In this document: positions 1-64,000 of the stretch, one piece after another | How the letters are laid out: every line of letters starts with the position of its first letter | How positions within the stretch are numbered: the stretch's first letter is position 1 | IMG/VR virus record: IMGVR_UViG_3300036780_000414 | Location: 18,796 to 82,795 of that record | Length of the DNA: 64,000 nt | Direction: 5' to 3' (one strand) | DNA from: a virus | Position numbers and translations under genes: made by a program | Notes under the pieces: model-generated | The model's input: the letters and a program-made list of their open reading frames with translations, nothing else | What the model was told of the DNA's origin: nothing | Databases searched by the model: none

Positions 1-618
1 TGGTACACGCTGCCCCAGCCGGTCAGCGGCGTATCCGCCGTGTTCCTCGGCACCTACACGTTCTACCTGATCGCGTCGTCGCTGAACGGGTCCGGTACGC
101 GGACGGTCACCCTCACGGTGCGGCAGACAGAGTACAGCGGGGGGCCGACGTACAGCATCGCGACGGTGCCGGTGACGTTCTCCCCGGCGCAGCTGACGAA
201 CGGGCTGCTGTGCGCGGGGGTGCTGACGCTGCCGGTGAAGAAAGTCCCGCCGGACAACACGCAGGCGTCATGGGCGGTGTCAGTGACTGACACGAACACG
301 GCAGACCGCTGGTATGACTGCATCGCGCTGGACACTCAGGGGCAGACGGCGATCATCAATGAGCCGAGCACCGGATTCCAGACGTACTTCCTCGACGCAC
401 CGGACCCGAACAAGAACCTGGGAAACGTGCTCGGCACCCAGACGGACAGGTCCGCTGCGGTGTCGGTGATGGGTGAGATGACCGCGTACACGGGCGGGCC
501 GATGGTGGTCGAGCCGACTGACGGGGAGAACATGCTGTTCGCTTACTGCCCTGGGGCTCTGGCCCCGGCGGTCGGCGTCACGTACTTCGACACGTACTAC
601 TTCGACCGCATCGACTGA
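1..618 (+). CDS. minor tail protein, C-terminal part (5' end outside window)
   Basis: The frame is open from base 1 with no start, so only the last 205 codons are present. The visible part is rich in Thr, Val, Tyr and Gly in beta-strand-like alternation, without signal peptide or membrane segment. It lies 10 bp before two further tail-type genes and the endolysin, where siphovirus minor tail or baseplate proteins sit. No catalytic motif is visible. The tail assignment rests mainly on position and composition. Confidence 0.55.
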   Translation, partial: WYTLPQPVSGVSAVFLGTYTFYLIASSLNGSGTRTVTLTVRQTEYSGGPTYSIATVPVTFSPAQLTNGLLCAGVLTLPVKKVPPDNTQASWAVSVTDTNTADRWYDCIALDTQGQTAIINEPSTGFQTYFLDAPDPNKNLGNVLGTQTDRSAAVSVMGEMTAYTGGPMVVEPTDGENMLFAYCPGALAPAVGVTYFDTYYFDRID

Positions 619-628
619 GGGGCTGACC

Positions 629-1324
629 ATGGGCAAGTTCGGGATACTCGCGTCGGTCGCGGCGGCTGAGCTGGCAGGGCACTGGCTCGGCCTCGGGTAC
701 GGGTTCCTGGTGATGCTGGCCGCGTTCACGTTCGTAGCGCTGCGGATGAGCGCCACGATGGCCACGGGCAGCAACGCGCTGGTCAAGGCGCAGGCAGCGC
801 ACCAGCGGCTGGACCTGCTGGTGCCGAAGGTCGGCACGATCGAGACGACAGCGAACGGCGCGCAGACCACGGCGAACAACGCCCTGCCTAAGAGCGGCGG
901 CACGGTCACCGGCAACCTGACGGTGAACGGTGACCACACCATCGCCGGCAACCTGCTCGGCAGCGGCGGCACCCTGACCACGGGCAGCAACTTCCACGTC
1001 AGCGGCGGCGGCGCCACCGTCGACCTCGGGCTGACGGTGCACGGCAACCACAGCGTGGACGGCAACGCGGCGATCGGCGGGACCCTGAGCGGAGCCAGCG
1101 GCGGCACGGTGGAGTCAACCGCGATCCACGCGGGCGGCACGATCCTCGCTGACGGCCAGGTGAACGCCGTAGGGAACATGAGCGCAGGCAACTTCGGCGG
1201 GCCGTACCAGGGCGGCCAGGGCGCGGTGACACCGGTACCCACCACCGGCTTCACCCTCGCGGAGACCGCCACGGCGGTTAACGGGGTCATCAACCGGCTA
1301 GACTCGTCCGGGCTGATCAGCTAG
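629..1324 (+). CDS. tail-fibre-like protein with hydrophobic N-terminus
   Basis: A 231-residue protein with ATG start after GAGGGG. Residues about 5-40 are strongly hydrophobic (one or two membrane-like helices). Residues 86-101 contain the LPKSGGTVTGNLTVNG pattern typical of phage tail-fibre shaft repeats, followed by imperfect Gly/Thr/Asn-rich repeats (a second LTVHGNHSVDG-like unit near 135) and a short C-terminal helix. The repeats suggest a trimeric beta-helical fibre. The hydrophobic start is unusual for a fibre and could instead be a buried assembly helix. Lies between two minor tail genes. Confidence 0.6.
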   Translation: MGKFGILASVAAAELAGHWLGLGYGFLVMLAAFTFVALRMSATMATGSNALVKAQAAHQRLDLLVPKVGTIETTANGAQTTANNALPKSGGTVTGNLTVNGDHTIAGNLLGSGGTLTTGSNFHVSGGGATVDLGLTVHGNHSVDGNAAIGGTLSGASGGTVESTAIHAGGTILADGQVNAVGNMSAGNFGGPYQGGQGAVTPVPTTGFTLAETATAVNGVINRLDSSGLIS

Positions 1325-1332
1325 GAGGGCTC

Positions 1333-2460
1333 GTGGTTGACTACCCGGATGCGGGGCTGTCACAGGTCGCGGTGATCCCGCAGGGCACCTCGCAGATGAC
1401 CTGGCTGGGCAATGAGGGGCACGTCACGCCGCCGAAGTACAGCTTCACCTACTCAGGCGGCTGCGAGAAGATGAGCTGCACGCTGCCCGCCCCGGCAACG
1501 TACCGGGCTGAGTGGATGCTGGCCGGATCGGCGGTGAGCATCTTCCGCGGCGGCCACCAGGTGTGGGCCGGGCAGCTGGACGAGCCGGACCCCGGTGACG
1601 GCGGCTGGTCGATCACCGGGGCGGGAGTCGGCGTGCAGGGCGCTGACTTTGAGGCTGTGTTTACTGACACGTGGCCGACCGGTGAGCCGGACGAGTTCGT
1701 GAATAACGCGATAAGCAGGGGACTCCCCTGGGTTAACCCTGGGATCGGGACACCCAGCGGGATCTGGCTGGGGCAGCCGCCGGATTCTGGTGCCCAGTAC
1801 GTGGACGCAGTGCTGAACACCTGCTGCACGAAAGGCGGCCTCGGCTGGTACGTGAACAGTCAGCCGGGCGGGGTGATCGGGAACAGCCTGGCGCTGGGGC
1901 CGCTGCCGACGACGGTGAACCGGATACTCGTCGCGGTCAACCCGGTCGCGCGGACGCTCGGCGGTGACGTGCGGGCGATCTTCATCCGCTACCAGGCCAC
2001 CACGGACAGCACCGACACGTCGACCGCCGCGACGTACGCGCTGACCAGCGTGACGAACACCGGGCACAGCGGGCGCGAGTACTACCTGGACTTGTCTAAC
2101 GCCGGGGTGATGACGCAGGCGGCGGCGCAGGGGGTCGCGTCGGCGCTGCTGAAGATCTACCAGAACGCGAGCTTCGCCGGGTCGTTCACCGTGATGCCCG
2201 GTCAGCTGCTCACCACGGGCGGGGTGCCGGTGGACCTGGGCTGCGAGCAGGCCGGGACGGTCGTCAAGCTGATCCTGGCGGACTTCGCGTACGGCGGGGG
2301 GCTGCTGCCCGCGCAGCCGGCGCAGTTCATCACCGGGGCGTACGAGTGGGATGATGCCGCCTGCCAGGCGACGATGACGCCGTTCCAGGCGGTGGACCAG
2401 TCGCTGGCGTCGCTGCTGTCGGCGACCTCCCAGACGATGGTCCCCGTGACGAGCTCCTAG
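1333..2460 (+). CDS. minor tail / baseplate hub-like protein
   Basis: A 375-residue protein with GTG start after AGGAGG. It is beta-rich and contains a segment (WAGQLDEPDPGDGGWSITG, near residues 80-98) resembling the hub or Gp37-like minor tail proteins of actinobacterial siphoviruses, where 'GRLDEPD...' strings recur. It is the last structural-type gene before the lysis cassette. No enzymatic motif seen. Exact role in the tail tip is inferred from position and resemblance. Confidence 0.6.
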   Translation: MVDYPDAGLSQVAVIPQGTSQMTWLGNEGHVTPPKYSFTYSGGCEKMSCTLPAPATYRAEWMLAGSAVSIFRGGHQVWAGQLDEPDPGDGGWSITGAGVGVQGADFEAVFTDTWPTGEPDEFVNNAISRGLPWVNPGIGTPSGIWLGQPPDSGAQYVDAVLNTCCTKGGLGWYVNSQPGGVIGNSLALGPLPTTVNRILVAVNPVARTLGGDVRAIFIRYQATTDSTDTSTAATYALTSVTNTGHSGREYYLDLSNAGVMTQAAAQGVASALLKIYQNASFAGSFTVMPGQLLTTGGVPVDLGCEQAGTVVKLILADFAYGGGLLPAQPAQFITGAYEWDDAACQATMTPFQAVDQSLASLLSATSQTMVPVTSS

Positions 2461-2481
2461 CCGGCCGTACGGGGACCGGCG

Positions 2482-2500
2482 CACATGTGCGGGGGTGTTA
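2482..2500 (+). promoter_or_regulatory. putative promoter/operator (CACATGTG element) before lysis genes
   Basis: CACATGTG at 2482-2489 is followed after 5 bp by GTGTTA, the same geometry as the stronger CACATGTG promoters on the minus strand. It lies in the 157-bp gap between tail and endolysin genes. The -10 match is poor, so it may be an operator or a weak late promoter. Confidence 0.4.
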
Positions 2501-2617
2501 GCAACCTGTTGCCTAAGAGGCGGTTAAGCAGCTGCTGGGACTCCCCCGGATGGAGTACCTTTTCAGCGGACACGGACGCGCCCGCGAGACCGCACCACTG
2601 ACCCGCAGGAGATGCCC

Positions 2618-3670
2618 GTGACGATCTACTTCCCGGACATCAGCTCTTTCCAGGGCGGTATCAGCCTGTCCGGGGCGCTGGCTGTGGCGGTCAAGCTCTG
2701 TGAGGGCACCGGCTACGTCAACCCTTACTACGCGTCGCAGGCGCTGGAGGCGCAGCGGCGGAAGTCGTTCCAGCTGGGTTACCACTTCCTCCACCAGGGG
2801 AACGGCGCCGCTCAGGGTGACTTCGCGCACGCGCACGCGGGAGCGGTGCCGATGATGGTGGACGCTGAGCCGCTGACCGGGCTGGACGGGACACCGAACC
2901 CCCGTTCGGCGCTGGTCAGCGACCCGGAGATGATGCGCGGCGTCAAGCTGTCGTCCGCGCCGTCGATCGCGGACATCTGCGCATTCACCGATGAGTACCG
3001 GGCTAAGGGCGGGGTGCTGCACTGGGTGTACCTGCCGCGCTGGTACTGGCTGGAGATGGGCTCACCGTCGCTGGCCCCGCTCGCTGAGCGGGGGCTGCTG
3101 CTGTGGTCGAGCCAGTACACCAGCTACACCGACGCGGGCAGCGGCGCCGGCTGGCAGCCGTACGGGGGGATGACCCCGCAGTGCTGGCAGTACACGGCGT
3201 CGCTCAGCTTCGGCGGCATCGCCAACGTGGACTTCAGCGCGTTCCGCGGATCGAGGTACGCGGGCAAGCAGGACAGTGCGAGCGTTAAGGCGGCGCTCGC
3301 TGAGTTTGAGGCGCTGTCCCGCACCGGCAAGGTGGCCCCGCCTGCGGCTGTGCTGCCGCCTGTGCGGGACCTGCGGGTCGTCGCTGTCGGTAAGACGACG
3401 GTGAAGCTGCAATGGCAGTCCCCTACCGGGCAGTCACCGTTTGGGGTGAGCTGGTACGAGATCGGCGCGCAGTACGCCGAGGGTCCGAAGAAAGGGCAGG
3501 ACGTGTGGCCGGGCCGGTGGGTGAACAAGAACCTCAGCAGCAGCCTGGAAGTCCACCAGTTCGGGTCCATCCCGCACGGGGTGAAAGTCAACATGATCGT
3601 CCGCGCCGCCGACCGGGACCGCCTGCACGGCTCCGAGTGGGCGACCGTGCAGATCGAGATCACCACCTGA
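2618..3670 (+). CDS. endolysin: GH25 muramidase with C-terminal FN3-like domain
   Basis: Cleaves host peptidoglycan at the end of infection. GTG 2618 is preferred over ATG 2612 because the AGGAG lies directly against that ATG but 6 nt before the GTG (350 residues). The GH25 signature is clear: FPDISSFQG at residues 5-13 with the catalytic-site Asp 7, and VDAEP at 81-85 carrying the Asp-x-Glu pair (82-84). The GH25 fold fills roughly residues 1-215. After a linker, residues about 255-350 (VRDLRVVAVGKTTVKLQW onward) look like a fibronectin type III domain, possibly for wall binding. No signal peptide, so release should depend on the downstream holin. First gene of the lysis cassette. Confidence 0.9.
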   Translation: MTIYFPDISSFQGGISLSGALAVAVKLCEGTGYVNPYYASQALEAQRRKSFQLGYHFLHQGNGAAQGDFAHAHAGAVPMMVDAEPLTGLDGTPNPRSALVSDPEMMRGVKLSSAPSIADICAFTDEYRAKGGVLHWVYLPRWYWLEMGSPSLAPLAERGLLLWSSQYTSYTDAGSGAGWQPYGGMTPQCWQYTASLSFGGIANVDFSAFRGSRYAGKQDSASVKAALAEFEALSRTGKVAPPAAVLPPVRDLRVVAVGKTTVKLQWQSPTGQSPFGVSWYEIGAQYAEGPKKGQDVWPGRWVNKNLSSSLEVHQFGSIPHGVKVNMIVRAADRDRLHGSEWATVQIEITT

Positions 3671-3686
3671 TCAGCTAGGAGCTGGC

Positions 3687-3848
3687 TTGGCGCCGAACGA
3701 CGCGCCCGCCCCTGAGATCACCGCAGCCTGGTTGCTGACACTCAACTGCGGTCATATCACCCGTATTGAGGGCGGGCCGGTACAACCCTTGGTACATTGC
3801 GCCTCATGCGGGCAGGACAGCATGGTTTCGCTGGCCGTCCGGCAGTAG
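3687..3848 (+). CDS. small zinc-knuckle-like protein in lysis cassette
   Basis: A 53-residue reading frame beginning at TTG, 5 nt after AGGAG, and ending 8 nt before the holin start. It contains Cys-Gly-His and a later His-x-x-x-Ser-Cys (NCGHI ... HCASCG), a compact CH/CC metal-binding pattern. No signal peptide or membrane helix. Its place between endolysin and holin suggests a lysis-related or host-directed role, but function is unknown. Confidence 0.6.
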   Translation: MAPNDAPAPEITAAWLLTLNCGHITRIEGGPVQPLVHCASCGQDSMVSLAVRQ

Positions 3849-3856
3849 GAGGAACG

Positions 3857-4165
3857 ATGAGTGACCTGGTTGTCTCGTGGATCCGAACCGGCTGCGCGGT
3901 GCTCGCCGGGGCGCTTATCACCTGGGCGGTCCGGCAGGGCCTGATCGCGGATGCTTCCGTGCAGGGGCCGCTGACGGAAGTGCTGGTGGTCGGCATCACG
4001 GCAGCCTGGTACTTCATCGTCCGGGTGCTCGAAAAGGTCAACCCGGCGTTCGGGTTCTTCCTCGGCGTCCCGAAGGCACCCACCTACACGCCGCCCCCCA
4101 CCGCTGTCACGCAGCCCAGCCGCGTGCGTGGCAGCGGGGCGCAGCCGCCGACTGAGCGGTTCTGA
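3857..4165 (+). CDS. holin
   Basis: A 102-residue membrane protein starting at ATG 3857, 6 nt after AGGAGG; the ATG upstream lacks such a site. Two hydrophobic helices (about residues 12-27 and 40-58) are followed by a Pro/Thr/Arg-rich cytoplasmic tail. Size, topology and position right after an endolysin without signal peptide fit an actinophage holin, which would open the membrane and release the muramidase. Last gene before the terminator at 4200. Confidence 0.8.
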   Translation: MSDLVVSWIRTGCAVLAGALITWAVRQGLIADASVQGPLTEVLVVGITAAWYFIVRVLEKVNPAFGFFLGVPKAPTYTPPPTAVTQPSRVRGSGAQPPTERF

Positions 4166-4199
4166 CCGCTGCCGGGTTGAACCGGGTACCCGGCAACGC

Positions 4200-4245
4200 G
4201 AACGCCCGCCCTGGACGGCCTGTGGCCGCGCCGGGGCGGGCGTTC
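4200..4245. terminator. bidirectional terminator between convergent operons
   Basis: A perfect 12-bp stem (GAACGCCCGCCC at 4200-4211 with its complement at 4234-4245) and a 22-nt loop that folds again. It separates the plus-strand lysis genes from the end of the long minus-strand block. No U-tract on either side. Confidence 0.75.
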
Positions 4246-4254
4246 CGCTTGCTG

Positions 4255-4425
4255 CTACTTCTTGCCCCTGCCGTCTTTGCCTGCGTTCTTGGCGTCCTTC
4301 GCGGCACGCGCGTTGTGCGCGGCCATCTGCCGGTTCAGCTTGGTCGCAGCCGCGCCGTTCGCCCGGAGGCGGCTGACCCATTCCTCTTCTGACTCGCCCG
4401 GCCGGCGGTCGCCTGGCTGTGCCAT
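4255..4425 (-). CDS. small basic hypothetical protein
   Basis: A 56-residue protein. The ATG at 4425 follows GAGAGAGG by 7 nt and is chosen over in-frame upstream codons. Sequence is hydrophilic, Ala/Arg/Lys-rich, with a Lys/Gly tail (KDGRGKK), suggesting nucleic-acid contact or no stable fold. Last gene of the leftward block, directly behind its own promoter element (4465-4488). Confidence 0.6.
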   Translation of the reverse strand: MAQPGDRRPGESEEEWVSRLRANGAAATKLNRQMAAHNARAAKDAKNAGKDGRGKK

Positions 4426-4464
4426 GGTGTTTCCTCTCTCATGGTGACGATCCCGCAGGGTAGC

Positions 4465-4488
4465 AGCATAGCGCACGTGTGAGCGGTA
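4465..4488 (-). promoter_or_regulatory. promoter with CACGTGTG element for 4255-4425
   Basis: On the minus strand CACACGTG is followed after 3 bp by TATGCT, a good -10. It lies about 40 bp before the start at 4425. A variant of the CACATGTG family. Confidence 0.55.
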
Positions 4489-4533
4489 CCCTGGGTGACG
4501 GGCACCCTGCGCGAACTGGGCGCGCTCCCCCGC

Positions 4534-4734
4534 CTACAGCCAGTCGATGTCACCGATGGTGCCGAGCGGCTGCGCGTAGCGGAACGTCTCCTCTGCCGTG
4601 ACCGTGCGCGGGCAGCCCTCACCGTCGAAGCCGAGGCACTCCCAGGTGTCCATCGCGAAGTTCAGGTGCATCTGCCCGTGCACGGGGCACTCGGGTTGCG
4701 GGACGGTGAATACCTCACCAGTGTCAGCTGGCAT
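4534..4734 (-). CDS. small zinc-binding protein, paralogue of 59579-59827
   Basis: A 66-residue protein with ECPVHGQM and WECLGFDGEGC, giving Cys/His and Cys/Cys pairs able to hold one metal. The same two blocks occur in the protein at 59579-59827 on the other strand, 55 kb away, so these are dispersed paralogues. Overlaps nothing and is followed upstream by a hairpin (4757-4783). Function unknown. Confidence 0.65.
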   Translation of the reverse strand: MPADTGEVFTVPQPECPVHGQMHLNFAMDTWECLGFDGEGCPRTVTAEETFRYAQPLGTIGDIDWL

Positions 4735-4756
4735 GCTGGCCAGGGTACGCGCGAAA

Positions 4757-4783
4757 GCCCGCCGCAGGCATTCTACGGCGGGC
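4757..4783 (-). terminator. terminator after gene 4804-4944
   Basis: Stem GCCCGCCG (4757-4764) and CGGCGGGC (4776-4783), followed on the minus strand by TTTCG. It sits just 3' of the small gene 4804-4944. Confidence 0.55.
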
Positions 4784-4803
4784 CTTCGTCGTTGCTCTGG
4801 GGC

Positions 4804-4944
4804 CTACTTGCCCTCGCCCTTCGGGAGGTCCCTGACGTCCAGCTTGTCCAGGTCGTCGCGGCTGATCCGGCCGACGAACGTCAGGCCAGGGCCAACCTTG
4901 TCGCCGGGCTCTGCGTCTTCGAGGTTCCCGCTGTCCTTCGGCAT
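4804..4944 (-). CDS. small acidic hypothetical protein
   Basis: A 46-residue protein from ATG 4944, preceded by GAGAGAGGGG. It is charged (LEDAEPGDKV, SRDDLDKLDVRDL) with no Cys pairs or membrane segment. It stands alone between a promoter-like element (4990) and a terminator (4757), so it seems to be its own transcription unit. Confidence 0.5.
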   Translation of the reverse strand: MPKDSGNLEDAEPGDKVGPGLTFVGRISRDDLDKLDVRDLPKGEGK

Positions 4945-4984
4945 CTGATGTGCCCCTCTCTCGCTGCTCACCTGCGATGGTGAC

Positions 4985-5003
4985 TGCACACATGTTATGT
5001 GGG
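4985..5003 (-). promoter_or_regulatory. ACATGTGTG operator-like element
   Basis: ACATGT at 4990-4995 continues on the minus strand into GTGCAG, as in the promoter family, but the -10 position (CACCAT) is poor. Lies about 45 bp before the start of 4804-4944. Confidence 0.35.
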
Positions 5004-5049
5004 CAGGTGCGGCCTCACAACCCCCGAACTTTTATGTAACGTTGTGCTA

Positions 5050-5136
5050 CTAGCGCCACGGGGGGCGGCACCACCACTCCCGGTACCAGGCCGGGCACCA
5101 GCCGAGGCACGCGAGGAAGCACAGCAGGTCATCCAC
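5050..5136 (-). CDS. possible 28-residue Trp/Cys-rich peptide
   Basis: A GTG-started frame (MDDLLCFLACLGWCPAW...) beginning 7 nt after the stop of the 212-residue gene upstream. It has three Cys and five Trp and could be a small membrane-active or redox peptide. No convincing ribosome site, so it may not be real. Confidence 0.25.
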   Translation of the reverse strand: MDDLLCFLACLGWCPAWYREWWCRPPWR

Positions 5137-5145
5137 GGCGGCAGC

Positions 5146-5784
5146 TTAGATCAGCAGGTGCTCCATGGCCAGCGCTACGGGCCACTCACCGTCCGGGCCT
5201 GGGATCCACAGCCGGCCGCGCGTGCACCCGTTGCCGGGGGGAAGCTCCTCACGGCGCACACCGGGGGCCAGGGCGCGGCCGAGCGGAACCCCGGCGTCCA
5301 GCAGCAGCTCAGCTGACGGGGGCATCCGCTGCGGCAGGTACACCGACACGATCTCAGCGACGGGCCGTTCCGACAGGGTGACCAGTGTGCCCTCCCGCCG
5401 CCAGGCGACCCCGGCGCCGGGCAGGCCCGGCATCAGGTCCGGGTAGATGCGGGCGCTGACCTGTACGCATGAGATGATGCGGGCATTCACGTCCTCGCCT
5501 GCTACCCGTGCGGCGTAGTCGGTGAACAGGGCGGGTGAGTGTGTCCCGGCAGAGCCAGCCGTCTCACCCGCCCTGCCTTCCCCGGGGGCAGGGAAGCCCG
5601 GTGGCGGCGCGTGCTCGTCCAGCAGCCGCTCGATCGCTATCAGCTTGGCGTCGTTTTGCAGGTCCGGGTGGATGAGGATGCGGCGGCCCTCGCGGATCAG
5701 GGCGCAGAAGTTCGCGGCGAGTTCGTCGCGGGTCTGGCTGTTGATGCGGGCGTAGGAAAACACCATCACAGCGTAACGGGGCAA
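5146..5784 (-). CDS. hypothetical protein, 212 aa
   Basis: Unrecognised. The N-terminal third (SYARINSQTRDELAANF, then ILIHPDLQND) looks alpha/beta. The middle is Pro/Gly/Ala-rich and the C-terminal part ends in LWIPGPDGEWPVALAMEHLL. No catalytic signature, membrane helix or Cys cluster. Codon use matches its neighbours. It precedes the doubtful 28-residue frame at 5050. Confidence 0.6.
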   Translation of the reverse strand: MPRYAVMVFSYARINSQTRDELAANFCALIREGRRILIHPDLQNDAKLIAIERLLDEHAPPPGFPAPGEGRAGETAGSAGTHSPALFTDYAARVAGEDVNARIISCVQVSARIYPDLMPGLPGAGVAWRREGTLVTLSERPVAEIVSVYLPQRMPPSAELLLDAGVPLGRALAPGVRREELPPGNGCTRGRLWIPGPDGEWPVALAMEHLLI

Positions 5785-5795
5785 CTACTGAACGT

Positions 5796-5870
5796 CTATG
5801 ACATACCTGTGTCTTTCCGGTCATCTCCGCCCAGCGGCTTCCGCCCCCACGCCGCCCGGACCTCATTCAC
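5796..5870 (-). CDS. 24-residue VNEVRA peptide
   Basis: GTG at 5870 opens a short frame, MNEVRAAWGRKPLGGDD..., ending at TAG 5796. The string 'VNEVRAxxGxxPLxGGD' is familiar from very small actinophage proteins, which is the main support. The ribosome site is weak. It lies in the 105-bp gap between two longer genes. Confidence 0.4.
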   Translation of the reverse strand: MNEVRAAWGRKPLGGDDRKDTGMS

Positions 5871-5889
5871 CGACTCGTCAGTCGCCCGG

Positions 5890-6108
5890 TCACGGGTACT
5901 CGATGCCGTAGACCCTGGCCAGGTGCCGGGCCATCTCGTCCTGAGCTTCGCGCCACTGGTCACGCGCCGCGCACCAGCGGGCCGCCGCGTCGTCGGGGAC
6001 CTGGACCATCCGGGCGCGCTTGTAGCCACCCAGGCCGGCGTCATCCTCGAAGTCGACCGTGACCTCCGGGTACAGCTCAACGTCGGTGTCGATGTAGGCC
6101 AGTGTCAC
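5890..6108 (-). CDS. small hypothetical protein
   Basis: 72 residues from GTG 6108, which overlaps the stop of the upstream gene as GTGA. An acidic beta-like start (YIDTDVELYPEVTVDFEDD) is followed by an amphipathic helix (RWCAARDQWREAQDEMARHL). Translationally coupled to 6105-6704. Function unknown. Confidence 0.65.
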   Translation of the reverse strand: MTLAYIDTDVELYPEVTVDFEDDAGLGGYKRARMVQVPDDAAARWCAARDQWREAQDEMARHLARVYGIEYP

Positions 6109-6704
6109 GGGTGCGCCCCTTCCCACGCTGGCAGCAGCGCCCCGATGTCAGACGGCATCACGTCACCTGGCCACCGGTCATCCGAGTACAGGTGCACGCC
6201 GCCGTCCAGCTTGCAACGGTCAGCGAAGTACGCACACTGCATGTGATGCGTTGTCTCAATGTAGCTGCGCAGGCCCGGCACCGGCACATGAGCGTGGTGC
6301 GCTGCTATCGCCCCGTAGTCGAGGAACGAGTACGGCACCCCGTGGTTACCCCACGGCCCCGGCCGCGTATACCGCACGGCGGCAGCAGCGACCACCTGGC
6401 TTGTGGGCAGCACCCCCGTCGACCAGACGTGCGGCACGTTCCCGTACGACCACGGCACCTCCACCGCGCCGCCCGGTTGCGCCTCCGCAACCCAGATCAC
6501 CGGGGAGTCCGCGGACAGCCCCCGGCCGGACGGCATCCGCTTCGGGTAGTCAATGCGGGTGCACACCACCACGTGGTTCCACTGGCTGAAGCTCGGGCTG
6601 GCCAGCCGCTCCATCAGCTCCACGATCGCGCTGACCGTGGTCAGCGTGTTGACTACCGCCAGGTCACCCGGCTCAGGCAGGACATCAGTCACGTGCCCCA
6701 CCAT
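6105..6704 (-). CDS. NlpC/P60-like (permuted papain-fold) hydrolase candidate
   Basis: 199 residues. SQWNHVVVCTRID early and QCAYFADRC late give a His-then-Cys order, with SFLDYGAIAAHH between. This fits circularly permuted NlpC/P60 (YiiX-like) cysteine hydrolases, which cut amide bonds in peptidoglycan or lipids. The C-terminal VMPSDIGALLPAW block also occurs in such proteins. No signal peptide. The ATG at 6704 has no Shine-Dalgarno site: it follows TTCCTTTTG directly behind a terminator hairpin, so the start or expression mode is uncertain. The family call is by eye and tentative. Confidence 0.45.
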   Translation of the reverse strand: MVGHVTDVLPEPGDLAVVNTLTTVSAIVELMERLASPSFSQWNHVVVCTRIDYPKRMPSGRGLSADSPVIWVAEAQPGGAVEVPWSYGNVPHVWSTGVLPTSQVVAAAAVRYTRPGPWGNHGVPYSFLDYGAIAAHHAHVPVPGLRSYIETTHHMQCAYFADRCKLDGGVHLYSDDRWPGDVMPSDIGALLPAWEGAHP

Positions 6705-6717
6705 GGCACAAAAGGAA

Positions 6718-6750
6718 CCGCGCCGCCCAGGTTGCCCTGGGGCGGCGCGG
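6718..6750 (-). terminator. terminator upstream of 6105-6704
   Basis: A G+C stem (6718-6730 with 6737-6750, one bulge) followed on the minus strand by TTCCTTTTG. It should end transcription coming from the two DLTPRER paralogues. Confidence 0.65.
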
Positions 6751-6770
6751 TCGCAGCGCGCTGCCTCGCG

Positions 6771-6941
6771 CTACTTGCCGTGCTTGTTGGCCTCACCGCG
6801 CAGTTCTGCGAGGATTCCGCGGCCCCTGATGACCGCTTTGGTGTCATCTCGGTTACCGTTGTTCTCATGGGCCAGGGCCCTGCGTTCCCTGGGGGTCAGG
6901 TCAGAATCGTCTCTTTCCGGGTGGCTGTCGAAGCCGAACAT
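6771..6941 (-). CDS. small charged protein, DLTPRER paralogue A
   Basis: 56 residues, ATG 6941 after AAAAGGGG. Central block DDSDLTPRERRALAHENN, highly charged and probably helical. The neighbouring gene 7026-7196 has the same length and the same block (DDDLTPRERKALFDEN), so the two arose by tandem duplication. Function unknown. Confidence 0.6.
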   Translation of the reverse strand: MFGFDSHPERDDSDLTPRERRALAHENNGNRDDTKAVIRGRGILAELRGEANKHGK

Positions 6942-7025
6942 TGTTGACCCCTTTTCTGTAAGGTTGGGTTTCCCTGGGGAAACGAGCCGCGCAAGACCCG
7001 GCTTGTGCGGTGCTCCCGCCGTTTT

Positions 7026-7196
7026 CTACAACTTCCACCACGCTTCGAGGCAGCGTTCCTCGATGGCTGCTTTCACGCCCTTGCCGGTGCCCGTCTTGTC
7101 GTTCTCGTCGAACAGGGCCTTGCGCTCCCTGGGGGTCAGGTCGTCGTCTCCCCGGTCAGGGTTCGGGTCGAACCAGCCGCCCGTTAGTATGCCCAC
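7026..7196 (-). CDS. small charged protein, DLTPRER paralogue B
   Basis: 56 residues from GTG 7196, preceded by GAGAGGAG. It shares the DDDLTPRERKAL block with 6771-6941 but differs at its C-terminus (RCLEAWWKL). An 84-bp gap with two small hairpins separates the copies. Confidence 0.6.
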   Translation of the reverse strand: MGILTGGWFDPNPDRGDDDLTPRERKALFDENDKTGTGKGVKAAIEERCLEAWWKL

Positions 7197-7243
7197 TGCC
7201 TGCTCCTCTCCCGGTTTCCCTCTTGTGGCGGGGGCCGCGCCGG

Positions 7244-7558
7244 CTACTTGCCCGGCGGGGGGATCAGGACCGGCAGGACGTCCTCGTCCTTGTCGTCTTC
7301 CCGGCGAAGGGCGGCCTCGTCGCAGCGCATGAGGATCGTGCCTGCCGGGTCGATGTACTCCAGGGTCAGCGCGACGCGCTCCCGTGTGGTGAGCAGCGTG
7401 TTACGCGGGTCACGCGGCGGGAGCTGGATGTGCCGGACGGCGAGTGACATGCGTGCGCTGACCACAGCTGCGCGCTGCTCCCTGGTGCCGATGTTCTCAT
7501 CACCTGTTGCCATGGTGATCAGGGTCGCTGTGTCGAAGTCCTCGACGGTTCCGTTCAC
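7244..7558 (-). CDS. hypothetical protein, 104 aa
   Basis: GTG start at 7558 after GAGAGAGGGG. Residues 20-100 alternate helix and strand (EQRAAVVSARMSLAVRHIQLPPRD, TLLTTRERVALTLEYIDPAGTI). Charged KDEDVL tail. First gene behind the promoter at 7588. Not recognised. Confidence 0.65.
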   Translation of the reverse strand: MNGTVEDFDTATLITMATGDENIGTREQRAAVVSARMSLAVRHIQLPPRDPRNTLLTTRERVALTLEYIDPAGTILMRCDEAALRREDDKDEDVLPVLIPPPGK

Positions 7559-7587
7559 TTGACCCTCCCCTCTCTCTGTGTAACGGC

Positions 7588-7606
7588 ATCATACACGTGG
7601 GGAGTA
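7588..7606 (-). promoter_or_regulatory. promoter with CACGTG element
   Basis: On the minus strand CACGTG (7594-7599) abuts TATGAT (7588-7593), a near-consensus -10. The start codon at 7558 lies about 30 bp downstream. Confidence 0.6.
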
Positions 7607-7640
7607 AGGATGTGGCAAACGTCAAGGCCACCGCATATAG

Positions 7641-7679
7641 CAGGACCCCCGGCCCGTGGAACACCAGCCGGGGGTCCTG
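7641..7679. terminator. 13-bp perfect hairpin terminator
   Basis: CAGGACCCCCGGC (7641-7653) pairs exactly with 7667-7679, loop 13 nt. It lies between the gene ending at 7694 and the promoter at 7588, so it isolates the two units. Confidence 0.7.
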
Positions 7680-7693
7680 TGCCATGCCCCTCA

Positions 7694-8095
7694 TCAGCCA
7701 GCGTACAGCAGCCGCACCCACGTTGCCGCGTACCGGCCCATCGGCTCATCATGCTGCGCGTGCCAGCCCCGGAGGAACTCCGTGATGACGCGGGCGTCCG
7801 GGGCGAGCCCGGCTTCCTCCAGGTCCCCGTACGCGCGGGCGCGCATCGCCGCAGGGAACTCCAGGTCCGCCCGTCCGGGGCCATCAGGCGGGAAGACGGC
7901 GGCCCGCCAGGCCCGCGCAGCGGTCAGCGTCGCCGCGTACACCTCCAAGTCCGGGGCGTCAGCGGTGTGCCTGCGGTTCCGCTCAGCCTTGTCCTTGACG
8001 GAGATGACCAGCTCCACCGCGCTTTCCGCAGCCTCCACCAGGAGGTACGGGTTGAGCTGCCACTGGCGGACGATCCGCGCTTCTGCCCGGTCCAT
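7694..8095 (-). CDS. hypothetical protein, 133 aa
   Basis: Mostly helical, Ala/Arg/Glu-rich (MDRAEARIVRQWQLNPYLLV, DPRVITEF-like C-terminal helix, MGRYAATWVRLL). Start overlaps the end of 8095-8340. Last gene of a coupled run reaching back to 12433. Function unknown. Confidence 0.65.
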   Translation of the reverse strand: MDRAEARIVRQWQLNPYLLVEAAESAVELVISVKDKAERNRRHTADAPDLEVYAATLTAARAWRAAVFPPDGPGRADLEFPAAMRARAYGDLEEAGLAPDARVITEFLRGWHAQHDEPMGRYAATWVRLLYAG

Positions 8096-8340
8096 CAGCG
8101 TTCCCTTTCCGGTACCAGCGGTATCAGCTCACCGCCGACCTCGCTGGCGGCGGCCAGCGACACGGCCGGGTACTGGCTGAGGACTGCGCGCAGCAGCTGA
8201 CCGCTTAGCGGCATGTAGGTGTCCGGCCCGACCCTAATCCACTTGTAGCCGTCCACGTCCTCGAACACGGGAAGCCCGGCCGCGAGCGCTTCAGGCTGGA
8301 CTAGCAGCGTGTCGGGCAGCATCCCGTCCGCCCGGTTCAT
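8095..8340 (-). CDS. hypothetical protein, 81 aa
   Basis: ATG 8340 overlaps the upstream stop as ATGA. It contains FEDVDGYKWIRVGPDTYMPLSG, a small beta-like motif, and an Ala-rich helix. Unknown function, translationally coupled on both sides. Confidence 0.65.
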   Translation of the reverse strand: MNRADGMLPDTLLVQPEALAAGLPVFEDVDGYKWIRVGPDTYMPLSGQLLRAVLSQYPAVSLAAASEVGGELIPLVPERER

Positions 8341-8603
8341 GTGCCGCCCTCCCCGCCTGCCGGGTACCAGCGCTGCCCCTTCGGGTCGGGTACCGCGCGC
8401 ACCTTACCGTCCTTGGCCAGCTCACCGAGGAGCGCCAGCATGAGCGTCATCGGGACTGGCCGGTGCAGCTCACCGATCGGCGGTTCCGGCATCGGCAGGC
8501 CGGGGCTCAGCTGGTAAGCGGTGCGGCCCGGCTGCCCGGTGACGGCGGCCAGGACGAACGCCAGCTGTTCGGAGTGCCGTTCGCGGGGCAGCACGGTTGT
8601 CAT
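8337..8603 (-). CDS. winged-helix-like small protein
   Basis: 88 residues from ATG 8603 (ATGA overlap with the upstream stop). The C-terminal half, MTLMLALLGELAKDGKVRAVPDPKGQRWYP, has the helix plus beta-wing look of a small winged-helix domain, so it may bind DNA. Only a resemblance. Confidence 0.6.
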   Translation of the reverse strand: MTTVLPRERHSEQLAFVLAAVTGQPGRTAYQLSPGLPMPEPPIGELHRPVPMTLMLALLGELAKDGKVRAVPDPKGQRWYPAGGEGGT

Positions 8604-8977
8604 GGTGCTACCTCTACTGCGACGACGAACCGCCCGCAGGTTGCGCAGCTGACTCGGATCTTCCCGGCGTAGTAGGTTGCCGTGACCGGCTTGCCGGGGT
8701 GGCACCTGCCGGTCACGGTGAGCGGTGAGTCGTGGGTGGTGTGGTCGCAGAACATGTTGGAGCAGCCCAGCGCGTCCAGGTACTCGCAGCTGACTACTGC
8801 GCCGGCCGGCAGCTGCTCCGGCAGCTGCTGCGGCGTGGGGGTTACGGCCAGCACTTCCCATCCGTCCACGGTGAACAGCTCGCTGCTGCGCATCGCGTCC
8901 GCCGTGGCGTCCGCTACGTCGGTGTCGCTGGTGGCGTCGGAGACTTTGACGGCCCCCGTGACCCTGATCGTCTTCAC
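8600..8977 (-). CDS. hypothetical protein with C-terminal zinc motif
   Basis: 125 residues. The N-terminal half is beta-like and acidic (KVSDATSDTDVADATADAM). The C-terminal half carries CEYLDALGCSNMFCDH and CATCGRF, giving four or more Cys and a His, a likely zinc site. Overlaps both neighbours by 4 bp. Confidence 0.65.
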   Translation of the reverse strand: MKTIRVTGAVKVSDATSDTDVADATADAMRSSELFTVDGWEVLAVTPTPQQLPEQLPAGAVVSCEYLDALGCSNMFCDHTTHDSPLTVTGRCHPGKPVTATYYAGKIRVSCATCGRFVVAVEVAP

Positions 8978-9465
8978 GGTGCCTCCTGCGGCTGGCCGGT
9001 GCCGGAAAGCTCCGCGTACGCGGTTTTGAGTGCGGTGAGCTGCGGCGTGTCGTGGAAGGTGAGGTACTGGCTGGCGCCCATGCGGATCAGCATGGCCTCT
9101 GCGATCCGCTGCGCGTGCGCCCAGCCCATGTTGGCGAGCGCGTCTTGCAGGTTGACCAGCTGACCGCTGGCCAGCGACGACGCGAGGCGCAGGAACCGCT
9201 TCTCATGGCCTTCCGGGTACAGCTTCGGGTCGCGCACCAGGTTCTGCCATGACTTGATCCACGCGCCGGGCAAGCTCGCATGGTCGGCCATCGAGTAGTG
9301 GGTGTCCAGTACCACGTGCCGGGCGAATGCCCTGGTGCCGGGCAGGTGGGTGAACGTCACCAGGTGCATCGCCGCCTGGCTGGCCGTCACGCCGTCGATC
9401 CGCGCGCCTTCGGCCAGCAGCGCGCACAGCTCCTCACGGGTGCAGCCCTCAACGGGGTCAGTCAT
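8974..9465 (-). CDS. hypothetical helical protein, 163 aa
   Basis: ATG 9465 follows AAGGAG by 7 nt. All-helical, with HLVTFTHLPGTRAFARHVVL and LVNLQDALANMGWAHAQRIAEAML. No catalytic motif. Overlaps the next gene by 8 bp. Unknown. Confidence 0.65.
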   Translation of the reverse strand: MTDPVEGCTREELCALLAEGARIDGVTASQAAMHLVTFTHLPGTRAFARHVVLDTHYSMADHASLPGAWIKSWQNLVRDPKLYPEGHEKRFLRLASSLASGQLVNLQDALANMGWAHAQRIAEAMLIRMGASQYLTFHDTPQLTALKTAYAELSGTGQPQEAP

Positions 9466-9829
9466 CGGACTTGGCTCCTTCCTGGTCGTGCCAGTCTTGC
9501 CATACCTTGCGGGCTTCGCTGGTCGCCCAGCAGCTCCGCGTCTCGATCTCCGCGCCGCACGTGCAGCCGAGCAGCAGGTCACGGTGCTTCCCGGCTGTGG
9601 CCAGGGTCAGCTGGTGCTCCCCCGGCGTTTCTTCGAGCGGCGGCCAGTGCGGCAGGGTCAGCCCGTCCTGCGTCGGCCCTTTCGCCCGTGCCGCGACCAG
9701 CATGGGGTCCGGCAGTGTCCCAGGCTGCCCGTGGCGGAGGAAGCCGAGCCCCTGGGTCAGCAGGTGCAGCATTACCTGCTTCCGCGCCAGTGCGCTCGTG
9801 TCAACTCGCGTCCACGTCACCCGGCTCAC
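9458..9829 (-). CDS. hypothetical protein with CxCxxE motif, 123 aa
   Basis: GTG start at 9829. Mixed helix, then GKHRDLLLGCTCGAEIETRSC, a compact Cys cluster typical of small zinc proteins, and a Trp-rich C-terminal helix (RKVWQDWHDQE). Overlaps the following gene slightly. Function unknown. Confidence 0.6.
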   Translation of the reverse strand: MSRVTWTRVDTSALARKQVMLHLLTQGLGFLRHGQPGTLPDPMLVAARAKGPTQDGLTLPHWPPLEETPGEHQLTLATAGKHRDLLLGCTCGAEIETRSCWATSEARKVWQDWHDQEGAKSDD

Positions 9830-10010
9830 CCCCGAGCGGCGGGAGGATCAGGCCCTTGTCGATCGCGGCGAGCGTCGCGTAACCGTGGCTGATGCGGAGA
9901 AGCGCCGCCGTTTTCTCACCCTTGGTGTACGTGCTGGCCATGGTCAGCTCATGCGCTTCATGCAGCGCCCGTGCCGCGTCAGCGAGGTAGCCGCTGCCGT
10001 CGTAGCTCAC
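9801..10010 (-). CDS. small helical protein, LAAIDK paralogue B
   Basis: 69 residues from GTG 10010 (GTGA overlap with the upstream stop). Two helices, then YATLAAIDKGLILPP. The gene at 10662-10844 has YAVLAAIDKRLPPG in the same place and a similar length, so they are paralogues. Each follows a degenerate YraN-like gene, indicating duplication of a two-gene unit. Confidence 0.65.
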   Translation of the reverse strand: MSYDGSGYLADAARALHEAHELTMASTYTKGEKTAALLRISHGYATLAAIDKGLILPPLGGEPGDVDAS

Positions 10011-10612
10011 TGGGTCACCCCGCGCACGTGCTCGATAACCCAGCCGCCCGCCTGGTGGCCCATGCCGAGCACGTCGACGCGGGCTTGCGGGAACAGCAGG
10101 CTGCGCTCCTTGCACCACGCGGCTGCCAGCAGCAGCACTTCCATGAACGTCTTCTCGCCCAGTTCGTTCAGTGAAGAGAGGTACCGGCCGTCTGCCGCGA
10201 ACTTCAGGTATACGGCCACCAGTTGGTCCCGTTCCTGCGCGACGATGCTGAGGCCGCCGTCGTCGCAGCACCAGCCCCGGTCATGCACGATCAGGCCCGC
10301 CCCGACCAGGTACTCAGCGGCGGCGTCCACCGCGCTGGTAATCCCCGACGCCGGGAACTGCGTCACCTGCACACCGCCGGCGCCGGGCCGCCGTTCTATC
10401 ACCGCGCAGGCCAGCGCCAGGATGTCAGCCTCACTGACCCACAAGCCGGTGACCGGCTTGCCCCTGGCGTTGCGGATGACAACCGGCCACGGTTCCCCGT
10501 TGTCCGGCACCGTGACGCGCAGCGACTGAAGCGGCCGCACCGCGACGCCTGGTGGCGGTGACTCGGCCAGGATGAATACTTCCTGGCCGTGCTCGTTACT
10601 CAGGTTCTCCAT
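10007..10612 (-). CDS. degenerate YraN/UPF0102-like nuclease-fold protein A
   Basis: 201 residues from ATG 10612 after GAGAGAGGGAG. Residues about 95-198 follow the UPF0102/YraN order (helix AAEYLVGAGLIVHDRGW, strand, QLVAVYLKF, long helix, ARVDVLGM, WVIEHVRGVT). The family's GEID and VEVK-type catalytic residues are replaced by GGLS and VYLK, so nuclease activity looks lost. An N-terminal beta-like part (1-90) is extra. A second YraN-like protein lies at 10844-11305. It may bind DNA without cutting. Family call by eye. Confidence 0.5.
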   Translation of the reverse strand: MENLSNEHGQEVFILAESPPPGVAVRPLQSLRVTVPDNGEPWPVVIRNARGKPVTGLWVSEADILALACAVIERRPGAGGVQVTQFPASGITSAVDAAAEYLVGAGLIVHDRGWCCDDGGLSIVAQERDQLVAVYLKFAADGRYLSSLNELGEKTFMEVLLLAAAWCKERSLLFPQARVDVLGMGHQAGGWVIEHVRGVTQ

Positions 10613-10661
10613 CGTTCGTTCTCCCTCTCTCAGGGTCACCGGGCGGAGGTGCCCGGTGATG

Positions 10662-10844
10662 TCATAACGGTGACTTCGGGGTAAGCAGCGTTCCGGGTGG
10701 CAGGCGCTTGTCGATCGCGGCGAGGACCGCGTAGACGCGGGCGATGTCGATGTGCGCCTGAGCTGCGCTCCCCGGCGGCAACCCGGCCGCCGCCCGGCTG
10801 GCCTCAGTCAGCGCCTGCTCGGCCATGGCCTCGTACCTGGCCAT
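10662..10844 (-). CDS. small helical protein, LAAIDK paralogue A
   Basis: 60 residues, ATG 10844 overlapping the upstream stop (TGATG). Helix-rich (RYEAMAEQALTEASRAAAGL), then YAVLAAIDKRLPPGTLL. Paralogue of 9801-10010. Gene order YraN-like, LAAIDK, YraN-like, LAAIDK argues for a duplicated module. Confidence 0.65.
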   Translation of the reverse strand: MARYEAMAEQALTEASRAAAGLPPGSAAQAHIDIARVYAVLAAIDKRLPPGTLLTPKSPL

Positions 10845-11305
10845 CAGCCCACCGCCCGAACGTGCTCGATCGTGCCGTCACCGAGGACGCCGATCACGTC
10901 CACCCGGATCCGGTCGGCCCGCCGGCCGTGCTGCTGCATCCACAGGGTGAGGAGCCGCCGCATGACCTGCTTCCTGACGTTGCTCATCCGGTCCAGCCGG
11001 CTCCCGTGGCGTTCCTTGTTGACCCGCAGGTCGACCGCGACCAGCACCCCGTGATCATCAGCGACCAGCGGCAGGCGGTAATCACCTTCTGACCAGTTGC
11101 GGTCCAGCACCGTGAACCCGCACTCGCCCAGATGCCTGACGGCCCGTGCCATCGCCGTGTCCGCGTCCCGGTGCCAGGTGACGTGCTTGATCTGGTCTGC
11201 CTGAGCCGGGTGGCAGTCGGTGCGCAGCTCACCTCGGTAACCGCACCTGGTGCACACGGCCCGGTGGAGGGTCTCCACGCTGACGGCGGTGTCCTGAATG
11301 GTCAC
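10844..11305 (-). CDS. degenerate YraN/UPF0102-like nuclease-fold protein B with zinc motif
   Basis: 153 residues, GTG 11305 overlapping the upstream stop. It begins with a CTRCGY zinc knuckle (Cys18, Cys21) and CHP near 31. Residues 52-150 match the YraN layout (RHLGECGFTVLDRNW, LVAVDLRV, RIRVDVIGVL, GTIEHVRAV). The family Asp-Glu-Lys set appears as Asp and Arg substitutes, so activity is doubtful. Closest relative in this window is 10007-10612. Confidence 0.5.
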   Translation of the reverse strand: MTIQDTAVSVETLHRAVCTRCGYRGELRTDCHPAQADQIKHVTWHRDADTAMARAVRHLGECGFTVLDRNWSEGDYRLPLVADDHGVLVAVDLRVNKERHGSRLDRMSNVRKQVMRRLLTLWMQQHGRRADRIRVDVIGVLGDGTIEHVRAVG

Positions 11306-12069
11306 CGCAGGCGCTCCGTGGTGATCTTCGCAGTCTGGTTGAGGCGGCGGGTCACGGCAGCGCGCACCCGCTCGTCATCCGGGTAGACGCCGAGGTCCGC
11401 GAGGATGTAGCGGACTGTGTCCGCCAGCCGTTCCGCGCTGCGCTCCGCGGCCTCGGGCGTGTCAGGGCCTGCCCGCTCGATCACCCACTGGTCACCGGCC
11501 TCGACCACATGGGGGGCCTGCGCCATGGTGACCAGCGTGCGGGCCAGCCACCCCTGGTCGAAACGCTGCACGTACCTGCCGCCTTCGCGGGTGCGGAGGG
11601 TGACGGTGAACTCGCCGGGATCGGCCGGGTCGGTGATGCTGTCGAGGAACGCCGCGACGCCTGCCATGAACGCGGTCTCCTCGGCTGCTGCCCGCGCCGC
11701 CTCAGCCTCCTGCTCCTCGCCGGTTAGCTCAGCCGGCGGCGGGTTCAGCGCGGCCCACTGCTCGTAAGCCAGCCGGGGGTTCCAGCTGACCGTGGCCTGC
11801 CGGTGCGGCGTGCTGTGCTGCACTGTGTACGGGGCACCCTGCTCGATCACCAGGTGGACCCCGCTGTGGGTGGTGCCGCCTACCAGTGACATGACGCTGA
11901 GGGGAACGTCGCCTTGCGGCACCTCCCCTTCCGGCATCTTCACTGTCACGATCGCAGGGTGGCCAGTCTCGAACCGCACCACCTTCCCGTCTGCGAGTAC
12001 GGCGGTGAGCCGCACCTGGAGCGCCTTGGCCAGCAGGCCACCGTCCGGGTACGCGGTCAAATCAGGCAT
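11302..12069 (-). CDS. hypothetical protein, 255 aa
   Basis: Beta-rich N-terminal half (VRLTAVLADGKVVRFETG, PLSVMSLVGGTTHSGVHLVIEQG) and helical acidic middle (EEQEAEAARAAAEETAF). The C-terminal region (DTVRYILADLGVYPDDERVRAAV) is helical. No catalytic or metal motif. One of the longer unknowns of the block, coupled to its neighbours. Not recognised. Confidence 0.65.
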   Translation of the reverse strand: MPDLTAYPDGGLLAKALQVRLTAVLADGKVVRFETGHPAIVTVKMPEGEVPQGDVPLSVMSLVGGTTHSGVHLVIEQGAPYTVQHSTPHRQATVSWNPRLAYEQWAALNPPPAELTGEEQEAEAARAAAEETAFMAGVAAFLDSITDPADPGEFTVTLRTREGGRYVQRFDQGWLARTLVTMAQAPHVVEAGDQWVIERAGPDTPEAAERSAERLADTVRYILADLGVYPDDERVRAAVTRRLNQTAKITTERLR

Positions 12070-12433
12070 CTTGCTTGTCCCTCTCTCTTTCCGGTTCGCA
12101 TGCGCACCAGCCCATAGTGTGGGCGAGTGACCGCAGGTGCTGCTCCCGCCACCGCTCGTCGCGGTACCGCTCCCACACCGTCCAGTCCCACAGCCCGGCG
12201 CTGAGCACGGTGCGGGTCACCTGGTACGGGCGCCTGTGGGAGTAGGGCCACTCGGCTGAGGCCCGTGCCGCCTCTGCGGTGCAGTGCTCGCAGGTCATCG
12301 TCGTGCCGACCCGGCGCAGGCACGCAGGGTCACCCATCGACGCGGGCATCTGCGGGTGAAGCATCACGACGTGCTTGCAGTCGAGGACCGCCATCCAGTC
12401 CAGCAGCTCCTCACCGAGCATGTTGAGCACCAT
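12062..12433 (-). CDS. zinc-motif hypothetical protein, 123 aa
   Basis: ATG 12433 follows GAGAGAGGGAG, about 50 bp after the promoter at 12490. DCKHVVMLH, DPACLRRVG and MTCEHC supply Cys and His for one zinc site; the C-terminal part is Trp/Arg-rich. First gene of the unit running to 7694. Confidence 0.65.
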   Translation of the reverse strand: MVLNMLGEELLDWMAVLDCKHVVMLHPQMPASMGDPACLRRVGTTMTCEHCTAEAARASAEWPYSHRRPYQVTRTVLSAGLWDWTVWERYRDERWREQHLRSLAHTMGWCACEPERERDKQDA

Positions 12434-12480
12434 CAGCCCTCTCCCTCTCTCGGGGTTACCAGGCTCTTTCAGCGGGGTCT

Positions 12481-12515
12481 CACAACCCCAGTATACCGCA
12501 CACATGTTAGGTGTA
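12481..12515 (-). promoter_or_regulatory. strong promoter with ACATGT element
   Basis: On the minus strand ACATGTGTGCGG leads straight into TATACT (12490-12495) and then GGGGTTGTG, nearly identical to the promoters at 18347 and 39127. It overlaps the stop codon of the upstream gene (12507). Confidence 0.75.
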
Positions 12516-12932
12516 GGGGGGCAACAGGTTAGCGGGTATCGCTGCCGCCGCGTACCCGGCCACGGCGAGGCGCGCGTGCACCCACGCCAGGTCGTTGAGG
12601 GTCACCGCAGACTCGTAGCAGCTGTCCAGAATCCGGTCCAGCGTCCGGTAGTACGTGAAGGTACCCAGGTAGTCATCCGGCGGGATGGCATCGGCGGGCA
12701 CGTTCCCCAGCAGCAGGACACGGTTCGGGCTGCCCTGCTGCTGCGCGTACACGTCCCCGGTGTCCTGCACGTAGGAGACCCGCCACTCAGGCCAGTGATG
12801 GTCTCGGAGCCGCCAGTGGACACCGTAAGCAGCTTCCGGGCTGAACATCCGGCGGATGTCGTCCATCCAGAAGTCATCCAGGTTCTCGAACAGCACCCGG
12901 TGCGGCCCCGGCCGGTCCAGCTCAGCGGTCAT
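12507..12932 (-). CDS. hypothetical protein, 141 aa
   Basis: ATG 12932 taken; GTG 12941 is possible. DDFWMDDIRRMFSPE, then WRVSYVQDTGDVYAQQQ and a helical C-terminus. Its last codons run into the CACATGTG-type promoter of the next unit. Function unknown. Confidence 0.6.
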   Translation of the reverse strand: MTAELDRPGPHRVLFENLDDFWMDDIRRMFSPEAAYGVHWRLRDHHWPEWRVSYVQDTGDVYAQQQGSPNRVLLLGNVPADAIPPDDYLGTFTYYRTLDRILDSCYESAVTLNDLAWVHARLAVAGYAAAAIPANLLPPYT

Positions 12933-13287
12933 CGTCTTCACCGGGCCTGCGGAGGCGCGGGACCGGCTTGAACGGCTCATTCGCCATGAGGTGGTCGATG
13001 GCCTCGTTCCTGGTTCGTGAGTCATCGCCGGGCAGCACAGCTACGGTGATCTTGTCCCGTGGCAGGCCGGTCACCTGCATCGCGTAGGTGATGGTCGCTG
13101 CCGCCTGCTCCGGGGCGGGCGGCCACGTGCTCGCGTCGACATAGACGGTGGCCTCGACCAGCTGGAGCGTCCGGCTGCGGGATTGCCGGCGGTACAGCGG
13201 CTGTATCCCCTCCACGTGCAGCAGGCCAAGGGTGATCTGTTCCACGACAGGATGTCCGATCGCCTGGGTGACGGGGTAGTCGGTCAT
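12922..13287 (-). CDS. hypothetical protein, 121 aa
   Basis: ATG 13287 follows GAGAGAGG. Alpha/beta alternation (QLVEATVYVDASTWPPAPEQAAATITYAM split by loops, KITVAVLPGDDS) resembling a small ferredoxin-like fold, with basic C-terminal tail. Not recognised. Confidence 0.6.
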   Translation of the reverse strand: MTDYPVTQAIGHPVVEQITLGLLHVEGIQPLYRRQSRSRTLQLVEATVYVDASTWPPAPEQAAATITYAMQVTGLPRDKITVAVLPGDDSRTRNEAIDHLMANEPFKPVPRLRRPGEDDDR

Positions 13288-13322
13288 AGCTTTTCCTCTC
13301 TCGGTGCCGCGCAGCTGCGCGG

Positions 13323-13583
13323 CTATTCCCTGATGGCCTGGTCCACGGGCACCAGGCCCGCCAGCCGCACGATGTCCGCGGACACCTTGCCGCCGGACAG
13401 CGCGTAGTACGCCTCCACGAATGAGCTGAACGCCGCCGGGTCATGCGGCTGGGCGTCACGGAACCGCTGCGGCAGCTCCCCGCCGCACGCGGTCACCAGG
13501 CGGTTGTAGCTGTCTACCAGCTGCCGCTGCCATTCACTGGCCAGCTTGATCACGATCATGTGCTGTTCCGGGTCGGCGCTCAT
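13323..13583 (-). CDS. hypothetical helical protein, 86 aa
   Basis: ATG 13583 (ATGA overlap with the upstream stop). All helix, amphipathic (LASEWQRQLVDSYNRLV), no Cys cluster. Ends just before a GCCGCGCAGCTGCGCGGC hairpin (about 13301-13318) that may act as a weak terminator. Confidence 0.6.
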   Translation of the reverse strand: MSADPEQHMIVIKLASEWQRQLVDSYNRLVTACGGELPQRFRDAQPHDPAAFSSFVEAYYALSGGKVSADIVRLAGLVPVDQAIRE

Positions 13584-13831
13584 CCGGCTGGCTCCCATCC
13601 GCCGTCCCAGCCTGGCGTCATCGCGGGCTCAGTCGGCACGACGTACCCGGATGACATGATGCCGGCGGCGTCGATGCTGATAATCCGGGTGTCGCTGTCA
13701 TAGAGCACCAGCACGTCATCGTCGCCGGCGCTGCCCTCGAACACGTGGCAGGGGCCGGGTGAGTCAACGATCTCGTCGTCCTCCACCCGTGACCTGATGT
13801 CGTCCACGGCTGCCTGCTGCTGCGGTGTCAT
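13580..13831 (-). CDS. small acidic protein, 83 aa
   Basis: Acidic beta-like protein (DDDVLVLYDSDTRIISIDAAGI) with ATG 13831 overlapping the upstream stop. Unknown function. Confidence 0.6.
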   Translation of the reverse strand: MTPQQQAAVDDIRSRVEDDEIVDSPGPCHVFEGSAGDDDVLVLYDSDTRIISIDAAGIMSSGYVVPTEPAMTPGWDGGWEPAG

Positions 13832-14400
13832 CCCTGTTCCTCCTTCGGCTCATGCAGCACTACCGATGCGGTCGCGGTCGGCATCGGCACGTTCCTGCAC
13901 GCGTAGCTGTTGTCGTCGTCCACCCACTCGTCCCCGTGCGGGCCTGGGCGCCAGTGCAGTCCCGCGCCGCAGTGCACGCAGGTACGGCCGTTCCGGCTGG
14001 CTCCCATCCGCCGTCTGGCGTCTTCAGCCCGCCGCGCTGCGCACCACAGGCAGTCGGGCTCAGTACCGAAGTGCTCCTCCCCGTGGGTGAACTCGTCCCG
14101 GCCGAACTCGCGCCCGTGTTCCCACACCTCCGCGTAGATCTCCGCGAACGTCATGCCGTCCTTATTAGCCAGCGCCTCAGTGACCGCGTGCTGCCGGGCT
14201 GCGGCCTCGATGCTCAGCTCACTGCCGCCGCTGTCACCTGCCGCATGGCTGTGGTCCTGGTCGCCGGGGAACCTCTCGTGCTTCGCGTCGTGCGCCCACA
14301 CCAGGTCCTCAGCAGGCCGCCCGTCCGGGTGCGCGATGCTGGTCAGCCTGACGCCGGGGTGCCTCGCGGCCAGGTGCGCGCGCAGCTCGCCCTCGTTCAC
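13828..14400 (-). CDS. zinc-motif hypothetical protein, 190 aa
   Basis: Central helical region (RQHAVTEALANKDGMTFAEIYAEVW), then DCLWCAAR and TCVHCGAGLHW, two CxxC pairs forming a probable zinc ribbon. The zinc part is C-terminal. ATG 14400 overlaps the stop of the DUF2637 gene, so both are made from one mRNA. Confidence 0.65.
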   Translation of the reverse strand: MNEGELRAHLAARHPGVRLTSIAHPDGRPAEDLVWAHDAKHERFPGDQDHSHAAGDSGGSELSIEAAARQHAVTEALANKDGMTFAEIYAEVWEHGREFGRDEFTHGEEHFGTEPDCLWCAARRAEDARRRMGASRNGRTCVHCGAGLHWRPGPHGDEWVDDDNSYACRNVPMPTATASVVLHEPKEEQG

Positions 14401-15686
14401 GATCCTGTTCCCTCACTGGTCGCAGCCGCTGCGACGGGAGGCGTCGCGATGGTCGCAGGTGCGACGCTGCCGGTCTCAGCCTGCGTATCCGTGCGACTCT
14501 TAGCGTCGCGGGCGCGTATGTCGTGGATACGCTGCGGCTTCAGGGCTGGGTAGCCGTGGTCGCGGAGGTGTCGCAGTGCGACCAGGTTTGAGTCCGCTGC
14601 GTCGGGGACGTTCGCGAGTACCCAGCGGATTGCGTCGGACTGAGACATCTGCGTAAGGTCCGGCGGCGCGGGTGCGTCATCCCGGTCCTCGTCGTGCGTC
14701 TCCTCGTCCTCATCCTGGTCGCGGTCAGTGTCGCGGCGGGTCGCACTGCCGCCGCCGTGTGCGTCACTATCGGTCGCAGCGGGTGCAAGCTGAGACGCGG
14801 CGAGTGCCTTCGCGAGTCGCAGCTTGATCGCCTCACGCCACGCGTCGAACGCTTCCCCTGGCTGGCCGAGGCCCGGCACGAACACCAGCAGCCCCAGCCG
14901 GGGCAGCGGCTCAACCCGCTCACGGCTCTTGATCCCGTGCTGCGCGCGGCGTGCCTCTCTGCGGGCGGCAGAGAGCACCAGGTGAACGATTGTGTACGCG
15001 GCAAGGCTCATGACGGGGAAGAACACTTCGGCCGTCACGTTGCCGCTCTGGAGCGCGTAGCGCCAGTTAATCCAGGCGCCTGTTGCCACCAGGCCAGCGG
15101 ACACCACCCGGAAGCCGAAACCGGACTCGCCCTTGTCGATCTGCATCAGGGCAAGGAGGGTGCAGGCCAGGGCGGCAACATCGAGTGCGACCGGCACCAT
15201 CAGGGCGCGGACCCACAGCCAGTGCAGGTCATTCAGTGCCCACTCGTACTCGCCGGTCCAGCTCATGTACCCGACGCAGAACAGTACGGCAGCTAGCGCC
15301 GCGTATGCGGCGATGCGGCGGCCGGTAGTCGCAAACCCGACGCGCTCATAATGGCGGCCGGTCGCATGCGACACCAGCTCGCGTGCCCGCTTACGCAGTG
15401 CGTCCCTGGCTGAGTCACGCTGGTCGCGGCGGGCGGCCTTGCGTGCGTCACGTGAGACCCTGGGCTGCGTCGCCTTGCGACCGTGGGGCGTCGCAGGTGT
15501 CGCGGGCTGAGTTGCCGGTGACTCGGGTTGCGTAGCCGGTGCGACCGGCTGCGTCTCCTCTTGAGTACCCGGTGCGCCGGTTGCGTCAGCTGGTGGTGTC
15601 GCACCTGGGGCCGGATGGTCGCTGTCTTCCTCACGGTGTCGCAGCTGCGTCCACGGTGGTCGCAGCTCCGTCGGCTTGAGTCGCAT
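14397..15686 (-). CDS. DUF2637 / SpdB-like membrane protein with flanking disordered arms
   Basis: 429 residues. Residues 1-120 are Pro/Thr/Ala/Gln-rich then Arg-rich. Four membrane helices lie at about 124-144, 160-182, 193-207 and 221-239. The tail (290-429) is Asp/Glu-, Thr- and Ala-rich with a small helical part (SQSDAIRWVLANVPDA). The layout fits DUF2637 proteins, common on Streptomyces plasmids and phages, some linked with plasmid spreading (Spd). The DNA is peculiar: GTCGCA/TGCGAC occurs 21 times, clustered in both arms, in several frames and using the otherwise rare codons CGA and TCG. It may act as a binding array as well as a gene. Confidence 0.75.
   Translation of the reverse strand: MRLKPTELRPPWTQLRHREEDSDHPAPGATPPADATGAPGTQEETQPVAPATQPESPATQPATPATPHGRKATQPRVSRDARKAARRDQRDSARDALRKRARELVSHATGRHYERVGFATTGRRIAAYAALAAVLFCVGYMSWTGEYEWALNDLHWLWVRALMVPVALDVAALACTLLALMQIDKGESGFGFRVVSAGLVATGAWINWRYALQSGNVTAEVFFPVMSLAAYTIVHLVLSAARREARRAQHGIKSRERVEPLPRLGLLVFVPGLGQPGEAFDAWREAIKLRLAKALAASQLAPAATDSDAHGGGSATRRDTDRDQDEDEETHDEDRDDAPAPPDLTQMSQSDAIRWVLANVPDAADSNLVALRHLRDHGYPALKPQRIHDIRARDAKSRTDTQAETGSVAPATIATPPVAAAATSEGTGS
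14419..15685. repeat. dispersed hexamer array GTCGCA/TGCGAC (21 copies)
   Basis: Starts of exact copies: 14419, 14430, 14452, 14460, 14492, 14570, 14577, 14740, 14773, 14816, 15186, 15328, 15361, 15367, 15476, 15490, 15540, 15598, 15638, 15659, 15680. Thirteen read GTCGCA and eight TGCGAC; 15361-15372 is the full 12-bp palindrome. One-mismatch copies (GTCGCG, TGCGTC) are also frequent. The membrane-helix part (14822-15327) has only one copy. Elsewhere in the window the hexamer appears sparsely. Confidence 0.85.
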
Positions 15687-15692
15687 GACTAC

Positions 15693-16070
15693 TCACCCCT
15701 CCCAGGCCACAGGCTCAGCGGTGATCGTCGTCCCCGGCCCGCGCACCCAGCGGGCCGCCGGCTTAACCTGGCGGCCGTCGATGCTCACCACGACACCGCC
15801 GGACTGGTACGCCTCGTACGCCCACAGGCCCGGCTCCTCGAACGTCACCAGGCGGGCGGTGACGAGTGCCTTGACCGGCAGGCTGTGCGGTGGGACCGCC
15901 ATCCGCAGGTCACGGACGACGCTGTAGTGCGCGCCTGCCTTCTGGAGCATCGCGTCAAGGTGGTTCTTCGTCTGGGCGACCGCGACCAGGTACGCCTGGC
16001 CGATGGTCCTGTCGCGGGTCAGCCACTCGTGCGGGACGATCGTCATGCCGCGTGAGACGTACAGCTTCAT
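15693..16070 (-). CDS. hypothetical protein, 125 aa
   Basis: ATG 16070 follows GAGAGAGGG. Starts MKLYVSRGMTIVPHEWL, then TIGQAYLVAVAQTKNHLDAML and beta-like C-terminal half. No motif recognised. Lies 6 bp upstream of the DUF2637 gene and probably shares its mRNA. Confidence 0.65.
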   Translation of the reverse strand: MKLYVSRGMTIVPHEWLTRDRTIGQAYLVAVAQTKNHLDAMLQKAGAHYSVVRDLRMAVPPHSLPVKALVTARLVTFEEPGLWAYEAYQSGGVVVSIDGRQVKPAARWVRGPGTTITAEPVAWEG

Positions 16071-16121
16071 CGGTGCCCTCTCTCCCTGGGTAGTCATCGG
16101 TTGGCGTCTCCTGTCTCTCGG

Positions 16122-16394
16122 TTACTCACTGGTTTCGGTCAGCTTGACCTGGAAGGCGCGGGTAGTCCCGTTGGTGAGCTGCACGCGGATCACGGTCACC
16201 GTGGCGCTGACGGCCTCACCGGTGACCTCACTGACCTCGTCCGGCTGGCCGGTCAGCTCCGGGCGGGCCTGGCCGGTGACGAGTGCGTGCTGCACGGCGG
16301 CGGCGATCATCCGCTTCACGTCGTCGTCCAGCTCGTCCAGCTGCGGCAGGTGATTGAACCGCTTATCCGGGTTAGCCCTGTACGGTCGCGCCAT
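16122..16394 (-). CDS. hypothetical protein, 90 aa
   Basis: N-terminal helical region (NHLPQLDELDDDVKRMIAAAVQHALV) and C-terminal beta hairpins (SATVTVIRVQLTNGTTRAFQVKL). It overlaps the upstream gene by 23 bp. Unknown. Confidence 0.6.
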   Translation of the reverse strand: MARPYRANPDKRFNHLPQLDELDDDVKRMIAAAVQHALVTGQARPELTGQPDEVSEVTGEAVSATVTVIRVQLTNGTTRAFQVKLTETSE

Positions 16395-16683
16395 CCGGTC
16401 CCCCCTCTTCTGCGGCCTGCGGGCTCTCGGGGAGCAGCTCAGCGCGGATCTTGCTGGTGCGCGTGAAGTAGCCGGCGGTGTCCTCGGGCGGCATGTCGGC
16501 TACCGCTGCCTCCCACTCGGAGCGCACTTGGTCAAGGTCACGCTGGAGCTGGAGGGTGCTGCGGTACAGCTCGACGGCCCTGGCCCCCTTCGCGCTCCAC
16601 GTGTGCCTGGCGACGCCCCTCAGCGGGCGACCCTCAGCAGGTGCGGTTTCCTCCTGGGTTGGGGTGTCCTCGGTGCCTGTCAT
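16372..16683 (-). CDS. hypothetical coiled-coil protein, 103 aa
   Basis: Thr/Glu-rich start, then a long helix with heptad character (AVELYRSTLQLQRDLDQV, SEWEAAVADM). Ends Gly/Glu-rich. Unknown function. Confidence 0.6.
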   Translation of the reverse strand: MTGTEDTPTQEETAPAEGRPLRGVARHTWSAKGARAVELYRSTLQLQRDLDQVRSEWEAAVADMPPEDTAGYFTRTSKIRAELLPESPQAAEEGGPDGATVQG

Positions 16684-16695
16684 GCGGTGATCCTC

Positions 16696-17118
16696 CTAGT
16701 TGGCCCGCCGGATCTTCATCCGGTAGTCAGCGACGATGGCGTCCACCGTCTCGGTGGTGGTGCCATACTCGATCCCGGTCCGCGCCGGGGTCCACCCGTG
16801 CATCAGCACGGCCTCAGCGACCGCTGTCAGGTAGGTGGCGGTGTGGTTCTCCCAGCCGGGGTCTACCTTGGCGGCGACCGTGCGCAGCGGCATGCGGCGC
16901 ATCCAGTCGGTGAGCTTGTTCGCGTCGTAGCCGGTGCCGTCGCCGTCGAGCACGTCACCCAGGGTGGTTAGCATCCGGTCGGCGCTGGCGGTGGCACCGC
17001 GCTCAGGCAGCTGATGCTGGGCGGCCAGTGCGCGTACCCGGCTTACCTGCTCAGCTGTCGGCCTGGTGCTGGCGTCGTAGTGGCGGGTGATCGACCCCCG
17101 CGCGCTGCGGCGCGGCAC
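16696..17118 (-). CDS. HTH-like hypothetical protein, 140 aa
   Basis: GTG 17118 overlaps the stop of a 10-codon leader (TAGTG). Helical throughout; the C-terminal ARTGIEYGTTTETVDAIVADYRMKI looks like a helix-turn-helix or Ig-like repressor segment, but this is not certain. Translation seems coupled to the leader at 17118-17150. Confidence 0.55.
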   Translation of the reverse strand: MPRRSARGSITRHYDASTRPTAEQVSRVRALAAQHQLPERGATASADRMLTTLGDVLDGDGTGYDANKLTDWMRRMPLRTVAAKVDPGWENHTATYLTAVAEAVLMHGWTPARTGIEYGTTTETVDAIVADYRMKIRRAN

Positions 17119-17150
17119 TACCGGTCACCCTCACGGGTTATCGCCATCAT
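17118..17150 (-). CDS. 10-residue leader peptide
   Basis: MMAITREGDR, starting at ATG 17150 with the best ribosome site of the region (GAGAGAGGG) and stopping in a TAGTG overlap with the GTG start of the next gene. Too short to fold; probably a translational coupling leader. Confidence 0.4.
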   Translation of the reverse strand: MMAITREGDR

Positions 17151-17174
17151 GTTCGGTTCCCTCTCTCGCCCGTT

Positions 17175-17195
17175 ACGCTACCACGCACACGTGGG
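17175..17195 (-). promoter_or_regulatory. promoter with CACGTG element
   Basis: Minus strand CACGTG (17188-17193) then TGCGTGG and TAGCGT (17175-17180). About 25 bp before the leader ATG. Weaker -10 than others in the family. Confidence 0.5.
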
Positions 17196-17210
17196 TTTTA
17201 GCGGGCTTAC

Positions 17211-17651
17211 TCACTGTGCGGCCAGCAGGTCGTTGCTCTCGTCATGCGGCTGACATCCGCATGACAGCCGCACCCAGTAGCAGGAACCGCCTGCGAAGCC
17301 GGTGTAGCTGCCCCAGTCCATGACGTTGACCTGCCCGTGCTTCGGGCACTCGTCCTCGTCCTCGTTGTCGTCGGTCCAGTCGTGCCAGTCGGCGGCGTCC
17401 AGGCCGAGCGCGGCGGGGCTGATCACCTGGTAACCCTGGCAGCCGATCACGACTGCGCCGTTGGCGACGACGTGCCGCCTGGTGCCGGTGACCACGACGA
17501 CGTAGCTATCGGTCACCGGGCTGCCGTCAGCGCGCACCAGCTCCTCGCACTCGGGGCAGGTGCTGGTGCGCCACCGGCCGATCACGGTCAGGTCTGCGCT
17601 GAGCGCGGCGTTCAGGTAGGCGGCCTGGTCGGTGGTCTTGTAAGGCTTCAT
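17211..17651 (-). CDS. zinc-motif hypothetical protein, 146 aa
   Basis: ATG 17651 after GAGAGAGG. Contains STCPECEEL, then beta strands (SYVVVVTGTRRHVV), ECPKHGQ, and LSCGCQPHDE near the end: enough Cys/His for two zinc sites. A central DDNEDEDE acidic stretch. Unknown role. Confidence 0.65.
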   Translation of the reverse strand: MKPYKTTDQAAYLNAALSADLTVIGRWRTSTCPECEELVRADGSPVTDSYVVVVTGTRRHVVANGAVVIGCQGYQVISPAALGLDAADWHDWTDDNEDEDECPKHGQVNVMDWGSYTGFAGGSCYWVRLSCGCQPHDESNDLLAAQ

Positions 17652-17677
17652 GGGCTGGTTTCCTCTCTCGGGCGGGG

Positions 17678-17980
17678 TCAGTTGACGCGGGGGACGTACC
17701 GGATGGGCTGGCCGTCCTGGTGGCGGGCGCCGGCGCTGGCCCAGCGGTTGTTCCGCTCGGCCGACTGGCGGGCCAGGGTCAGTTCCTGCTGCTCGGGGCT
17801 CAGCACGTCGTGGAATACGCAGTCCAGGTAAGCCTCTTCCAGGTCTGCTACCGTGCCGCGCATCCAGTAGTTCGCTTCCACGGTCACGCGGGGGAGGTGC
17901 AGCGATATCGCGCTTAGCAGCTCGCGCTTGGTCATCCCCATGGTGGGCTTCCTGCGTACTCGCCCTCTGGTGTCTCGCAT
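17678..17980 (-). CDS. hypothetical protein, 100 aa
   Basis: ATG 17980 after GAGGAG, with ATG 17941 as alternative. Basic N-terminus, then KRELLSAISLHLPRVTVEAN and a Glu/Gln/Arg-rich helix. No motif. Lies between two zinc-type small genes. Confidence 0.6.
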   Translation of the reverse strand: MRDTRGRVRRKPTMGMTKRELLSAISLHLPRVTVEANYWMRGTVADLEEAYLDCVFHDVLSPEQQELTLARQSAERNNRWASAGARHQDGQPIRYVPRVN

Positions 17981-18005
17981 GCTGCTCGTCTCCTCTGCTG
18001 CCCGG

Positions 18006-18320
18006 TTACCGGGCTTGGTGGTCCGCCGCCGCCAGGCAGCGCTTGCAGGTGACCGGCTTGGCGGTCTCCCGGTAGGTGGTGCGCTTGCGGCCTGTGGTCC
18101 CGAGGCCGGTGCTGTGACCGGGCTGGCACAGGGGCCGCTTGCCGCTTGGCATCGGTGCGTGCACGGCTCCCCCGGTGACTGCGGTCAGGTTCGTCACGGG
18201 GTCACCTCCCTTGGCGTCGCGTCGCAGGCTGGCCTGGTCTCGGCAGTCCGCGCAGTAGGCCAGGAAGTGCAGCTCGCACTGCTCACCGCTGGTCCAGGCG
18301 GTCACGGTCATTGCGGTCAC
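18006..18320 (-). CDS. zinc-motif hypothetical protein, 104 aa
   Basis: GTG 18320 chosen: GAGAGAGG lies 6 nt upstream, while ATG 18311 is too far. YCADCRDQ, LCQPGH and VTCKRC supply Cys/His pairs. Basic central part (TTGRKRTTY). First gene of the unit behind the promoter at 18347. Confidence 0.65.
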   Translation of the reverse strand: MTAMTVTAWTSGEQCELHFLAYCADCRDQASLRRDAKGGDPVTNLTAVTGGAVHAPMPSGKRPLCQPGHSTGLGTTGRKRTTYRETAKPVTCKRCLAAADHQAR

Positions 18321-18340
18321 TGGGGGCCTCTCTCTCTTAC

Positions 18341-18372
18341 AACCCCAGTATACCACCCACATGTGAGGAGTA
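18341..18372 (-). promoter_or_regulatory. strong promoter with CACATGTG element
   Basis: Minus strand CACATGTG (18358-18365), GGTGG, TATACT (18347-18352), GGGGTTGTAA. One of the clearest members of the family. Start codon 18320. Confidence 0.8.
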
Positions 18373-18401
18373 GGAGGGGGCGGGGAGGTAAGTTACGGCA
18401 G

Positions 18402-18425
18402 CTCACACGTTGGCCCTGCTAGGAT
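18402..18425 (+). promoter_or_regulatory. promoter for secreted protein gene
   Basis: CTCACACGTTGG followed by TAGGAT at 18420-18425, about 70 bp before the plus-strand start at 18498. It is a looser relative of the CACATGTG family and lies back-to-back with the leftward promoter at 18347. Confidence 0.4.
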
Positions 18426-18497
18426 CTGCATCACCACGCACGTGAGGGAAAGGAAGCGCCCGCCCTGTCCCCCGCGCACAGAGAGAGGAAGCACCAG

Positions 18498-19268
18498 ATG
18501 CCTAACAGGCGTGCCGTCATCGCACTCGCGTCAGCGGGTGCCCTCGCAGCCGCGATCCCGCTCACGCTCACCGCGTCCAGCGCCAGCGCCGTCACCGTCC
18601 AGTGCCAGAACACGCCCCGGCCCGTATCCGGTCCCGTAGGGTGCGGGACGTTCTTCCTCCCGCAGGTCGGCTACCCGCACGCCACCAGCGCCCTCGCGCT
18701 CAGCGCCGCCGGGTCCAGCTTCGGCAGCCGCGCCGAGGTCGAGCCGATGAACGGCAGCCCGATGCAGGACTGGACCGCCTACCAGGTCTGCACCGGCCTC
18801 ACCCAGGACCGTTCCGCGGCCGCCCCGTGCGGCTCAGGCGGGAAGGTCGTCGCCGGGGAACTCGTGCTGCGGCTGTCTCCCGGCGGCACGCAGCCCGCCG
18901 GGGGTGTCAACAGCTTCCACTCGCTGTGCCTGGTAGACGACAACGGCCGGGTGGGGCTCGGCTGGTGCCAGTCCGGGGCGGCGTTCTACGACGAAGGGTT
19001 CCCCAACCCGCCGGACAGCAACGGGGTCCCGCCGGTTGTCAGCCGTCCGAACCCGTCCGAGACGTGGAAGCTCGTCAAGGCGGGCAAGGCCGTCATCATG
19101 GTCAACGTGTACTCCGGTCGCGCGCTCGACGACGCGGCGAACGGCGGCCCGTCGCACAAGCTGATCACGTACGAGCGGAACGGCCTGGCAGACCAGGACT
19201 GGGAGACGGCCGGCTGCACGGCACCGTACACTAGCGAGCCCGGCGCGTACGGCTGCATCACCGGGTAG
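18498..19268 (+). CDS. secreted ricin-B-lectin-like protein (cargo gene)
   Basis: 256 residues from ATG 18498 after GAGAGAGG. A Sec signal peptide is plain: Arg4-Arg5, hydrophobic 6-26, cleavage likely after SASA (31). The mature part has paired Cys (35/47, 81/93 and others) and closes with WKLVKAGKAVIMVNVYSG, RALDD and DQDWE, the kind of QxW-type repeats seen in ricin-type beta-trefoil lectins. It is the only plus-strand gene inside the 37-kb minus block and has its own promoter and terminator, so it looks like a cargo gene (moron). It may bind carbohydrate outside the infected cell. Lectin call is tentative; secretion is well supported. Confidence 0.7.
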   Translation: MPNRRAVIALASAGALAAAIPLTLTASSASAVTVQCQNTPRPVSGPVGCGTFFLPQVGYPHATSALALSAAGSSFGSRAEVEPMNGSPMQDWTAYQVCTGLTQDRSAAAPCGSGGKVVAGELVLRLSPGGTQPAGGVNSFHSLCLVDDNGRVGLGWCQSGAAFYDEGFPNPPDSNGVPPVVSRPNPSETWKLVKAGKAVIMVNVYSGRALDDAANGGPSHKLITYERNGLADQDWETAGCTAPYTSEPGAYGCITG

Positions 19269-19520
19269 GACCAGGGACGTGCGCGGATCACGGGAGGCTG
19301 GTGCCGGCGCCCGTGGGAGTACCAGGTACGCAGCAGAAGCACCCGGCGCGGGTGAGGTGGCCACCGGCCCCGCGCCTAGCCTGGGGTTGTAAAGCCTCGT
19401 GAGCCCCCGCCAACGCGCTGGTCTCCTACGGGAGGGTAAAAGGGGCGGCAGATGACCGGGGCAAGTGGCGAGGAAGGGTGACGGGCGCTCCTGCTGCGGC
19501 CTGGTGCTGACAAAAGACGC
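19269..19520. other. 252-bp non-coding stretch after secreted protein gene
   Basis: No frame with a ribosome site on either strand. The sequence is less G+C biased than genes nearby and leads into the terminator at 19521. It could be a long 3' UTR or hold a small RNA; nothing specific seen. Confidence 0.4.
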
Positions 19521-19560
19521 GAGACGCCCCCTGCTTTCCGCTCAGGGGGCGTCTCGTTTT
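19521..19560. terminator. bidirectional rho-independent terminator
   Basis: GAGACGCCCCCTG (19521-19533) pairs perfectly with 19543-19555, followed by TTTT on the plus strand; the minus strand reads TTTTG after the stem region as well. Ends the secreted-protein transcript and the leftward one. Confidence 0.85.
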
Positions 19561-19620
19561 ACCGGCTAAGACCAGCTCCCGTGCTGGGAGCGGCAGATCG
19601 AGCCTGGCTGGCCGCCGGGC

Positions 19621-19929
19621 CTACAGGTAGTCAGGGGACGGGGTGACCATCTCCTCGCGCCGCAGGGACGGTGCCGCCTCGGCTTTGCGGGTGCCGGCCA
19701 GCCGCCACGCCGCCGGGAGCGGGAAGCCGGCGGACAGCCAGTCGTCTAGCAGGTCCACGCACTGCACCAGGTCCGCGGACTCCGCTTCGGTCAGGCCGCC
19801 GTTCTCAACGTATGCGTGCAGCAGGTCACGGATCTGATCGTGCAGCATGTCCGGGTCAGGCTGGTCATCGCCGCCTTCCCAGTCGAACAGCGGCTCAGGG
19901 CCTGCGTACTGGTCACCGGGGTCAGTCAT
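19621..19929 (-). CDS. acidic hypothetical protein, 102 aa
   Basis: Asp/Glu-rich, with a helical core (DMLHDQIRDLLHAYVENGG, ESADLVQCVDLLDDWL). Start ATG 19929 overlaps the stop of 19926-20258. Last gene of its unit before the terminator at 19521. Confidence 0.65.
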   Translation of the reverse strand: MTDPGDQYAGPEPLFDWEGGDDQPDPDMLHDQIRDLLHAYVENGGLTEAESADLVQCVDLLDDWLSAGFPLPAAWRLAGTRKAEAAPSLRREEMVTPSPDYL

Positions 19930-20258
19930 CCGGCTACTTCCCTGATGACGGCGATCTCAGCGACCCGGTAGCCGGTCGGGGTAGAGGTGAGGTGCCATTT
20001 CCGGCAGCCGGGGCAACGGTAACTCCAGCGCTTGACACGCTTCTGCTCCCACAGGCTGGCGACGGCCTGGAGCGCGGACCTCTCGGTGGGGTAGGTGCCC
20101 TTGGCCTGCTTGTTGCAGACGCGGGCCCAGCCGCGCCTGCGGTGCTTGTAGCGGAGCCGGCCGCAGCGCTCGGAGCAGTACAGCTTCTGGCCGCCGCCGA
20201 GTACCGTCGTGTCAGCGTCGTCCCAGCAGAACACGCCCCCGCAGTACAGGCAGACCAT
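19926..20258 (-). CDS. double zinc-ribbon protein, 110 aa
   Basis: Begins CLYCGGVFCWDD ... LYCSERCGRLRYKHRRR, a treble-clef or FCS-like finger with a basic tail, and has a second site YRCPGCRKWH. The Arg/Lys-rich segment between suggests nucleic-acid contact. Function unknown. Confidence 0.65.
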   Translation of the reverse strand: MVCLYCGGVFCWDDADTTVLGGGQKLYCSERCGRLRYKHRRRGWARVCNKQAKGTYPTERSALQAVASLWEQKRVKRWSYRCPGCRKWHLTSTPTGYRVAEIAVIREVAG

Positions 20259-20260
20259 GG

Positions 20261-20473
20261 CTAGGCGTGCTCATGCGGGATGCCGAGCAGGTCCAGTGCC
20301 TGCTCAAGCACCAGGGCGGTGTGCATCTCGAACAGTTCCTCTGCTGAGTCGTTGTCGTCGTCCTGGTAGGCGCTGATGGTGTCGTTGTCCAGCACCAGTA
20401 CCGGCAGCGGGCGGCCGAAGTCCCTGGCCCGGTCGCATTCCGCCTTGAGTTCGGCCAGCGTCTGGTAGATCAC
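20261..20473 (-). CDS. small acidic protein, 70 aa
   Basis: Helix, strand (PVLVLDNDTISAY), acidic run DDDNDSAEELFEM, helix. ATG 20473 overlaps the upstream stop. Unknown. Confidence 0.6.
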   Translation of the reverse strand: MIYQTLAELKAECDRARDFGRPLPVLVLDNDTISAYQDDDNDSAEELFEMHTALVLEQALDLLGIPHEHA

Positions 20474-20676
20474 GGTCGCTTGTACCTCCGGTCATAGAAC
20501 AGGGTGTCGCCTTCGAGGCGCGGCAGCGGGCCGGCGGCCGGGTCGGACAGCTCCCAGCCTGACTCGGTGAGCCGGGGGTAGCCGGGCGGGCACTTATTAC
20601 CGTCGTCGCAGACATGGCCTGCGTAGTCGAACCCGCCGGGGCACGTCCTGCGGCTGGACTCGTCGGTGTCACGCAT
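20470..20676 (-). CDS. small Cys-containing protein, 68 aa
   Basis: ATG 20676, overlapping the upstream gene by 8 bp. RRTCPGGFDYAGHVCDDGNKCPPG holds three Cys and a His in a compact loop. Rest is short and polar. Unknown. Confidence 0.6.
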   Translation of the reverse strand: MRDTDESSRRTCPGGFDYAGHVCDDGNKCPPGYPRLTESGWELSDPAAGPLPRLEGDTLFYDRRYKRP

Positions 20677-20911
20677 CGGTGGCTGCCTCCCTGTTGGTTT
20701 CGGCCGGGACTGCGGCCCGCCTGTCGAGTGCGATCTTCGTGAACAGGCCGACCGAACCGCCCATCGTGCGGAAGTCGGTGAGCGCCACCCACTCGTCGTC
20801 GGACAGCGGCCGGGGGTTGGGTGCCTCGCAGCGGACGCATACCGGGGTGCGCAGGCCAGGTGCACCGTAGACACTGAACCAATGCCGCCGGCCGTACTTG
20901 CAGCCGCTCAT
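20669..20911 (-). CDS. zinc-motif protein, 80 aa
   Basis: ATG 20911 (ATGA). SGCKYGRRHWFSVYGAPG then PVCVRCEAPNPRPLSDDEW: a CxxC plus upstream Cys/His. Long helical tail. Unknown. Confidence 0.6.
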   Translation of the reverse strand: MSGCKYGRRHWFSVYGAPGLRTPVCVRCEAPNPRPLSDDEWVALTDFRTMGGSVGLFTKIALDRRAAVPAETNREAATDA

Positions 20912-21228
20912 GACTGCGGCCCGGTGTGCTCGCACGGGCACAGCGCGTCGGCCAGTGAGTTTCCGGGGAACAGCCTCGCTGAGCACCCGTGCTCTTTGTG
21001 CAGCGACCAGAGGTGCCAGCACGCCTCGCAGTTCGTAGCGCTAGGCTGGCTGGCCCTCTCGTCAGCGCGGATCATCGGCTCGATCGCCTCGACGATCGCA
21101 CGGGCGATCGCCATGCGCTCGCTCAGCGGCACGAACCACTCATCGCCGGACATCATCTCGCTGAGCTTGTTGAAAGCGACCGCGTTGACGCGGTACCCGA
21201 TGCTGGCCGGGTCGACGGTGCCGCTCAC
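20908..21228 (-). CDS. hypothetical protein with Cys/His cluster, 106 aa
   Basis: GTG 21228 (GTGA overlap). Helical first half (SERMAIARAIVEAIEPMI), then NCEACWHLWSLHKEHGC and LCPCEHTG, a dense Cys/His cluster likely to hold zinc. Unknown function. Confidence 0.6.
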   Translation of the reverse strand: MSGTVDPASIGYRVNAVAFNKLSEMMSGDEWFVPLSERMAIARAIVEAIEPMIRADERASQPSATNCEACWHLWSLHKEHGCSARLFPGNSLADALCPCEHTGPQS

Positions 21229-21524
21229 GGGTCCCACCCATGTCCTTGCTCGATCTTGATCCGGGCGAGGAGCCCGGCATCCAGCGCCTGGCCCCAGTAC
21301 AGGCGGACACCCGCCTGCACGATGGTCCGGCCGGGTTGCCGGCAAGCGTCGTGGACCTCGTAAGCCCAGCGGCATGCCCCGTCCTTGTAGACCTTCAGCC
21401 GGAACCTGCACCAGGTGCCGCCGAATGCGATCCGCACATTCGGGTCACCCGCTCGCAGCGGCACGCGCACGTTCACGGTGAACGGCATGTCCGGCAGCAG
21501 GTGCGCCAGCGGGTCGTCAGCCAT
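21225..21524 (-). CDS. hypothetical beta-rich protein, 99 aa
   Basis: Beta strands (FTVNVRVPLRAGDPNVRIAFGG) and a basic patch (CRFRLKVYKDGACRWAY). ATG 21524. Overlaps the following gene by 4 bp. Unknown. Confidence 0.6.
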   Translation of the reverse strand: MADDPLAHLLPDMPFTVNVRVPLRAGDPNVRIAFGGTWCRFRLKVYKDGACRWAYEVHDACRQPGRTIVQAGVRLYWGQALDAGLLARIKIEQGHGWDP

Positions 21525-21726
21525 TGGTGGCCTCCGGGGTGCCGCTGAGCGTCTTGAGGTAGCCGCCCATTGTGGTCACCGCCTTGATGTCCTGGTCGCC
21601 TGGTACGCCGGACTCGCGGGCGGCTTGCACCCATTCGGCCACGTCGTCCAGCTTCAGCCGCTGGTGCGCGTAGTCAGGAGCTGGCACCATCGTGACCGGC
21701 TCAGGCTTCGGCTTCTTGATCGGCAT
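21517..21726 (-). CDS. small hypothetical protein, 69 aa
   Basis: ATG 21726 overlaps the upstream stop (TGATG). Lys/Pro-rich start MPIKKPKPEP, then helices (QRLKLDDVAEWVQAARESG). Unknown. Confidence 0.6.
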   Translation of the reverse strand: MPIKKPKPEPVTMVPAPDYAHQRLKLDDVAEWVQAARESGVPGDQDIKAVTTMGGYLKTLSGTPEATNG

Positions 21727-22133
21727 CAGGGGGTCATCCCGTCTACTTCGGTCTTGATGCAGGCCGGGCAGTCCACCTTGCCGGTGCCGGGCAGCCCGTT
21801 GATCGGGTGGCCGCACCAGGTGACCGGCGGGATGACCGCGCCTTTCGCCGGGGTGACCAGCCGGTGCACCTGTCCGCCTGCCTGCCCGGTCGGGTGGTCG
21901 GTGTACGGCACCGACATGACATGGCCGTCGTACTTGCGCCACATCTGGGTGGTCTTCTCCCACAGGCTCGACCCGCGCGGCCCTGAGCACTGGAGGAACG
22001 CGGTGAACGCTTTCAGGTGGCCCTGCTCATTGTCCGGTACGGGGATGTCAGCCATGCCCTCTACGATCGACGGGCGCAGCGGCGTATTGATGTCATCCAG
22101 GCCCAGCCAGTGCTTGATCTCAGCCTCAGTCAC
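21726..22133 (-). CDS. hypothetical protein, 135 aa
   Basis: N-terminal helices (TEAEIKHWLGLDD), central KAFTAFLQCSGPRGSS, C-terminal TWCGHPINGLPGTGKVDCPAC with Cys/His for a zinc site. The GTGKVD string is not a Walker A in context. Unknown. Confidence 0.6.
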   Translation of the reverse strand: MTEAEIKHWLGLDDINTPLRPSIVEGMADIPVPDNEQGHLKAFTAFLQCSGPRGSSLWEKTTQMWRKYDGHVMSVPYTDHPTGQAGGQVHRLVTPAKGAVIPPVTWCGHPINGLPGTGKVDCPACIKTEVDGMTP

Positions 22134-22320
22134 CGCTTCGCGCTCCTGCCTCGGGCGGCTCCACGGCTTCTACTGTGATGTGCAGGCTGCCGGTCTGCCG
22201 GTAGGTTTCGTACTCGGCGGCGGTCATGTAGATGCGGCCGCGCACGTCAACCGCCGTCATGCCCTCATATGGCCCCATGTCGCAGTAGAAAGCTGAGCTG
22301 TAGTCCAGCTTCGCGTTCAT
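22126..22320 (-). CDS. small protein, CDxG paralogue A (64 aa)
   Basis: ATG 22320 after GAGAGAGGG. FYCDMGPYEGM, then RGRIYMTAAEYETYRQTGSLHITVE. The gene upstream (22339-22686) has YFCDAGQHQGQ and RGTAYMTTDEHADATRNG in register, so the two are paralogues of unequal length. Confidence 0.6.
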   Translation of the reverse strand: MNAKLDYSSAFYCDMGPYEGMTAVDVRGRIYMTAAEYETYRQTGSLHITVEAVEPPEAGARSGD

Positions 22321-22338
22321 GATCTTTCCCTCTCTCAG

Positions 22339-22686
22339 TTAGCCGGCGGGGGCTTCCAGGTACGCGGTGAACTTGACCTGAGCGCCGGCCCGGTACTCGT
22401 CAAGCTGCGCGGGGGTTAGAAGCGCGACTACCAGCGCTGCCACGCCGTAGCTGCCGTCCTCGTAGAGGGCGGCAGGGTCAGCGGCCTCATAGCGTGCCGG
22501 CAGTTCCGTGCGCTCCCCCGGCCCGGCTGGCTGCACGGTGACGGTCAGGCCGCCGTTCCGGGTGGCGTCGGCGTGCTCGTCGGTGGTCATGTACGCGGTG
22601 CCCCGGAACTGGCGTGCCAGCTGCCCCTGGTGCTGTCCGGCGTCGCAGAAGTACGGCTCCGGCATGAACTCAAAGCTGGTATCCAC
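22339..22686 (-). CDS. CDxG paralogue B (115 aa)
   Basis: ATG 22686 after GAGAGGAG. Shares its first 55 residues in pattern with 22126-22320 and adds a C-terminal helical/beta region (YGVAALVVALLTPAQLDEYR). Unknown function. Confidence 0.6.
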   Translation of the reverse strand: MDTSFEFMPEPYFCDAGQHQGQLARQFRGTAYMTTDEHADATRNGGLTVTVQPAGPGERTELPARYEAADPAALYEDGSYGVAALVVALLTPAQLDEYRAGAQVKFTAYLEAPAG

Positions 22687-22699
22687 GTGCTCTCCTCTC

Positions 22700-23188
22700 T
22701 CAAGAGCCGACGGGTTCGATCTCAGCTAGGACCGACCCGTACGGCGGGGTTCCGTCCAGGCGGCCCCCCTCTTCGTCTTCTTCTCCGGGCTTGCTGGCGA
22801 TGTAGTCCAGGTACAGGCGGTCGCCCGGCTGGCCGGGGACGTGCCGGTTCAGCCATTCCGCCTGCTGTACCTCGCCCTTGAACCGCTTGACCGCTGTCTC
22901 GATCACGGCGGCGGCGGACTTGAACTGAGCCGGGCCGTCGCCCTCGAAGCTGCTGGCCGCGTACCTGTTGAACCGTTCCCTGGTCCAGTCGGCGTCCACG
23001 TTCCATTCTGCCTGCGGGGGGATCTCGTGCCCTTCGTCGCACGTCAGCTTGCCGCGCGCCGACGGGGCGTTGTAGTGGGTGCCGCCGTGGCACGATCGCG
23101 GGTGCGGTCCTTCCACGCGGCCCTGGTAGTGGGTGGCGCCGGGCACTACCGCGCCGTAGTGCATGATCTTCAGCACGTAGTCGGTCAC
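22700..23188 (-). CDS. hypothetical protein, 162 aa
   Basis: GTG 23188 overlaps the upstream stop (GTGA). His/Gly-rich start (PHPRSCHGGTHYNAPS, CDEGHEI), then helical (RERFNRYAASSFEGDG, AVIETAVKRFKGEVQQAEWL) and an acidic tail. The Cys/His part could be a metal site. Unknown. Confidence 0.6.
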   Translation of the reverse strand: MTDYVLKIMHYGAVVPGATHYQGRVEGPHPRSCHGGTHYNAPSARGKLTCDEGHEIPPQAEWNVDADWTRERFNRYAASSFEGDGPAQFKSAAAVIETAVKRFKGEVQQAEWLNRHVPGQPGDRLYLDYIASKPGEEDEEGGRLDGTPPYGSVLAEIEPVGS

Positions 23189-23436
23189 AGCAGAACCTGG
23201 TACGTGTAGTGCTCCACGGCGTTCTCGTCCCGCCAGGTCAGCTTGTCGGTGGACACGGCAATCACCGCGTAGTCGATCGGCCCGACGCCGCTGGGCAGCT
23301 TCACCCAGTTCCCGGCCTTGACCTTCCGGCGCTGCTGCTCGGTGCTGCTGCGCGTGCCCTCCATTGACAGGGTGCGGCTGAACGGCAGGCCGGACACCCT
23401 GATCGTCCCGCCGCTCGGCGTCATCATCTCGATCAT
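23185..23436 (-). CDS. small beta-rich protein, 83 aa
   Basis: ATG 23436, AGGAAAG 8 nt upstream. Beta-like (GGTIRVSGLPFSRTLSMEG, NWVKLPSGVGPIDYAVIAV). First gene behind the promoter at 23470. Unknown. Confidence 0.6.
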   Translation of the reverse strand: MIEMMTPSGGTIRVSGLPFSRTLSMEGTRSSTEQQRRKVKAGNWVKLPSGVGPIDYAVIAVSTDKLTWRDENAVEHYTYQVLL

Positions 23437-23469
23437 TGCTGCTTCTTTCCTGTCGTCTCTCACACCACC

Positions 23470-23496
23470 ATTGTACCGCATACATGTGTGGAGTAC
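23470..23496 (-). promoter_or_regulatory. promoter with ACATGT element
   Basis: Minus strand ACATGTATGCGG then TACAAT (23470-23475) and GGTGGTGTG. Start codon 23436 lies about 30 bp away. Confidence 0.7.
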
Positions 23497-23516
23497 GGTG
23501 GGCTTCGGTGCCTGGC

Positions 23517-23747
23517 TCACCGGATGTCGTGGCGCTCGCGAACGTCAGCGGTACCGTGCTTGTAGAAGCGGTCCATGACGTCGAACAGCAGGTCGTAGAC
23601 CTCACCGCCGGGCAGGGTCATCTCCACGGTGCCCTGCTCGCGGATGCGCGGGTCGGTGCCGTTGTCGACCAGCCAGCGCTTGAGGCGGGCGTCGTTGCTG
23701 TTCCCGGCCGGGTAGTCGCGGTCGTCTTCGGGTGCTGGCGCGTTCAT
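23517..23747 (-). CDS. small acidic protein, 76 aa
   Basis: ATG 23747 (ATGA). Acidic start (APEDDRDYPAGN), then RLKRWLVDNGTD and a beta/helix end. The stop lies near the promoter at 23470. Unknown. Confidence 0.6.
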   Translation of the reverse strand: MNAPAPEDDRDYPAGNSNDARLKRWLVDNGTDPRIREQGTVEMTLPGGEVYDLLFDVMDRFYKHGTADVRERHDIR

Positions 23748-23959
23748 CCGCCGCCCCCGTTGAATACCTGCTCCTTGGGGTGGGTGCACGCCGGGTCGAG
23801 GCAGCAGTACCGGCCCGGTGCGGGCAGCGGCATGCCGGGGTAAGCAGCCCACATCATCTCCCCGTGCCGCTCAGCGCACGCCGCCCCGTCGACGCAGCGG
23901 AACACACCCGGCCGGATCTCCTTGACCTCGCGGATGGTGTTGCACCAATAGCACCTCAC
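23744..23959 (-). CDS. zinc-ribbon protein, 71 aa
   Basis: GTG 23959 behind GGCGAGG. Starts RCYWCNTIREVKEI ... FRCVDGAACAERH, a zinc ribbon, then CCLDPACTHP. Probably two zinc sites in 71 residues. Unknown function. Confidence 0.6.
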   Translation of the reverse strand: MRCYWCNTIREVKEIRPGVFRCVDGAACAERHGEMMWAAYPGMPLPAPGRYCCLDPACTHPKEQVFNGGGG

Positions 23960-23964
23960 CGGGT

Positions 23965-24984
23965 CTACCTCGCCAGCTTGAATACGGTCTTGTCGGATGC
24001 GCGCAGCGGCAGCCCGTCCGGTCCCTTGAGGTACGCGCGGACCCAGGTGAGTTCCTGGGCGCACGCGGTGCAGTGCTTGCCCGTGCCGGATGCGATGGCA
24101 TGGTGCCCGTCTGCGGGGCGTTCCTGGTGCCGGTAGTGGCCCTGGACCGGCCAGCGGCAGGAGTAGAACCTGGTGGAGGACTGCCCGTCGCCCGGCTCGG
24201 TGACCCCCGTGATGCGGCGCAGCAGCACCACGCGGACTTCCGCGTGCCTGATCGACTTCTGCGCCCGCTTCCTGGTGCCGACAGGTATACCGCGCTTCTC
24301 GCTGCTGGTGATCTCCATCCCCAGGTATATCCACAGCAGGTGGATAAGCCCGAGGAACGACGCCGTGGACTCATGATCGGCGGGGTTGCGCGGCTTCGAG
24401 AACCGCAGGCCGAACGGCATCAGGGTGGTATGCGTCAGCACCAGCGGGCCTAGCTGGCTGGTGGCCCGCTCACCAGCGGTGGTGTCGGTGTCGTGCCGCC
24501 ACAGTGACATCCGCGCGCACGGCAGCAGGTGCTCGCCGCCGTCGTTGCTCCACGTTTCGGTGAATTCCCATGACAGGGCGCGGGCCAGGAACCCGCCGTC
24601 GCTGGTGCCGATCCGCCACGGGTCGTCCAGCCACGCGAACCCCGCCGGGGAGGGGATCTCCCGCTCGTCGATGTGGTCGATGTCCCTCATGGCGTTGTCG
24701 TAGGTGGCCCGCATGTCAGCGACCATGCCGGCGGTCACCTGGTACGTCACCGCCTTGGCCAGGCCCCGGCCGAGCAGCCTCGCCAGCTGGCCCCCGTGCT
24801 CAACGGTGGGGATCACGTCGGGGCCTTGCGGGATGACCGGGTAGAACGACATTGTGTAGCCGTGGTCGGACAGGTTCCGCTGCATGTGGTAGCGGATGAA
24901 GTCAGCCAGGTCCGCGGACGGGCACTGCATCCGGCTGGCCAGCTGCGCGTGGACGTTCAGCACGCCGACCGGGTTCAGGTTCAC
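23965..24984 (-). CDS. hypothetical protein, 339 aa, PLR-type C-terminal motif
   Basis: ATG 24984. One of the longest unknowns. Helical N-terminal two thirds (QLASRMQCPSADLADFIRYHM, a hydrophobic ASFLGLIHLLWIYLGM near the middle) and a C-terminal block GHYRHQERPADGHH ... WVRAYLKGPDGLPLR. This resembles the 'GHWRxQ...IWIxPxxKGPxxxPL' ending of a widespread actinobacterial and phage hypothetical family. Role unknown. Confidence 0.65.
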   Translation of the reverse strand: MNLNPVGVLNVHAQLASRMQCPSADLADFIRYHMQRNLSDHGYTMSFYPVIPQGPDVIPTVEHGGQLARLLGRGLAKAVTYQVTAGMVADMRATYDNAMRDIDHIDEREIPSPAGFAWLDDPWRIGTSDGGFLARALSWEFTETWSNDGGEHLLPCARMSLWRHDTDTTAGERATSQLGPLVLTHTTLMPFGLRFSKPRNPADHESTASFLGLIHLLWIYLGMEITSSEKRGIPVGTRKRAQKSIRHAEVRVVLLRRITGVTEPGDGQSSTRFYSCRWPVQGHYRHQERPADGHHAIASGTGKHCTACAQELTWVRAYLKGPDGLPLRASDKTVFKLAR

Positions 24985-25265
24985 AGGATCTGCCTCAGGT
25001 TGAGTACCAGCGCCCAGATGGCTTCCGGCGGGTACCGGAGGCTGATCCAGTACTCCCTGACTTTCCGCTTGTACTCGGGGGCCTGCTTGCGGTAGCCGGT
25101 GACCTTGACTTCGATCACGTCACCGCGATGGCCGCTGTCCTCGGACAGGATCACCGTCAGGCCGGTCGCGACGACGGTTGTCACCGGCCCGCTGTAGTAC
25201 TCGATCTGCTCCGTGTCGTCCAGCTCAGCGGTGACTTTCCGGTAGCGGTGCACGCTGGTCTTCAC
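24981..25265 (-). CDS. hypothetical protein, 94 aa
   Basis: Beta-rich (IEYYSGPVTTVVATGLTVIL) with a basic helical part (KQAPEYKRKVREYWISL). ATG 25265. Coupled to the 339-residue gene. Unknown. Confidence 0.6.
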   Translation of the reverse strand: MKTSVHRYRKVTAELDDTEQIEYYSGPVTTVVATGLTVILSEDSGHRGDVIEVKVTGYRKQAPEYKRKVREYWISLRYPPEAIWALVLNLRQIL

Positions 25266-25268
25266 CGC

Positions 25269-25667
25269 TCAGCCCTCCCGGCTGGTGTGCCAGCTGAGCC
25301 CGTGCGGGTGCTGCGGCTCACGGCACCCGCACAGCTGCACCTCACCGATCGCGAGGCTGGCGGGGACGCTGAACAGCGGCTGAAGCCGGTACCTTCGGGT
25401 GATCTCCCCGCCCTTGTCGGCCGGGTAGATGTCGCACCAGTTGCCGGCACCGAAGATCTCGATCACCCTGGCGCGGGCCTGCGCGGCGGTGTCCGCGAGG
25501 ATCACCGCGCAGAACTTCCCGAGTGGCAGGCCACCCAGCTCGGGGGCGGCCAGCTGCACGCGCCCGCTGCGGAGCACGTGGTCACCGCCGAACGTGACAA
25601 TCCACTGCGTCTCCGGCAGCTCGGGTTTCGCTGGCCCGCGATCGGGGCTCGGGTAGTAAGCGACCAT
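25269..25667 (-). CDS. hypothetical protein, 132 aa
   Basis: ATG 25667 after GAGAGAGGGAG. WIVTFGGDHVLRSGRVQL, then an alpha/beta core (FCAVILADTAAQARARVIEIFG) and LCGCREPQHPHG. A cluster of Cys and His at the C-terminus. Unknown. Confidence 0.6.
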   Translation of the reverse strand: MVAYYPSPDRGPAKPELPETQWIVTFGGDHVLRSGRVQLAAPELGGLPLGKFCAVILADTAAQARARVIEIFGAGNWCDIYPADKGGEITRRYRLQPLFSVPASLAIGEVQLCGCREPQHPHGLSWHTSREG

Positions 25668-25690
25668 CGTGTTCTCCCTCTCTCCAGGGT

Positions 25691-25981
25691 CTACTGCGGG
25701 CCAGGGAGCCCGGCGGCGAAGCACAGCGCCATGATGACCTGCTGCCGGCTCGGTACGGTCCCCGCCGGGAAGCGAGTCAGGGTGACAGCCTCCGTGCACT
25801 GCCACAGTGTCTGCCCGATCGCGCTCATCTGCGGGGCCACCACGATCGACCGGGCGTCCTCCCAGGTGACCGGATCCGGGTTGCGGATGCACGCCGTCAG
25901 GCGTTTCTTGATGCCCGTCCCCAGCTCCCGGCCGGTCTCACGCTCGAACTGGGGCCAGGTGAACGGCAGCCCGTCAGACAT
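25691..25981 (-). CDS. hypothetical protein, 96 aa
   Basis: ATG 25981, overlapping the DUF6283-like gene by 8 bp. Helical, ending AGTVPSRQQVIMALCFAAGL. No motif. Unknown. Confidence 0.6.
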   Translation of the reverse strand: MSDGLPFTWPQFERETGRELGTGIKKRLTACIRNPDPVTWEDARSIVVAPQMSAIGQTLWQCTEAVTLTRFPAGTVPSRQQVIMALCFAAGLPGPQ

Positions 25982-26405
25982 CGGCGTCTTCCTCTCTCTC
26001 ATCGGCCGCCCGACGCCGGGCGATGATCTTCATCAGGTACCGCGCTCTCGCGCGGGCGTCTGGGCCAGGGTCTCCCAGGTCCCGCCTGCCGTGCTCAGCT
26101 GCCTCAGCCCCGCTGGCGAACAGCGGCACCGGGGACTGGTAGTCGAATACGGCCGGGTCAATGTCACGCCCGTGCAGCCGCATCGCGAGGTTGTTATCCA
26201 TGTCGTGGGTGCCGACCCATCCGGCGCACAGCAGGTCAGGGGTCGAATGGCAGTGGAACAAGCTGAATGCGCCGACGGTTGCCTGCTCGCCCGTCTCCCC
26301 GTCGTACTGGGGTAGCTTGTCGTATTCGCTGGCCGCCCAGATGCCCGATGGCACATCCTTCCGGTACGGGCAGGACGGGCACGGGCGGGGGCGCACGGTG
26401 GTCAT
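25974..26405 (-). CDS. DUF6283-like protein
   Basis: 143 residues. RPCPSCPYRKDVPSGIWAA, then EYDKLPQYDGET, FHCHSTPDLLCAGW: this arrangement of Cys, His and aromatic residues is characteristic of DUF6283 proteins found across Streptomyces and its phages. Probably zinc-bound; function of the family is unknown to me. Confidence 0.7.
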   Translation of the reverse strand: MTTVRPRPCPSCPYRKDVPSGIWAASEYDKLPQYDGETGEQATVGAFSLFHCHSTPDLLCAGWVGTHDMDNNLAMRLHGRDIDPAVFDYQSPVPLFASGAEAAEHGRRDLGDPGPDARARARYLMKIIARRRAADEREEDADV

Positions 26406-26409
26406 CGTG

Positions 26410-26856
26410 TCACCATCCGGCTGACCGTGAGATGCGGCGGATGACGTGCGCGGTGAACGCGTCCCGGTCAGCGCCGTTGCGCAGCTTCTTGGCGAGCTCC
26501 ACCAGCGGGTCCAGCAGCTCGTCCAGCGGGTCGGTGCCCTTAGCTTTCCGCTCGGCGGCTTTACGGGCGAGGTAGGTCTCGGCTGCGATCTCCTCAGCCC
26601 GCCATGCTTGCAGCAGCTCAGGGTCGGTCTCCCGGCCGGTGTAGGACTGCGGGCCGTAGATCCCGCTGAGCGTACCGTCAGTGTGCTCGATCTTGAACTC
26701 GTACTTGCCGCCGATCGGGTGGCTGCTACGGCCGATTAGGTAGGTGAGGGTGCCTTCGCTGTCCATCCACCCGACGACGCGCTTACCGCTGCTGCCGACC
26801 CGCGCGCCGACGCACGTCCACGTCTCAGTGACCGGCTCAGGCGTGGTCACGGCCAC
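26410..26856 (-). CDS. hypothetical protein, 148 aa
   Basis: Beta-rich first half (TWTCVGARVGSSGKRVVGWM, KYEFKIEHTDGTLSGIYG) and a Lys/Ala helical second half (ETYLARKAAERKAKG) ending in a basic helix. Unknown. Overlaps 26847-27203 by 10 bp. Confidence 0.6.
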   Translation of the reverse strand: MAVTTPEPVTETWTCVGARVGSSGKRVVGWMDSEGTLTYLIGRSSHPIGGKYEFKIEHTDGTLSGIYGPQSYTGRETDPELLQAWRAEEIAAETYLARKAAERKAKGTDPLDELLDPLVELAKKLRNGADRDAFTAHVIRRISRSAGW

Positions 26857-27203
26857 TGGCTCCCCGCCTCGAACGCGGTACGCCGCCCGGCATCCTCATC
26901 GGGCAGGCTCTGCACCGCCCACTGGCCGACCCGCTGGCCGTTGTCGTCCATGATCCCGCTGCTTAGCAGCGTGCCTCTGAGCATCGGCTCCTCCACGTCC
27001 TGGCCTGCGGGCGGCGCGACGGTGACCATGCCCAGCTCATCGCGGACACCTTGGAACAAGGCGGTCAGCTCTGCGTCCTCGGCTGCCTCCGGGTGCCGTT
27101 CGATCAGCTTGGCCCGGAGTGCTTCGAGCCGCCCGATCGCCCAGGCGGGGTTCCAGTCAGCATTGGGGACCGCTGTGGTAGCTGGCTGCGGGTCAGCGCT
27201 CAT
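26847..27203 (-). CDS. hypothetical protein, 118 aa
   Basis: ATG 27203. WAIGRLEALRAKLIERHPEAAEDAEL and AGQDVEEPMLRGTLLSSG; last third beta-like. No motif. Unknown. Confidence 0.6.
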   Translation of the reverse strand: MSADPQPATTAVPNADWNPAWAIGRLEALRAKLIERHPEAAEDAELTALFQGVRDELGMVTVAPPAGQDVEEPMLRGTLLSSGIMDDNGQRVGQWAVQSLPDEDAGRRTAFEAGSQWP

Positions 27204-27759
27204 CGTCGTTGTCCTCTCCCAGGTAGGGGTCTGCGCAGACCTGGTACTGGCCGAACACCAGCGTCTCGCCGCTGCGGCAGGTGGTGTCAGCGTCGAACGT
27301 GACGACCCGGCCGAACTTGTCGAGCCAGAAGCGGTCATACTTGGCGTCGTTTGCGGTGAACAGCGCCTCGGGTACCAGGCCGATCAGCCCGGAGTCGACC
27401 AGGTACTCACCGCCGTGCTGATCGGTGCCGTTGTCAGAGCCGAACGCGTTGAACGCGAGCACCTGCACGCTGCGGGCTACGCCGACCGGCTTGGCGTCGA
27501 ACATGCCCGCGTCCTCGATCAGCAGCGGCCACTCGGATTCGGGTACCGCGTAGCAGGGGTCACCGAGGAAGTAGGTGCCGGGCGGTACCCGCACCTCCCA
27601 GTCGGTGGGCTTGTACGTCATCGGGGCGGGCAGCGCGAGCACGCCGAGCCCGGCGTTCCAGCCGCGCTGGTAGTCGTTCTCCGGGTGGCTGTAGGGGTTG
27701 GGCCGGGAGTGGCTGGCGTAGTCTCTGGCCTGCTTGACACCCGTGTCGTAGTCGTTCAC
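27193..27759 (-). CDS. hypothetical protein with GDPCY motif, 188 aa
   Basis: GTG 27759 in a TAGTG overlap with the upstream stop. After an Asn/Tyr-rich start the core PPGTYFLGDPCYAVPESEW opens a beta-rich domain ending in VFGQYQVCADPYLG. The 'GDPCYxVP' opening is recurrent in phage and actinobacterial small proteins of unknown role. Confidence 0.65.
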   Translation of the reverse strand: MNDYDTGVKQARDYASHSRPNPYSHPENDYQRGWNAGLGVLALPAPMTYKPTDWEVRVPPGTYFLGDPCYAVPESEWPLLIEDAGMFDAKPVGVARSVQVLAFNAFGSDNGTDQHGGEYLVDSGLIGLVPEALFTANDAKYDRFWLDKFGRVVTFDADTTCRSGETLVFGQYQVCADPYLGEDNDDER

Positions 27760-28295
27760 TACGCTGTCCCTCTCTCGGTGTCGAGCTGCTGGCCGGTGCG
27801 TGACTCGGGGCACTGGTAGCAGCGGTAGGTGGCGTCCGGGTGGTGGCCGCCGCTGCTGACCAGCTCCCAGCGGTGCGGTTCGGCGCTGGTGCCGTGGGCG
27901 GGTGTCCAGGTGCAGGTGGCGTACCGGGTCCAGTGGACGAAATGGCTGCTGGCCCCGGTGTTGTGCGCGTGCTGCATCGCGTACGGGAGGACATGATGGT
28001 GGGTGGTCATGTGGTCGAGCCACAGCGGCTCATCCCACGCTGCGGTCAGGTCGCATGCGGCCTCAGCGTCGTCGTGGTCAACCTCGATCGCGCTGTACCC
28101 CTGGCTGCGCAGGTGCGCGGTCAGCTGCCCGGCGGTGCCGGTGAACGTCTCATCGGGGCCGGCTCCCGCGTGGTTGGCGTGGCTCTCGGTGCTGACGCAG
28201 GCCAGCCCCTCGACGCCGTGCGTGACGTGCGTGTCGTAGTACCAGGTGCGCGTGCCTGCTGGCACCTGGTGCTTGAACTTGAACTGCTCGCTCAT
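27759..28295 (-). CDS. hypothetical His-rich protein, 178 aa
   Basis: ATG 28295 overlaps the HerA-like stop (ATGA). His-rich strings (THGVEG, SHANHAGAG, DHMTTHHHVLPYAMQHAHN) and TYRCYQCPESR near the end. Several His could bind metal. Unknown. Confidence 0.6.
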   Translation of the reverse strand: MSEQFKFKHQVPAGTRTWYYDTHVTHGVEGLACVSTESHANHAGAGPDETFTGTAGQLTAHLRSQGYSAIEVDHDDAEAACDLTAAWDEPLWLDHMTTHHHVLPYAMQHAHNTGASSHFVHWTRYATCTWTPAHGTSAEPHRWELVSSGGHHPDATYRCYQCPESRTGQQLDTERGTA

Positions 28296-30124
28296 CGCCT
28301 CACCCTCTCTCTAACATCAGTGTACCACACACATGTAAGCAGTAGCGGGTGGCCGGGCGGTTCCTTTGAGCACCTGGTCACCCTGCACGGCGCCGCCCGG
28401 TAGCTGAACGCCTGCCCGTGGCCCGGTAACGACCTGACGGCAGGTGCCGCCTGACTCGCGAGGAAGAACACGTCAGCGGCCCGTATCCCCGTGCCGTCCT
28501 CGGTCACCAGGTTGTTGCTCCGCAAGGTTGACAGGTAAGAGCCGAAGGTGCTGCCCACCGGGTTGATGCCGGCGAGGGTCGCCAGGTCGGAACGGGAAAC
28601 TGGTTCCGGGTAGCGTTCCAGCAGGCAATCGAGCATCCCCCGCGCCCCGGCCTTGAGGACGCTGCGCCAGCGGGCGCGGATCTCCTCGGGCCTCGGCGGC
28701 GCGGCGTCCGCTGCGGCACCTGCGGCCGCCAGCCCGTCAGCCGTGATCACCACGAACACGCCGTCCTGGACGACCAAGCCGTTCATCCGCAGCGCCGAGA
28801 GATAGGAGCCGAAGGTGCTGCCGGACCCCTTGATGCCGGCAAGGGCGGCGAGCTGGCCACGGGTCATCTTCAGCGGGTGATGCCGTGCAAGCTGTTCGAG
28901 CATGTCCCGCGCGCCTGCCTTCAGCGCCCTCGAACCGCCGGCCGGCACCGGCCGGGCCACTTCACCATGCGACGGCTCCACAGCCTGGCGCTGCGGCTGC
29001 ACGGTTACCGGCGGCTTGGCGGCCCGGCTGAGCGCCAGTTCGACGCTCCCCGCAATATCCCGCAGGCCAGTGATGGCCTGCTCAAGCGCAGCGATGTCAC
29101 CGGCTGTCAGGACGGGCACCTCAACGCGCTCCGGTTCGCGGTGGCTAGCCTGGGCCAGCTGCGCGCGCAGCGTAGCGACTTCCCGGCGGAGGCTAGCAGC
29201 CGGGTCGTCGGGGACGCCGCCCTGTTGCAGCAGCACCGCCATCCGCTCAAGGTCTGCGGGGTTCACCGGCGCGAACCGGCGCGGCGTGACAGCCTGCTCG
29301 CCGACCTTCGGCGTAGCTGAGGAGTCGAACGTGCTGCGAGGGCGGACCTGGATCTTCCGCATGACTTCCAGCCAGCCCGGCGACCACACCCACGCTGTTC
29401 CTACGGGCAGCGACGGCAGGGAGTCCTTCAGCTCCCTCGCGTCCTCGTCGCTGGCGTGCAGCCGGATCCACTCGTCTATCGCGGCGACGTCGAGCTTGCC
29501 GAGCAGCCGCATCGCGATCAGTACCTCCACCTGCGAGCGGATCGCGGAGTGCAGCTGAGCAGGGCGCAGGGTGATGCTCGTTGAGCCGATGCCGGGCTTG
29601 CGGCCGCGCAGCACGATGTCCTCATAGGCGCCGAGCAGCCGGGGGTCACGCTCACCGGCCTGGCTGGCGAAGCGGTCTGCCTCGTCTATGACCAGGTGCA
29701 GCGGTTCCCGGTTCGCGCGGAACAGGCGCTCCATGAAATCGGTGGCGAACTTCCGCTGCTGCGTCTTCGACATCAGGAACATGTCCAGGACGACAGGTAG
29801 CCGCTCAGATGCCACCAGGTCCGCGACGGCTGTTCCCGACCTCGGGTCAAGTGGCAAGTCGGCGTGCTCACCGCCGAGGATCGTCACCGGCAGCCCTGGC
29901 CCCTGCCCGTCAGCGGAGGACCGCAGGCCCCACCAGGAGCCCATCGGGTCAAGCACGCACGCGGGCAGGCCCGCGCCGATCAGCTCCTCAACCAGGACTG
30001 ACGCAGTAGCGGTCTTCCCGCTGCCGCGCTTGCCGAAGATCAGGAACGTCTCGGTTACCGCGTCGATCGGCAATGCGAGGTCGCCTGCGATCCGCAGGTC
30101 ACTAGCTGCGGGCGCGGCTGGCAT
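28292..30124 (-). CDS. HerA/FtsK-like ATPase with two C-terminal winged-helix repeats
   Basis: 610 residues; ATG 30124 has GAGGAGG 6 nt upstream. Walker A GKRGSGKT at 31-38 and Walker B HLVIDEAD at 143-150 give a HerA/VirB4/FtsK-class P-loop motor, a family that translocates DNA. Then a helical part (160-395) and two copies of a winged-helix unit: 400-466 (LKAGARDMLEQLARHHPLKM ... GSTFGSYLSALR) and 489-556 (same pattern). Such C-terminal wings are how FtsK and TraB read short DNA motifs. The last 50 residues run through a promoter element and look unconserved. Could package, segregate or transfer phage DNA, or assist recombination; the GTCGCA array at 14419 is a candidate target. Confidence 0.75.
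   Translation of the reverse strand: MPAAPAASDLRIAGDLALPIDAVTETFLIFGKRGSGKTATASVLVEELIGAGLPACVLDPMGSWWGLRSSADGQGPGLPVTILGGEHADLPLDPRSGTAVADLVASERLPVVLDMFLMSKTQQRKFATDFMERLFRANREPLHLVIDEADRFASQAGERDPRLLGAYEDIVLRGRKPGIGSTSITLRPAQLHSAIRSQVEVLIAMRLLGKLDVAAIDEWIRLHASDEDARELKDSLPSLPVGTAWVWSPGWLEVMRKIQVRPRSTFDSSATPKVGEQAVTPRRFAPVNPADLERMAVLLQQGGVPDDPAASLRREVATLRAQLAQASHREPERVEVPVLTAGDIAALEQAITGLRDIAGSVELALSRAAKPPVTVQPQRQAVEPSHGEVARPVPAGGSRALKAGARDMLEQLARHHPLKMTRGQLAALAGIKGSGSTFGSYLSALRMNGLVVQDGVFVVITADGLAAAGAAADAAPPRPEEIRARWRSVLKAGARGMLDCLLERYPEPVSRSDLATLAGINPVGSTFGSYLSTLRSNNLVTEDGTGIRAADVFFLASQAAPAVRSLPGHGQAFSYRAAPCRVTRCSKEPPGHPLLLTCVWYTDVRERVRR
28319..28346 (-). promoter_or_regulatory. promoter with ACATGT element inside HerA-like gene end
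   Basis: Minus strand ACATGTGTGTGG then TACACT (28319-28324). It lies within the last codons of the HerA-like gene and about 25 bp before the start at 28295. Confidence 0.65.
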
Positions 30125-30296
30125 CTGCTTCCTCCTCAACAGCCCTGGCAACGGCCTCCTGCTCGTTGCAGTACACGGTCACCAGGTCAACGGCGACTTC
30201 ACTCATGCTCTTGCCGTTCCTCGCGGTGGCGGCCTTGAACCGCCTGCGCAGGTCGTCTGGGAAGCTACTGATCTCCAGCTTGTTCGGCCTGTCCAT
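30102..30296 (-). CDS. ribbon-helix-helix (Arc-type) protein
   Basis: 64 residues. KLEISSFPDDLRRRFKAATA then KSMSEVAVDLVTVY is the beta-helix-helix layout of Arc/CopG DNA-binding proteins. A Glu/Ala helix follows. It overlaps the HerA-like start by 23 bp, so the two are co-translated; a regulator or targeting partner is plausible. Confidence 0.7.
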   Translation of the reverse strand: MDRPNKLEISSFPDDLRRRFKAATARNGKSMSEVAVDLVTVYCNEQEAVARAVEEEADASRARS

Positions 30297-30657
30297 CTGC
30301 CCTCTCCTCTCCCGTGATCCGGTAGTCCGCCGTCAGCAGCACCATCCCGAGCCGCCAGTGCCGCACGGGGATCTCCTCCGGGGGGCGCTTGTCGTACTTG
30401 CTGATGATCCAGCCGTTCTCGCGGGCGGTGCCGCTGCGCTGGTGCACGAAACCGTGGCACCACTCGTTGCCGTCAGCGTCGTGCAGGTTGTTGCCGAAGC
30501 CGCATAGCGTGATCCGGTTCGGGCACGCGTTGGTGCCGTGGCCGCCGCCGAGCCGGTGGTGGCAGTTGCTCGGCACGCCGCTGGTGATGACCCGGCCGCA
30601 GCGGAAGCACCTGCCCTCGTCACGCACCAGCACCAGCTGCCCGATGCTGCTCACCAC
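30265..30657 (-). CDS. HNH-type endonuclease-like protein
   Basis: 130 residues. CFRCGRVITSG, then NCHHRLGGGHGTNACPNRITLCGFGNNLHD and CHGFVHQR: an HNH fold with two zinc-binding Cys pairs and His-His in the active-site position. GTG start at 30657 or 30654. HNH proteins in phages act in packaging, homing or host DNA breakage. Confidence 0.7.
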   Translation of the reverse strand: MVSSIGQLVLVRDEGRCFRCGRVITSGVPSNCHHRLGGGHGTNACPNRITLCGFGNNLHDADGNEWCHGFVHQRSGTARENGWIISKYDKRPPEEIPVRHWRLGMVLLTADYRITGEERADGQAEQAGDQ

Positions 30658-30682
30658 GTGTACCGCTGCGGTGCGGGCGGCG

Positions 30683-30964
30683 TCACGGCTTCACCGTCGC
30701 CCGGTCAGCTAGCGCGCCCCGGCCGTCCGGGGTCAGCTCCCACAGCCACGCGCTGGAATGACCGGGGCGTGAGGACTGGCACAGGCCGGCGAACGCGGCG
30801 TCGGTGAGCAGCCGGTAGACGAACCTGTTGTCCAGCGTGACCGTGGCCTGGCTGAGCCCGGCCGTGATCACCCTTGCGGAGAAGCGGTGCGGCGGTGTCG
30901 CGGCGATGTAGCGCAGCACCGGCCACGTGTAGTCGCTCAGCGTCTCCAGGCTCACAGTCTCCAT
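30683..30964 (-). CDS. winged-helix-like hypothetical protein, 93 aa
   Basis: YTWPVLRYIAATPPHRFSARVI, then a helical pair and WLWELTPDGRGALADRA, the usual end of a winged helix (PadR/MarR-like). May bind DNA. Overlaps the next gene by 13 bp. Confidence 0.55.
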   Translation of the reverse strand: METVSLETLSDYTWPVLRYIAATPPHRFSARVITAGLSQATVTLDNRFVYRLLTDAAFAGLCQSSRPGHSSAWLWELTPDGRGALADRATVKP

Positions 30965-31449
30965 CCCTCCTGATAGCCCGGATGGTCGTCCCAGATCGCG
31001 GCGATCCAGTGATAGAGCGTGGAAGAGGTCACCGGCCTGATTTCCCCTGCCTCCTCCATCCGGCCGATCACCTCCACCTGCATCAGCAGGGCCTCAGCCA
31101 CGCGGACCATGCGGTCAGGGTCATTGAGCAGGATGTGCCGGGCGTCTTCCGGGCGCACCGGCTCAACCGTGTCGATAACCAGGTGGGGCATCAGCGCGGT
31201 GGCGGTGGGGTATTCCTCGATGCTGCGCAGGCTTGTCCGCCAGTCATCGCAGTGGAACAGCATCCGCCCGCCAGCACCGCCGTAAACGTCCGTGTCCAGG
31301 TTGAGCGCCACGTCATCGGCGGTGCACTCCCACCGCCAGTGCTCGGGCTTGACCGTGGCCTGGTCACCGTCGCCGCTGGCCGCCATCGCCGCCTGCTTAA
31401 TCTCCGCTAGGCGCGCCCTGATGAACTCGCTGACGGTCGTCACGGGCAC
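30952..31449 (-). CDS. DUF6221-like protein
   Basis: 165 residues, GTG 31449. EFIRARLAEIKQAAM ... WRWECT, then DARHILLNDPDRMVRVAEALL and YHWIAAIWDDHPGYQEGW, the pattern of DUF6221 proteins (ARHDPARVL, ALPYADHPDYREEW) that are very common in Streptomyces and phages. Function unknown. Confidence 0.7.
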   Translation of the reverse strand: MPVTTVSEFIRARLAEIKQAAMAASGDGDQATVKPEHWRWECTADDVALNLDTDVYGGAGGRMLFHCDDWRTSLRSIEEYPTATALMPHLVIDTVEPVRPEDARHILLNDPDRMVRVAEALLMQVEVIGRMEEAGEIRPVTSSTLYHWIAAIWDDHPGYQEGWRL

Positions 31450-31778
31450 TCCTGAACTGGGAGTACAGGAACGGCGCCAACCCAGGTGGCCGGGTCACCG
31501 ATACCTGTGGGTACCCAGTTCGGGCACCAGCCCCCATGCCCGCCGTTGCCGCTCGCACCGCAGTACCCGCACGTCAGGTCACCGCTGCCCAGGCCGCCGG
31601 CACCGCCGGCGCCGAAGGTGATCCCGACAGCCGCCAGGAGCGCCAGCTGCCGCCCGGTGGGGATGCCGTCTGCGGCGGCCTCCTCGCACCAGGTGCGGAT
31701 CAGAGTCTTCATCTCAGCTGCGTGATGGCCGTTCGCGGCCCAGTCGGCCACCAGTGCGGCCAGGTCACGGGTCGTCAT
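31440..31778 (-). CDS. zinc-motif hypothetical protein, 112 aa
   Basis: Helical first half (LAALVADWAANGHHAAEMKTL), Gly-rich GAGGAGGLGSG linker, then LTCGYCGASGNGGHGGWCPNW, a CxxC/HxxxC zinc site. Unknown. Confidence 0.6.
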   Translation of the reverse strand: MTTRDLAALVADWAANGHHAAEMKTLIRTWCEEAAADGIPTGRQLALLAAVGITFGAGGAGGLGSGDLTCGYCGASGNGGHGGWCPNWVPTGIGDPATWVGAVPVLPVQECP

Positions 31779-32056
31779 GGGATGTCCTCGAATTCCACGC
31801 TGTACGCGGTCAGGGGCCGGTTCGGTTTCCCGTCGCCGCGCAGCGGCCGGGTCGCGGATACCTTCCGCCAGGTCTCGTACGCGGCGATCATCGACGGGAA
31901 GCGGATCGCCTCCGCCCGGCTGGCCACCCAGCGGGCCATGCCGACACCGCCGGCGTACTCCAGGTTGAACTCAGCGAGGTACCGGCCAACCGGGGACCGG
32001 CCGTCCCCGCGCATGACGTTCGGGCCGGCCCCCGCGCACTTCATGACGACGCTCAC
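31775..32056 (-). CDS. hypothetical protein, 93 aa
   Basis: GTG 32056 overlaps the RecT stop (GTGA). RYLAEFNLEYAGGVGMARWV, then FPSMIAAYETWRKVSATRP; small mixed protein. Just downstream of recT in the same mRNA. Unknown. Confidence 0.6.
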   Translation of the reverse strand: MSVVMKCAGAGPNVMRGDGRSPVGRYLAEFNLEYAGGVGMARWVASRAEAIRFPSMIAAYETWRKVSATRPLRGDGKPNRPLTAYSVEFEDIP

Positions 32057-32991
32057 CGCTGCCCGCTGTCCTCTCCCGGCTGCCCGCTCGGCTCGGGTAC
32101 GGCGCGGATCACCGGGGCTGTGTCGTCGTCTTCAGCAGCCCCGATCGCGGCGGCCCCGCTGCCCACGGGGATCGGGTCGGCCTGCGCGGTGGCCAGCGCG
32201 TGAGCCATCTCGTACTGGTACTCAGTCGAGTGCGGGACCTGCCCGTACAGGCGGCGGATGGAGGTCTTCCGCCACATCATGTGGGTGTCCTTGCCTTCCT
32301 GTGGCCAGTTCGGACCCCAGAACTCGAACGTCTTCGCCCTGGCCCGGTAGGACAGCACGTCGTCTACGCCCAGGACGGCCGGCTGACTGTGGCCGCCGCC
32401 GGCCATCGCGGCGAACGACCAGACGCCGGTCAGGAACTCGCGTTCCTTCGCGCCGCCCAGGCCGACTTGCCCGTACTCGTTGGCCGGGACGACGTGCTTC
32501 GGTAGGTCCTCACCGGGTGCCCAGTTGAACTTGTCGCCCCTGCGGACCACATAGCAGCTCACGGCGGTGACCTGCCCGGTGCGGTACACCATGTCGAGCA
32601 TGCCCTTGTAGCCGACGATTCCGCTGATCGAGTAGGTGCCCTTGTCCGGGTTCGGCTGCCCGCCGACCTTGTCCCGGCCGTCCTTGAACGGGACGAAGTA
32701 GAAGTGCTCGGTGCCCGGCACCAGGCCGAGGCGGGCGCACTCGCTGAGCTGGTCGAAGAACGTCTCCGGGTGCTGCCACAGCGCCATCTGAAGGTTGACG
32801 CTGCCGCGCCGGATCGCCGCGATGCCCAGCTCAACGAACCGCTCGGCGTCGACGTGGCTCGGGGCCACCTTGGCGAACCAGCCGCCGTGCTTGCGGATCT
32901 TCGCCTCGGTCAGCTCCATGGCCTTGGCCAGTTCGCCCTCACGGTGAGTCTGACGGTGAGTGGCGACTTGTCCGCGGATTGTCGGTGGCAT
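32053..32991 (-). CDS. recT: RecT-family single-strand annealing protein
   Basis: 312 residues from ATG 32991. AIRRGSVNLQMALWQHPETF, QLSECARLGLVPGTEHFYFV, GYKGMLDMVYRTGQV and MMWRKTSIRRLYGQVP are the hallmark blocks of RecT proteins, which anneal complementary single strands. The C-terminal tail is Asp/Pro/Gly-rich. Its partner exonuclease is at 34317-35420, seven small genes upstream in the operon. Together they give phage recombination independent of host RecA. Confidence 0.9.
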   Translation of the reverse strand: MPPTIRGQVATHRQTHREGELAKAMELTEAKIRKHGGWFAKVAPSHVDAERFVELGIAAIRRGSVNLQMALWQHPETFFDQLSECARLGLVPGTEHFYFVPFKDGRDKVGGQPNPDKGTYSISGIVGYKGMLDMVYRTGQVTAVSCYVVRRGDKFNWAPGEDLPKHVVPANEYGQVGLGGAKEREFLTGVWSFAAMAGGGHSQPAVLGVDDVLSYRARAKTFEFWGPNWPQEGKDTHMMWRKTSIRRLYGQVPHSTEYQYEMAHALATAQADPIPVGSGAAAIGAAEDDDTAPVIRAVPEPSGQPGEDSGQR

Positions 32992-33227
32992 TAGCTTTCC
33001 TCCTTGTCACCCGCGCCGCTTGCCGGCGCGGGTTGCTGCTGCGCGCGCCACGTCTTCATGCGCGCGGTGTGCGGGTGGTGGGGGACGAACGGCAGGTTGT
33101 TGTACCTGCTGCGTCCCCGGCACCACACGCCGGGGTGGGCACCGCAGTACAGGCAGCGCACCGTCCGGGTGGCTGCCTCCTCGTCGTCGCGGCGCTGCTG
33201 CTGGCCTGGTGTCCGCTGCGGGGTCAC
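32991..33227 (-). CDS. zinc-finger protein with HTARM motif, 78 aa
   Basis: GTG 33227. TVRCLYCGAHPGVWCRGRSR, then HHPHTARMKTW: a CxxC, Cys and three-His arrangement seen in small actinobacterial zinc-finger proteins. Stop overlaps the recT start (TAATG). Confidence 0.65.
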   Translation of the reverse strand: MTPQRTPGQQQRRDDEEAATRTVRCLYCGAHPGVWCRGRSRYNNLPFVPHHPHTARMKTWRAQQQPAPASGAGDKEES

Positions 33228-33451
33228 AGTGCCGGCGTCCCGTCTTCCACGGGTACCAGCACGATGCCGTCAGCCATGAGCTTGACGGGGCTGCTCAGCA
33301 GGTACGTGGTCATCAGCGTCTGCTCCTCGCGGCTGGCCATCGCCAGTGCCACGCCCAGTTCCTTGAGGGCCAGGTCCAGCACCGCCACCTTCTGGCTTAT
33401 GGTCAGGTCATGCTCGTGCTCCAGGTCACCGAGCCGCACCATGCGGATCAC
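33224..33451 (-). CDS. VRLxxL paralogue A, 75 aa
   Basis: GTG 33451 chosen because GAGGAGG lies 9 nt upstream. MVRLGDLEHEHDLTISQKVAVL ... VKLMADGIVLVPVEDG. Gene 33426-33695 has VRLDKMREEGLTTDQMLSAL ... VRFDHDGNVMVPVPDG in register, so they are tandem paralogues. Unknown. Confidence 0.6.
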   Translation of the reverse strand: MIRMVRLGDLEHEHDLTISQKVAVLDLALKELGVALAMASREEQTLMTTYLLSSPVKLMADGIVLVPVEDGTPAL

Positions 33452-33695
33452 TCGTGCTCGCCTCCTCGGCCTTGTCGGGCTCGTCACCGTCCGGCACGGG
33501 CACCATGACGTTGCCGTCGTGGTCGAACCGGACCATGCCGCCGTGGTCGGCGTACACGCGCGGGGCGCGGCTGCCGTGGATGACCTGGAGGCCCATCATG
33601 ATGCCCAGGTCGTTGATCGCCAGGGTGAGTGCGCTGAGCATCTGGTCGGTGGTCAGCCCTTCCTCGCGCATCTTGTCGAGCCGCACGTACCTCAT
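33426..33695 (-). CDS. VRLxxL paralogue B, 89 aa
   Basis: ATG 33695 overlaps the upstream stop. Same plan as 33224-33451 with a longer Asp/Glu tail. Unknown; the duplication is recent enough to see without alignment. Confidence 0.6.
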   Translation of the reverse strand: MRYVRLDKMREEGLTTDQMLSALTLAINDLGIMMGLQVIHGSRAPRVYADHGGMVRFDHDGNVMVPVPDGDEPDKAEEASTSDPHGAAR

Positions 33696-33994
33696 GCCAG
33701 CCCCTCAATCGGGTGCTGGTGGTAGAAGCTGACCTTCAGCCCGCACACGTCGCAGCCGCCGCCGTAAGACACCGTGATAAGGCCGGTGTCCGCACCCCGG
33801 ATCTCGTAGTCCTCGCGGAACGTCAGCGCGCCAGGGTGCTGTGCGGCGGCCTGCCTGGATTTCTCCAGCAGGGCCAGGTACTCAGCCTGCGACACCCGGC
33901 CGTAAGCCTCAGCGGCTTCGTCCGTCGCGGCGTCTGCCTTGGCCGTGGCCAGCGCCGCGCAGCGGGGGCACTTCGCCCAGTTATTCGCGCTCAT
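33692..33994 (-). CDS. zinc-motif protein, 100 aa
   Basis: ATG 33994 (TGATG). KCPRCAALATAKADAATDEAAEAYG, then a helix, beta (ITVSYGGGCDVCGL): two CxxC pairs far apart that would pair in a zinc ribbon. Unknown. Confidence 0.6.
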   Translation of the reverse strand: MSANNWAKCPRCAALATAKADAATDEAAEAYGRVSQAEYLALLEKSRQAAAQHPGALTFREDYEIRGADTGLITVSYGGGCDVCGLKVSFYHQHPIEGLA

Positions 33995-34320
33995 CACCAC
34001 TCCTGCACGTGGGGGATCGTCATGGACGGCAGCGCGTGCGCGTACACGCTGAAGTGCCGCTTCGCGTCCTGCTGCGGCATGCCGAGCCCGACCTTGACGC
34101 TGGTGATCCCGCCGCCGGTCTTCCACGCCACGTAGCGGGCCGCGAGTACCCGAGCGTCATCGAAGCGTGCCTCGTGCGCGCCCCCGTACCAAGACGCCTT
34201 CGCCACGCGGCGCAGGAACTCGCGCAGGTCAGCTTCCGGGTCCGACTCGTGGAACAGGTGCACCACCGCGCACTCAAGCCCGGAGGCGTCATGGAACGCG
34301 ACTGTGGCGTCCGGTGTCAT
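33994..34320 (-). CDS. hypothetical protein, 108 aa
   Basis: ATG 34320 overlaps the exonuclease stop (ATGA). ECAVVHLFHESDPEADLREFLR, then GGGITSVKVGLGMPQQDAKRHFSVYAH. Coupled directly to the exonuclease, so possibly an accessory. Unknown. Confidence 0.6.
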   Translation of the reverse strand: MTPDATVAFHDASGLECAVVHLFHESDPEADLREFLRRVAKASWYGGAHEARFDDARVLAARYVAWKTGGGITSVKVGLGMPQQDAKRHFSVYAHALPSMTIPHVQEW

Positions 34321-35420
34321 GACCGGCCCAGGTTCATCCACCGGCGGCCGGGGGTCCACTTGTCCACCGGGGTCTTCCGCTCCAGTGACCGCGCCAGCGC
34401 CGGCTTCGTCTTGCGCAGCTGCTCCACGTCGATCGTGGACATGTCGTAGGTGCTGCGGGACATGACGGTCACGTCCTGGCCCTCACGCTCAGGGTCAGGG
34501 AAGGTGATCTTCTGCGCGCCGGCGGCCTTCGCGCCCAGCATGTTCTGGAGCTTCCCGTAGCGCTCCTCGGCGGCTTTCATCCGCAGGTACGCGGAGCGCA
34601 GGCGGGTGGCGTCGGTCTTGGTGGCCCGGTAGGTGCGGCCTTCTTCCAGCGGGTGCAGGGTGCGCAGTGCGCGGCCGGTCTCCGGGGTCCAGTCCAGGTC
34701 CGGCGGGTCATCGTTGTCGAGGCGCTCCAGGAACAGCGCGGCCTCCTTGACCATGAACTGGATGTCGGCCTCGGCGTCGTCGGTGCGGCTGACCACGTAC
34801 AGCTCGGTCTTGTCCTGGCCCATGAACGTGACCGGCACGTGCACCATGTCGCCGCCCCAGATGGCCATCTGCCAGTACGCCTGGCACTTGTAGTGGTCGG
34901 GGATCTCGTCGGTGTACGGCTCACCCCAGACCTGCTCGCCGGTCGCGGGGTCGCTGTGGCTGAGCGCGGTCTTCACCTCGGCGGGCGTCATGCGGGCGCG
35001 CAGGCCGGCGATGTCATCCGCCTGCCCGTCTCCGGCCAGCGCCTTGAGGTAATCCTCCTTGTGCGGCCCGGCGACCTCGCGGCTGACGGTGAAGCGGTCG
35101 TAGGTGGCGGTCATCCACGGGCAGTGCTCATCGCGGTACAGGCCGCCGGGTAGCACCAGCAGGTCAGGGCGGAGGTCCGCGAGGTCTTCGGCTACCAGGT
35201 CTTCCCACCGCCTGCCGCGCCGCATGTGCCGGTTCTCGCCTTCGAGCCGCAGCCCGGTCTTCTTCTGGACGAACAGGCTGAACGGGTTGCCGTGGCTCTT
35301 GGGTGCGAGGCCGAGCAGCACGGCGATCTCCGACGCGCCGATGCTGGACTCCCGGTACTCGTGCCACTCGTCCGGGTTGCGGGTGATCTCGTCTGCTGTC
35401 ATGAGCAGCTTGGCTGGCAT
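34317..35420 (-). CDS. YqaJ-type (RecE/lambda Exo fold) exonuclease
   Basis: 367 residues from ATG 35420 after GAGAGAGGGG. SSIGASEIAVLLGL near the N-terminus, MRRGRRWEDLVAEDL (acidic catalytic Glu), TATYDRF, AEVKTAL (the VEIK-type Lys) and KCQAYWQMAIWG are the YqaJ viral-recombinase motifs. It should resect double-strand ends for RecT (32053). A Lys/Arg C-terminal tail may contact DNA. Confidence 0.85.
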   Translation of the reverse strand: MPAKLLMTADEITRNPDEWHEYRESSIGASEIAVLLGLAPKSHGNPFSLFVQKKTGLRLEGENRHMRRGRRWEDLVAEDLADLRPDLLVLPGGLYRDEHCPWMTATYDRFTVSREVAGPHKEDYLKALAGDGQADDIAGLRARMTPAEVKTALSHSDPATGEQVWGEPYTDEIPDHYKCQAYWQMAIWGGDMVHVPVTFMGQDKTELYVVSRTDDAEADIQFMVKEAALFLERLDNDDPPDLDWTPETGRALRTLHPLEEGRTYRATKTDATRLRSAYLRMKAAEERYGKLQNMLGAKAAGAQKITFPDPEREGQDVTVMSRSTYDMSTIDVEQLRKTKPALARSLERKTPVDKWTPGRRWMNLGRS

Positions 35421-35443
35421 GTGCGCCCCTCTCTCGGGTGGGG

Positions 35444-35599
35444 TCATGGTTTGCATGTAACCAGTACTTTACATGGAACCACTGACATTCGTGGTTTCCG
35501 TGGCTGGTGTGTTGCGGGGGCTGCGGGTGGCACCTGGCAGCAGGTGCGGTTATGCTTGGCGGCAGGGTTCTGCACTGGTGGTCTCGTTGCGGCGGGCAT
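35444..35599 (-). CDS. Pro-rich 51-residue protein
   Basis: ATG 35599 sits behind GAGAGAGGGAG, as strong as any here; the frame ends at TGA 35444. Pro/Ala/Lys-rich with four Cys (TCCQVP, PCK, TCK). It lies between a terminator (35626) and the exonuclease gene. Function unknown. Confidence 0.45.
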   Translation of the reverse strand: MPAATRPPVQNPAAKHNRTCCQVPPAAPATHQPRKPRMSVVPCKVLVTCKP

Positions 35600-35625
35600 G
35601 GTGCTTCTCCCTCTCTCAAGCGGAA

Positions 35626-35656
35626 GCCCCGCCAGGGTTCACACGCCTGGCGGGGC
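35626..35656 (-). terminator. 11-bp hairpin terminator
   Basis: GCCCCGCCAGG (35626-35636) pairs perfectly with 35646-35656, 9-nt loop, followed on the minus strand by TTCCGCTT. It lies 18 bp after the secreted-protein gene 35674. Confidence 0.7.
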
Positions 35657-35673
35657 TGATGCCGTTCCGGGGG

Positions 35674-36168
35674 CTACCCGGCTGACTTGATCTGGATCAT
35701 CCACGACCCTACGGCCTGCACGTTCAGCCGGTCGGTACCGTCAGCGCCGGTCACCTCAGTGCTGCCGCTGCCGCTGCCTGCGATGTCATTCGGCAGGCCC
35801 AGGCCGATCCCGTCGCCAGCCTCGGTGATCGCGAAGTTCGACGGCTGCGAGTCGCCGAAGCTGTCATCGATGTTCCCGCTGTACGACCAGGTGACGATGT
35901 AGTCGCCGTCGTCTGGCACGTTGAACGCGGGGGTGACCTGGTTGCCCTTGTTGGTGAACGTCTTCAGGACGGTGCCCTGCTCGGGTGGCGGCGGGGCGAC
36001 CGTCGTGGTGTCACCCGGCTCGGTGACGGTGACGGTGGGGCCGGGGACGGCCTGCCCGGTGACGGTGACAGCCGGGTTGCTGCTGCCTGCGCTGCCGATC
36101 GCCGCGCCGATCCCGATAAGGGCGGCGGCGCTGACTGTGCCGGTGATGATCTTGACGGTCCTGTGCAT
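35674..36168 (-). CDS. secreted or membrane-anchored protein, 164 aa
   Basis: ATG 36168 after GAGAGAGAAG. Signal/anchor: HRTVKIITGTVSAAALIGIGAAIG, then a Val/Thr/Pro linker (TVTVTEPGDTTTVAPPPP) and a beta-rich domain (DGDYIVTWSYSGNIDDSFGD, LNVQAVGSWMIQI). Probably displayed at the host cell surface; superinfection exclusion is conceivable but unproven. Confidence 0.6.
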   Translation of the reverse strand: MHRTVKIITGTVSAAALIGIGAAIGSAGSSNPAVTVTGQAVPGPTVTVTEPGDTTTVAPPPPEQGTVLKTFTNKGNQVTPAFNVPDDGDYIVTWSYSGNIDDSFGDSQPSNFAITEAGDGIGLGLPNDIAGSGSGSTEVTGADGTDRLNVQAVGSWMIQIKSAG

Positions 36169-36257
36169 GGTCCTGCTTCTCTCTCTCACGCGGTAACTAG
36201 TTAGCTGCTGCTCGCGCGGCCTTGCGGGGCCGCTGGCGTATACGGGGCTATAAACCG

Positions 36258-36578
36258 CTAGGCGGGCACCACCTCCAGCACGGGCATCGCCTGCCCTGGG
36301 AACCAGTGCAGCGTCTCGTCACCCTCGGGCTGATCGTCAAACCGGACCACCGGCCCTTCGCTGTCGCACAGCACCTCGTACGCGCCGTCCTTCAGCACGG
36401 GGTACAGCTCGCGGAACATGCGGTCGGCCTCGGTGCCGCGTCCCCAGCAGACGACCGACCCGGCCCGCCCTGGGTCCACGGCGCTGTCTTCGCGCACGTG
36501 CACCCGCGCGCCGGTTGCATACGGTGCCCACACGCCGGCCGCGTCGATGTCTGCCTCGTCCATCCGGATCCATTCCAT
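36258..36578 (-). CDS. hypothetical protein, 106 aa
   Basis: ATG 36578 after GAGAGAGGGGAG. MEWIRMDEADIDAAGVWAPY, then WGRGTEADRMFRELYPVL and beta-like end. Unknown. Directly behind a CACATGTG palindrome at 36601. Confidence 0.6.
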   Translation of the reverse strand: MEWIRMDEADIDAAGVWAPYATGARVHVREDSAVDPGRAGSVVCWGRGTEADRMFRELYPVLKDGAYEVLCDSEGPVVRFDDQPEGDETLHWFPGQAMPVLEVVPA

Positions 36579-36600
36579 TACTTCTCCCCTCTCTCGCCCG

Positions 36601-36619
36601 CACATGTGCGCGGTACGTT
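36601..36619. promoter_or_regulatory. CACATGTG element in reversed orientation
   Basis: CACATGTG at 36601-36608 is followed on the plus strand after 5 bp by TACGTT, the family geometry but pointing against the surrounding genes. For the minus-strand gene 36258-36578 the palindrome would lie downstream of any -10. Could be an operator. Confidence 0.4.
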
Positions 36620-36677
36620 TTACGGTAGCGTCCGCGGCCAGCGGCTGACCCCCCGGCGGGCAGCTGGTGCGCGACGC

Positions 36678-36884
36678 TCAGGCTTCCACGTAGTACAGGT
36701 CACCGGGGTCGGCTTCCTGGGTGTAGGTGCGGCCACGGTGCTCCACCGTGATGACCAGCCGCTCACCGTCGCTGGCGTCCTCCTTGCCTGTGACCTTCCC
36801 CCGGTCGGGCAGGCCGTCTTTCCTGACGCCCGCCGTGCGCAGCACGGCCCCCGGCTGGAGCTCGTCGGCGCTGCGCAGTTCCAT
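36678..36884 (-). CDS. small SH3-like protein, 68 aa
   Basis: ATG 36884 (TGATG). ADELQPGAVLRTAG ... RLVITVEHRGRTYTQEADPGDLYYVE: short beta strands and a closing Tyr-Tyr, SH3-like. Unknown. Confidence 0.6.
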   Translation of the reverse strand: MELRSADELQPGAVLRTAGVRKDGLPDRGKVTGKEDASDGERLVITVEHRGRTYTQEADPGDLYYVEA

Positions 36885-37087
36885 CAGTGCACCTCGCGCA
36901 GGCCGCGCATGTCCGGGTTGTGGGTGAAGTAACCGGGGCCGGGTGTCACGCGGGTGACCTTCGCCCCGGCCCCCGCTATGCCGGTCAGCTCCATGGCCTT
37001 GTCGTAGGCGGCGGGGCCGCTGTGGGCGCGGACGGTGATCGCGACGCGCAGGCCCCCTTCGGCGTCGGGCATGTAGACGGTGAACAT
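36884..37087 (-). CDS. small hypothetical protein, 67 aa
   Basis: FTVYMPDAEGGLRVAITVRAHSG, then helix and VTRVTPGPGYFTHNPDMRG. ATG 37087 with GAGAGGAG upstream. Unknown. Confidence 0.6.
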   Translation of the reverse strand: MFTVYMPDAEGGLRVAITVRAHSGPAAYDKAMELTGIAGAGAKVTRVTPGPGYFTHNPDMRGLREVH

Positions 37088-37099
37088 CGGTCTCCTCTC

Positions 37100-37294
37100 T
37101 CAGGGCGTGTCGGTCAGGTGCTCGACTCGCACTGACCACGGGTACTGCGGCTGGTCCGGCCGGCAGACGACCGCGTACCTGTCCCCCGGCCTGACCGGGT
37201 AGACCAGCTCGGTATCCGCCTGGTTGTAGCTCACGGTCACGCGCGCCCCTGCGGGACGGGCGTCGGCTTCGGTTGCGGGCACTGGTGCGGCCAC
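37100..37294 (-). CDS. small hypothetical protein, 64 aa
   Basis: GTG 37294 behind AAGGAG. RVTVSYNQADTELVYPV and RYAVVCRPDQPQYPWSVRV. Beta-rich. Unknown. Confidence 0.55.
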   Translation of the reverse strand: MAAPVPATEADARPAGARVTVSYNQADTELVYPVRPGDRYAVVCRPDQPQYPWSVRVEHLTDTP

Positions 37295-37299
37295 AGGGG

Positions 37300-37476
37300 T
37301 TACTCCTTTGGCTCGTAGGTGGCCACGCCGTCGTCGTCGTAGGTGACGGTGCAGTTGGCTTCCAGCCACCGCTGCCGTTCCCTCGCCTCCCACAGGCGCT
37401 GGTCGGCTTCGGCGTCGGCGTTGTCGCGGGCTACCTGCTGCTCGTACATTTCCTGGTCGTGCTGCTCGGGTGTCAT
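37300..37476 (-). CDS. small coiled-coil-like protein, 58 aa
   Basis: ATG 37476. Glu/Gln/Arg helix (EQHDQEMYEQQVARDNADAE) then TVTYDDDGVATYEP. Unknown. Confidence 0.6.
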   Translation of the reverse strand: MTPEQHDQEMYEQQVARDNADAEADQRLWEARERQRWLEANCTVTYDDDGVATYEPKE

Positions 37477-37478
37477 CG

Positions 37479-37709
37479 TCAGTGGCCGGCTTCCCACTCA
37501 GCAAGCCGCGTCTCGGCTTGCTCGATCGCCTCAGCTGCGGACTCTCCCCAGCTTTCTCGCTGCGCACCGTTGGGAAGTTGGAAACGGCACACCCAGCTTG
37601 CACGGAACATCGGGCTGGGTTCATAGGTGGTCGTGAGGTCCACGGCCCGCTCCCCTGGGTCGTTCGCGGTGGTCTTGGTGTCATTCCCGGTCCAGATCCT
37701 GCCGGCCAT
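37479..37709 (-). CDS. small hypothetical protein, 76 aa
   Basis: ATG 37709 with GAGAGGGG upstream. ASWVCRFQLPNGAQRESWGE followed by EAIEQAETRLAEWE helix. First gene behind the promoter at 37739. Unknown. Confidence 0.6.
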   Translation of the reverse strand: MAGRIWTGNDTKTTANDPGERAVDLTTTYEPSPMFRASWVCRFQLPNGAQRESWGESAAEAIEQAETRLAEWEAGH

Positions 37710-37738
37710 CTTGCGTCCCCTCTCATGCTTACAACCCC

Positions 37739-37767
37739 ATTGTACCACCCACATGTGGGTGGTGGGG
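37739..37767 (-). promoter_or_regulatory. strong promoter with CACATGTG element
   Basis: Minus strand CACATGTG (37750-37757), GGTGG, TACAAT (37739-37744), GGGGTTGTAAG. Start codon 37709. Confidence 0.8.
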
Positions 37768-37810
37768 GATGTACGGCGAGGAGACTCAGGCATCACCCGC
37801 TGCTGCTTCG

Positions 37811-38014
37811 TCACGGCGGAAGCACCCGCACGCGCAGGTCACTGATGTGGCGGTACAGGCGGAACCGCTTGTACGCGACGACGCATGAGCCGTCCGCGCT
37901 GACCTCGCGCAGCTCACCGACGACGTACCGGGTGCCGTTCAGCTGCATCCACACCAGTTCGGTCAGGTAGCGCTTGTACTCCTCCGGGGTCATCCGGTAC
38001 AGGTAGTTCGGCAT
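37811..38014 (-). CDS. small hypothetical protein, 67 aa
   Basis: ATG 38014 behind GAGAGAGGG. YLYRMTPEEYKRYLTELVW, then beta (GTRYVVGELREVSADGS) and a basic end. Unknown. Confidence 0.6.
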   Translation of the reverse strand: MPNYLYRMTPEEYKRYLTELVWMQLNGTRYVVGELREVSADGSCVVAYKRFRLYRHISDLRVRVLPP

Positions 38015-38025
38015 GGTGCCCTCTC

Positions 38026-38517
38026 TCAGTTGGTGGTGCTGAACAGCAGGTCCGCCCCGGCGGGGTTGCTCGCGAGGCTCGGCCCCCACGCCATCTCCAG
38101 CGAGTGCCCCGACAGCTGGCACAGGCCGGGACCGCGCGGCCAGTCGTCGAACGTCACGCCGACGTACCGGCTGCCCGGTTCCCGCCAGGTCCGCTCGATC
38201 ACCAGCCCGTATGCGTTGACCACCCACGCGTGGTGGACCCACAGGCCCAGCGGCGACAGCGCGAACCCTTCCGCGTAAGCGCACCCTTCCGGGTCGAACG
38301 CGGTCACGCCGAGCACCGTGCGGGCGGCGTTGGTGAAGCACATGCGCGGTGTCATCAGCGGGCCGCCCCGGTACGGCCGGCCGTCCGGGTAGCGGGCCAC
38401 CTCCCACTCGTGGCCGCGCTCAGCGATCACGTCCCAGGCCCTGTACTCCGGCATCCGGCCGCGTGTGGCGTCTGCGCACCGCTGCGCGAACTCGCGGGCC
38501 TCCCTGGTGCTGGTCAT
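38026..38517 (-). CDS. hypothetical protein, 163 aa
   Basis: ATG 38517 behind GAGAGAGGG. Helical start (TREAREFAQRCADATRG), then beta-rich with Trp/Cys (MCFTNAARTVLGVTAFDPEGC, LWVHHAWVVNAYGLVIERTW, CQLSGHSLEMAWG). The CFTNA and HAWVVN strings recall small cysteine-hydrolase-like folds, but I cannot support that further. Unknown. Confidence 0.6.
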   Translation of the reverse strand: MTSTREAREFAQRCADATRGRMPEYRAWDVIAERGHEWEVARYPDGRPYRGGPLMTPRMCFTNAARTVLGVTAFDPEGCAYAEGFALSPLGLWVHHAWVVNAYGLVIERTWREPGSRYVGVTFDDWPRGPGLCQLSGHSLEMAWGPSLASNPAGADLLFSTTN

Positions 38518-38528
38518 GCTGCCCTCTC

Positions 38529-38897
38529 TCAGGTTCCGGTGCTCGCGCGTGGCTCGGTAAAGTCGGTGACCGCGACGCTGACCCAGGCGTTCAGGGTGGC
38601 GTAACCGCGCAGCTCGCGGCGCTTTCCCAGTGCCGGGGTGTAGGTGCCGCCGCCGTACCTGGTGGTCTTGCGGTGCCCGCCCTGGCCGTCCCAGGTCATG
38701 AAGCCGAAGTTGTAGCGCCCGTCGAACCACCGCCGGGCGGCGGTGACCCATACCCAGGTGCGCCCGTCGAGCATGACGCCGTCGCCGTTCGGGTAGTGCT
38801 CGGCGTCGTGGTGCTCGACGGTGACCTCAACCGTCCAGCCGGCCGCGCGCAGCTTGTCCGCGTACTTGCCGGCACGGGCCTCAGCCTGGGTGGTCAC
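38529..38897 (-). CDS. hypothetical protein, 122 aa
   Basis: GTG 38897. Helix (EARAGKYADKLRAAGWTVEV), then Trp/Tyr-rich beta region (RTWVWVTAARRWFDGRYNFG). Overlaps the upstream stop by 4 bp. Unknown. Confidence 0.6.
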   Translation of the reverse strand: MTTQAEARAGKYADKLRAAGWTVEVTVEHHDAEHYPNGDGVMLDGRTWVWVTAARRWFDGRYNFGFMTWDGQGGHRKTTRYGGGTYTPALGKRRELRGYATLNAWVSVAVTDFTEPRASTGT

Positions 38898-39082
38898 TGC
38901 TCGTCCTTCCGGGTGACGCTGGTGACGGTGTACGCGCCGCCCATGCCGTCTGCCCGCTTGCCTGCGGTGAACGGCGGCGGCAGGGTCGCGTCGGCGGACA
39001 CCTGCTCGGTGACCTCGATCCCCTCCAGCACGCCGTGCAGCTGCTTGACGACCATGTAAGTGACCAGTGCAGTGGTGATCAT
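38894..39082 (-). CDS. small hypothetical protein, 62 aa
   Basis: ATG 39082. ITTALVTYMVVKQLHGVLEG is mildly hydrophobic, then a Thr/Pro/Gly-rich remainder. First gene behind the promoter at 39127. Unknown. Confidence 0.55.
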   Translation of the reverse strand: MITTALVTYMVVKQLHGVLEGIEVTEQVSADATLPPPFTAGKRADGMGGAYTVTSVTRKDEQ

Positions 39083-39126
39083 CGCGGCCTCCTTCCCGAC
39101 CCGGCCCTACCGGGTCTCACAGCACC

Positions 39127-39152
39127 AGTATACCACCCACATGTGAGGAGTA
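39127..39152 (-). promoter_or_regulatory. strong promoter with CACATGTG element
   Basis: Minus strand CACATGTG (39138-39145), GGTGG, TATACT (39127-39132). Nearly identical to the promoter at 18341. Start codon 39082. Confidence 0.8.
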
Positions 39153-39168
39153 GGGGATTCGCGGTCCG

Positions 39169-39501
39169 TCAGCAGGGCCTGCCGTGGATGTCGTAGCCGC
39201 GCGCGGTCTCCTCACGGCTCAGCTCGCGCGGCTGGCCGTGCATCCTCGCGTGCTCCTCCAGGCCCAGCTGCCAGGTGACCGGGGAGACCTGGCCGGGGCG
39301 TTCGAGGGTAAACCCGTCGTAGAAGCCGGCTTCCTCCCGTTCGGCCCCGGTCATCGTGTCGAACTCCGGGTACAGCGGGGCGGGCGGGGTCGCGTGGTAG
39401 CGGTCACGCTGCGCGTCGCGGTAGCGGTCGCGTGCGTAGCTGTCGCGCCACTCGTCCATCTGCCGGGCCAGCTCGCCCGGCTGCGGGAACCAGGTGAACA
39501 T
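39169..39501 (-). CDS. hypothetical protein, 110 aa
   Basis: ATG 39501. Arg/Tyr/Asp-rich helix (RQMDEWRDSYARDRYRDAQR), then Pro-rich and helical end. Unknown. Confidence 0.6.
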   Translation of the reverse strand: MFTWFPQPGELARQMDEWRDSYARDRYRDAQRDRYHATPPAPLYPEFDTMTGAEREEAGFYDGFTLERPGQVSPVTWQLGLEEHARMHGQPRELSREETARGYDIHGRPC

Positions 39502-39800
39502 CAGGGTGCCTCCTTGCCGCTGACGTAGCTTGTCACCGCGTCGCGGGCCTCGGCGGGGACCGGCACCGGCTTGCCGCCGAAGGTCTCGGCGCGCAGGAAG
39601 CCGTCCTCGCTGCGGTGCACGTACATGATCCCGTGGACGGGCACGTTCACCACCCGGTACAGCACGCCCGCGCCGACCTGCTGGTACTCGGCCACGTACG
39701 CGGGCTGCGCCTCGGCGTTGGCCGCGTCGGTCCGGTCGTGGCAGTAGCAGCGCAGGCCGCCGTGCCACGACAGCCGGTAGACATGCCCTGGGACGGTCAT
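39501..39800 (-). CDS. hypothetical protein, 99 aa
   Basis: ATG 39800 (ATGA). HVYRLSWHGGLRCYCHDRTD, beta (GAGVLYRVVNVPVHGIMYVH), helix. Unknown. Confidence 0.6.
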   Translation of the reverse strand: MTVPGHVYRLSWHGGLRCYCHDRTDAANAEAQPAYVAEYQQVGAGVLYRVVNVPVHGIMYVHRSEDGFLRAETFGGKPVPVPAEARDAVTSYVSGKEAP

Positions 39801-40090
39801 GAGGTCAGCTCCCTTTCCAGTGCGGCCACGGCCTGCCCGGCGGTGGGGTAGGTCTGCGGCTCCGTGCTGCTGGCAGACTGCCAGTCCCACACGTCTTCCG
39901 GTTGCCAGCTCACGATGTCACCGAGCCAGGCGGCCTGGAGGGCTTCCGGGCTGCTCGCGTCAACGTCGGTGCCGGCCCGGTAGACCTCCCAGCGCGTCGC
40001 GCCGTTGCGGCCTCCGGCGACCCTGCGGGCCACGACCCCATCAGGCAGGGGCACCTTGAATGCTGTCACGCTGCTCAGCCTCTCTTTCAT
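39797..40090 (-). CDS. hypothetical protein, 97 aa
   Basis: ATG 40090 overlaps the HNH stop (ATGA). TAFKVPLPDGVVARRVAGG, then Trp/Ala-rich helical part. Unknown. Confidence 0.6.
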   Translation of the reverse strand: MKERLSSVTAFKVPLPDGVVARRVAGGRNGATRWEVYRAGTDVDASSPEALQAAWLGDIVSWQPEDVWDWQSASSTEPQTYPTAGQAVAALERELTS

Positions 40091-40350
40091 GCCATCGCCG
40101 GCGCGAACGCCCAGCTCACCTTGTTTGACCGGGCCAGGTTGCAGCGCCGGCACGCCGGCTGGACGTTGTCGCGCCGGTACGACCCGCCGGGGACGATCCG
40201 GTCGGCCTCGACGGTGGCGAAGGTCAGCGGGCACCCGCAGTGGACGCACGGGCAGCTGGCGCCGTTGCCCCAGGTTGCCAGCATCCACGTCTTGCGGGCT
40301 CGCCGGTCTGCTGCGTTTCCGCGTTTCTCGCCGCCTGGCCTCGCGCTCAC
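40087..40350 (-). CDS. HNH endonuclease
   Basis: 87 residues from GTG 40350. CPCVHCGCPLTFATVEADRIVPGG then NVQPACRRCNLARSN is a textbook HNH motif: CxxC, the metal-binding DRI/His region, NxQPxCxxCN. In phages such genes aid terminase or act as free-standing nucleases. Here it is far from the terminase and first in its operon behind the promoter at 40382. Confidence 0.85.
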   Translation of the reverse strand: MSARPGGEKRGNAADRRARKTWMLATWGNGASCPCVHCGCPLTFATVEADRIVPGGSYRRDNVQPACRRCNLARSNKVSWAFAPAMA

Positions 40351-40381
40351 GGGTGCCTCGCCCTCTCGCTGCTCACACCTT

Positions 40382-40408
40382 ATTGTACCACACACATGTG
40401 GGTAGTAG
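40382..40408 (-). promoter_or_regulatory. strong promoter with CACATGTG element
   Basis: Minus strand CACATGTG (40393-40400), TGTGG, TACAAT (40382-40387), AAGGTGTGAG. Start codon 40350. Confidence 0.8.
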
Positions 40409-40415
40409 GGGGTGG

Positions 40416-40607
40416 TCAGGCGGTCAGGTTCTGCCGCCGCCGCAGCTCACGCTGCCTGCACGCGAGCGCGGTGTCTTCCCTGGTGTGCCGGTGCGGGCAC
40501 TGCCAGCCGGGCAGCGTCGCCGCCCACGCCGGCCGCCGCCTGCGTGACCGCCATATCGTGTCGCTGAGCGTGAGCGGCCCCCAGCCCAGGTGCCAGCCGA
40601 GTCTCAT
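40416..40607 (-). CDS. small basic protein, 63 aa
   Basis: ATG 40607 (ATGA). Trp/Arg/His-rich (MRLGWHLGWG, IWRSRRRRPAW, RQRELRRRQN) with WQCPHRHTRED. Likely nucleic-acid-binding. Unknown. Confidence 0.55.
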   Translation of the reverse strand: MRLGWHLGWGPLTLSDTIWRSRRRRPAWAATLPGWQCPHRHTREDTALACRQRELRRRQNLTA

Positions 40608-40825
40608 GCCGGCTCCCCGGTGGCCGTGACCAGCAGGGTCCGGGTGGTGCCGGCGCTGGTTACCTCGCGGGTGTAGGTGACCGCGTACGTGCGGGCGGCG
40701 TGGGTACCGTGGCTGACGGCCCTGTCGACGGCGCGCTTGGCGGTGCCGACGCTGACGCCGAAGGTGTCGCGTATGTGGCTGACGGCGGCGTTCTCCTCGC
40801 GTACCGCGTCGAATGCCCTGCTCAT
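40604..40825 (-). CDS. small HTH-type protein, 73 aa
   Basis: ATG 40825 (ATGA). HIRDTFGVSVGTAKRAVDRAV is a helix-turn-helix-like core, with a beta tail (YAVTYTREVTSAGTTRTLLV). It follows another HTH-like gene at the head of the leftward block, where regulators are expected. Confidence 0.6.
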   Translation of the reverse strand: MSRAFDAVREENAAVSHIRDTFGVSVGTAKRAVDRAVSHGTHAARTYAVTYTREVTSAGTTRTLLVTATGEPA

Positions 40826-41190
40826 GACTGCCCACCCTCTGACCTCACGGTGACGACCACGCTGCCGCCTGCGATGTGCCCGGCGGTCTTCCAGGTGTTG
40901 ATCTCGGCGACGCGCTTCGCGTACCGCTTGATCAGGGTCTGGCCGGTTATCCTCTCGGCGCTGGCGGCGTTCATGCTGACCGCTATGTCGTTCCAGGTGT
41001 AGCCCTTGGCCCGCAGGGCGGCCATGACGCGCACCGCTGCCTGCTCCATCTCGGCGGCGAGGTCGAACATGTCGGTCATCATCCACGGGTCCTCTTCGAC
41101 GGCCCGCTTCTCGGCCGACTTGACTTGCCGGCGCAGGCCGCTGACGACCTCTTCGGGTGTCTTGGGGGCTCGCTCGCGGGTGGTGGCCAT
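40822..41190 (-). CDS. HTH-type regulator-like protein, 122 aa
   Basis: ATG 41190. Helical; MAALRAKGYTWNDIAVSMNA then ITGQTLIKRYAKRVAEI is a helix-turn-helix of the type found in transcription or plasmid-control proteins. First gene leftward from the divergent region and behind the promoter at 41242, so a candidate early regulator. Confidence 0.6.
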   Translation of the reverse strand: MATTRERAPKTPEEVVSGLRRQVKSAEKRAVEEDPWMMTDMFDLAAEMEQAAVRVMAALRAKGYTWNDIAVSMNAASAERITGQTLIKRYAKRVAEINTWKTAGHIAGGSVVVTVRSEGGQS

Positions 41191-41241
41191 GATCCTCGCT
41201 CCTTGGGGTCTTACTACCAACCTGTACGCTCTAAGTGTACC

Positions 41242-41268
41242 AGGATACCACCCACATGTGTGGGGTAG
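41242..41268 (-). promoter_or_regulatory. leftward promoter with CACATGTG element at the divergent region
   Basis: Minus strand CACATGTG (41253-41260), GGTGG, TATCCT (41242-41247); a second -10-like TACACT lies at 41234-41239. First gene 40822-41190. Confidence 0.7.
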
Positions 41269-41370
41269 GTAGTAAATATTTAGCACCGGGAAAGCCCAGG
41301 GAGAACTCCGCGGAAAGGAGGCGGAAATCGACGTGGCCGGACGAAAACGCGCCAGGGGGTAAACGGTACC

Positions 41371-41394
41371 CGGAAGGGCTCACGGAAGGGCTCA
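41371..41394. repeat. tandem 12-bp repeat (2 copies)
   Basis: CGGAAGGGCTCA occurs twice without spacer in the divergent region. Possible iteron or regulator site. Confidence 0.7.
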
Positions 41395-41481
41395 GGCGGC
41401 CCTGGGAGACACCACGCCGGCCGGTCCCGAATACAGGGTCAAACCCGTTAGCCGGCGGTAAGGTAACCCCACAAAGTCAAA

Positions 41482-41517
41482 GGGCCGCGCCCGCGCCCGA
41501 AGGCGAGTGCGCGGCCC
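41482..41517. terminator. hairpin in divergent leader
   Basis: Arms GGGCCGCGC and GCGCGGCCC enclose an 18-nt loop that can pair further. May be an attenuator or leader structure for the rightward operon; no T-tract. Confidence 0.4.
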
Positions 41518-41628
41518 CTGTGAACCCTTAGCAGCGGACCAACGCTACTTCGGACCCTACGACCACATATGGATCCGGGTGCTCGACTACCCGGTTCCCC
41601 TACTACCAGCCACCAGAAGGCAGGCAAC

Positions 41629-41721
41629 ATGTCCAATGTAGCAGCCCGCGCTCACATTCAGGCGTGCGACACGACCGCAGCCGGTTACATGATGCGTCAG
41701 GGGCCGGTGAGCGCAGCATGA
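41629..41721 (+). CDS. 30-residue leader ORF
   Basis: MSNVAARAHIQACDTT... starts at ATG 41629, weak AAGGCAGG upstream, and ends in an ATGA overlap with the next gene. Probably a coupled leader peptide. Confidence 0.4.
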   Translation: MSNVAARAHIQACDTTAAGYMMRQGPVSAA

Positions 41722-41999
41722 CGACTCTGCGCGTGCACCCGGACTACGCGGACCCTGACTACAGCCTGGAGCTTGACCGGAACCCGGGGCTTCCCCGGCA
41801 GCTGGTCTCAGACCGGGCGCTGACCCTCACCGAGTACCGGCTGGCCTACTACGTCTTCTCGCACCAGGCGACCCCGCCGCTGCCGACAGCCGCGCAGATC
41901 GCCGCGCGCTGGTGGGTGAGCGTCACCGAGGCCGAGGCGCAGGCGGCACTCGACAAGCTGGCAGCGCGCGGCTACCTGGTCGCAGGTGAGCAGCGGTGA
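41718..41999 (+). CDS. small winged-helix protein, 93 aa
   Basis: ATG 41718, overlapping the leader stop. After an acidic start, LTLTEYRLAYYVFSHQAT, PTAAQIAARWWVSVTEAEAQ and LDKLAARGYL form a DnaD/replication-type winged helix (helix, recognition helix, wing). Overlaps the next gene by 4 bp; probably works with it in replication initiation. Confidence 0.6.
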   Translation: MTTLRVHPDYADPDYSLELDRNPGLPRQLVSDRALTLTEYRLAYYVFSHQATPPLPTAAQIAARWWVSVTEAEAQAALDKLAARGYLVAGEQR

Positions 42000-42886
42000 G
42001 CGGCGACGGGGCCACCTACACGCGCAAGCGGTACCACCACGGCGGCGGTTTCGTGCACGCCACCAATGACTTCGCCCGCAACGTCCCCAGCACCGACGCC
42101 GTTGCCATCTGGCTACGGCTGTACTCCCACCAGGACGGCTGGGAGTTCACCGTCAAGAGCATCGCTGCCGAGTGGAACATCAGCTTCAAGCGCGCCGAGA
42201 CGGCGATCAGGCTGCTGCGCGACCTGGGCTACTGCCACTTCTGCCGCGTCAGCCTGGGGCGCGGCAAGTTCGAGAGCTGGTACGACCTGACCGACGTGCC
42301 GGTCATGGCCTGCGGCGAGCAGCAGTGCGTGGACTGCGCGGCCCGGAGTTCATCGGTATCGGGTAGTCAAAAACAACCACCCGATACGACCTGCGACGAT
42401 ACCCCTGTTTCCGCAGGTCGTATCGGGTGGTCGGATTACGGGGTCCGTAAAACAACCACCCAAGTAGAAGAACATCTACTAGAAGACCAAGAAGACAAAG
42501 ACCTTAAAACCTTTGCGCAAGCAGGCTCGCGCGAGCCTGAGTCTGATGCCCTGTTCCTGGTGCCTGAGCAGCCCAAGCCAGCAGCTGGCCGAGCCCGCAA
42601 GCCCGGTGACCTGACTGCGTTCGATGAGTTCTGGCGGGCGTACCCGCGCAAGAAAGGCGGGAAGGCGGGCGCCCAGAGGAAGTTCCTCGCCGCGCTGAGG
42701 CAGGCCAGCGCCGAGACGATCATCGCGGCGGCGGCGGCGTTCGCTGACCGGTGCGAGCGGGCGAGGACCGAGGAGCAGTTCATCCCGTACCCGTCAACCT
42801 GGCTGCACCAGGGGCGGTGGACGGACGAGCACGCGGAGGAGGAACCGGAGGCAGCCGCCGCCGCATTTACGTCGTTCGATATCTGA
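41996..42886 (+). CDS. replication-initiator-like protein with internal origin-like sequence
   Basis: 296 residues, GTG 41996 (GTGA). N-terminal winged helix (SIAAEWNISFKRAETAIRLL, residues about 60-80) like phage replication proteins; a Cys cluster ACGEQQCVDCAARSS; C-terminal EFWRAYPRKKGGKAGAQRKF ... FIPYPSTWLHQGRW, the usual ending of helicase-loader/initiator proteins. The linker between (about 42356-42530) is A+T-rich and repeat-filled at DNA level, as in lambda O, where the origin lies inside the initiator gene. Precedes the DnaB-type helicase. Confidence 0.75.
   Translation: MSGDGATYTRKRYHHGGGFVHATNDFARNVPSTDAVAIWLRLYSHQDGWEFTVKSIAAEWNISFKRAETAIRLLRDLGYCHFCRVSLGRGKFESWYDLTDVPVMACGEQQCVDCAARSSSVSGSQKQPPDTTCDDTPVSAGRIGWSDYGVRKTTTQVEEHLLEDQEDKDLKTFAQAGSREPESDALFLVPEQPKPAAGRARKPGDLTAFDEFWRAYPRKKGGKAGAQRKFLAALRQASAETIIAAAAAFADRCERARTEEQFIPYPSTWLHQGRWTDEHAEEEPEAAAAAFTSFDI
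42356..42461. other. candidate replication origin inside initiator gene
   Basis: A 20-bp perfect inverted repeat (42376-42395 with 42412-42431, 16-nt spacer). Iteron-like GTATCGGGTRGTC occurs at 42356-42368 and 42420-42432 and inverted at 42375-42387. A 13-bp direct repeat AAAACAACCACCC lies at 42370 and 42449. Followed by a distinctly A+T-rich tract to about 42530. Confidence 0.65.
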
Positions 42887-42902
42887 GAGAGGGAGAAAGA
42901 CG

Positions 42903-44234
42903 ATGCAGGACGATTACGAGCTACCCAGCGACATCGACGCGGAACGGTACCTGCTGGCATCGATGATGCAGAGCAGGGAAGCGATAGCCGCAGCAGCGGA
43001 GTACCTGGACCCCGGTGACTTCTACCGGGCGGCGCACCAGGTGATGTTCCGGGCGATGGTGTTCATGTTCGCGGCCGACGAGCGAACCGACCCGGTGACG
43101 CTGCGCGCGTGGATCACTGGCGACGGCGACATGAAGGTGTTCGGCCAGCAGGGCGCGGTCTACATCGCGGAGCTGTACGGGCTCCCGGCCAACCCCATCT
43201 CGGCGGTGCACTACGCGCGGCTGGTGCGCGCCGCAGCGCTGCGCCGCCGTGGCATCGAGCAGGCGCTGAAGTTCCGGCAGGCGCTGATGATCGAGTCCAA
43301 CGACCCGGATGAGATCCTGTCCCGCTATGACGCGCAGCTGGAGGCCGCCCGGCAGATCGCCGCGCCGCAGCAGCTCGCCGTGCTCGACTACGCCGCCGTC
43401 ACCGAGCGCGTCCACAAGGAGCACGCCCCCGTCGTGCCCGGCCTGATCGGCGAGCAGGACCGCGTAGTCGTCGTGGCTGAGGAAGGCGTCGGCAAGACAA
43501 CCCTCGCGCACCAGGTCGCGTTCTGCGCCGCCGCCGGCATTCACCCGTTCCAGTGGGGCACCCGGACCATCCCGAAGCGCGTGCTGATAGCCGACTTCGA
43601 GAATCCCGCGCTGGAGCTCGGCTCGCGGTTCTCGAAGCTGGGCGAGGCGGCGGCCCGCTACCCCGGCTGGGATGAGGGGAATGTCCGGTTCTACCTGCGG
43701 ATGGGCGGCATCAACCTGCTGCGCGCGCAGGACGCGTTCGAGTTCATGGACGCCATCCGCCGGTTCGAGCCGCACCTGGTGGTCGCCGGGCCGATCTACA
43801 AGATGATCACCGGGATCAAGCAGAGCGACGACGGGCTCCGCGCCCATGCGGCCGTCGCCGCGTTCTTCGACAAGGTGCGGGAACGGTACGGGTCGGCCGT
43901 CTGGCTGGAAGCGCACGCACCGTACGGGTCAGGCGGCCACCAGCGGGAGCTGCGGCCGGAAGGCTGGAACGGGTGGGCGAAGTGGCCTGAGTTCGGCCTG
44001 GCGCTCCACAAGGCGACGAAGGCGCACGGCGGCGACCAGGGCGCGGTGGAAGTCAGGCGGTTCCGCGGGGACCGGATCGCGTCCCGCCCGTGGCCGTCGT
44101 GGATGACCCGCAACCTGATGTTCCCGAGCAGCGGGTTCCCGTGGACCGGCTGCTGGGCGAAAGGCGTACTCGATACCCCGCTGGACCTGCGTGCCGAGGA
44201 CAACGGGTACGAGGACAAGCGCTATGGCGACTGA
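42903..44234 (+). CDS. replicative DnaB-type helicase (DnaB-N plus AAA_25 ATPase)
   Basis: 443 residues, ATG 42903 after GAGAGAGGGAG. Residues about 8-125 match the DnaB N-terminal domain (SDIDAERYLLASMM, VMFRAMVFMFAADE, AVYIAELYGLPANP). A RecA-like core follows with Walker A AEEGVGKTT (192-200), strand RVLIADFENP and Walker-B-like HLVVAGPIYKM (291-301), typical of AAA_25 helicases of actinophages. No primase domain. Unwinds the phage fork. Confidence 0.85.
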   Translation: MQDDYELPSDIDAERYLLASMMQSREAIAAAAEYLDPGDFYRAAHQVMFRAMVFMFAADERTDPVTLRAWITGDGDMKVFGQQGAVYIAELYGLPANPISAVHYARLVRAAALRRRGIEQALKFRQALMIESNDPDEILSRYDAQLEAARQIAAPQQLAVLDYAAVTERVHKEHAPVVPGLIGEQDRVVVVAEEGVGKTTLAHQVAFCAAAGIHPFQWGTRTIPKRVLIADFENPALELGSRFSKLGEAAARYPGWDEGNVRFYLRMGGINLLRAQDAFEFMDAIRRFEPHLVVAGPIYKMITGIKQSDDGLRAHAAVAAFFDKVRERYGSAVWLEAHAPYGSGGHQRELRPEGWNGWAKWPEFGLALHKATKAHGGDQGAVEVRRFRGDRIASRPWPSWMTRNLMFPSSGFPWTGCWAKGVLDTPLDLRAEDNGYEDKRYGD

Positions 44235-44832
44235 CCTGTTGCGGGTGCTGGGCTTCGACCAGTCGCTCACGTCGTTCGGCGTCGCCGCGATCTACGGCGC
44301 GGAAGCGGAGGCGTGGCGGCTGCGGTACCCGCCCAGGAAGCCAGCGTACGACGTGCGCGCCTACCAGCATGAGCGCCTGGCGTACCTGGAAGACGGCGTG
44401 CGCAGCGCGGCCAGCGGCGCTCACGTCGCCGCGCTGGAGGACGTGACGTACGCGGCTAAGGGTGACGCGCTGACCGACCTGGCGGGCCTGTTCTGGATGG
44501 TGCGCCACGTCCTGTGGGAGATGCACGTCCCGTACGCCGTGGTCAACAGCAGCCACCGCCGCAAGTGGATCACCGGCCGTGGCGACGCGCCCAAGGACGA
44601 GGTGCTGGCGGCGGTGATCAAGCGGTTCCCTCGCGTCAACGTGTGCGGCAACGACGAGGCTGACGCGCTGGTGCTGGCCGCCATGACCGCCGACCGCTAC
44701 GGCTGCCCGATCGTGCAGATGCCCGCCGACCGGGCGGCCATCCTGAACGGCGTGCACACGACCAAGCCGAAGCGCGGCCAGCCGCTGATCGACTGGCCAC
44801 AGCTGCGGGAGACGGTAAGACGGACACCATGA
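44224..44832 (+). CDS. RuvC-like Holliday junction resolvase
   Basis: 202 residues, ATG 44224. RNase-H-fold acids: LGFDQSLTSFG (Asp12), ALEDVTYAAKG (Glu72) and GNDEADALVLA (Asp144/Asp147), with the helix WMVRHVLWEMHVPYAVVNSSHRRKW in the RuvC position. Resolves recombination or replication branches. Overlaps the helicase by 11 bp and the methyltransferase by 4 bp. Confidence 0.8.
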   Translation: MATDLLRVLGFDQSLTSFGVAAIYGAEAEAWRLRYPPRKPAYDVRAYQHERLAYLEDGVRSAASGAHVAALEDVTYAAKGDALTDLAGLFWMVRHVLWEMHVPYAVVNSSHRRKWITGRGDAPKDEVLAAVIKRFPRVNVCGNDEADALVLAAMTADRYGCPIVQMPADRAAILNGVHTTKPKRGQPLIDWPQLRETVRRTP

Positions 44833-45443
44833 GTAGTCTGTTTCCCGAGCCCGTCGCGGAGCCTGGCGCCGGCCAGGCGCCCAGCAGGTTCAGTAACAGG
44901 CTGCGGTACCGCCGGGAAGATCACCCGAACCAGTGCCAGATCACCCCGGAGTACGTACTGATCCCCGTCCGGGCGGCGCTCGGCGGGATCATCGGCCTCG
45001 ACCCGTGCACCACGCCAGACAACCCCGTGGGGGCTGAGCGGTTCTTCTGCCCGCCCGCTGACGGTGCCGCTCTCCCCTGGGACTCGGGCAGCATCTTCGT
45101 TAATCCGCCGTACGGCAAGGCCCGCGAGCGGTGGGTTAGGAAGTGCCTTACGGCGGGGTTCGCCGGCAGCACGGTCATCTTGCTGATCCCCGCCGCGACG
45201 GACACGGGTGTATTCCAGCAGGCACTAGGCAGCGCGCAATCGGTCGTGTTCATTCAGGGCCGTGTCAAGTTCGGCGTGACGCGGCCGAACCAACGGCAGG
45301 CAGCTGCGAGCCACCCGTCTGCGCTGATCGGATGGAATACGGACCTGGCGGCGTGCGCATACCTGGGCACGGCCGCTACGCCTGTCGTCACCCGGCCCGT
45401 GCTGGAGGCGGCCAGGCCGCAGATCGAGAGGGAGCCGGCATGA
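44829..45443 (+). CDS. DNA N6-adenine methyltransferase (phage Dam type)
   Basis: 204 residues. QITPEYVLIPVRAALGGIIG, LDPCTT (58-62), RFFCPP and VNPPYGKARERW (NPPYG 92-96) form the phage DNA N-6-adenine-methyltransferase signature. It probably methylates adenine in the phage genome and could add to the guanine modification encoded 6 kb downstream. Start ATG 44829 overlaps the resolvase stop. Confidence 0.85.
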   Translation: MSSLFPEPVAEPGAGQAPSRFSNRLRYRREDHPNQCQITPEYVLIPVRAALGGIIGLDPCTTPDNPVGAERFFCPPADGAALPWDSGSIFVNPPYGKARERWVRKCLTAGFAGSTVILLIPAATDTGVFQQALGSAQSVVFIQGRVKFGVTRPNQRQAAASHPSALIGWNTDLAACAYLGTAATPVVTRPVLEAARPQIEREPA

Positions 45444-45508
45444 CGGTTGTCATGAGCGAGCATCGCCGACGACACGGGCGGCCAGCCATTGGGAGGAGTG
45501 CAGCATGA
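45440..45508 (+). CDS. 22-residue Arg-rich linking ORF
   Basis: ATG 45440 and TGA 45508 overlap the genes on both sides as ATGA. Encodes MTVVMSEHRRRHGRPAIGRS.. Probably a coupling element rather than a folded protein. Confidence 0.35.
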   Translation: MTVVMSEHRRRHGRPAIGRSAA

Positions 45509-45696
45509 CCGCTAAGCGCCGCTGCTGGTGGTGCGGCCAGGAGGCCGAGGTGGACACGAGCCTGCCGGAATCGGCCGGGCTGGTCCGCGACGACAGCACG
45601 ACGGACGGGTCTGAAAGCTGGATCTGCGCCGACAACCAGGCGTGCAACGAGCGCGCCAAAGCATCACGTTTCAAGACCGAGAGGGGAACTACCTGA
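45505..45696 (+). CDS. small zinc-finger protein, 63 aa
   Basis: RRCWWCGQEAEVD, then WICADNQACNERAK: two Cys pairs, a zinc ribbon. ATG 45505 with GGGAGGAG upstream. Unknown. Confidence 0.65.
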   Translation: MTAKRRCWWCGQEAEVDTSLPESAGLVRDDSTTDGSESWICADNQACNERAKASRFKTERGTT

Positions 45697-46040
45697 TGCC
45701 CGGACCCCTGAAGCTGCGCGCGCAGCTTCCCGATGACCGCCACAACGGGCTGGTCGACCCGGCTAAGGTGACGGACTTCCTGTCGCAGCCGCGTAACGCC
45801 GTGCTGGTGGTCGGCGTGCTGTACTGCCCGACGACGGAGGTGAACAACGAGACCGGCGCCAGCGTCCCGGTGGTGCGGTTCAAGCACATTGAGGTGGTGT
45901 CGCCCGGCCATGACGCCTACGGGCTGGTCGCGGAAATCCTCCATCAGGAGCACCAGGGGCGCACTGGTGAGATGATGCTCCCGTTCCCGCCTGGGGAGGA
46001 CATCCGCATTTCCGGGGAAACCGACAGCAACGAGGAGTAA
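45696..46040 (+). CDS. hypothetical protein, 114 aa
   Basis: ATG 45696 (TGATG). Beta-rich (NAVLVVGVLYCPTTEVN, VPVVRFKHIEVVSPGHDAYG), then EILHQEHQGRTG. The regular strands and VVRFKHIEV are reminiscent of small phage recombination or annealing cofactors; no firm family. Located within the DNA-metabolism genes. Confidence 0.6.
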   Translation: MPGPLKLRAQLPDDRHNGLVDPAKVTDFLSQPRNAVLVVGVLYCPTTEVNNETGASVPVVRFKHIEVVSPGHDAYGLVAEILHQEHQGRTGEMMLPFPPGEDIRISGETDSNEE

Positions 46041-46047
46041 ACACCGC

Positions 46048-46962
46048 ATGACCGAAACGCAGCAGTTGCCGTCCGGCCTGTCGTGGTCCGTCACCCGCCG
46101 CCGCATCCCGTGGCACGCGGCGGAAGGCCCGCGTGCGCTGCCGCTGGGCCGGCACGTGAACCACGACAGCCGCAACCTGTGGTACCCGTACCGGCGGACA
46201 GCGCCGACGCTGGTCCGTGTCGTGCACGCCCGGAACATCCCGATCCTCGACCAGGGCGACGTGGGCAGCTGCACGGGCAACGGTGAAGTCGGCGTGCTCG
46301 GCTGCGACCCGAACTACGCGGCGCTGCCCGCAGGGCACCCGGCGCTGAACGAGGCTGAGGCGCTGAAGATCTACAGCGGCGCGGAGGTCATCGACGGCGA
46401 CGGGCCGTACCCGCCGAACGACGACGGCAGCAGCGGCCCGAGCGCGGCGAAGGCGGCGATGCAGCTGGGCCTGATCTCCGGGTACACGCACTGCCTGTCA
46501 CTCGAAGACGTGCTCGACGCCTTGCAGACGCAGGCGGTCAGCATCGGGATCAACTGGTACACGTCGTTCGACAACCCGCCGTCGTCCGGGCTGCTGACGA
46601 TCAGCAAGGGCGCGACGGTGCGCGGCGGTCACGAGCCGATGCTGCGCGGCATCGACGTGGACGCGCAGACGGTCCTCGGGGACAACTCCTGGGGCGAGTC
46701 CTGGGGTGTTCAGGGTAGCTTCAGCATGGGCTGGGCGACGCTGGAGCGGCTGCTGGGCGAGCAGGGCGACGGCACGGTGTCGGTGCCGCTCGGCTCCCCC
46801 GCCCCGGTCCCGGTGCCGCCGTCGCCCGTCCCGGTCGCGGACGCGGCAGATACCACGCTGTGGGCGGCCACCGAGGGCTGGTCAGCTGAGACGCACGTCG
46901 AGGGCAACCGCAAGGCCGCGCAGGCCGTGCGGACCTGGGCGGCGGCCAAGGGACTTTCCTAG
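46048..46962 (+). CDS. papain-like (C1-type) cysteine peptidase
   Basis: 304 residues, ATG 46048. The complete papain set is visible: oxyanion Gln69, catalytic Cys75 in ILDQGDVGSCTGNG, His195 in GGHEPMLRGID and Asn213 in DNSWGESWG. Between them, GPSAAKAAMQLGLISGY is the usual second helix. A Pro/Val linker (PVPVPPSPVPVADA) leads to a short C-terminal domain (245-304). No signal peptide, so it acts in the cytoplasm or is packaged. Similar proteins occur in other actinophages, role unknown. Last gene before the DUF932 promoter. Confidence 0.8.
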   Translation: MTETQQLPSGLSWSVTRRRIPWHAAEGPRALPLGRHVNHDSRNLWYPYRRTAPTLVRVVHARNIPILDQGDVGSCTGNGEVGVLGCDPNYAALPAGHPALNEAEALKIYSGAEVIDGDGPYPPNDDGSSGPSAAKAAMQLGLISGYTHCLSLEDVLDALQTQAVSIGINWYTSFDNPPSSGLLTISKGATVRGGHEPMLRGIDVDAQTVLGDNSWGESWGVQGSFSMGWATLERLLGEQGDGTVSVPLGSPAPVPVPPSPVPVADAADTTLWAATEGWSAETHVEGNRKAAQAVRTWAAAKGLS

Positions 46963-46983
46963 CGACGCGATCACCCCATTACC

Positions 46984-47002
46984 CACATGTGTGTGGTACT
47001 CT
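46984..47002 (+). promoter_or_regulatory. rightward promoter with CACATGTG element
   Basis: CACATGTG (46984-46991), TGTGG, TACTCT (46997-47002), the same geometry as the leftward promoters. Start codon 47058 with GAGAGAGGG. Confidence 0.75.
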
Positions 47003-47057
47003 GTGGGTAGTGGGGCGGTGAGCCCCGCCGACACCCCAGAGAGAGGGCGAAGCACCC

Positions 47058-48368
47058 ATGACGACCCCAGTGACCGACCTCAACGCGGCGTTCGCCGCTG
47101 AGCGCACCGAGCAGATCGGCAAGATCCTGGCGTTCAACGAGGGCATCCCCGGCCGCGCCGAGGCCGCCCGCGAGGCAGCCGAGGGCTACCGGGCCGACTT
47201 CGCGCAACGCGTCGGTGACGGCAAGGTCCGCGACAACGGCGACGGCACGTTCACGGTGACCGACCCCGGCAGCTACGACGACGGCGAGACGCTGCGGATG
47301 CGGCAGCCGCGCGGTTTCGAGCAGGAGCAGCCGATGCCGATGCCGGTCAGCAACCTGGACGAGAGCCGGGGAACCGCCGCCCTCTACACCAGGGTCCCCG
47401 AGTGGCACACCCTCGGCACGGTGATCCGCGCCGGCGTCAGCGACCTGGATGAGGTGCTGCGGCTCGCGCAGATCGACTTCGAGGTCATCAAGCGCTCAGT
47501 CCGCTACTCCGTCGACGACGACGAGATCGCCGCTGAGCTGGCCCGCCCGCTGACGAAGGTGTTCGACGGCCAGTTCGTCACGCTGCGCGCCGACACGATG
47601 GCACCGCTCGGCACGGTCGGCAGCATCTACACCCCCATCCAGAACGGCGACGCGGGCAGGTTCCTCCAGGAAGTCATCGCGACCAACAAGATGGTCTTCG
47701 AGAGCGCCGGCGCGACGTACGGCGGCAAGCACGTGTTCATCGGGATGCGGCTGCCGGAAGACGTGGTGCTCGACCTCGGTGACGGCGTGACCGACGTGAT
47801 CAAGCCGTACCTGTACTGGCTGAACGGCCACGACGGGCGGACCAGCGCGACGGTCGCCGTCACCCCGTGGCGGGCCGCGTGCGGGAATACCGAGCGGTTC
47901 GCGCTGCGTGACGCGGTGGCCCGGTGGCGCACCCGGCACACCACGAACGTGATGGGCGAGGAGCAGGTCAAGGAAGCCCGCCGGACGCTGAACCTGACGG
48001 TCAAGTATTACGAGTCGTTCAAGCGCGAAGGCGAGCTGCTGGCCCGAACCGAGGTCACGAACGCGGACTTCGATGAGCTGATCAAGTCGGTGTACGAGCT
48101 GAAGGACGACGACACCGACCGCAAGAAGGAGTCGTGGAACGCGCGGGCCGGGGTGCTGCAAGAGATGTACCGGGGCGAGTCGGAGAAGCTGGGCCGCACC
48201 GGGTACGCGGCCGAGCGCGCATTCACCGACTACTTCGACCACGTGGCCCCCCGCAAGGGCACCGCTGACGGGATGGCCGCAGCCCGCGCCACCGCCCTGA
48301 TCGAGGGCAGCGACGACCAGGCCAAGACCACCGTTCACAAGAAGCTGCTGACGCTGACGACCCGCTAG
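47058..48368 (+). CDS. DUF932 (TIGR03299-type) phage/plasmid protein
   Basis: 436 residues, ATG 47058. Blocks EVIKRSVRYSVDDDEIA, FVTLRADTMAPLGTVGSIYT, ESAGATYGGKHVFIGMRLPE, WRAACGNTERFALR and RHTTNVMGEEQVKEAR match DUF932, a large family on phages, plasmids and conjugative elements with no settled function. The gene has its own promoter and a double terminator, so it is expressed as a single unit. Length and domain order are normal. Confidence 0.85.
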   Translation: MTTPVTDLNAAFAAERTEQIGKILAFNEGIPGRAEAAREAAEGYRADFAQRVGDGKVRDNGDGTFTVTDPGSYDDGETLRMRQPRGFEQEQPMPMPVSNLDESRGTAALYTRVPEWHTLGTVIRAGVSDLDEVLRLAQIDFEVIKRSVRYSVDDDEIAAELARPLTKVFDGQFVTLRADTMAPLGTVGSIYTPIQNGDAGRFLQEVIATNKMVFESAGATYGGKHVFIGMRLPEDVVLDLGDGVTDVIKPYLYWLNGHDGRTSATVAVTPWRAACGNTERFALRDAVARWRTRHTTNVMGEEQVKEARRTLNLTVKYYESFKREGELLARTEVTNADFDELIKSVYELKDDDTDRKKESWNARAGVLQEMYRGESEKLGRTGYAAERAFTDYFDHVAPRKGTADGMAAARATALIEGSDDQAKTTVHKKLLTLTTR

Positions 48369-48379
48369 CAGCCCAGGAC

Positions 48380-48416
48380 GTGCCCGCCCCCGCTGCGCAC
48401 CAGCGGGGGCGGGCAC
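48380..48416. terminator. terminator 1 after DUF932
   Basis: A 16-bp perfect stem (48380-48395 with 48401-48416) and a 5-nt loop, 12 bp after the stop. Confidence 0.85.
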
Positions 48417-48421
48417 CAGCT

Positions 48422-48458
48422 CAGCGGGGCGGCTGCGTACCGGTTAGCCGCCCCGCTG
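48422..48458. terminator. terminator 2 after DUF932
   Basis: CAGCGGGGCGGCT (48422-48434) pairs with 48446-48458. Tandem with the previous hairpin. Confidence 0.7.
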
Positions 48459-48502
48459 CTGTATGTACTGGGTAGAGATCCTGTTGGAGGAGGAGAGGGC
48501 CG

Positions 48503-48835
48503 ATGAGGGAAGTCAGGGCAGGTGAGCCGTTGTTCACCGAGGGTGACGAGCCGGAACGCCTGCTGTTCACTGAGGAGTTCGCGACGCTGCTGGGCGTGAC
48601 CCCGGCGACGCTGCGCGGTTACCATGCGGACGCGCGACGGGCGAGGCGGCTGCGGAAGCCGGCGCACTTCCCGCCGCCGGACGAGGTGGTGCGCCGTACC
48701 AGCATCAAGGCGAACCGGCAGCCGGTCGTGGCGCAGACACCGGTATGGCGGGAGAGCAAGGCGAAGCACTACGCGGACAACCGGCTGGGTCCGGGTGGCC
48801 GCCCCCGCGCGCAGCTCGGCCAGGAAGCCGGCTGA
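48503..48835 (+). CDS. HTH-type DNA-binding protein, 110 aa
   Basis: ATG 48503 after GGAGGAG. RLLFTEEFATLLGVTPATLR is a MerR/excisionase-like helix-turn-helix (residues 19-38) and the C-terminal half is basic. TGATG overlap with the next gene. May control the downstream modification operon. Confidence 0.65.
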   Translation: MREVRAGEPLFTEGDEPERLLFTEEFATLLGVTPATLRGYHADARRARRLRKPAHFPPPDEVVRRTSIKANRQPVVAQTPVWRESKAKHYADNRLGPGGRPRAQLGQEAG

Positions 48836-49212
48836 TGGCCAAGGCCGGGAAACGCGCCCGGCACGTGCCGCCCGCCAGCGAGGTCAGGCTAGGTGTGCGC
48901 GCGTACCTGACCGACTGCCTGGCCTACCGGCTGGTACCGAACGCTGAGACAGCGAAGCGGGTGGTCTGGTGCGGCGGCGGCGACCAGGAAGAGAACCGGG
49001 CCGGCTACGCGCTAGTCCAGCGGCTGTACGAGCAGGAGCTGCCAGCGGTGCGGGCGGCCTGGCAGGAACTGCGCGCACTGGACGACAGGAAACGGCGGAA
49101 AGAGGGGGCACACGATGGCACTGGACTGGCAGCCGGCGGCGGGGGCCGGGGTGGAAGTAGCGTTCACGGACCCGCCGGTAAGCGTGCTCGTGTGGCGCAC
49201 CGCGAAGCCTAA
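48835..49212 (+). CDS. hypothetical protein, 125 aa, with Gly-rich tail
   Basis: Helical (EVRLGVRAYLTDCLAYRLV, GYALVQRLYEQELPAVRAAW), then basic and a Gly/Arg tail that overlaps the DUF397 gene by 98 bp. The overlap and tail suggest the true end of the fold is near residue 95. Unknown. Confidence 0.55.
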   Translation: MAKAGKRARHVPPASEVRLGVRAYLTDCLAYRLVPNAETAKRVVWCGGGDQEENRAGYALVQRLYEQELPAVRAAWQELRALDDRKRRKEGAHDGTGLAAGGGGRGGSSVHGPAGKRARVAHREA

Positions 49213-49369
49213 CGTGATCCTCACGTTCACCCCCGATGAGTGGACCGCGTTTACCGGCGGGGTGCTGAACGGCGAGTTCGACCACTTCGGCGCACAGGAC
49301 GGCGGGCCTGACAGCCCGCAGTTAGAACGGCGGCAAGCTGGCCCCGGTCAGCTTGCCGTTTCCCACTGA
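49115..49369 (+). CDS. DUF397-like protein
   Basis: 84 residues. PPVSVLVWRTAKPNVILTFTPDEW then AFTGGVLNGEFDHF matches the DUF397 core (LTFTPAEWxAFxxGVKxGEF) of Streptomyces regulators that usually sit beside XRE-type genes. Here a HTH gene lies just upstream (48503). It may interfere with host regulators. Confidence 0.65.
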   Translation: MALDWQPAAGAGVEVAFTDPPVSVLVWRTAKPNVILTFTPDEWTAFTGGVLNGEFDHFGAQDGGPDSPQLERRQAGPGQLAVSH

Positions 49370-49385
49370 GAGAGGGAAAACACCG

Positions 49386-49571
49386 ATGACACCGTACGAG
49401 CGGTTGCAGCTGATCCAGCTGACCGAACTCCCGGCGGCGGAACGGCGGGTACGCGAGACCTGCGAGGCGTACACGTGGGCGAAGGCGTTCAAGGACGGCC
49501 TGCGTGACGAGCTGCGCGAGCTGTCCCAGATCCTGCACGACGACGAGACGGGGGCACCCAGTGCCGCTTAA
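49386..49571 (+). CDS. small helical protein, 61 aa
   Basis: ATG 49386 after GAGAGAGGG. PYERLQLIQLTELPAAERRV then KDGLRDELRELSQIL. Helix pair. Unknown. Confidence 0.6.
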   Translation: MTPYERLQLIQLTELPAAERRVRETCEAYTWAKAFKDGLRDELRELSQILHDDETGAPSAA

Positions 49572-49983
49572 CCATAAGGGCATGCAGGCCATCAGGGCGC
49601 GTCACCAGCAGCACACCTGCGCGAGCCACTGCGAACCGGGGATCTGCGTGCACTGCCAGGACAAGTGGCCGTGCGACGCGGTGAAGCTCCTCGACGTGGC
49701 TGCTGCGGCGGCGTACTTCGCTGAGACGTGGGCTGAGCTGATAACGCTGATGCCCGACGAGTACGACTGCACGATGCAGTGCGGCGAGGCTGAGGCGGCA
49801 GCTGGCCTGTACCGGGCACTTGGCGACGGTAAAACAGCCGAAGAGGTCCTTGACGCGCACGCGGCGCACGACACTGAGGAGGACAGCCACTACGAGCGGG
49901 GCGCAGCCGTCATCCGGGCCGCCCGTGAGGAGCAGCAGCGTGACCGAGCAGCAGGACGAGGCAGTCCCGTTCCGGGTAGCTGA
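49561..49983 (+). CDS. zinc-motif protein, 140 aa
   Basis: GTG 49561. HTCASHCEPGICVHCQDKWPC is a dense Cys/His cluster, then helical (AAAAYFAETWAELITLM) and acidic (HAAHDTEEDSHYERG). Overlaps the ParB-like start by 44 bp. Unknown. Confidence 0.6.
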   Translation: MPLNHKGMQAIRARHQQHTCASHCEPGICVHCQDKWPCDAVKLLDVAAAAAYFAETWAELITLMPDEYDCTMQCGEAEAAAGLYRALGDGKTAEEVLDAHAAHDTEEDSHYERGAAVIRAAREEQQRDRAAGRGSPVPGS

Positions 49984-50572
49984 CCAGGAGTACGACCCGG
50001 CGATACCCGTCGACTCAGTCAGCGAGCACCCTAAGAACTACGTGATGGGGGACATCGGGGCCATCAGCGAGTCGATCGACGCGCACGGGTTCTTCGGCGC
50101 GGTCATCGTGCAGCGCAGCAGCCGCCGCATCGTCGCCGGCAACCACCGTCACCGCACCGCGAAAATGAAGGGCGCGAGCACGGTCCCCGGCTTCTGGCTG
50201 GACTGCGACGACGACGAGGCTGAGCGGATCCTGGCGGTAGACAACCGCACCGCCCGCCTGGCAACATTCGACGACGCCGCACTGCTGGACCTGCTGGTCG
50301 GCATCGCGACCAGCAGCGGCGACCTGAAAGGTACCGGGTACGACGGTGACGACCTGGACGACCTGCGGCAGATGCTGACCCCGCCGGACCTGGAAAAGCT
50401 CGGCGGCGGCGGCGGCCCGAAAGACAATGACCTGTGGCCGGTGCTGCGGTTCAAGGTCCCCCCGGCGGTACGCGACCGCTTCTACCAGGCCACCGACCCG
50501 GCCGAGGACCAGACCGACGAGGGCCGGTTCTTCTGGATGCTGCACCAGGTAGACCACCTTGACCCCCGCTGA
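49940..50572 (+). CDS. ParB-like nuclease-domain protein
   Basis: 210 residues from GTG 49940 behind AGGAG (an upstream frame is open but lacks a site). IPVDSVSEHPKNYVMGDIGA, SIDAHGFFGAVIVQR, RRIVAGNHRHRTAKM (67-74) and ILAVDNRTARLATFD form a ParB/Spo0J N-terminal (ParBc) domain; the C-terminal third (LKFKVPPAVRDRF-like) is extra. Such free ParBc proteins in phages can be CTP-binding clamps, nickases or methyltransferase partners. Heads the modification operon. Confidence 0.8.
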   Translation: MTEQQDEAVPFRVADQEYDPAIPVDSVSEHPKNYVMGDIGAISESIDAHGFFGAVIVQRSSRRIVAGNHRHRTAKMKGASTVPGFWLDCDDDEAERILAVDNRTARLATFDDAALLDLLVGIATSSGDLKGTGYDGDDLDDLRQMLTPPDLEKLGGGGGPKDNDLWPVLRFKVPPAVRDRFYQATDPAEDQTDEGRFFWMLHQVDHLDPR

Positions 50573-51128
50573 GCTGGCCGCCACGGCGGTACGCGACCAT
50601 CACGCCATCCAGCAGCCCGAGGAGCTGACCCGGCTGATCAGCCGGCTGCGCCGCCTCCGCCCGCTCCGCACGGTGATCGAGATCGGCTGCGACGCCGGCG
50701 GGACACTGTGGGCATGGCGGCAGGTATGCCCCGTGGTGTACGGCATCACCCTGCCGGTGTCCCCGCCGGGTGAGGGCCTGTTCCCGCAGGGCAGGCACCC
50801 GCTGGAAACGCACGGCGCACTCGTGCACCTGGGAGACAGCCACGATGCCGGGTCGGTTTTCTGGCTGGGCGCACAGCTGGGCTTCGGCAAGCAGGCTGAC
50901 TTCCTGTTCATCGACGGTGACCACAGCCCCGAGGGTGTCCTGGCCGACTTCGAGGACTACCGGCACCTTGTCCGCCCCGGCGGGCTCATTGCCCTGGACG
51001 ACGTACTCAACCCGGACCTGGACGTGCGGAAGGCGTGGACGCACATCACCAGCCTGCCGCTGCACACGGAAGTGATCAGCGCGGGGAAGATGCCAGCGGG
51101 GATCGGCCTGGTGCATGCACCAGCCTGA
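50559..51128 (+). CDS. class I SAM methyltransferase, CmcI-like
   Basis: 189 residues, TTG 50559 overlapping the ParB-like stop by 14 bp. TVIEIGCDAGGTLWAWRQV is the SAM motif I, and ADFLFIDGDHSPEGVLADFE and LVRPGGLIALDDV are the cephalosporin-hydroxylase/Methyltransferase_24 motifs. It is coupled to the first DpdA-like gene, so it may methylate a modified base or nucleotide; substrate unknown. Confidence 0.75.
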   Translation: MTPAELAATAVRDHHAIQQPEELTRLISRLRRLRPLRTVIEIGCDAGGTLWAWRQVCPVVYGITLPVSPPGEGLFPQGRHPLETHGALVHLGDSHDAGSVFWLGAQLGFGKQADFLFIDGDHSPEGVLADFEDYRHLVRPGGLIALDDVLNPDLDVRKAWTHITSLPLHTEVISAGKMPAGIGLVHAPA

Positions 51129-52053
51129 CCCGGTAGCCCGCATGCTGGTCAGCTACTACTACCGGGGAAAGTGTGACCTGGGCCAGATAGTCGACATGGA
51201 AGCTGCGCTGGGCAGGGCAGGCGGCCGGCTGGAGCTGTTCGCGGACTCCGGGGCGTTTTCGGCGTTCACCCAGCGGCGCGGCGGTGCGAGCATCAAACGG
51301 GAAGAGTACGCCGCCTGGCTGACGGAGTGGCAGGACCAGCTGAAGATCATGGTCAACCTGGACGTGATCGGTGACGCGAAGGCCAGCGCCCGCAACCAGC
51401 TGTGGCTTGAGGACCGGGGCCTCCCGGTCTTGCCGGTCTACCACATGCAGTCACCGCTGAGTGAGCTGGAGGCGCTGTGCCGCGACTACGACTACATCTG
51501 CATCGGCGGCACCGCATCGCTGACGGGGACAAAGAAGCTCGCCGCGACCGCCCGCGCGATGCTGATCGCCCGTGAGCACGGCACCCGCGTGCACGGGCTC
51601 GGCAGGTCCGCGTCGGAGGAGCTGGCTTCCCTGCCGTTCTACTCTGCCGACTCGACCACGTGGACATACGGGGCTCGCTTCGGCTCACTCCAGGTGTTCA
51701 CCGGCAGCCGGGTCGCTTCCCTGCCCGTGCAGGAAGCAGTCAGGCACCCTGTCCTGATCCGCTCGCACGGGGCCGACCCGCAGCGGATGGCTGTCCCGGC
51801 GTACGGCAACCGCGGAAAGAGCCTGGGGATCATGAAAGACCAGGGTGACTACCGGCGGGAAGTGGACGAGTCGGTGTTCGTGGCCGCTGTCGCGTGGAAG
51901 CGGCTCGAAGCGCACCTCCGCGCACGGCACCGTGTTCCCCCGCCGCCAGGGCAGGAGTCAACGGGGACGAACCTGTGGCTGGCGGACAACGCCATCCGGC
52001 ACTTCGCGGTTCTGGTCCGCGCGGTCAGCTGGCTAGCTGAGACCAGCACATGA
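51115..52053 (+). CDS. dpdA: DpdA-like 7-deazaguanine DNA transglycosylase, copy 1
   Basis: 312 residues, ATG 51115. TGT-superfamily motifs: LFADSGAFSA with Asp44 (substrate-base Asp), NLDVIGD, CIGGTASLTG (131-134 GGTA), HGLGR (160-164) and SADSTTW with Asp179, the presumed nucleophile. These are the DpdA features; it would swap guanine in DNA for a 7-deazaguanine made by the downstream Que enzymes. No C-terminal CxCxxC zinc cluster of tRNA TGT, as in phage forms. About 60% identical by eye to copy 2. Confidence 0.85.
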   Translation: MHQPDPVARMLVSYYYRGKCDLGQIVDMEAALGRAGGRLELFADSGAFSAFTQRRGGASIKREEYAAWLTEWQDQLKIMVNLDVIGDAKASARNQLWLEDRGLPVLPVYHMQSPLSELEALCRDYDYICIGGTASLTGTKKLAATARAMLIAREHGTRVHGLGRSASEELASLPFYSADSTTWTYGARFGSLQVFTGSRVASLPVQEAVRHPVLIRSHGADPQRMAVPAYGNRGKSLGIMKDQGDYRREVDESVFVAAVAWKRLEAHLRARHRVPPPPGQESTGTNLWLADNAIRHFAVLVRAVSWLAETST

Positions 52054-53024
52054 CACCGCACCCGGATCCCGTGGCCCGGATGCTGGTCAGCTACTACTAC
52101 TGGCGCAAGCGGGACCTTTCGCAGCTCGACAAGATGGCCGCCCCGCTCACCGCTGTGGGTGGTCACCTGGAGCTGTTCGCTGACTCGGGGGCATTCAGCG
52201 CGTACACGCAGCGGGGCGGCGGCGCGGCGATCCGGCGGGAAGAGTACGCGGCGTGGCTGACGGAATGGCAACCGCGCCTGCGGGTCATGGTCAACCTGGA
52301 CGTGATCGGCGATGCCGCCGGCAGCGCCCGCAACCAGCTGTGGCTTGAGAACCGGGGACTGAACGTGACGCCGGTCTACCACATGCAGTCCCCCGTGGCG
52401 GAGCTGGAGGCGCTGTGCCGCGATTACAGGTACATCTGCGTCGGCGGGACCGCCAGCCTGACCGGCGCACAGAAAACCGCTGCGACCGCACGGGCGATGA
52501 TCGTCGCCCGTGAGCACGGGACCGCCGTCCACGGCCTCGGCCGCTCCTCAGCTGACGAGCTGTCCGCGATCGGCTTCTACTCCGTTGACTCAACCACGTG
52601 GATGCAGGCCGCCCGTTACGGGGACATTCACCTGTTCGACGGCCGGACGCTGCGCCGCCTGCCGATCCGCAAGGCGGTCAGCGAACCCGCGCTGATCCGC
52701 CGGCACGGCGGCGACCCGCAGCGGATGTGCCGCCCCGACTACGCGAACCTCCAGTACCGCAACCGCAAGGACCCCGCCCAGTACGCCTCTTACCGCAGGG
52801 AGAACGATGAGGTCGTTTTCATCGCCGGGGTCGCGTGGAAGCGGTTCGAAGCGCACCTGCGCCGCCGTCACCAGGTGCCTCCTCCCCCAGGTCACGAGAC
52901 AAACGGCACAAATGTGTGGTTCGCTGACGACAACATGCTGCACCAGCAGCAGATGATCGCGGCCGTCGCGTGGCTCGCGTCATCACCGTTACGGCCCGGC
53001 GCTAACTGGGAGGGAAAGCGATGA
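52050..53024 (+). CDS. dpdA: DpdA-like 7-deazaguanine DNA transglycosylase, copy 2
   Basis: 324 residues, ATG 52050 overlapping copy 1 (ATGA). Both catalytic Asp are kept: Asp45 in LFADSGAFSAY and Asp180 in SVDSTTW, plus VGGTASLTG and HGLGR. It differs from copy 1 mainly in the C-terminal third (DPQRMCRPDYANLQYRNRK) and tail. Both copies look active, so they may form a heteromer like eukaryotic QTRT1/QTRT2 or recognise different DNA sites. Confidence 0.85.
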   Translation: MTPHPDPVARMLVSYYYWRKRDLSQLDKMAAPLTAVGGHLELFADSGAFSAYTQRGGGAAIRREEYAAWLTEWQPRLRVMVNLDVIGDAAGSARNQLWLENRGLNVTPVYHMQSPVAELEALCRDYRYICVGGTASLTGAQKTAATARAMIVAREHGTAVHGLGRSSADELSAIGFYSVDSTTWMQAARYGDIHLFDGRTLRRLPIRKAVSEPALIRRHGGDPQRMCRPDYANLQYRNRKDPAQYASYRRENDEVVFIAGVAWKRFEAHLRRRHQVPPPPGHETNGTNVWFADDNMLHQQQMIAAVAWLASSPLRPGANWEGKR

Positions 53025-54007
53025 AGCCGTCAGAGCATTTCCGGTTCACCGTGCAGGAGCACGACCTGCTGACAGGGGCACTCGCGGTACTGCCGGACAT
53101 CGGCGTGCTGATGCAGAAGACACCGAGCACCACGCTCAAGCGGTGGGGGGCAGTCCTCCACCATGACGACCGGACACTCCGGGCGCTGCGCGGCGTACCC
53201 GGCCTGGGCGCGGCGTGGGCAGCCCACATGGCCCAGGACGAGATCAGCCACCCACCGGGTACCTACGGGCTACCTGAAGCGGCAGGCGTCCCCCAGGACC
53301 CGGTGATCGCGTACTCAGGCGGACCTGACTCGTTCATCGCCTGGCGGCTCCTCGGCCACCCGGAAGCGGTCTACCTGGACTTCGGCAACCAGGCCGGCCA
53401 GGTGGAGAAGTACCGGGTGCAGCTGGCCAGCGACAAGTTCGCTGACCCGGACCGGCCGGTTACCTTCATGCCCAGCTACAGCATGCGGGAACTGTCGACC
53501 GGCTGGATCCCGTACCGGAACCTCCGCATCATCCTCGCGTGCGCTGAGGTCGCCCCCGATGTCGTCCTCGCCCGGATCGCCGAATGGGGGCCGGATAAGA
53601 ACCCCGGCTTCTTCCGCCGCACCGAACGGCTGCTCGCCAGCTCACGCGGCGGCCACTTCCAGGCTGCCGCGAACCTCCCGAGGGTCCGCATCCACACACC
53701 GTTCGGTCACCTCACCAAGACGCAGCTGGTCCGCCGCTACCTCCAGGTGTTCGGCCCGGACGCCGCCGACGACCTGGTCCAGTACACCTGGTCCTGCTAC
53801 GGCCCAGGCCCGCTGTTCTGCGGCCAGTGCGGCGGCTGCTGGTGCCGGTGGGTGGCGTTCCACCAGAACGGCATCCTCGAAGAGGACCGCTACGCGCAGC
53901 ACCCGGAACGCGCCGCCTACTACCGGCGGCTGGACTGGCGGGACTTCCGCCCCGGCATGGCCGGGATGTACCTCAAGCGGGCGTGGGAAATGCGGGGGCT
54001 GGGCTGA
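53021..54007 (+). CDS. queC: QueC-like 7-cyano-7-deazaguanine (preQ0) synthase with N-terminal extension
   Basis: 328 residues. PP-loop YSGGPDS (98-104), VYLDFGNQ, and the four zinc Cys 259, 267, 270, 273 (CYGPGPLFCGQCGGC) identify QueC, which converts CDG to preQ0 with ATP. Typical QueC is about 220-240 residues; here 92 residues precede the PP-loop (LLTGALAVLPDIGVLMQKTP...), predicted helical and unlike known QueC. The extension might dock another pathway protein or DpdA. Confidence 0.85.
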   Translation: MKPSEHFRFTVQEHDLLTGALAVLPDIGVLMQKTPSTTLKRWGAVLHHDDRTLRALRGVPGLGAAWAAHMAQDEISHPPGTYGLPEAAGVPQDPVIAYSGGPDSFIAWRLLGHPEAVYLDFGNQAGQVEKYRVQLASDKFADPDRPVTFMPSYSMRELSTGWIPYRNLRIILACAEVAPDVVLARIAEWGPDKNPGFFRRTERLLASSRGGHFQAAANLPRVRIHTPFGHLTKTQLVRRYLQVFGPDAADDLVQYTWSCYGPGPLFCGQCGGCWCRWVAFHQNGILEEDRYAQHPERAAYYRRLDWRDFRPGMAGMYLKRAWEMRGLG

Positions 54008-54411
54008 TGCCCGAGATCACGAAGACGTTCAGGTTCGCCGCGTCGCACCGGCTCGACGGCCTGCCGCCGGACCACAAGTGCATGCGGCTGCACGGCCACA
54101 ACTACATGGTGATCGTGTCGCTGCGCTCACCGAGCCTGGACAGCGCGGGCATGGTGATGGACTACGGGCAGCTGGCGCCGTTCGCTGACTGGCTGGAAGG
54201 CACCCTCGACCACCGGCACCTGGGCGGCGGCGACGTGTTCGACGCGGACGGGAAGCTCACCGACCCCGCCGTCCTGCCGTTCATCCCGACAGCGGAGAAC
54301 CTGGCCGGGCACCTGCTGGGCATCGCCAGGGAGATGTTCGGCCACTTCGTCACGGCGGTGGAGGTACGCGAGACCGACAACGTGACCGCGACCGCGAGGG
54401 CCGCCCGGTGA
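54007..54411 (+). CDS. queD: QueD, 6-carboxytetrahydropterin synthase
   Basis: 134 residues, ATG 54007. Zinc His14, His29, His31 (SHRL, LHGHNY), catalytic Cys25 (DHKCMRLHGH), MVMDYGQL, DHRHLG, PTAENLAGHL and the closing VEVRETD are all present. Makes 6-carboxytetrahydropterin from 7,8-dihydroneopterin triphosphate, the second step to preQ0. Confidence 0.9.
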   Translation: MPEITKTFRFAASHRLDGLPPDHKCMRLHGHNYMVIVSLRSPSLDSAGMVMDYGQLAPFADWLEGTLDHRHLGGGDVFDADGKLTDPAVLPFIPTAENLAGHLLGIAREMFGHFVTAVEVRETDNVTATARAAR

Positions 54412-55178
54412 ACGCCACGGCGGGCACTGAGCCCACCGTCCGTGACCTGCTGGTGTCGGAGGAGTTCACCGCGCCGCAAGGTGAGGGCCCGCACATGGGC
54501 CGCCCGATGTACTGGGTCCGCCTCGGCGGCTGCGGCCTGGAGTGCACCTGGTGCGATGAGCCGCAGACGTGGGTGTTCGACGAACGGCACAGGAAGATGC
54601 ACGAGGGCGGAAAAGCGTACGACCCGAAGGCGGAGCTGTCCCGCGTGACGGTGGAGAACCTGGCCAGCCGCATCGCCGTGACGAACTACACGACGGTGGC
54701 GGTGACCGGCGGGGAGCCGCTTCTCCAGCAGGAAGCCGTGGGAGCGCTGATCGACCATCCCCTCATGGGAGGGATGTCGTTCGAGTTCGAGACGGCGGGG
54801 GTGATCACCCCGTGGCGGCTGGCTGGCTACGGCAACGTGCGGTTCAACGTCAGCCCGAAGCTGGCCTCCTCGGGCAACCCCGTGGCGAAACGGCGCAACG
54901 ACGCCGCCATCGCCGCGCTGCGCGCACTGGACTCGGTGTTCAAGTTCGTCTTGGACACCAGGCAGAACGGCATGTGGCAGGCAGACCTGACCGAAGTTGA
55001 GTACCTGACCCGCCAGTGGGACATCCCGCCCGGCCGCGTCTGGGTGATGCCGTGCGGGACCACGCCAGGCGAGGTCACGGAGGGGATGCTGCTGCTGGAG
55101 CCGGTCGCGCTGGCCCGCCAGTGGAACCTGAGCAGCCGCCTCCAGGTGTTCATGCACGGCGACGCCAGGGGCTTCTGA
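54408..55178 (+). CDS. queE: QueE, 7-carboxy-7-deazaguanine synthase
   Basis: 256 residues, GTG 54408. Radical-SAM cluster Cys42, Cys46, Cys49 (CGLECTWC), QGEG near 24, and VTGGEPLLQ (GGEP 101-104) are the QueE landmarks. Converts 6-carboxytetrahydropterin to 7-carboxy-7-deazaguanine with SAM. Overlaps QueD by 4 bp. Confidence 0.9.
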   Translation: MNATAGTEPTVRDLLVSEEFTAPQGEGPHMGRPMYWVRLGGCGLECTWCDEPQTWVFDERHRKMHEGGKAYDPKAELSRVTVENLASRIAVTNYTTVAVTGGEPLLQQEAVGALIDHPLMGGMSFEFETAGVITPWRLAGYGNVRFNVSPKLASSGNPVAKRRNDAAIAALRALDSVFKFVLDTRQNGMWQADLTEVEYLTRQWDIPPGRVWVMPCGTTPGEVTEGMLLLEPVALARQWNLSSRLQVFMHGDARGF

Positions 55179-55181
55179 GCC

Positions 55182-55751
55182 GTGGACTACGCGCTAGCCG
55201 AAGATTCCGCGCGCTTCCTGCTGGGGCACCTGGGGATCAGGTGCGAAGGTGAGCTTGACCGGACGCCGATGCGCCTGGTGCACGCCCTCGCGGAACTGAC
55301 CGCCAGCCTCCGTGACGGCTTCAACCCGGCTGAGCTGCTGGCCCGCCAGTTCAGCCCGCCCGGTGACGTACCGCAGATGATCGTGGTGGAGAACATCGCG
55401 TTCACCTCGCTGTGCGAGCACCACGTCATGCCGTTCACCGGCCTGGCAACAGTCGCCTACCTGCCCTCACCGGGGGCCAGGATAGTCGGCGTGTCCAAGA
55501 TCCCCCGCCTGGTAGAGGGCTTCGCCCGCCGGCCTCAGATGCAGGAACGGCTCGGCTACCAGGTGACGGAGGCGATAGGCAAGTACCTGGACGTGCAGGG
55601 TGCCGGCTGCACGATCCGCGGCGAGCACACGTGCATGACGCTGCGCGGCGCCTGCGCAGCAGGCACGTCAATGCTCACCAACCACCTGACCGGATGTTTC
55701 TTCGACTCTCCCCCGGTCAGGGCCGAGTTCCTGGCATTGACCAGGCCGTGA
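55182..55751 (+). CDS. folE: GTP cyclohydrolase I (FolE)
   Basis: 189 residues, GTG 55182. Zinc ligands Cys78, His81 and Cys151 (LCEHHVMPF, EHTCMTLRG), and SKIPRLVEGFARRPQMQERLG are diagnostic. Commits GTP to the preQ0 route (7,8-dihydroneopterin triphosphate). Last gene of the coupled operon. Confidence 0.9.
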   Translation: MDYALAEDSARFLLGHLGIRCEGELDRTPMRLVHALAELTASLRDGFNPAELLARQFSPPGDVPQMIVVENIAFTSLCEHHVMPFTGLATVAYLPSPGARIVGVSKIPRLVEGFARRPQMQERLGYQVTEAIGKYLDVQGAGCTIRGEHTCMTLRGACAAGTSMLTNHLTGCFFDSPPVRAEFLALTRP

Positions 55752-55783
55752 CGCTATCCTCACTTGTGAGAGAAGGAAGCAGC

Positions 55784-56365
55784 ATGTCACCTGCTAACTA
55801 CGGGCCGATCCACGGGGAGCACGGTACAGCCGTCCCGCTCGTCGTCCCGCCGGCACCTGAACTGGCCACGCTCATGATGCACTGGCTGGTCACCGCCCCC
55901 GGCTTCAGCACCACCCGCAGCCAGTGGGTCATCGCCGTCAGCACCACAGCGGACCTGCCCGGCTTCAGGCCGTGCAAGCTCGACTTCGACGAGGCCACCC
56001 ACGAGATCGTCATCATGCCGCTCGACCCGGAAGGCGGCGAGTACTCCGGGCACATGCTGGTCCGCCTCCTGCTGGCCTGCGAGCTGCCGCTGGGCACCGC
56101 CGACGCCGTCCGCGTGCAGGTACGCGCAGCTGAGCATGAGGTGTCCGAGCTGGCCCCGGTCCTCGCCGCCGCGATCGTCCGGCACGGCTGGACTCCCGAG
56201 GTAACCGCTGACCCGGCGGGCGTCCGCCGGCAATGGCAGGAGTTCATCGAGGACAACCTGTCCGCGATCCGCAGCACCCGGCAGCACCCGCAGCAGCGTC
56301 CCGGCGTGAGCGTGCCGCCAGCCCCGGTGACCCTCGCGCCGCCCGGAAGCCGGGGGAAGCCATGA
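55784..56365 (+). CDS. hypothetical protein, 193 aa
   Basis: ATG 55784 after GAGAGAAGG. Alpha/beta (LATLMMHWLVTAPGFSTTRS, WVIAVSTTADLPGFRPCKLD, GHMLVRLLLACELPLGTADAV), ending Pro-rich. Right after folE but with its own ribosome site. Unknown; not a known preQ0 enzyme. Confidence 0.6.
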   Translation: MSPANYGPIHGEHGTAVPLVVPPAPELATLMMHWLVTAPGFSTTRSQWVIAVSTTADLPGFRPCKLDFDEATHEIVIMPLDPEGGEYSGHMLVRLLLACELPLGTADAVRVQVRAAEHEVSELAPVLAAAIVRHGWTPEVTADPAGVRRQWQEFIEDNLSAIRSTRQHPQQRPGVSVPPAPVTLAPPGSRGKP

Positions 56366-56676
56366 CCGGCAAGCACACTCACGCGTGGGAGCCCGCCACG
56401 GTGCCCTGCGGCACGTGCGCGCCGCACCCGGCCGTCCGCTGCCAGGACCCCGCCTGCCCGCTGCACGCCCACCCGATCGACGTGACGAAGTACGGCGACC
56501 CGCGTGTCCTTGAGGTGAAGCTCACCGCGAAGCGGGGCGAGCTAGCCAGGGTGTCCGACCTGGCCCGCGCGGTTTACAGGGAATGGCAGGACCGCAGCCA
56601 GGCGCAAGACACCATCGGCCTTGAGCTGCGCGCACTGGAGCAGCACTACCGTCAGGTGGTGGCCGTCCATGAGTGA
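56362..56676 (+). CDS. zinc-motif protein, 104 aa
   Basis: ATG 56362 (ATGA). HAWEPATVPCGTCAPHP, VRCQDPACPLH: two Cys pairs. Then a long helix (ARVSDLARAVYREWQDRSQ). Unknown. Confidence 0.6.
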   Translation: MTGKHTHAWEPATVPCGTCAPHPAVRCQDPACPLHAHPIDVTKYGDPRVLEVKLTAKRGELARVSDLARAVYREWQDRSQAQDTIGLELRALEQHYRQVVAVHE

Positions 56677-57097
56677 CCGCAGGCGCGGCGGCCTTGAGCG
56701 GGAGCTGTACGCCGCCGCGCAGCAGGAGACGCTGGACGAGGCGTTCACCGCCCTGGCTAAGGTCGCGAAGGCGCTCGGCGTGTTCGACCTGACGCAGCGG
56801 GCCATCTCGATCGAAGAGGTCGGAGAGCTGATCTGCGCTGAGGCGGAACGGCTGCGGGCACTCCAGCCGGCCGTGATCATCGGCGGCAGGGAGGCAGTCC
56901 AGCTCGGGCAGCAGGGCCTCACCCCGGACACGGCGGCTGCGCTGGTGCTCGGCGCGGGACCGTGGACGGTGCGGTACCAGCTGGCCGACCGGAACGGCCG
57001 GGTCATCGCCGGCAGCGAGGTCGGCCCGCTGGTGAGCGCGGACGACAAGGTGCGCATTGAGTTCGGTGTCACGGACATCCGGGTGGCACTCGGGTGA
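56669..57097 (+). CDS. hypothetical protein, 142 aa
   Basis: ATG 56669. Helical first half (ELYAAAQQETLDEAFTALAK, VGELICAEAERLRAL), then a mixed second half (PWTVRYQLADRNGRVIAGSE). Unknown. Confidence 0.6.
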   Translation: MSDRRRGGLERELYAAAQQETLDEAFTALAKVAKALGVFDLTQRAISIEEVGELICAEAERLRALQPAVIIGGREAVQLGQQGLTPDTAAALVLGAGPWTVRYQLADRNGRVIAGSEVGPLVSADDKVRIEFGVTDIRVALG

Positions 57098-57348
57098 GCG
57101 AGCCGGCAGAGGGCACGGTGACCACCCGGCGCGGGAAGCGGCCGACGCCGTGGCTGGCCGACCTGGTGGCCGCCGCGTACAGGGAAGATGACGAGGCGAT
57201 AGCGGCCGCCGCCGCCCACCTGGACGCCTCGGAGCGGCGCGACCTGGACCACGCGCTCATGGTGCTGGTCCGCGCGCTGCTCAACCAGCGGATGGGCGCG
57301 TCCGCGCGGCGGCGCATCACGCTGACCGTGGAACCGGAGGACGGATGA
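57094..57348 (+). CDS. small helical protein, 84 aa
   Basis: GTG 57094 (GTGA). Basic start (TTRRGKRPTPW), helices (LADLVAAAYREDDEAIAAAA). Unknown. Confidence 0.6.
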   Translation: MSEPAEGTVTTRRGKRPTPWLADLVAAAYREDDEAIAAAAAHLDASERRDLDHALMVLVRALLNQRMGASARRRITLTVEPEDG

Positions 57349-57572
57349 TCATCGCGGGGATACTGCTGCTGCTCTGCTGCGCGGGCATGGGCGTGCTCGC
57401 AGTACGGAAAGGGATGCTGTGGGAGTGCGCGCACACTCTCGCGGCGCTGGGCGCGCTGGTCGGCGGCACGCGGGTCACGCTCGCGACCGGCTGGTGGGGC
57501 ATCGTGTTCTTCCCGCTGACCTTCCTGGTGACCGGGTGGACGCTGCTGCGCGGGGTGAGGGCTGATGGCTGA
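57345..57572 (+). CDS. small membrane protein, 75 aa
   Basis: Three hydrophobic helices: about 2-20 (IIAGILLLLCCAGMGVLAV), 28-43 and 48-68 (WWGIVFFPLTFLVTGW). ATG 57345. Function unknown; membrane cluster member. Confidence 0.65.
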   Translation: MIIAGILLLLCCAGMGVLAVRKGMLWECAHTLAALGALVGGTRVTLATGWWGIVFFPLTFLVTGWTLLRGVRADG

Positions 57573-57900
57573 GGTATACCGCAGGAAGGCGCTGCGCACA
57601 GACGACAGCGTGACCGTCGCCCCGTACCGGCCGCCGATCGACCGGGCGGCGTTCGGGCTGCTGCGGGAGGTGGCCCGGCTGGCGGCACCGTCCGCGGAAG
57701 TCAGCGAGATCGTGTTCCCGTCCGGCAAGCGGGCACTGGCCGCGTACTGGGTCACCGAGGACGGCCCGGATTACACGACGGTCGAACCGGGTGAGTACCT
57801 GGGCTACTCAGGCGGCAACAGGATCCTGTTCAGCACCGATGACGGTGACCTGGCCCGCTGGTACGAGCACGTCCCGCAGGAGGAACCCGCTGATGGCTAA
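57565..57900 (+). CDS. hypothetical protein, 111 aa
   Basis: ATG 57565. Beta-rich: LRTDDSVTVAPYRPPI, RALAAYWVTEDGPDYTTV, NRILFSTDDGDLARWYEH. Unknown; between two membrane-protein genes. Confidence 0.6.
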   Translation: MAEVYRRKALRTDDSVTVAPYRPPIDRAAFGLLREVARLAAPSAEVSEIVFPSGKRALAAYWVTEDGPDYTTVEPGEYLGYSGGNRILFSTDDGDLARWYEHVPQEEPADG

Positions 57901-58057
57901 GCGGTGGCTTACCGCCTCGGTGGCGGCGCTGGTGCTGATGACGGTCACGGCGGCGGTCGCAGGCTCATGGGTGTGGGCGGTGTTCACCGTCGTGATCCTG
58001 GCGGGGTACGCGCTGCTGATCGCCGTAGCCGGGAAGCGCGGGCGTCCCGGTGGCTGA
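57893..58057 (+). CDS. small membrane protein, 54 aa
   Basis: ATG 57893 (TGATG-type). Two helices (ASVAALVLMTVTAAVAG and AVFTVVILAGYALLIAVA) and a basic tail. Unknown. Confidence 0.6.
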   Translation: MAKRWLTASVAALVLMTVTAAVAGSWVWAVFTVVILAGYALLIAVAGKRGRPGG

Positions 58058-58484
58058 GCCGTTCGACCTGGAGGCGTTCCTGCTGCGCGTCACCCGCGAC
58101 CAGCAGCCAGGCCCGCGCATGTACCAGCTCCGTGTCCACCCCGGCCTGCTGGCGCAGATCACGGCGGGCGCTGATCCGGCCGTCGTCTCGTGGCCGCACG
58201 CGTACGGGACCGCGTACCTTGTCTCAGACCAGAGCCTCCCCTGGGGCGGCTGGCAGCTGATCGAGCAGGGCCGGATGGTAGCTCACGGTGAGCCGGGTGA
58301 GGACGCGGCGGGCAGGGCCGGCCAGCGCGAGCTGCCGCCGGCCGCTGACCTGGTGGCGCTGATCGAGCGGGCGCTAGCAGACGGGGACAGGGACGCCGGG
58401 ATGGGTGAGATGAGCGGCGGCTGCGAGACGACGCTGCGGCTCGGTTTCGCTGACCTGATGGGGGCTGCCGGTGACGAGCACTGA
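58050..58484 (+). CDS. hypothetical protein, 144 aa
   Basis: GTG 58050. QLRVHPGLLAQITAGADPAV, TAYLVSDQSLPWGGWQLIEQG, then an Asp/Gly-rich helical tail. Unknown. Confidence 0.6.
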   Translation: MAEPFDLEAFLLRVTRDQQPGPRMYQLRVHPGLLAQITAGADPAVVSWPHAYGTAYLVSDQSLPWGGWQLIEQGRMVAHGEPGEDAAGRAGQRELPPAADLVALIERALADGDRDAGMGEMSGGCETTLRLGFADLMGAAGDEH

Positions 58485-58773
58485 GTGCGGGTCGTGCCAC
58501 GCGGAAGTTGACTGGGCGCAGAAGTTCCCGCTGGAGCTCAACGACAAGGGCCTGCCGAAGGCCGTTCCGGTGAACCACGGCAGCGCCGGCGACCCGGCCG
58601 GGAAACTTGAGGTGTGGCGTGAGCCGGTCATCGGCACGGCGGACGGCAGGCAGGCCGCGACGGTGCTGTACTTCCGCTACCTGAAAAAAGACGAGACGCC
58701 GGCACCAGGTCATCATCGTGGCGTCTCGCACTTCGGCACCTGCCCGGACGCTGGCAGCTGGAGGCGGAAGTGA
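58471..58773 (+). CDS. small zinc protein, 100 aa
   Basis: GTG 58471. TECGSCHAEVDWAQKFPLEL then KAVPVNHGSAG and GVSHFGTCPDAG: CxxC plus His/Cys, a pattern of small actinophage zinc proteins ('C..C...I.WA...NGK..PV'). Unknown. Confidence 0.65.
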   Translation: MTSTECGSCHAEVDWAQKFPLELNDKGLPKAVPVNHGSAGDPAGKLEVWREPVIGTADGRQAATVLYFRYLKKDETPAPGHHRGVSHFGTCPDAGSWRRK

Positions 58774-59270
58774 GCAAGAAGGCGTGCGAGCGCGAACAGC
58801 TGGCATGGCTCCTCTGGCACTATCGGCAGGGTTACAGTGACCCGCTGAGGATGGCTGACGAAATACTGGCCCTCCTCCACGTGGACCCGCCCGCAGGCGG
58901 GACAATGACGGGCGAAACCGAAACCCGCACAGAGGAGCAGCCCCGAATGTTCACCACAGGCACCAGCCCGCAGGCAGTCGTCAACCAGGTATCCGGTGTT
59001 CTCACGAACCTGCGGAACTCGCTCGCGGCGGCCAAGGAACTCCAGTTGTCGCTCGCGGGGGTGAGCATTCAGGACCTGATCGCGTTCGGGTTCGCCGTCG
59101 ACCCCAACGACGACACGCAGTCCCCGGACGCGCAGGCCATCAAGTCGGCGGTCGCAGACGCGGACGGCTTCGCGCAGCTGTTCGACACCGGCACCGACTC
59201 ACGTGACCCCGGCGCCGGGTACATCTACGGCCAGTCGATCCGCGCCGTGATCGGGACAAGGCAGACGTAA
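58770..59270 (+). CDS. hypothetical protein, 166 aa
   Basis: GTG 58770. Short helical head (EREQLAWLLWHYRQGYSDPL), Thr/Glu linker, then TSPQAVVNQVSGVLTNLRNSL helix and IKSAVADADGFAQLFDTG. Internal ATGs (58905, 58948) could start a shorter form. Unknown. Confidence 0.6.
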   Translation: MSKKACEREQLAWLLWHYRQGYSDPLRMADEILALLHVDPPAGGTMTGETETRTEEQPRMFTTGTSPQAVVNQVSGVLTNLRNSLAAAKELQLSLAGVSIQDLIAFGFAVDPNDDTQSPDAQAIKSAVADADGFAQLFDTGTDSRDPGAGYIYGQSIRAVIGTRQT

Positions 59271-59476
59271 TGCTCTCACGGTTCAGCCCGGTGCAGGAGA
59301 TCGCCAACGGGCGCGAGTACGACGTGACCGCCGCTGACGGTGAGGTCATCGGCACGCAGGTCCCGGCGTGGGTAGCGCGGGTGATCGCGGCCTGCGACGG
59401 GCCGGTGCTGGTACGCGCGTACCAGTGCGCGGGTGTCTCCCCGCCGGGGACGAAGACGGCTCCCCAGGCCAGGTGA
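59270..59476 (+). CDS. small beta-rich protein, 68 aa
   Basis: ATG 59270 overlapping the upstream stop. SPVQEIANGREYDVTAADGEVIG and VPAWVARVIAACDGPVLV. Unknown. Last gene before a hairpin. Confidence 0.6.
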   Translation: MLSRFSPVQEIANGREYDVTAADGEVIGTQVPAWVARVIAACDGPVLVRAYQCAGVSPPGTKTAPQAR

Positions 59477-59498
59477 TCGCAGCCTGACCGGGCAGCCC

Positions 59499-59539
59499 GG
59501 CCGCCGGCAGCCCACCACCCAATAGGGCTGCCGGCGGCC
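59499..59539. terminator. 15-bp hairpin terminator
   Basis: GGCCGCCGGCAGCCC (59499-59513) pairs exactly with 59525-59539, 11-nt loop. Separates 59476 from the next unit. Confidence 0.75.
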
Positions 59540-59578
59540 CGGACGTTACCAGGTGACCCTGGACGAGGAAGGACAGAG

Positions 59579-59827
59579 ATGGACGAGCGCCCCGACCCGC
59601 TGGAGGCACCGCCTGCACGGGCACTGGTGCAGGTTCACGCCCCCGAGTGCCCCGTGCACGGGAAGATGACATACCGGGGCAATGACTCCTGCCCGATGGT
59701 GCAGTTCGGCGCGGTGCTGACGTGCGCCTGCGAGCCGGAACGCTTCGAGTGCCTCGGCTTCGACGGTGAGGGCTGCGAGGTCACTCCCCCGGTCGGTTAC
59801 GCCGGCTGGCTGGCCGGGAGCCGGTGA
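59579..59827 (+). CDS. small zinc protein, paralogue of 4534-4734
   Basis: 82 residues, ATG 59579. PECPVHGKMTYRG, CACEPERFECLGFDGEGCEV: the HECLGFDGEGC block repeats the protein at 4534-4734. More Cys than its relative. Unknown. Confidence 0.65.
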   Translation: MDERPDPLEAPPARALVQVHAPECPVHGKMTYRGNDSCPMVQFGAVLTCACEPERFECLGFDGEGCEVTPPVGYAGWLAGSR

Positions 59828-60060
59828 CCCCGGTGGCACAGGCACGGTGCGACGGGAGCGACCCTAACCTGCTGCGGCAGGTACCCGAGGGTGACTTCGA
59901 CTCGGCGGTGATGAAGCTGGCCGGGCACTGGCAGGCGACCGCTGAGCCCGGCTGCGTGGTGATCCAGTGCCAGTGCGGGCTGCTATTCGACGACACCTAC
60001 CGGATGCGGTCGTACCCGCACGAGTTCTTCGGGCAGCTCCGCCTGCCCGGTGTCACCTGA
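59824..60060 (+). CDS. hypothetical protein, 78 aa
   Basis: GTG 59824. PEGDFDSAVMKLAGHWQAT, VVIQCQCGLLFDDTYRM: one CxC motif. Unknown. Confidence 0.6.
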   Translation: MTPVAQARCDGSDPNLLRQVPEGDFDSAVMKLAGHWQATAEPGCVVIQCQCGLLFDDTYRMRSYPHEFFGQLRLPGVT

Positions 60061-60083
60061 AGTCCCGTGAGAGAGGGGACCGC

Positions 60084-60233
60084 ATGATGCTGGCCTTTGC
60101 CGCGTTCGGCCTGCTGTGCTCGGCGGGCACCGGGTCTGTCCTGTGCGGCGCGTGGCTGCTGTGCCGTTACGCGCCGGTCTGGTGGTCTACCAGCGACGGG
60201 CAGCGGAGACCATCGTGGGAGGAGCGCCGGTGA
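60084..60233 (+). CDS. small membrane protein, 49 aa
   Basis: ATG 60084 after GAGAGAGGGG. LAFAAFGLLCSAGTGSVLCG and AWLLCRYAPVWW make one or two helices. Charged tail. Unknown. Confidence 0.55.
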   Translation: MMLAFAAFGLLCSAGTGSVLCGAWLLCRYAPVWWSTSDGQRRPSWEERR

Positions 60234-60595
60234 GCGAGACGGCCGGGGGACTGCCTGGGGAGCGGGGAACTGCTAATCCCCCGGCCAATGACGACATTAG
60301 CCCGCACATGTGGGCGCGGCTAGTAGCCTGGCTGTCCTCAGTACGGCTGTTTGCGCTCACCCGCCACAGGCATGCGCTCGTGCCCGTCAAGGTCACCAAC
60401 CCGCCAGCGGGGATGAGCGCGCTGCTCGGCGGCACGCCCCCGCCGGTCGGGACGATCGTGCTGCTGCGCTGCGACTGCGGGCAAGGCACCGGCCACCTCG
60501 CGGAGATCATGCTGCGCGGCCGGTACACGCTGCCGCAGGTGCAGGGGCTCCCGTCGTGGGCTGAGGAGCCGGCCACGGAGGAACAGGCCGCTTAA
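60230..60595 (+). CDS. hypothetical protein, 121 aa
   Basis: GTG 60230. RLVAWLSSVRLFALTRHRHALV, then VGTIVLLRCDCGQGTGHLA with a CxC. A CACATGTG near 60306 lies inside this coding sequence. Unknown. Confidence 0.55.
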   Translation: MSETAGGLPGERGTANPPANDDISPHMWARLVAWLSSVRLFALTRHRHALVPVKVTNPPAGMSALLGGTPPPVGTIVLLRCDCGQGTGHLAEIMLRGRYTLPQVQGLPSWAEEPATEEQAA

Positions 60596-60677
60596 CCCGA
60601 TGCCCGTGGCGCGTGAGGCATAGCATTCAGCCTGACACGCGGCTGGCGGAAGGTACCGGGCTGATGGACGATAGCGG

Positions 60678-61001
60678 GTGAGTGACGCCGTTGTCGTGGC
60701 GGTGCTCGGTGCCATCGCCTCCGGGTTCGGCGGGGCTGGCTTCTGGGCCTGGCTCCAGGCCCGCCGCACCAGCAGCGGCCAGGTCATCACAACCCCTGCG
60801 GAGATACTGTGGCAGCAGATGCAGCAGCTCCTAACGTCTACCCAGGAGCGGGCCGACAAGGCCGAGGCGCAGCGCGACAAGCTAATCGAGCAGCGGGACA
60901 AGCTGCTGGAGGGCTACACGGAAACCTCCGCGACGCTGGCCTCTATCAACTTGTCGCTACAGAGATTGCTCGAACTGGCCCCGCCCCAGGGCCGTCCTTG
61001 A
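60678..61001 (+). CDS. membrane-anchored coiled-coil protein, 107 aa
   Basis: GTG 60678. VVAVLGAIASGFGGAGFWAWL is one membrane helix; then ILWQQMQQLLTSTQERADKA and KLIEQRDKLLEGY form a long coiled coil. Such layout is seen in phage accessory lysis (spanin-like) or packaging proteins. Unknown role. Confidence 0.6.
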   Translation: MSDAVVVAVLGAIASGFGGAGFWAWLQARRTSSGQVITTPAEILWQQMQQLLTSTQERADKAEAQRDKLIEQRDKLLEGYTETSATLASINLSLQRLLELAPPQGRP

Positions 61002-61264
61002 GCCTCAACCTCCTGCGCCGGCTGGTGGCACTGTTCAGCCCCGGCCCCGCACCACCCACCAGCAGTCCCGCCGCGCCCGGCGCTGACATCGACATCAGCG
61101 TGGACGAAGCCATCCAGCGCCTTCGGGTCATGTCCGGTGAGCTTGCCCGGACAGCGGACCTGTTCGAGGCGCGTGTGCGACAGCGGAGGAACACAGGTGA
61201 CCAGCCCGTCATCCCCGGAGAACCCGGACGCGGACCTGGCGAAGACAGCCAGGGACCTGACTGA
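60998..61264 (+). CDS. small helical protein, 88 aa
   Basis: TTG 60998 in a TTGA overlap. Hydrophobic start (LSLNLLRRLVALF), Pro/Ala linker, then VDEAIQRLRVMSGELARTADL. Possibly a coiled-coil partner of the previous protein. Confidence 0.5.
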   Translation: MSLNLLRRLVALFSPGPAPPTSSPAAPGADIDISVDEAIQRLRVMSGELARTADLFEARVRQRRNTGDQPVIPGEPGRGPGEDSQGPD

Positions 61265-61649
61265 CTCCGTCCAGGCGACGAACGCCAAGCTGGACAACGT
61301 GATCAAGTGGCGGCGCCGGTTCGTGCTCGCGACGGTCACCGGGAGCCTGGTATTCGCGGGGGCGATCGCCGGCGTCGTGATCCTCCTCGGCTCCCTGCAC
61401 GGCACCCAGGGCCGCCTTGAGTCGGTGGTGGACTGCAACAACGACCGCTCCCGCCAGTTCGTCAACGCGGTCGCAGTGCGGTCGCAGATCAGCGCGGAGC
61501 AGAACACCGCCCTGGAGAAGCTGCTCGCCCAGGTGCTCCACGTCACCTCCGCGCCCGCGTTCACCGCAGACATCAACGCGTACATCGGCGCGGCGAACCG
61601 GCTTGCCCAGCACCCGGTACCCGCCTACCCTGCGAACGCATGCAAGTAA
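61197..61649 (+). CDS. membrane protein with extracytoplasmic domain, 150 aa
   Basis: GTG 61197. Residues about 41-66 (FVLATVTGSLVFAGAIAGVVIL) form a single helix; the rest is an N-in/C-out helical domain (RSQISAEQNTALEKLLAQVL). Coiled-coil-like. Unknown; next to two more membrane genes. Confidence 0.6.
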   Translation: MTSPSSPENPDADLAKTARDLTDSVQATNAKLDNVIKWRRRFVLATVTGSLVFAGAIAGVVILLGSLHGTQGRLESVVDCNNDRSRQFVNAVAVRSQISAEQNTALEKLLAQVLHVTSAPAFTADINAYIGAANRLAQHPVPAYPANACK

Positions 61650-61915
61650 TCCAGGTGCCGGCGGACGCCCGCCTGGCGGTGCTGGTCACCGCCAGCGGGT
61701 TCCTCGGCGCGGGCCTCATCCTGCTGTGGGCCTATTTCAGCGGCACAGGCAGCCACAGGTCACCGCGAGCCCCCAGACTGCACCATCACGACCCTCCCGC
61801 GCCCCGGCGCGCCAGGCTCGAATCGGCGCTCCTCACCGGGGAGCTGCCACCGGGCGCTGACTACCCGACTCAGCCGCTGACGGCACACGACACCAGGGAG
61901 ATGAAGCGACCGTGA
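61640..61915 (+). CDS. small membrane protein, 91 aa
   Basis: One helix (AVLVTASGFLGAGLILLWAYF), then a His/Pro/Arg-rich tail (HRSPRAPRLHHHDPPAPRR). ATG 61640 overlaps the previous stop. Unknown. Confidence 0.6.
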   Translation: MQVIQVPADARLAVLVTASGFLGAGLILLWAYFSGTGSHRSPRAPRLHHHDPPAPRRARLESALLTGELPPGADYPTQPLTAHDTREMKRP

Positions 61916-62178
61916 TCCTCCCGCCCAGGCGCGGCGGCACCTACCTGTACTGCCCGGCCTGCCCCCGCTGGCGCACGCGGACCCTGCGCCAGTACGCCCG
62001 CCACTGGGAACGCCGGCACCACTTCCACCACGCAGCCCGGATCATCGCGGGGGCAGGCGAGGTCTACGTAGCCGCCTGCGGGACTCAGCTGCACCAGCCC
62101 GGCTGGGTGGAGCTCGGCTACACCCCCGGATACGGCATCAGCTTCCCGCCCCTCACGGCGCAGCGTGCGGGAGGATAA
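61912..62178 (+). CDS. C2H2-type zinc-finger-like protein, 88 aa
   Basis: GTG 61912. TYLYCPACPRWRTRTLRQYA then HWERRHHFHH has CxxC followed by His/His, a single zinc finger with an Arg-rich face. Possible DNA or RNA binder near the terminase. Confidence 0.6.
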   Translation: MILPPRRGGTYLYCPACPRWRTRTLRQYARHWERRHHFHHAARIIAGAGEVYVAACGTQLHQPGWVELGYTPGYGISFPPLTAQRAGG

Positions 62179-62184
62179 GACCCG

Positions 62185-62547
62185 GTGACCGATGACCAGG
62201 CTGCAACCGAGAAGCCCAGCAAGGTCAAGCTAGCCGAAGCCCTCGCGGAAGTACCGGGCATGCCACCGGCGATGCTCGCCCGCGCCGCCGGCGGCTACTA
62301 CCACGATTACGAGTCACCGCTGGCAATGCCCGAGGTCCAGCTGGTCCGCGACCTGCGCGACATGGCCGAGCTGCCGGCCACCGGCCCGAAAGCCAGGGCG
62401 GCCCTGCGCGCTATCGCGCACCGCGTCATGGAAGGCGACTTCGACGCCACTAAGGCAGAATCAGACGCGTGGGCGGCATCGGCGGAAGGGCAGGAAGTCA
62501 TGCGCGAGTTCATGAGCGGCATCGGCAAGAAGCGCCGCCGTGGCTGA
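62185..62547 (+). CDS. hypothetical protein, 120 aa
   Basis: GTG 62185. Helical: VKLAEALAEVPGMPPAMLAR, VQLVRDLRDMAELPATGP, basic C-terminus (KKRRRG). Sits in the terminase region; unknown. Confidence 0.6.
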   Translation: MTDDQAATEKPSKVKLAEALAEVPGMPPAMLARAAGGYYHDYESPLAMPEVQLVRDLRDMAELPATGPKARAALRAIAHRVMEGDFDATKAESDAWAASAEGQEVMREFMSGIGKKRRRG

Positions 62548-62737
62548 GCCAGAGGCCGTGTCCTGGCCTGACGGTGAACCTGTCACCCCGTGGGCCGACC
62601 CGTGGCATGACGTGATGGGTGACATCCGGCGGGTAATGAGCGGGCCGATGACAGGTAACCCGCTGCTCGACGAGGCAGCCGGCCGTCAGCGCGAGTTCTG
62701 GCTGACTGACGCAGGCGGCGAAGAGGACGATGGCTGA
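62540..62737 (+). CDS. small acidic protein, 65 aa
   Basis: GTG 62540. Trp/Pro/Asp-rich (WPDGEPVTPWADPWHDVM) and helical middle. Immediately before the terminase-like gene. Unknown. Confidence 0.55.
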   Translation: MAEPEAVSWPDGEPVTPWADPWHDVMGDIRRVMSGPMTGNPLLDEAAGRQREFWLTDAGGEEDDG

Positions 62738-63647
62738 CCTTGACCCTCCCGGCTACCTCAACGACCGGCAGCGCGCCCTCTGGGTCGCGACCGTGCAGCA
62801 GCTCCTGGCCGCCGGGTCCACCGCACGCGTCAACCCGGATGCGCTCCTCGCGTACGTGTCCGCAGTCGCCACCCATGAGCGGGCCACTGCGCTCCTCAAC
62901 CAGACCGACATCCTCGTTCAGCGGGACGGCAAGCCGGTCGCTAACCCGGCCCTCGAAGTGCAGCGCACCGCCGCAGCGACCATCGCCCGTTTCACCAGGC
63001 AGTTCGGCCTCAACCGGCCCGCCCCCATGCAACCGCCAACCCCCGTCCAGCGCGGACGCTGGTGCGAGGAGCACAAACGGTGGGAGTGCACCAAGAACCG
63101 CAAGCGCGGCGGCATCTGCCACTCCCCCGCCGTCCTCGGCTACGAAGCCTGCCGGATGCACGTCGGGAAGAACGTGGGCAGCGACCCGGTGCACATCCTC
63201 GCGATCGAGCAGCAGCGGAACCCGCTCGCTGGTGAGCCGCTGGACATCGGCCCGGCTGAGGCGCTGCTGTGGCGGGTCCGTGTCCTGGCGGGTGAGGTCT
63301 CCCGGCTGGACATGACGATCGCCGGGCTGGAGCAGGACGAGCTGGTGTTCGGCGTCACCCGTGAGGAGGTGTCGGAGACGGCGGACGGGCCGATGACGAA
63401 GGTGACCAGTGAGGCGCGGCTGAACATGTGGCTGGTCCTGCGGGCGCAGCGGGAACGCGCGTTGCAGGACGCGTGCGAGGCTGCTTTGCGGGCGAACATC
63501 GAGGAGCGGCTGGTGCGGCTGGCTGAGCAGCAGGGCGCGGCGATCCACCGTCTGCTGCTGACCGTCCTCGGTGACTTCGGCATCGCGCAGGACGACCCGC
63601 GCATCGCGCAGGTGATCCCGATGCGGCTGCGGGAGCTGACCGCGTGA
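62730..63647 (+). CDS. terminase small subunit-like protein
   Basis: 305 residues, ATG 62730. N-terminal helices (YLNDRQRALWVATVQQL), RAKRG-like basic region RGRWCEEHKRWECTKNRKRGG and CRMHVG, echoing the 'CxxHGGxxP' of actinophage small terminases; then VRVLAGEVSRLDMTIAGLEQ and a long coiled coil. Recognises packaging sites in that family. No ATPase or nuclease motif, so it is not the large subunit. Confidence 0.6.
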   Translation: MADLDPPGYLNDRQRALWVATVQQLLAAGSTARVNPDALLAYVSAVATHERATALLNQTDILVQRDGKPVANPALEVQRTAAATIARFTRQFGLNRPAPMQPPTPVQRGRWCEEHKRWECTKNRKRGGICHSPAVLGYEACRMHVGKNVGSDPVHILAIEQQRNPLAGEPLDIGPAEALLWRVRVLAGEVSRLDMTIAGLEQDELVFGVTREEVSETADGPMTKVTSEARLNMWLVLRAQRERALQDACEAALRANIEERLVRLAEQQGAAIHRLLLTVLGDFGIAQDDPRIAQVIPMRLRELTA

Positions 63648-63700
63648 GCAGCGCCGCGCCTACACCAGCGACATGAGCTGACCGCGCTACCCTGGCAGGC

Positions 63701-64000
63701 ATGGCGATCAGACCAGCCAAGAACCCCGTCCCGCGCCTCAGCGCCGGCCAGTCGTTCCCCCGCGTGGAGCTGCCGCCGTTCGAGCCGCTCCAGCGTGAAG
63801 ACGTGACGCTCGCCACCCCGGCCGTCATCCTGCAAGGTGAGCGGGACGCGGCCTACCGGGTGATCAACGCGCTGGTACGCAGGTACGCGGGCGGCTCAGC
63901 GTTCCTCGACGCAGGCGCCGCTGACGTGGAGCAGCCGGTGGTGACAGTGGAGCTCATGCGCGACGCGGACGGCTTCACGATCACTACCCGGCCGCTGTGA
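63701..64000 (+). CDS. hypothetical protein, 99 aa
   Basis: ATG 63701, stop TGA ending exactly at the window edge. FEPLQREDVTLATPAVILQG, RDAAYRVINALVRRY, then beta strands (VVTVELMRDADGFTIT). Follows the terminase-like gene; unknown. Confidence 0.6.
   Translation: MAIRPAKNPVPRLSAGQSFPRVELPPFEPLQREDVTLATPAVILQGERDAAYRVINALVRRYAGGSAFLDAGAADVEQPVVTVELMRDADGFTITTRPL

What the first reader, a model, noticed from the sequence alone, without database searches (positions are those of the whole stretch)
14419..15685. 21 copies of GTCGCA/TGCGAC packed in the DUF2637 gene
Exact hexamers occur about once per 60 bp here but only sparsely elsewhere. They fall in several coding contexts (Val-Ala, Leu-Arg, Ala-Thr, Ser-His), with rare codons such as CGA and TCG, and include a 12-bp palindrome GTCGCATGCGAC. 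They are absent from most of the membrane-helix part. Selection seems to act on DNA, not protein. Possible roles: centromere, transfer or packaging site, nucleoid anchor.
Basis: seen in the sequence. Interest (0 to 1): 0.8.

Follow-up and report, generated by a model that had tools for sequence, protein, structure and literature searches.

The report
DNA-site array inside phage membrane gene
A phage gene for a membrane protein also carries, written through its codons, dozens of copies of a short DNA motif spaced one DNA turn apart; related phages keep the array but use a different motif, which suggests a landing strip that ties phage DNA to the cell membrane through the protein the gene encodes.

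Summary
All 21 GTCGCA/TGCGAC copies lie inside one 1,290-bp DUF2637 gene; 1.4-2.6 are expected from codon choice. The motif is broader (TGCGWC, 33 sites; 51 with variants), and sites recur every 10.7 bp across both hydrophilic tails (phase score 32.6 of 51; null maximum 12.2), so they sit on one DNA face. About three quarters of the synonymously possible TGCGAC slots in the tails are filled. The nearest relative found, a syntenic sister phage (52-56% identical protein), keeps the array but with 17 TGCGTC and no TGCGAC. All 14 Streptomyces BE-type phage loci retrieved (some near-duplicates) carry 10-21 GTGACA in the same gene although its disordered tail is hypervariable. A few plasmid or integrated-element genes have other arrays; most chromosomal DUF2637 genes have none. 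The protein is predicted as TM helices, a disordered array-encoded tail and a small C-terminal helical (HTH-like) domain. Best reading: a membrane-anchored DNA-binding protein whose own gene is its binding array, tethering or segregating phage DNA. Self-embedded sites are known for SpdA2/sps and ParT/parS of Streptomyces plasmids; a dense, helically phased array in a phage membrane gene appears new. Binding and function are untested.

The parts
14397..15686 (-). DUF2637 gene (429 aa) that holds the whole array
   Evidence: PF10935 E=4e-11, phrog_10376 E=2e-10; GC3 0.75 against mostly 0.82-0.90 in neighbouring minus-strand genes
15328..15685 (.). Array half 1, N-terminal hydrophilic tail: 16 TGCGWC sites plus variants, period 10.7 bp
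14419..14821 (.). Array half 2, C-terminal tail: 15 TGCGWC sites plus variants, period 10.65 bp
15361..15372 (.). 12-bp palindrome GTCGCATGCGAC (two abutting sites)
14832..15326 (-). Membrane-helix core (about residues 121-285), nearly free of sites
   Evidence: 1 of 6 possible TGCGAC filled; hydropathy
14472..14654 (-). C-terminal small helical domain (about residues 345-405), the proposed DNA-binding domain
   Evidence: AlphaFold2 of residues 325-410, mean pLDDT 80, pTM 0.60, helices 25-35, 37-41, 43-52, 60-81 of the fragment; no significant PDB match
15693..16097 (-). Conserved upstream neighbour, 134 aa, function unknown; 49% identical in the sister phage at the same place
   Evidence: no Pfam match

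Best explanation
The gene is two things at once: it encodes a membrane protein with a C-terminal DNA-binding domain, and its own coding DNA is that protein's multi-site binding platform. Sites (TGCGWC, tolerant of a few changes) recur once per helical turn, so many subunits could sit side by side on one face of the DNA, each held by its transmembrane helices. This would pin phage DNA at the membrane, for localised replication, segregation of phage genomes along hyphae, or placement for take-over. Shown: the array, its DNA-level selection, its helical phase, its persistence with changed motifs in relatives, and the predicted architecture. Inferred: that the C-terminal domain binds the array, and that tethering or segregation is the function.
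For: Array beyond codon-based nulls. Period 10.7 bp, not a multiple of 3, so not a protein repeat: phase score 32.6 of 51 sites, codon-frame-preserving null maximum 12.2 in 400; the variants alone (23 sites, TGCGAC excluded) give the same period. Sister phage G255 (syntenic, many proteins 58-90% identical): 17 TGCGTC against 0.5 expected from the flanks, no TGCGAC, and GCGTC (36 copies) phased at 10.6 bp (score 18.0; null maximum 10.6). All 14 BE-type phage loci keep 10-21 GTGACA (3-7 expected) while the disordered tail is hypervariable and the flanking TM and C-terminal domains are conserved. In each phage examined the DUF2637 gene is the top gene for embedded motifs. Predicted layout for the BE protein: TM helices, disordered array-encoded tail, three-helix C-terminal domain whose best plausible fold match is the helix-turn-helix of a small terminase (probability 0.75, E 3.2, so weak). 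The S. noursei plasmid gene and a plasmid gene not named DUF2637 share about 50% of the C-terminal domain and also share the motif GGCACA. Precedents for a site inside the binder's own gene: SpdA2/sps (PMC4170104), ParT/parS (PMC12260392).
Against: No binding data. The window's C-terminal domain has no significant structural match and no Pfam match. Most sampled Streptomycetaceae/Actinomycetes DUF2637 genes have no array (about 3 clear cases of 59), so the array is not intrinsic to the family; a plasmid gene (L033) with a 58% identical C-terminal domain shows only a weak signal. In BE phages and plasmids helical phasing is weak or absent, and in the sister phage TGCGTC alone is not phased. The conserved 134-aa neighbour could be the binder. 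In the plasmid cases a ParA gene and a possible RHH gene lie upstream, and a coiled-coil gene downstream shares the motif.
Confidence: 0.5

Rival explanations
1. The array is a centromere or tether for a different phage-encoded binder (for example the conserved 134-aa neighbour or an unrecognised ParB/ParR/RHH-like protein), and the DUF2637 gene merely hosts it.
For: The neighbour is conserved beside the gene in the sister phage. In the S. noursei plasmid a ParA-like gene and a 131-aa gene with a weak centromere-binding-protein match (below cut-off) lie upstream of the array gene.
Against: No ParA-type ATPase in the phage record. The 134-aa protein has no DNA-binding match. In BE phages the upstream neighbour is an unrelated ferritin-like protein. 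The membrane protein with a C-terminal domain is the partner common to phage and plasmid arrays.
Confidence: 0.25
2. Replication-origin iterons embedded in a gene, as in lambdoid O genes.
For: Multiple phased short sites inside a coding region resemble iterons.
Against: The gene lies far from the DnaB-like helicase gene (42903-44234); a membrane protein is not a known initiator; sites point in both orientations; local GC is no lower than around it.
Confidence: 0.1
3. Packaging (pac) or conjugation-like transfer site read by the terminase or by the HerA/FtsK-like ATPase at 28292-30151.
For: Clustered short sites resemble TraB recognition repeats; the BE-phage C-terminal domain resembles a small-terminase helix-turn-helix; the record has a HerA-like gene.
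Against: No clear orientation bias (13 to 8), unlike translocase-guiding sequences; BE phages have defined ends outside the gene (PMC5764925); fragments with relatives of the HerA-like protein show no array or DUF2637 match, although they may be incomplete; DUF2637 genes next to FtsK/TraB-like genes on plasmids pPR2 and NBC_00691 have no array.
Confidence: 0.07
4. By-product of protein repeats, unusual codon usage or foreign origin of the gene.
For: The gene has atypical codon use (CGA 0.12 against 0.02) and GC3 0.75.
Against: Synonymous and codon-usage nulls fail by about tenfold; sites occur in all frames and both orientations with a 10.7-bp period; the codon bias is what the sites would produce.
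Confidence: 0.02

Closest known systems
SpdA2/sps of Streptomyces plasmid pIJ101 (PMC4170104)
   Same: A DNA-binding protein of an extrachromosomal Streptomyces element whose binding site lies inside its own coding region; affects plasmid stability.
   Different: One to three palindromes, not dozens of phased hexamers; not described as a membrane protein; on plasmids, not phages; no sequence relation shown.
ParA-ParT-parS of SCP2 (PMC12260392)
   Same: Centromere site inside the gene of the protein that binds it, in Streptomyces.
   Different: A single 18-bp inverted repeat loading a sliding clamp, with a ParA partner; no ParA found in this phage.
SpdB2 of pSVH1 (as described in PMC4170104)
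   Same: Integral membrane protein of a Streptomyces element that binds DNA; SpdB2 of SLP2 is reported to affect stability.
   Different: Binding is non-specific and it works with TraB; no site array reported.
Phage phi29 p16.7 (from general knowledge; not tested here)
   Same: Phage membrane protein with a C-terminal DNA-binding part that organises phage DNA at the membrane.
   Different: Single TM segment, no sequence-specific array in its gene known to me.
R1 parC/ParR and lambda O iterons (from general knowledge)
   Same: Arrays of short sites near the helical repeat; lambda iterons lie inside a gene.
   Different: parC is non-coding; lambda O is an initiator, not a membrane protein; far fewer sites.

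Membership tests
DUF2637 (PF10935) protein family | Match to the family profile above its cut-off | tested here: met
   43.4 bits against cut-off 22.8; 44.9 bits in six-frame search
SpdA/sps system | Palindromic sps motif in the gene of an SpdA-type protein | tested here: not met
   Array is mostly non-palindromic TGCGWC hexamers; Pfam and PHROGs scans gave only DUF2637 and phrog_10376; no direct SpdA comparison was run
Type I ParABS / ParATS partition system | ParA-type ATPase beside the centromere-binding protein | tested here: not met
   No AAA_31 match in the 82.8-kb record, controls positive in 14 of 14 genomes; the record may be incomplete
Centromere-like array (functional class) | Many copies of a short motif clustered once per genome with helical phasing | tested here: met
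Centromere-like array (functional class) | Specific binding by a cognate protein and an effect on segregation | not testable with these tools
   needs binding and maintenance assays
TraB/clt-type transfer locus | Repeated 8-bp TraB recognition sequences with TraB nearby | tested here: not met
   6-bp core in both orientations; no adjacent FtsK/TraB gene among the neighbours scanned
Membrane-anchored DNA-binding protein | TM helices plus a DNA-binding domain | tested here: inconclusive
   TM helices predicted; C-terminal domain helical, helix-turn-helix match weak for BE phages, none significant for the window

The most novel reading that the evidence does not exclude
A class of self-addressing phage and plasmid genes: a membrane protein whose disordered tails exist largely to carry, in their codons, a dense phased array of the protein's own DNA-binding sites, so that protein, anchor and centromere are one gene, and the motif co-evolves with the binding domain.
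Probability: 0.4. Interest if true: 0.9.

Novelty: new variant of a known kind. Interest (0 to 1): 0.78.

Why it matters
It offers a plausible function for a widespread uncharacterised actinobacterial membrane family, at least in some mobile elements, and a testable one-gene route to tethering phage DNA at the membrane. It also shows a protein's disordered tail whose sequence seems to be dictated mainly by DNA sites: in BE phages tail residues such as VT and RDK follow from GTGACA. Lineages with different motifs make specificity swaps directly testable.

Tried and rejected
Period evidence from genes L041 (CGAAAC) and L052 was dropped: both encode long coiled-coil-like repeats, and a 21-bp heptad spacing mimics two helical turns. 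My first surveys of genomic genes used wrong frames or strands and were redone with orientation handled; L083 stayed positive. Spd/TraB transfer site: no clear orientation bias. Restriction or modification target linked to the QueC-like gene: does not explain confinement to one gene. Host-protein binding site: disfavoured because Streptomyces BE phages use GTGACA and plasmids of Streptomyces use GGCACA. Direct tblastn of the window protein to deposited phages found nothing, even at E=1; homologues were reached through the S. noursei plasmid protein. A search with the YqaJ protein gave no relatives.

Full report
What was checked. The window is bases 18,796-82,795 of an 82,795-bp virus record with phage portal, major head, tape-measure, RecT, YqaJ, DnaB-like and small-terminase genes. 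Permuting synonymous codons inside the gene gives 2.3 +/- 1.4 and never more than 9; resampling with the phage's codon usage gives 1.36. A scan of all hexamers in all gene-sized stretches ranks this cluster far above simulated genomes. No other gene of the phage approaches it (z 9.4 against at most 4.6).

The motif and its spacing. TGCGTC (12), TGCGTA (4), TGAGAC (4), TGAGTC (3) and CGCGAC (7) are also enriched, so the core is about TGMGWM. Successive sites of one orientation lie 9-12 bp apart, forward-to-reverse pairs about 13 and reverse-to-forward about 8, as expected for a site with its centre off the hexamer middle repeated once per helical turn. The phase score is 32.6 of 51 at a period of 10.7 bp; shifting each site by random multiples of 3, which keeps the reading frame, never exceeds 12.2 in 400 trials. 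Sites other than TGCGAC alone give the same period, and each tail on its own gives 10.65-10.7. The period is not a multiple of 3, so protein repeats do not explain it. The sites fill 20 of 27 synonymously possible TGCGAC slots in the tails but 1 of 6 in the membrane core; codon choices that are rare in the phage (CGA, GCA, ACA, AGT) rise accordingly.

Relatives. The nearest relative found, at 52-56% identity, lies in a 38-kb phage record (L101/G255) syntenic with this phage; many structural proteins are 58-90% identical, and the 134-aa gene upstream is conserved too. Its DUF2637 gene has 17 TGCGTC against 0.5 expected from the flanks, and no TGCGAC at all; the pentamer GCGTC (36 copies) is phased at 10.6 bp (score 18.0, null maximum 10.6), although TGCGTC alone is not significantly phased. 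The array is thus kept while the sequence read has shifted by a base. Streptomyces BE-type phages (Wofford, Jay2Jay, Yaboi and others) carry a distant DUF2637 gene: all 14 loci retrieved, some near-duplicates, have 10-21 GTGACA against 3-7 expected. In Yaboi 26 of the 40 copies in the first 45 kb fall in the 1-kb bin holding this gene's tail and the short stretch downstream. Across BE phages the TM part and the C-terminal domain are conserved, whereas the tail between them is hypervariable with many gaps; the motif is what is kept. Phasing there is weak.

Wider survey. The S. noursei plasmid gene L012, the Streptomycetaceae MAG gene L044 and a plasmid gene (L034) that is not named DUF2637 but has the same C-terminal domain all have GGCACA arrays; an actinomycete chromosomal element (L083) has CGAGACG, unphased. 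Most of 59 sampled DUF2637 genes have nothing comparable. Two cases with coiled-coil-like repeats were discarded. Arrays therefore seem concentrated in phages and some plasmids or elements.

Architecture. AlphaFold2 of the BE-phage protein gives helices consistent with membrane spans at 6-128, low confidence at 65-242 including the array-encoded stretch, and a confident three-helix domain at about 248-292; overall confidence is low (pLDDT 46.5). The domain's best plausible fold matches are small-terminase helix-turn-helix chains (probability up to 0.75, E-values above 3, so suggestive only). The window's own C-terminal domain models with pLDDT 80 as four helices but matches nothing significantly.

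Mechanism. The most economical reading is that the C-terminal domain binds the array in its own gene, and that the TM helices fix this nucleoprotein complex to the membrane. The lack of a clear orientation bias (13 to 8) argues against a directional translocase signal. Neither a ParA-type ATPase nor a tyrosine integrase was found in the record. What the tethering serves (replication site, segregation in hyphae, exclusion or take-over) is not decided.

Known comparators. SpdA2 of pIJ101 binds palindromes inside its own gene and affects stability (PMC4170104); ParT of SCP2 binds parS inside parT (PMC12260392). These make self-embedded sites an established arrangement in Streptomyces elements. 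Searches of the held library found one paper mentioning DUF2637 and none describing such arrays in BE phages; subscription journals are largely not held. I therefore file it as a new variant of a known kind, with the one-gene anchor-centromere reading as the novel case.

Noticed in passing
window 28292-30151 (-): HerA/FtsK-like ATPase with a weak winged-helix match at residues 425-475; relatives 41-67% identical in five other viral contigs, one of which also shares portal and head proteins.
   Followed up: partly
window 53021-54007 (+): QueC-like protein, suggesting 7-deazaguanine DNA modification in this phage.
   Followed up: no
window 62730-64000 and L002 1-860: Small-terminase-like gene near the right end and genes preceding the portal at the left end, so the record may be a circularly permuted, near-complete genome.
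   Followed up: no
L038:25506-26528 and L012:9359-10345: A coiled-coil gene just downstream of the plasmid array gene shares the CGGCAC/GGCACA enrichment, partly explained by its protein repeats.
   Followed up: partly
L020:3886-3960: In BE phages the GTGACA array continues past the stop codon into the short stretch before the next gene.
   Followed up: partly
L101:3287-3765: In the sister phage the GCGTC excess extends weakly upstream of the DUF2637 start into the neighbouring gene.
   Followed up: partly

Follow-up and report, generated by a model that had tools for sequence, protein, structure and literature searches.

Introduction

Papain-like peptidases of the C1A group are known from tailed phages. 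Xylellain-type members are reported to have been acquired by Myoviridae and Siphoviridae (PMC10380794), in a passage that gives neither gene context, nor tail, nor role for them. Xylellain itself, a C1A enzyme of Xylella fastidiosa, has a solved structure (3OIS), and its substrate is described as unknown in the relevant part of PMC12090721. A further link between phages and this fold comes from mycobacteriophage lysins; according to a section of one review, the LysA N5 domain matches papain-family cysteine proteases (PMC6116114).

The gene considered here lies in a virus record of 82,795 bases. The stretch of DNA analysed, called the window below, comprises bases 18796–82795 of that record (64,000 nucleotides), and positions refer to the window unless a locus number (L) precedes them. 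The encoded protein is almost certainly a C1A papain-like enzyme of the xylellain type.

The gene and its relatives

The open reading frame of the original prediction is borne out: it runs from 46048 to 46962 on the plus strand, begins with ATG and encodes 304 residues. This ATG is the earliest start codon downstream of an in-frame stop ending at 45975. The G+C fractions by codon position (0.68/0.54/0.93, in a window of 68.5% G+C) are consistent with a coding frame and, together with homology, place the frame beyond chance.

46048..46962, plus strand: coding sequence of the 304-residue xylellain-type C1A papain-like peptidase (profile, fold model, residue conservation)
46032..46037, plus strand: likely ribosome-binding site GAGGAG, 10 nt before the ATG (sequence)

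The virus record encodes one copy of the gene, and a search across the whole record found no second one. DNA relatives of the 40–64 kb region were sought among phages in 'near' mode, and none was found. Protein relatives are encoded in 45 of 50,697 phage records (some being duplicate entries of one phage), in 23 of 72,556 plasmid records (all from Streptomyces or Kitasatospora) and in 104 stretches of GTDB genomes, of which 80 were kept. In IMG/VR, the single-protein query gave 54 loci, while the alignment query gave at least 469 confirmed loci (80 kept). The study set consists of 200 loci (L002–L201), namely the 54, seven annotated phage stretches, a further 80, and 59 newly met. The closest relative among the loci is L002, at 72% identity. 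Residue conservation was read from alignment A1, with 41 sequences: the window protein and 40 of the 54 single-query IMG/VR loci, leaving out exact duplicates (L004, L006, L012, L015, L016, L020), near-duplicates (L014, L026), long proteins (L027, L034, L038, L043) and fragments (L036, L040).

Contigs assigned to Holophagaceae/Geothrix (L077, L079, L080, L085, L132 and similar ones) carry relatives that have no signal peptide. On several of the Holophagaceae contigs the neighbours look chromosomal by eye (ClpB-like, alanine dehydrogenase-like); the family therefore probably extends beyond viruses.

The window protein had been described as cytoplasmic and free of a signal peptide. The latter is confirmed, as the frame offers no earlier start codon and residues 1–45 contain no hydrophobic stretch. 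By crude hydropathy, a signal-like N-terminus occurs in none of the 200 family loci when the start nearest the core is taken, and in one when upstream starts are taken. Enzymes released by holins or carried in virions likewise have no signal peptide; its absence is not decisive for location, and the word cytoplasmic is thus only half justified.

Fold and catalytic centre

Among family profiles, PHROG 16701 ('peptidase') matches the protease at E 1.6e-38 over most of its length (profile positions 5–229 of 234). The Pfam profile PF00112 gives 16.2 bits (E 0.011) against a curated cut-off of 20.7, the cut-off being a detection aid and not a definition of C1A; 17 of the 41 aligned sequences match this profile at E 0.01 or better, and the window's sequence is outside these 17. 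A search of NCBIfam gave no match for the protease, for the gene upstream or for 48503–48832.

The AlphaFold model built from the 41-sequence alignment (mean pLDDT 91.5) shows the two-domain papain fold. Its best match among solved structures is xylellain (Z 20.7, rmsd 2.6 over 214 residues, with model residues 20–249 aligned; E 4.7e-10 in Foldseek). Xylellain is also the top match by profile (E 4.3e-13), in an alignment that pairs the Cys, His and Asn motifs of the two proteins. Thus, the predicted structure gives no sign that the catalytic residues lie apart: both model and motifs align with xylellain.

46048..46206, plus strand: N-terminal segment, residues 1–53, of which about 24–53 are prosegment-like (conservation and alignment ranges)
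46207..46797, plus strand: papain-fold catalytic core, residues 54–250 (model, structural and profile matches)
46252..46254, plus strand: Gln69 codon (sequence, conservation)
46270..46272, plus strand: Cys75 codon (sequence, conservation; intein directly before the equivalent residue in L027)
46630..46632, plus strand: His195 codon (sequence, conservation, xylellain profile alignment)
46684..46686, plus strand: Asn213 codon (sequence, conservation, xylellain profile alignment)

Gln69, Cys75, His195 and Asn213 are all present where they had been predicted. Gln69 presumably forms the oxyanion hole, and Cys75 is taken to be the nucleophile. In A1, Q69, C75 and H195 are invariant and N213 is found in at least 90% of the sequences. 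An earlier alignment of 48 distinct rows has the full Q-C-H-N set in 43 and Gln in place of Asn in three; the other two are contig-end fragments that lack the first half. Profile, fold and conservation all speak strongly for the original proposal of a papain-like peptidase whose catalytic set is intact, and on the strength of sequence and model the protein is very probably active.

Inteins tend to occupy the conserved active sites of enzymes that are needed. In L027, which belongs to the same clade as the window protein, a 360-residue insert (L027:4930–6009) starts with Cys, ends with His-Asn and lies directly before the catalytic Cys; it matches Pfam Intein_splicing at 44.1 bits (cut-off 35.8). 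Given the site preference of inteins, this position supports a working Cys75. An intein 46% identical to that of L027 is inserted at the equivalent position of a distant C1 peptidase (L228:906–1988), and split profile matches occur in L136, L140 and L142. A separate insert of intein form, with a Cys start, an HN end and Ser at +1, precedes the Ser of an NWYDSM motif in L043 (2862–3650). Its matches to Pfam Hint and LAGLIDADG are both sub-threshold, and the genes that host its relatives in L230 and L231 look by eye like DNA polymerase.

A prosegment-like N-terminus

The segment preceding the core is conserved in its own right; L33 and R35 are invariant in A1, and G34, D40 and R42 reach 90% or more. 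Twelve of the 50 structures listed are pro-forms, zymogens or precursors by title, including procathepsins B, H, K and L3, the Der p 1 pro-form, procaricain and a papain precursor, and their alignments begin at model residue 23–25. Most mature enzymes among the same 50 align only from residue 49–55, the exceptions being two Trypanosoma brucei cathepsin B chains and one processing intermediate, which start at 34–43. These starting points put residues ~24–53 in the propeptide position, ahead of the mature N-terminus. Since this segment aligns with procathepsin propeptides, the protease is probably a zymogen; a built-in prosegment, read from alignment ranges to the model and not from contacts, is on balance the likelier reading of the segment.

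The C-terminal hairpin

The original prediction had noted an unexplained short domain after a Pro/Val linker. This domain is real, in that it is helical in the model and also folds alone at high pLDDT (97.6 when modelled from 16 tails).

46798..46839, plus strand: Pro/Val linker, residues 251–264 (sequence, alignment)
46840..46959, plus strand: C-terminal two-helix hairpin, residues 265–304 (model, tail profile)

The two modelled helices span residues 266–279 and 285–300, and one aspartate, two tryptophans, one histidine and one lysine are invariant. A profile of the hairpin is positive in 62 of the 200 loci (40 of 147 after dereplication at 80% identity) and matches none of the other called ORFs of these loci; in the virus record the hairpin occurs once. 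A tblastn search of phages with the L005 tail found nothing. Two scans of IMG/VR with two tail subtypes gave 24 loci, of which the 23 newly numbered ones all fall on protease ORFs and the remaining one is L029, a family member. Within these limited searches, the hairpin is restricted to these proteases.

Neither Foldseek with the hairpin's own model nor a sequence search of the PDB gave a match; a new fold is not claimed for so simple a structure, a helical hairpin of 42 residues. An Lsr2-type DNA-binding tail was considered and rejected (Pfam E 0.091; score 12.6 bits, cut-off 26.9; half of the Pfam model covered).

Other relatives bear other tails, which makes the C-terminus look like a swappable module. 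The tail of L038 carries a hydrophobic segment (by eye). In L042 (1781–2689) the hairpin is replaced by a tail that resembles PG_binding_1, the one such match among the 41 members; its sequence hints at wall targeting in that branch.

Genomic surroundings in the window

46048..46962 is preceded by replication genes and followed by a repeated element; the endolysin gene lies near the start of the window.

41664..46040, plus strand: same-strand upstream run of replication initiation protein, DnaB-like helicase, RuvC-like resolvase and DNA methyltransferase
45642..46040, plus strand: upstream 132-residue gene, 7 nt from the protease gene (weak homologues in six related loci)
46981..46994, no strand: palindromic element ahead of the following gene (47058, PHROG 1221)
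2612..3670, plus strand: the phage's own GH25 endolysin, no protease adjoining
3797..4165, plus strand: small protein following the endolysin, with two stretches of hydrophobic residues (no Pfam match; the L163 homologue directly follows the protease)

The protease gene ends the replication-gene run, so its placement in the replication region is correct for the window; it is not general among relatives. This site would fit an enzyme of host takeover, made early with the replication genes, staying in the cytoplasm and cutting host defence or regulatory proteins. The missing signal peptide, shared by crude hydropathy with nearly all 200 family loci, points the same way, as does the location of the gene away from annotated lysis modules in phages BirdsNest and Shaeky. 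A protease that is constitutively active in the cytosol would not be expected to have a prosegment-like N-terminus, and relatives of the protein group with lysis or structural genes; host takeover is accordingly regarded as a rather doubtful explanation. While the observation of the site stands, the replication-phase or host-protein role once read from it is weakly founded, because relatives repeatedly adjoin lysis or head/tail-connector genes.

The listed weak homologues (~26%) of the 132-residue gene are found in terminase-type loci (L011, L012, L014, L015, L018), on the opposite strand and about 2.6–4.6 kb from the protease. From such sequence matches, the gene is a possible travelling companion of the protease. 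A 2-TM gene, c6, which neighbours the protease in terminase-type loci, was sought in the window and L202 and gave no match.

The palindromic element, centred around ACCCACATGTG, repeats between genes at 18355, 37747, 39135, 40393, 41250 and 46981; there are 12 matches at one mismatch or fewer against 1.39 expected, with overlapping matches and both strands counted. Its copies adjoin TGGTA-type sequences that resemble an extended −10, and most face the minus strand by eye. To judge by these sequences, the elements look like a promoter/operator set of the phage. A search for sigma-70 promoters and terminators at 41–49 kb found none.

The endolysin gene (2612–3670) is 42 kb from the protease gene at 46048, and in its own genome the protease does not adjoin endolysin or holin genes. 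Four window genes in this region (40–618, 1333–2460, the endolysin gene and 3797–4165) have homologues in L163 with their order kept; the first two have no PHROG label and are tail-like by position. In L163, the protease separates the endolysin from the small membrane protein, whose called start reaches into the protease gene and is probably set too far upstream. L037 shares the first three of these genes, and there the protease directly follows a holin-type gene. From this homology around the endolysin, the window phage has the same type of cassette with the protease elsewhere.

Genomic surroundings in relatives

Proximity to lysis genes recurs in annotated phages. In Forza, GMA2, Lilbeanie and Aleemily the protease lies between the endolysin genes and the holin, and in Mufasa8 it directly follows the holin; the small gene before the GMA2 protease matches the final part of PHROG profiles for endolysins. 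No lysis gene is annotated within 6 kb, where the record extends that far, in Mycobacterium phage BirdsNest or Streptomyces phage Shaeky, many of their neighbours being hypothetical.

Counted over gene clusters (single linkage, labelled from a few representatives), the class found within three genes in 94 dereplicated viral loci is endolysin/holin in 30, head in 14, tail terminator in nine and none recognised in 41. The 53 genome loci have endolysin/holin in 17 and none in 36. Endolysin clusters occupy 31 of 544 gene positions at distance 1–3 and 2 of 474 at distance 4–6 (Fisher p 3.8e-7). In a PHROG scan of direct neighbours, endolysin families lead at +1 (phrog_1493 in 10 of 93, a set into which one known endolysin, that of L076, had been put beforehand); at −1 the leading families are tail terminator (8 of 93) and terminase.

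With such neighbours, the protein might itself be a peptidoglycan endopeptidase, cutting wall peptides in the manner of an endolysin. The GMA2 homologue is annotated 'putative lysin', one of 41 relatives (L042) matches PG_binding_1, and weaker fold matches among viral proteins include the endolysin of Gordonia phage OneUp (E 5e-5) and a mycobacteriophage lysin A (E 3e-3); the likeness of LysA N5 to papain-family proteases, as given in that section of PMC6116114, belongs here too. Set against this, the nearest folds are C1A enzymes that cut proteins and the window protein has no wall-binding domain, which makes a wall peptidase improbable.

The clade of the window protein (the window and 17 others; FastTree support 0.94) has a different setting. 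Its neighbours are tail terminator in nine, terminase/portal in six and none recognised in two (L002 included), with no lysis genes. Among viral representatives, 4 of 38 hairpin carriers are near lysis genes compared with 26 of 56 non-carriers, whereas 21 of 38 carriers are near terminase, portal, S78 protease or tail-terminator genes compared with 2 of 56 (Fisher 9e-9, uncorrected for descent). Shared descent could explain much of this association.

The frequency of hairpin carriers beside head and tail-terminator genes would suit a protease of virion assembly, or one borne by the virion, that processes or travels with a structural protein and uses the hairpin as a docking module. In L023 and L153 the order is terminase–protease–portal with small ORFs between; the portal is labelled by eye, the terminase by eye in line with PHROG terminase matches, and both clusters differ from the L010 type. 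The window copy, in turn, is away from structural genes, and the phage encodes a head maturation protease of its own (L202:4669–6735; PHROG 3894, E 1.2e-101), so that the window protein would not be the sole protease of the head module; L010 likewise encodes an S78 protease in addition. A virion role is hence unlikely. The targets had been proposed to be host proteins or phage proproteins: the phage's own maturation protease makes head proproteins less likely, and host proteins are kept as the most likely guess.

Proposed role

The preferred reading, still a tentative one, is that the protein is an accessory, self-inhibited protein endopeptidase of the late or lysis phase in this phage. It would be made without a signal peptide as a zymogen, in which the N-terminal segment (~24–53) would cover the active-site region until cut or displaced. 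Cys75 and His195, with Asn213 and Gln69, could then cleave protein substrates, and the C-terminal hairpin on its Pro/Val linker may dock the enzyme to a partner. The phage might use this activity late or at lysis, beside the separate endolysin, with host proteins as the most likely targets from the moment of membrane breach onwards.

The clustering of the family with lysis genes and the row of endolysin, protease and membrane protein in L163 support this timing. It is weakened by the distance of the window copy from the endolysin, by a clade of its own without lysis neighbours, and by the smaller share of hairpin carriers near lysis genes. The 41 of 94 viral loci without a scored class, the BirdsNest and Shaeky sites and the chromosome-like Holophagaceae copies weaken it as well.

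A broader proposal is that in many phages a papain-type zymogen provides a separate proteolytic activity that takes part in ending infection, held back by its prosegment (in L027 also until the intein at the catalytic Cys splices), set free when the prosegment is lost and steered by the hairpin to envelope or virion-assembly sites; as a general rule this is a long shot. If true, such an enzyme would degrade proteins that peptidoglycan and lipid lysins leave untouched. Because the gene is found repeatedly next to endolysin and holin genes, the idea of a protein-cutting partner of phage lysis can be tested directly, and Cys75 offers a clean single-residue test of the protease role.

Comparison with known systems

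In the partial literature covered by a limited search, no functional study of this phage protease family was found, for all its several hundred loci in IMG/VR; the word papain is absent from the portion available of a paper on lysis of G. rubripertincta (PMC9671378). The xylellain-type peptidases of Myoviridae and Siphoviridae, as far as that passage of PMC10380794 describes them, form the same general group as the window protease and likewise occur in tailed phages.

Xylellain has the same fold, the same catalytic motifs and an N-terminal segment of similar length. The two proteins differ in sequence (~20% identity), and the hairpin tail of the window protein extends beyond the aligned range. 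With procathepsins and papain precursors the window protein shares the core fold and the position of a segment before the mature N-terminus; the propeptides of those enzymes are longer, and the enzymes have signal peptides.

Nearest among annotated phages are the actinobacteriophage proteins of PHROG 16701 (Mufasa8, Forza, GMA2, Lilbeanie), with 27.8–38.5% identity over the core among the 40 matches listed. Many of these relatives are annotated peptidase, cysteine protease or lysin, and none of the records matches 80% of the window query. In five of the seven annotated phages the protease belongs to a lysis cassette; by profile none of the seven has the hairpin, and Shaeky ends in a shorter stretch that looks by eye like one of the two hairpin helices.

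The kind of enzyme is therefore already known, both as a xylellain-type peptidase in tailed phages and as the 'cysteine protease' of annotators. Relative to the limited and partial literature searched, what is new here is the hairpin variant, the reading of the N-terminus as a prosegment, the statistics on neighbouring genes and the intein found at the nucleophilic Cys.
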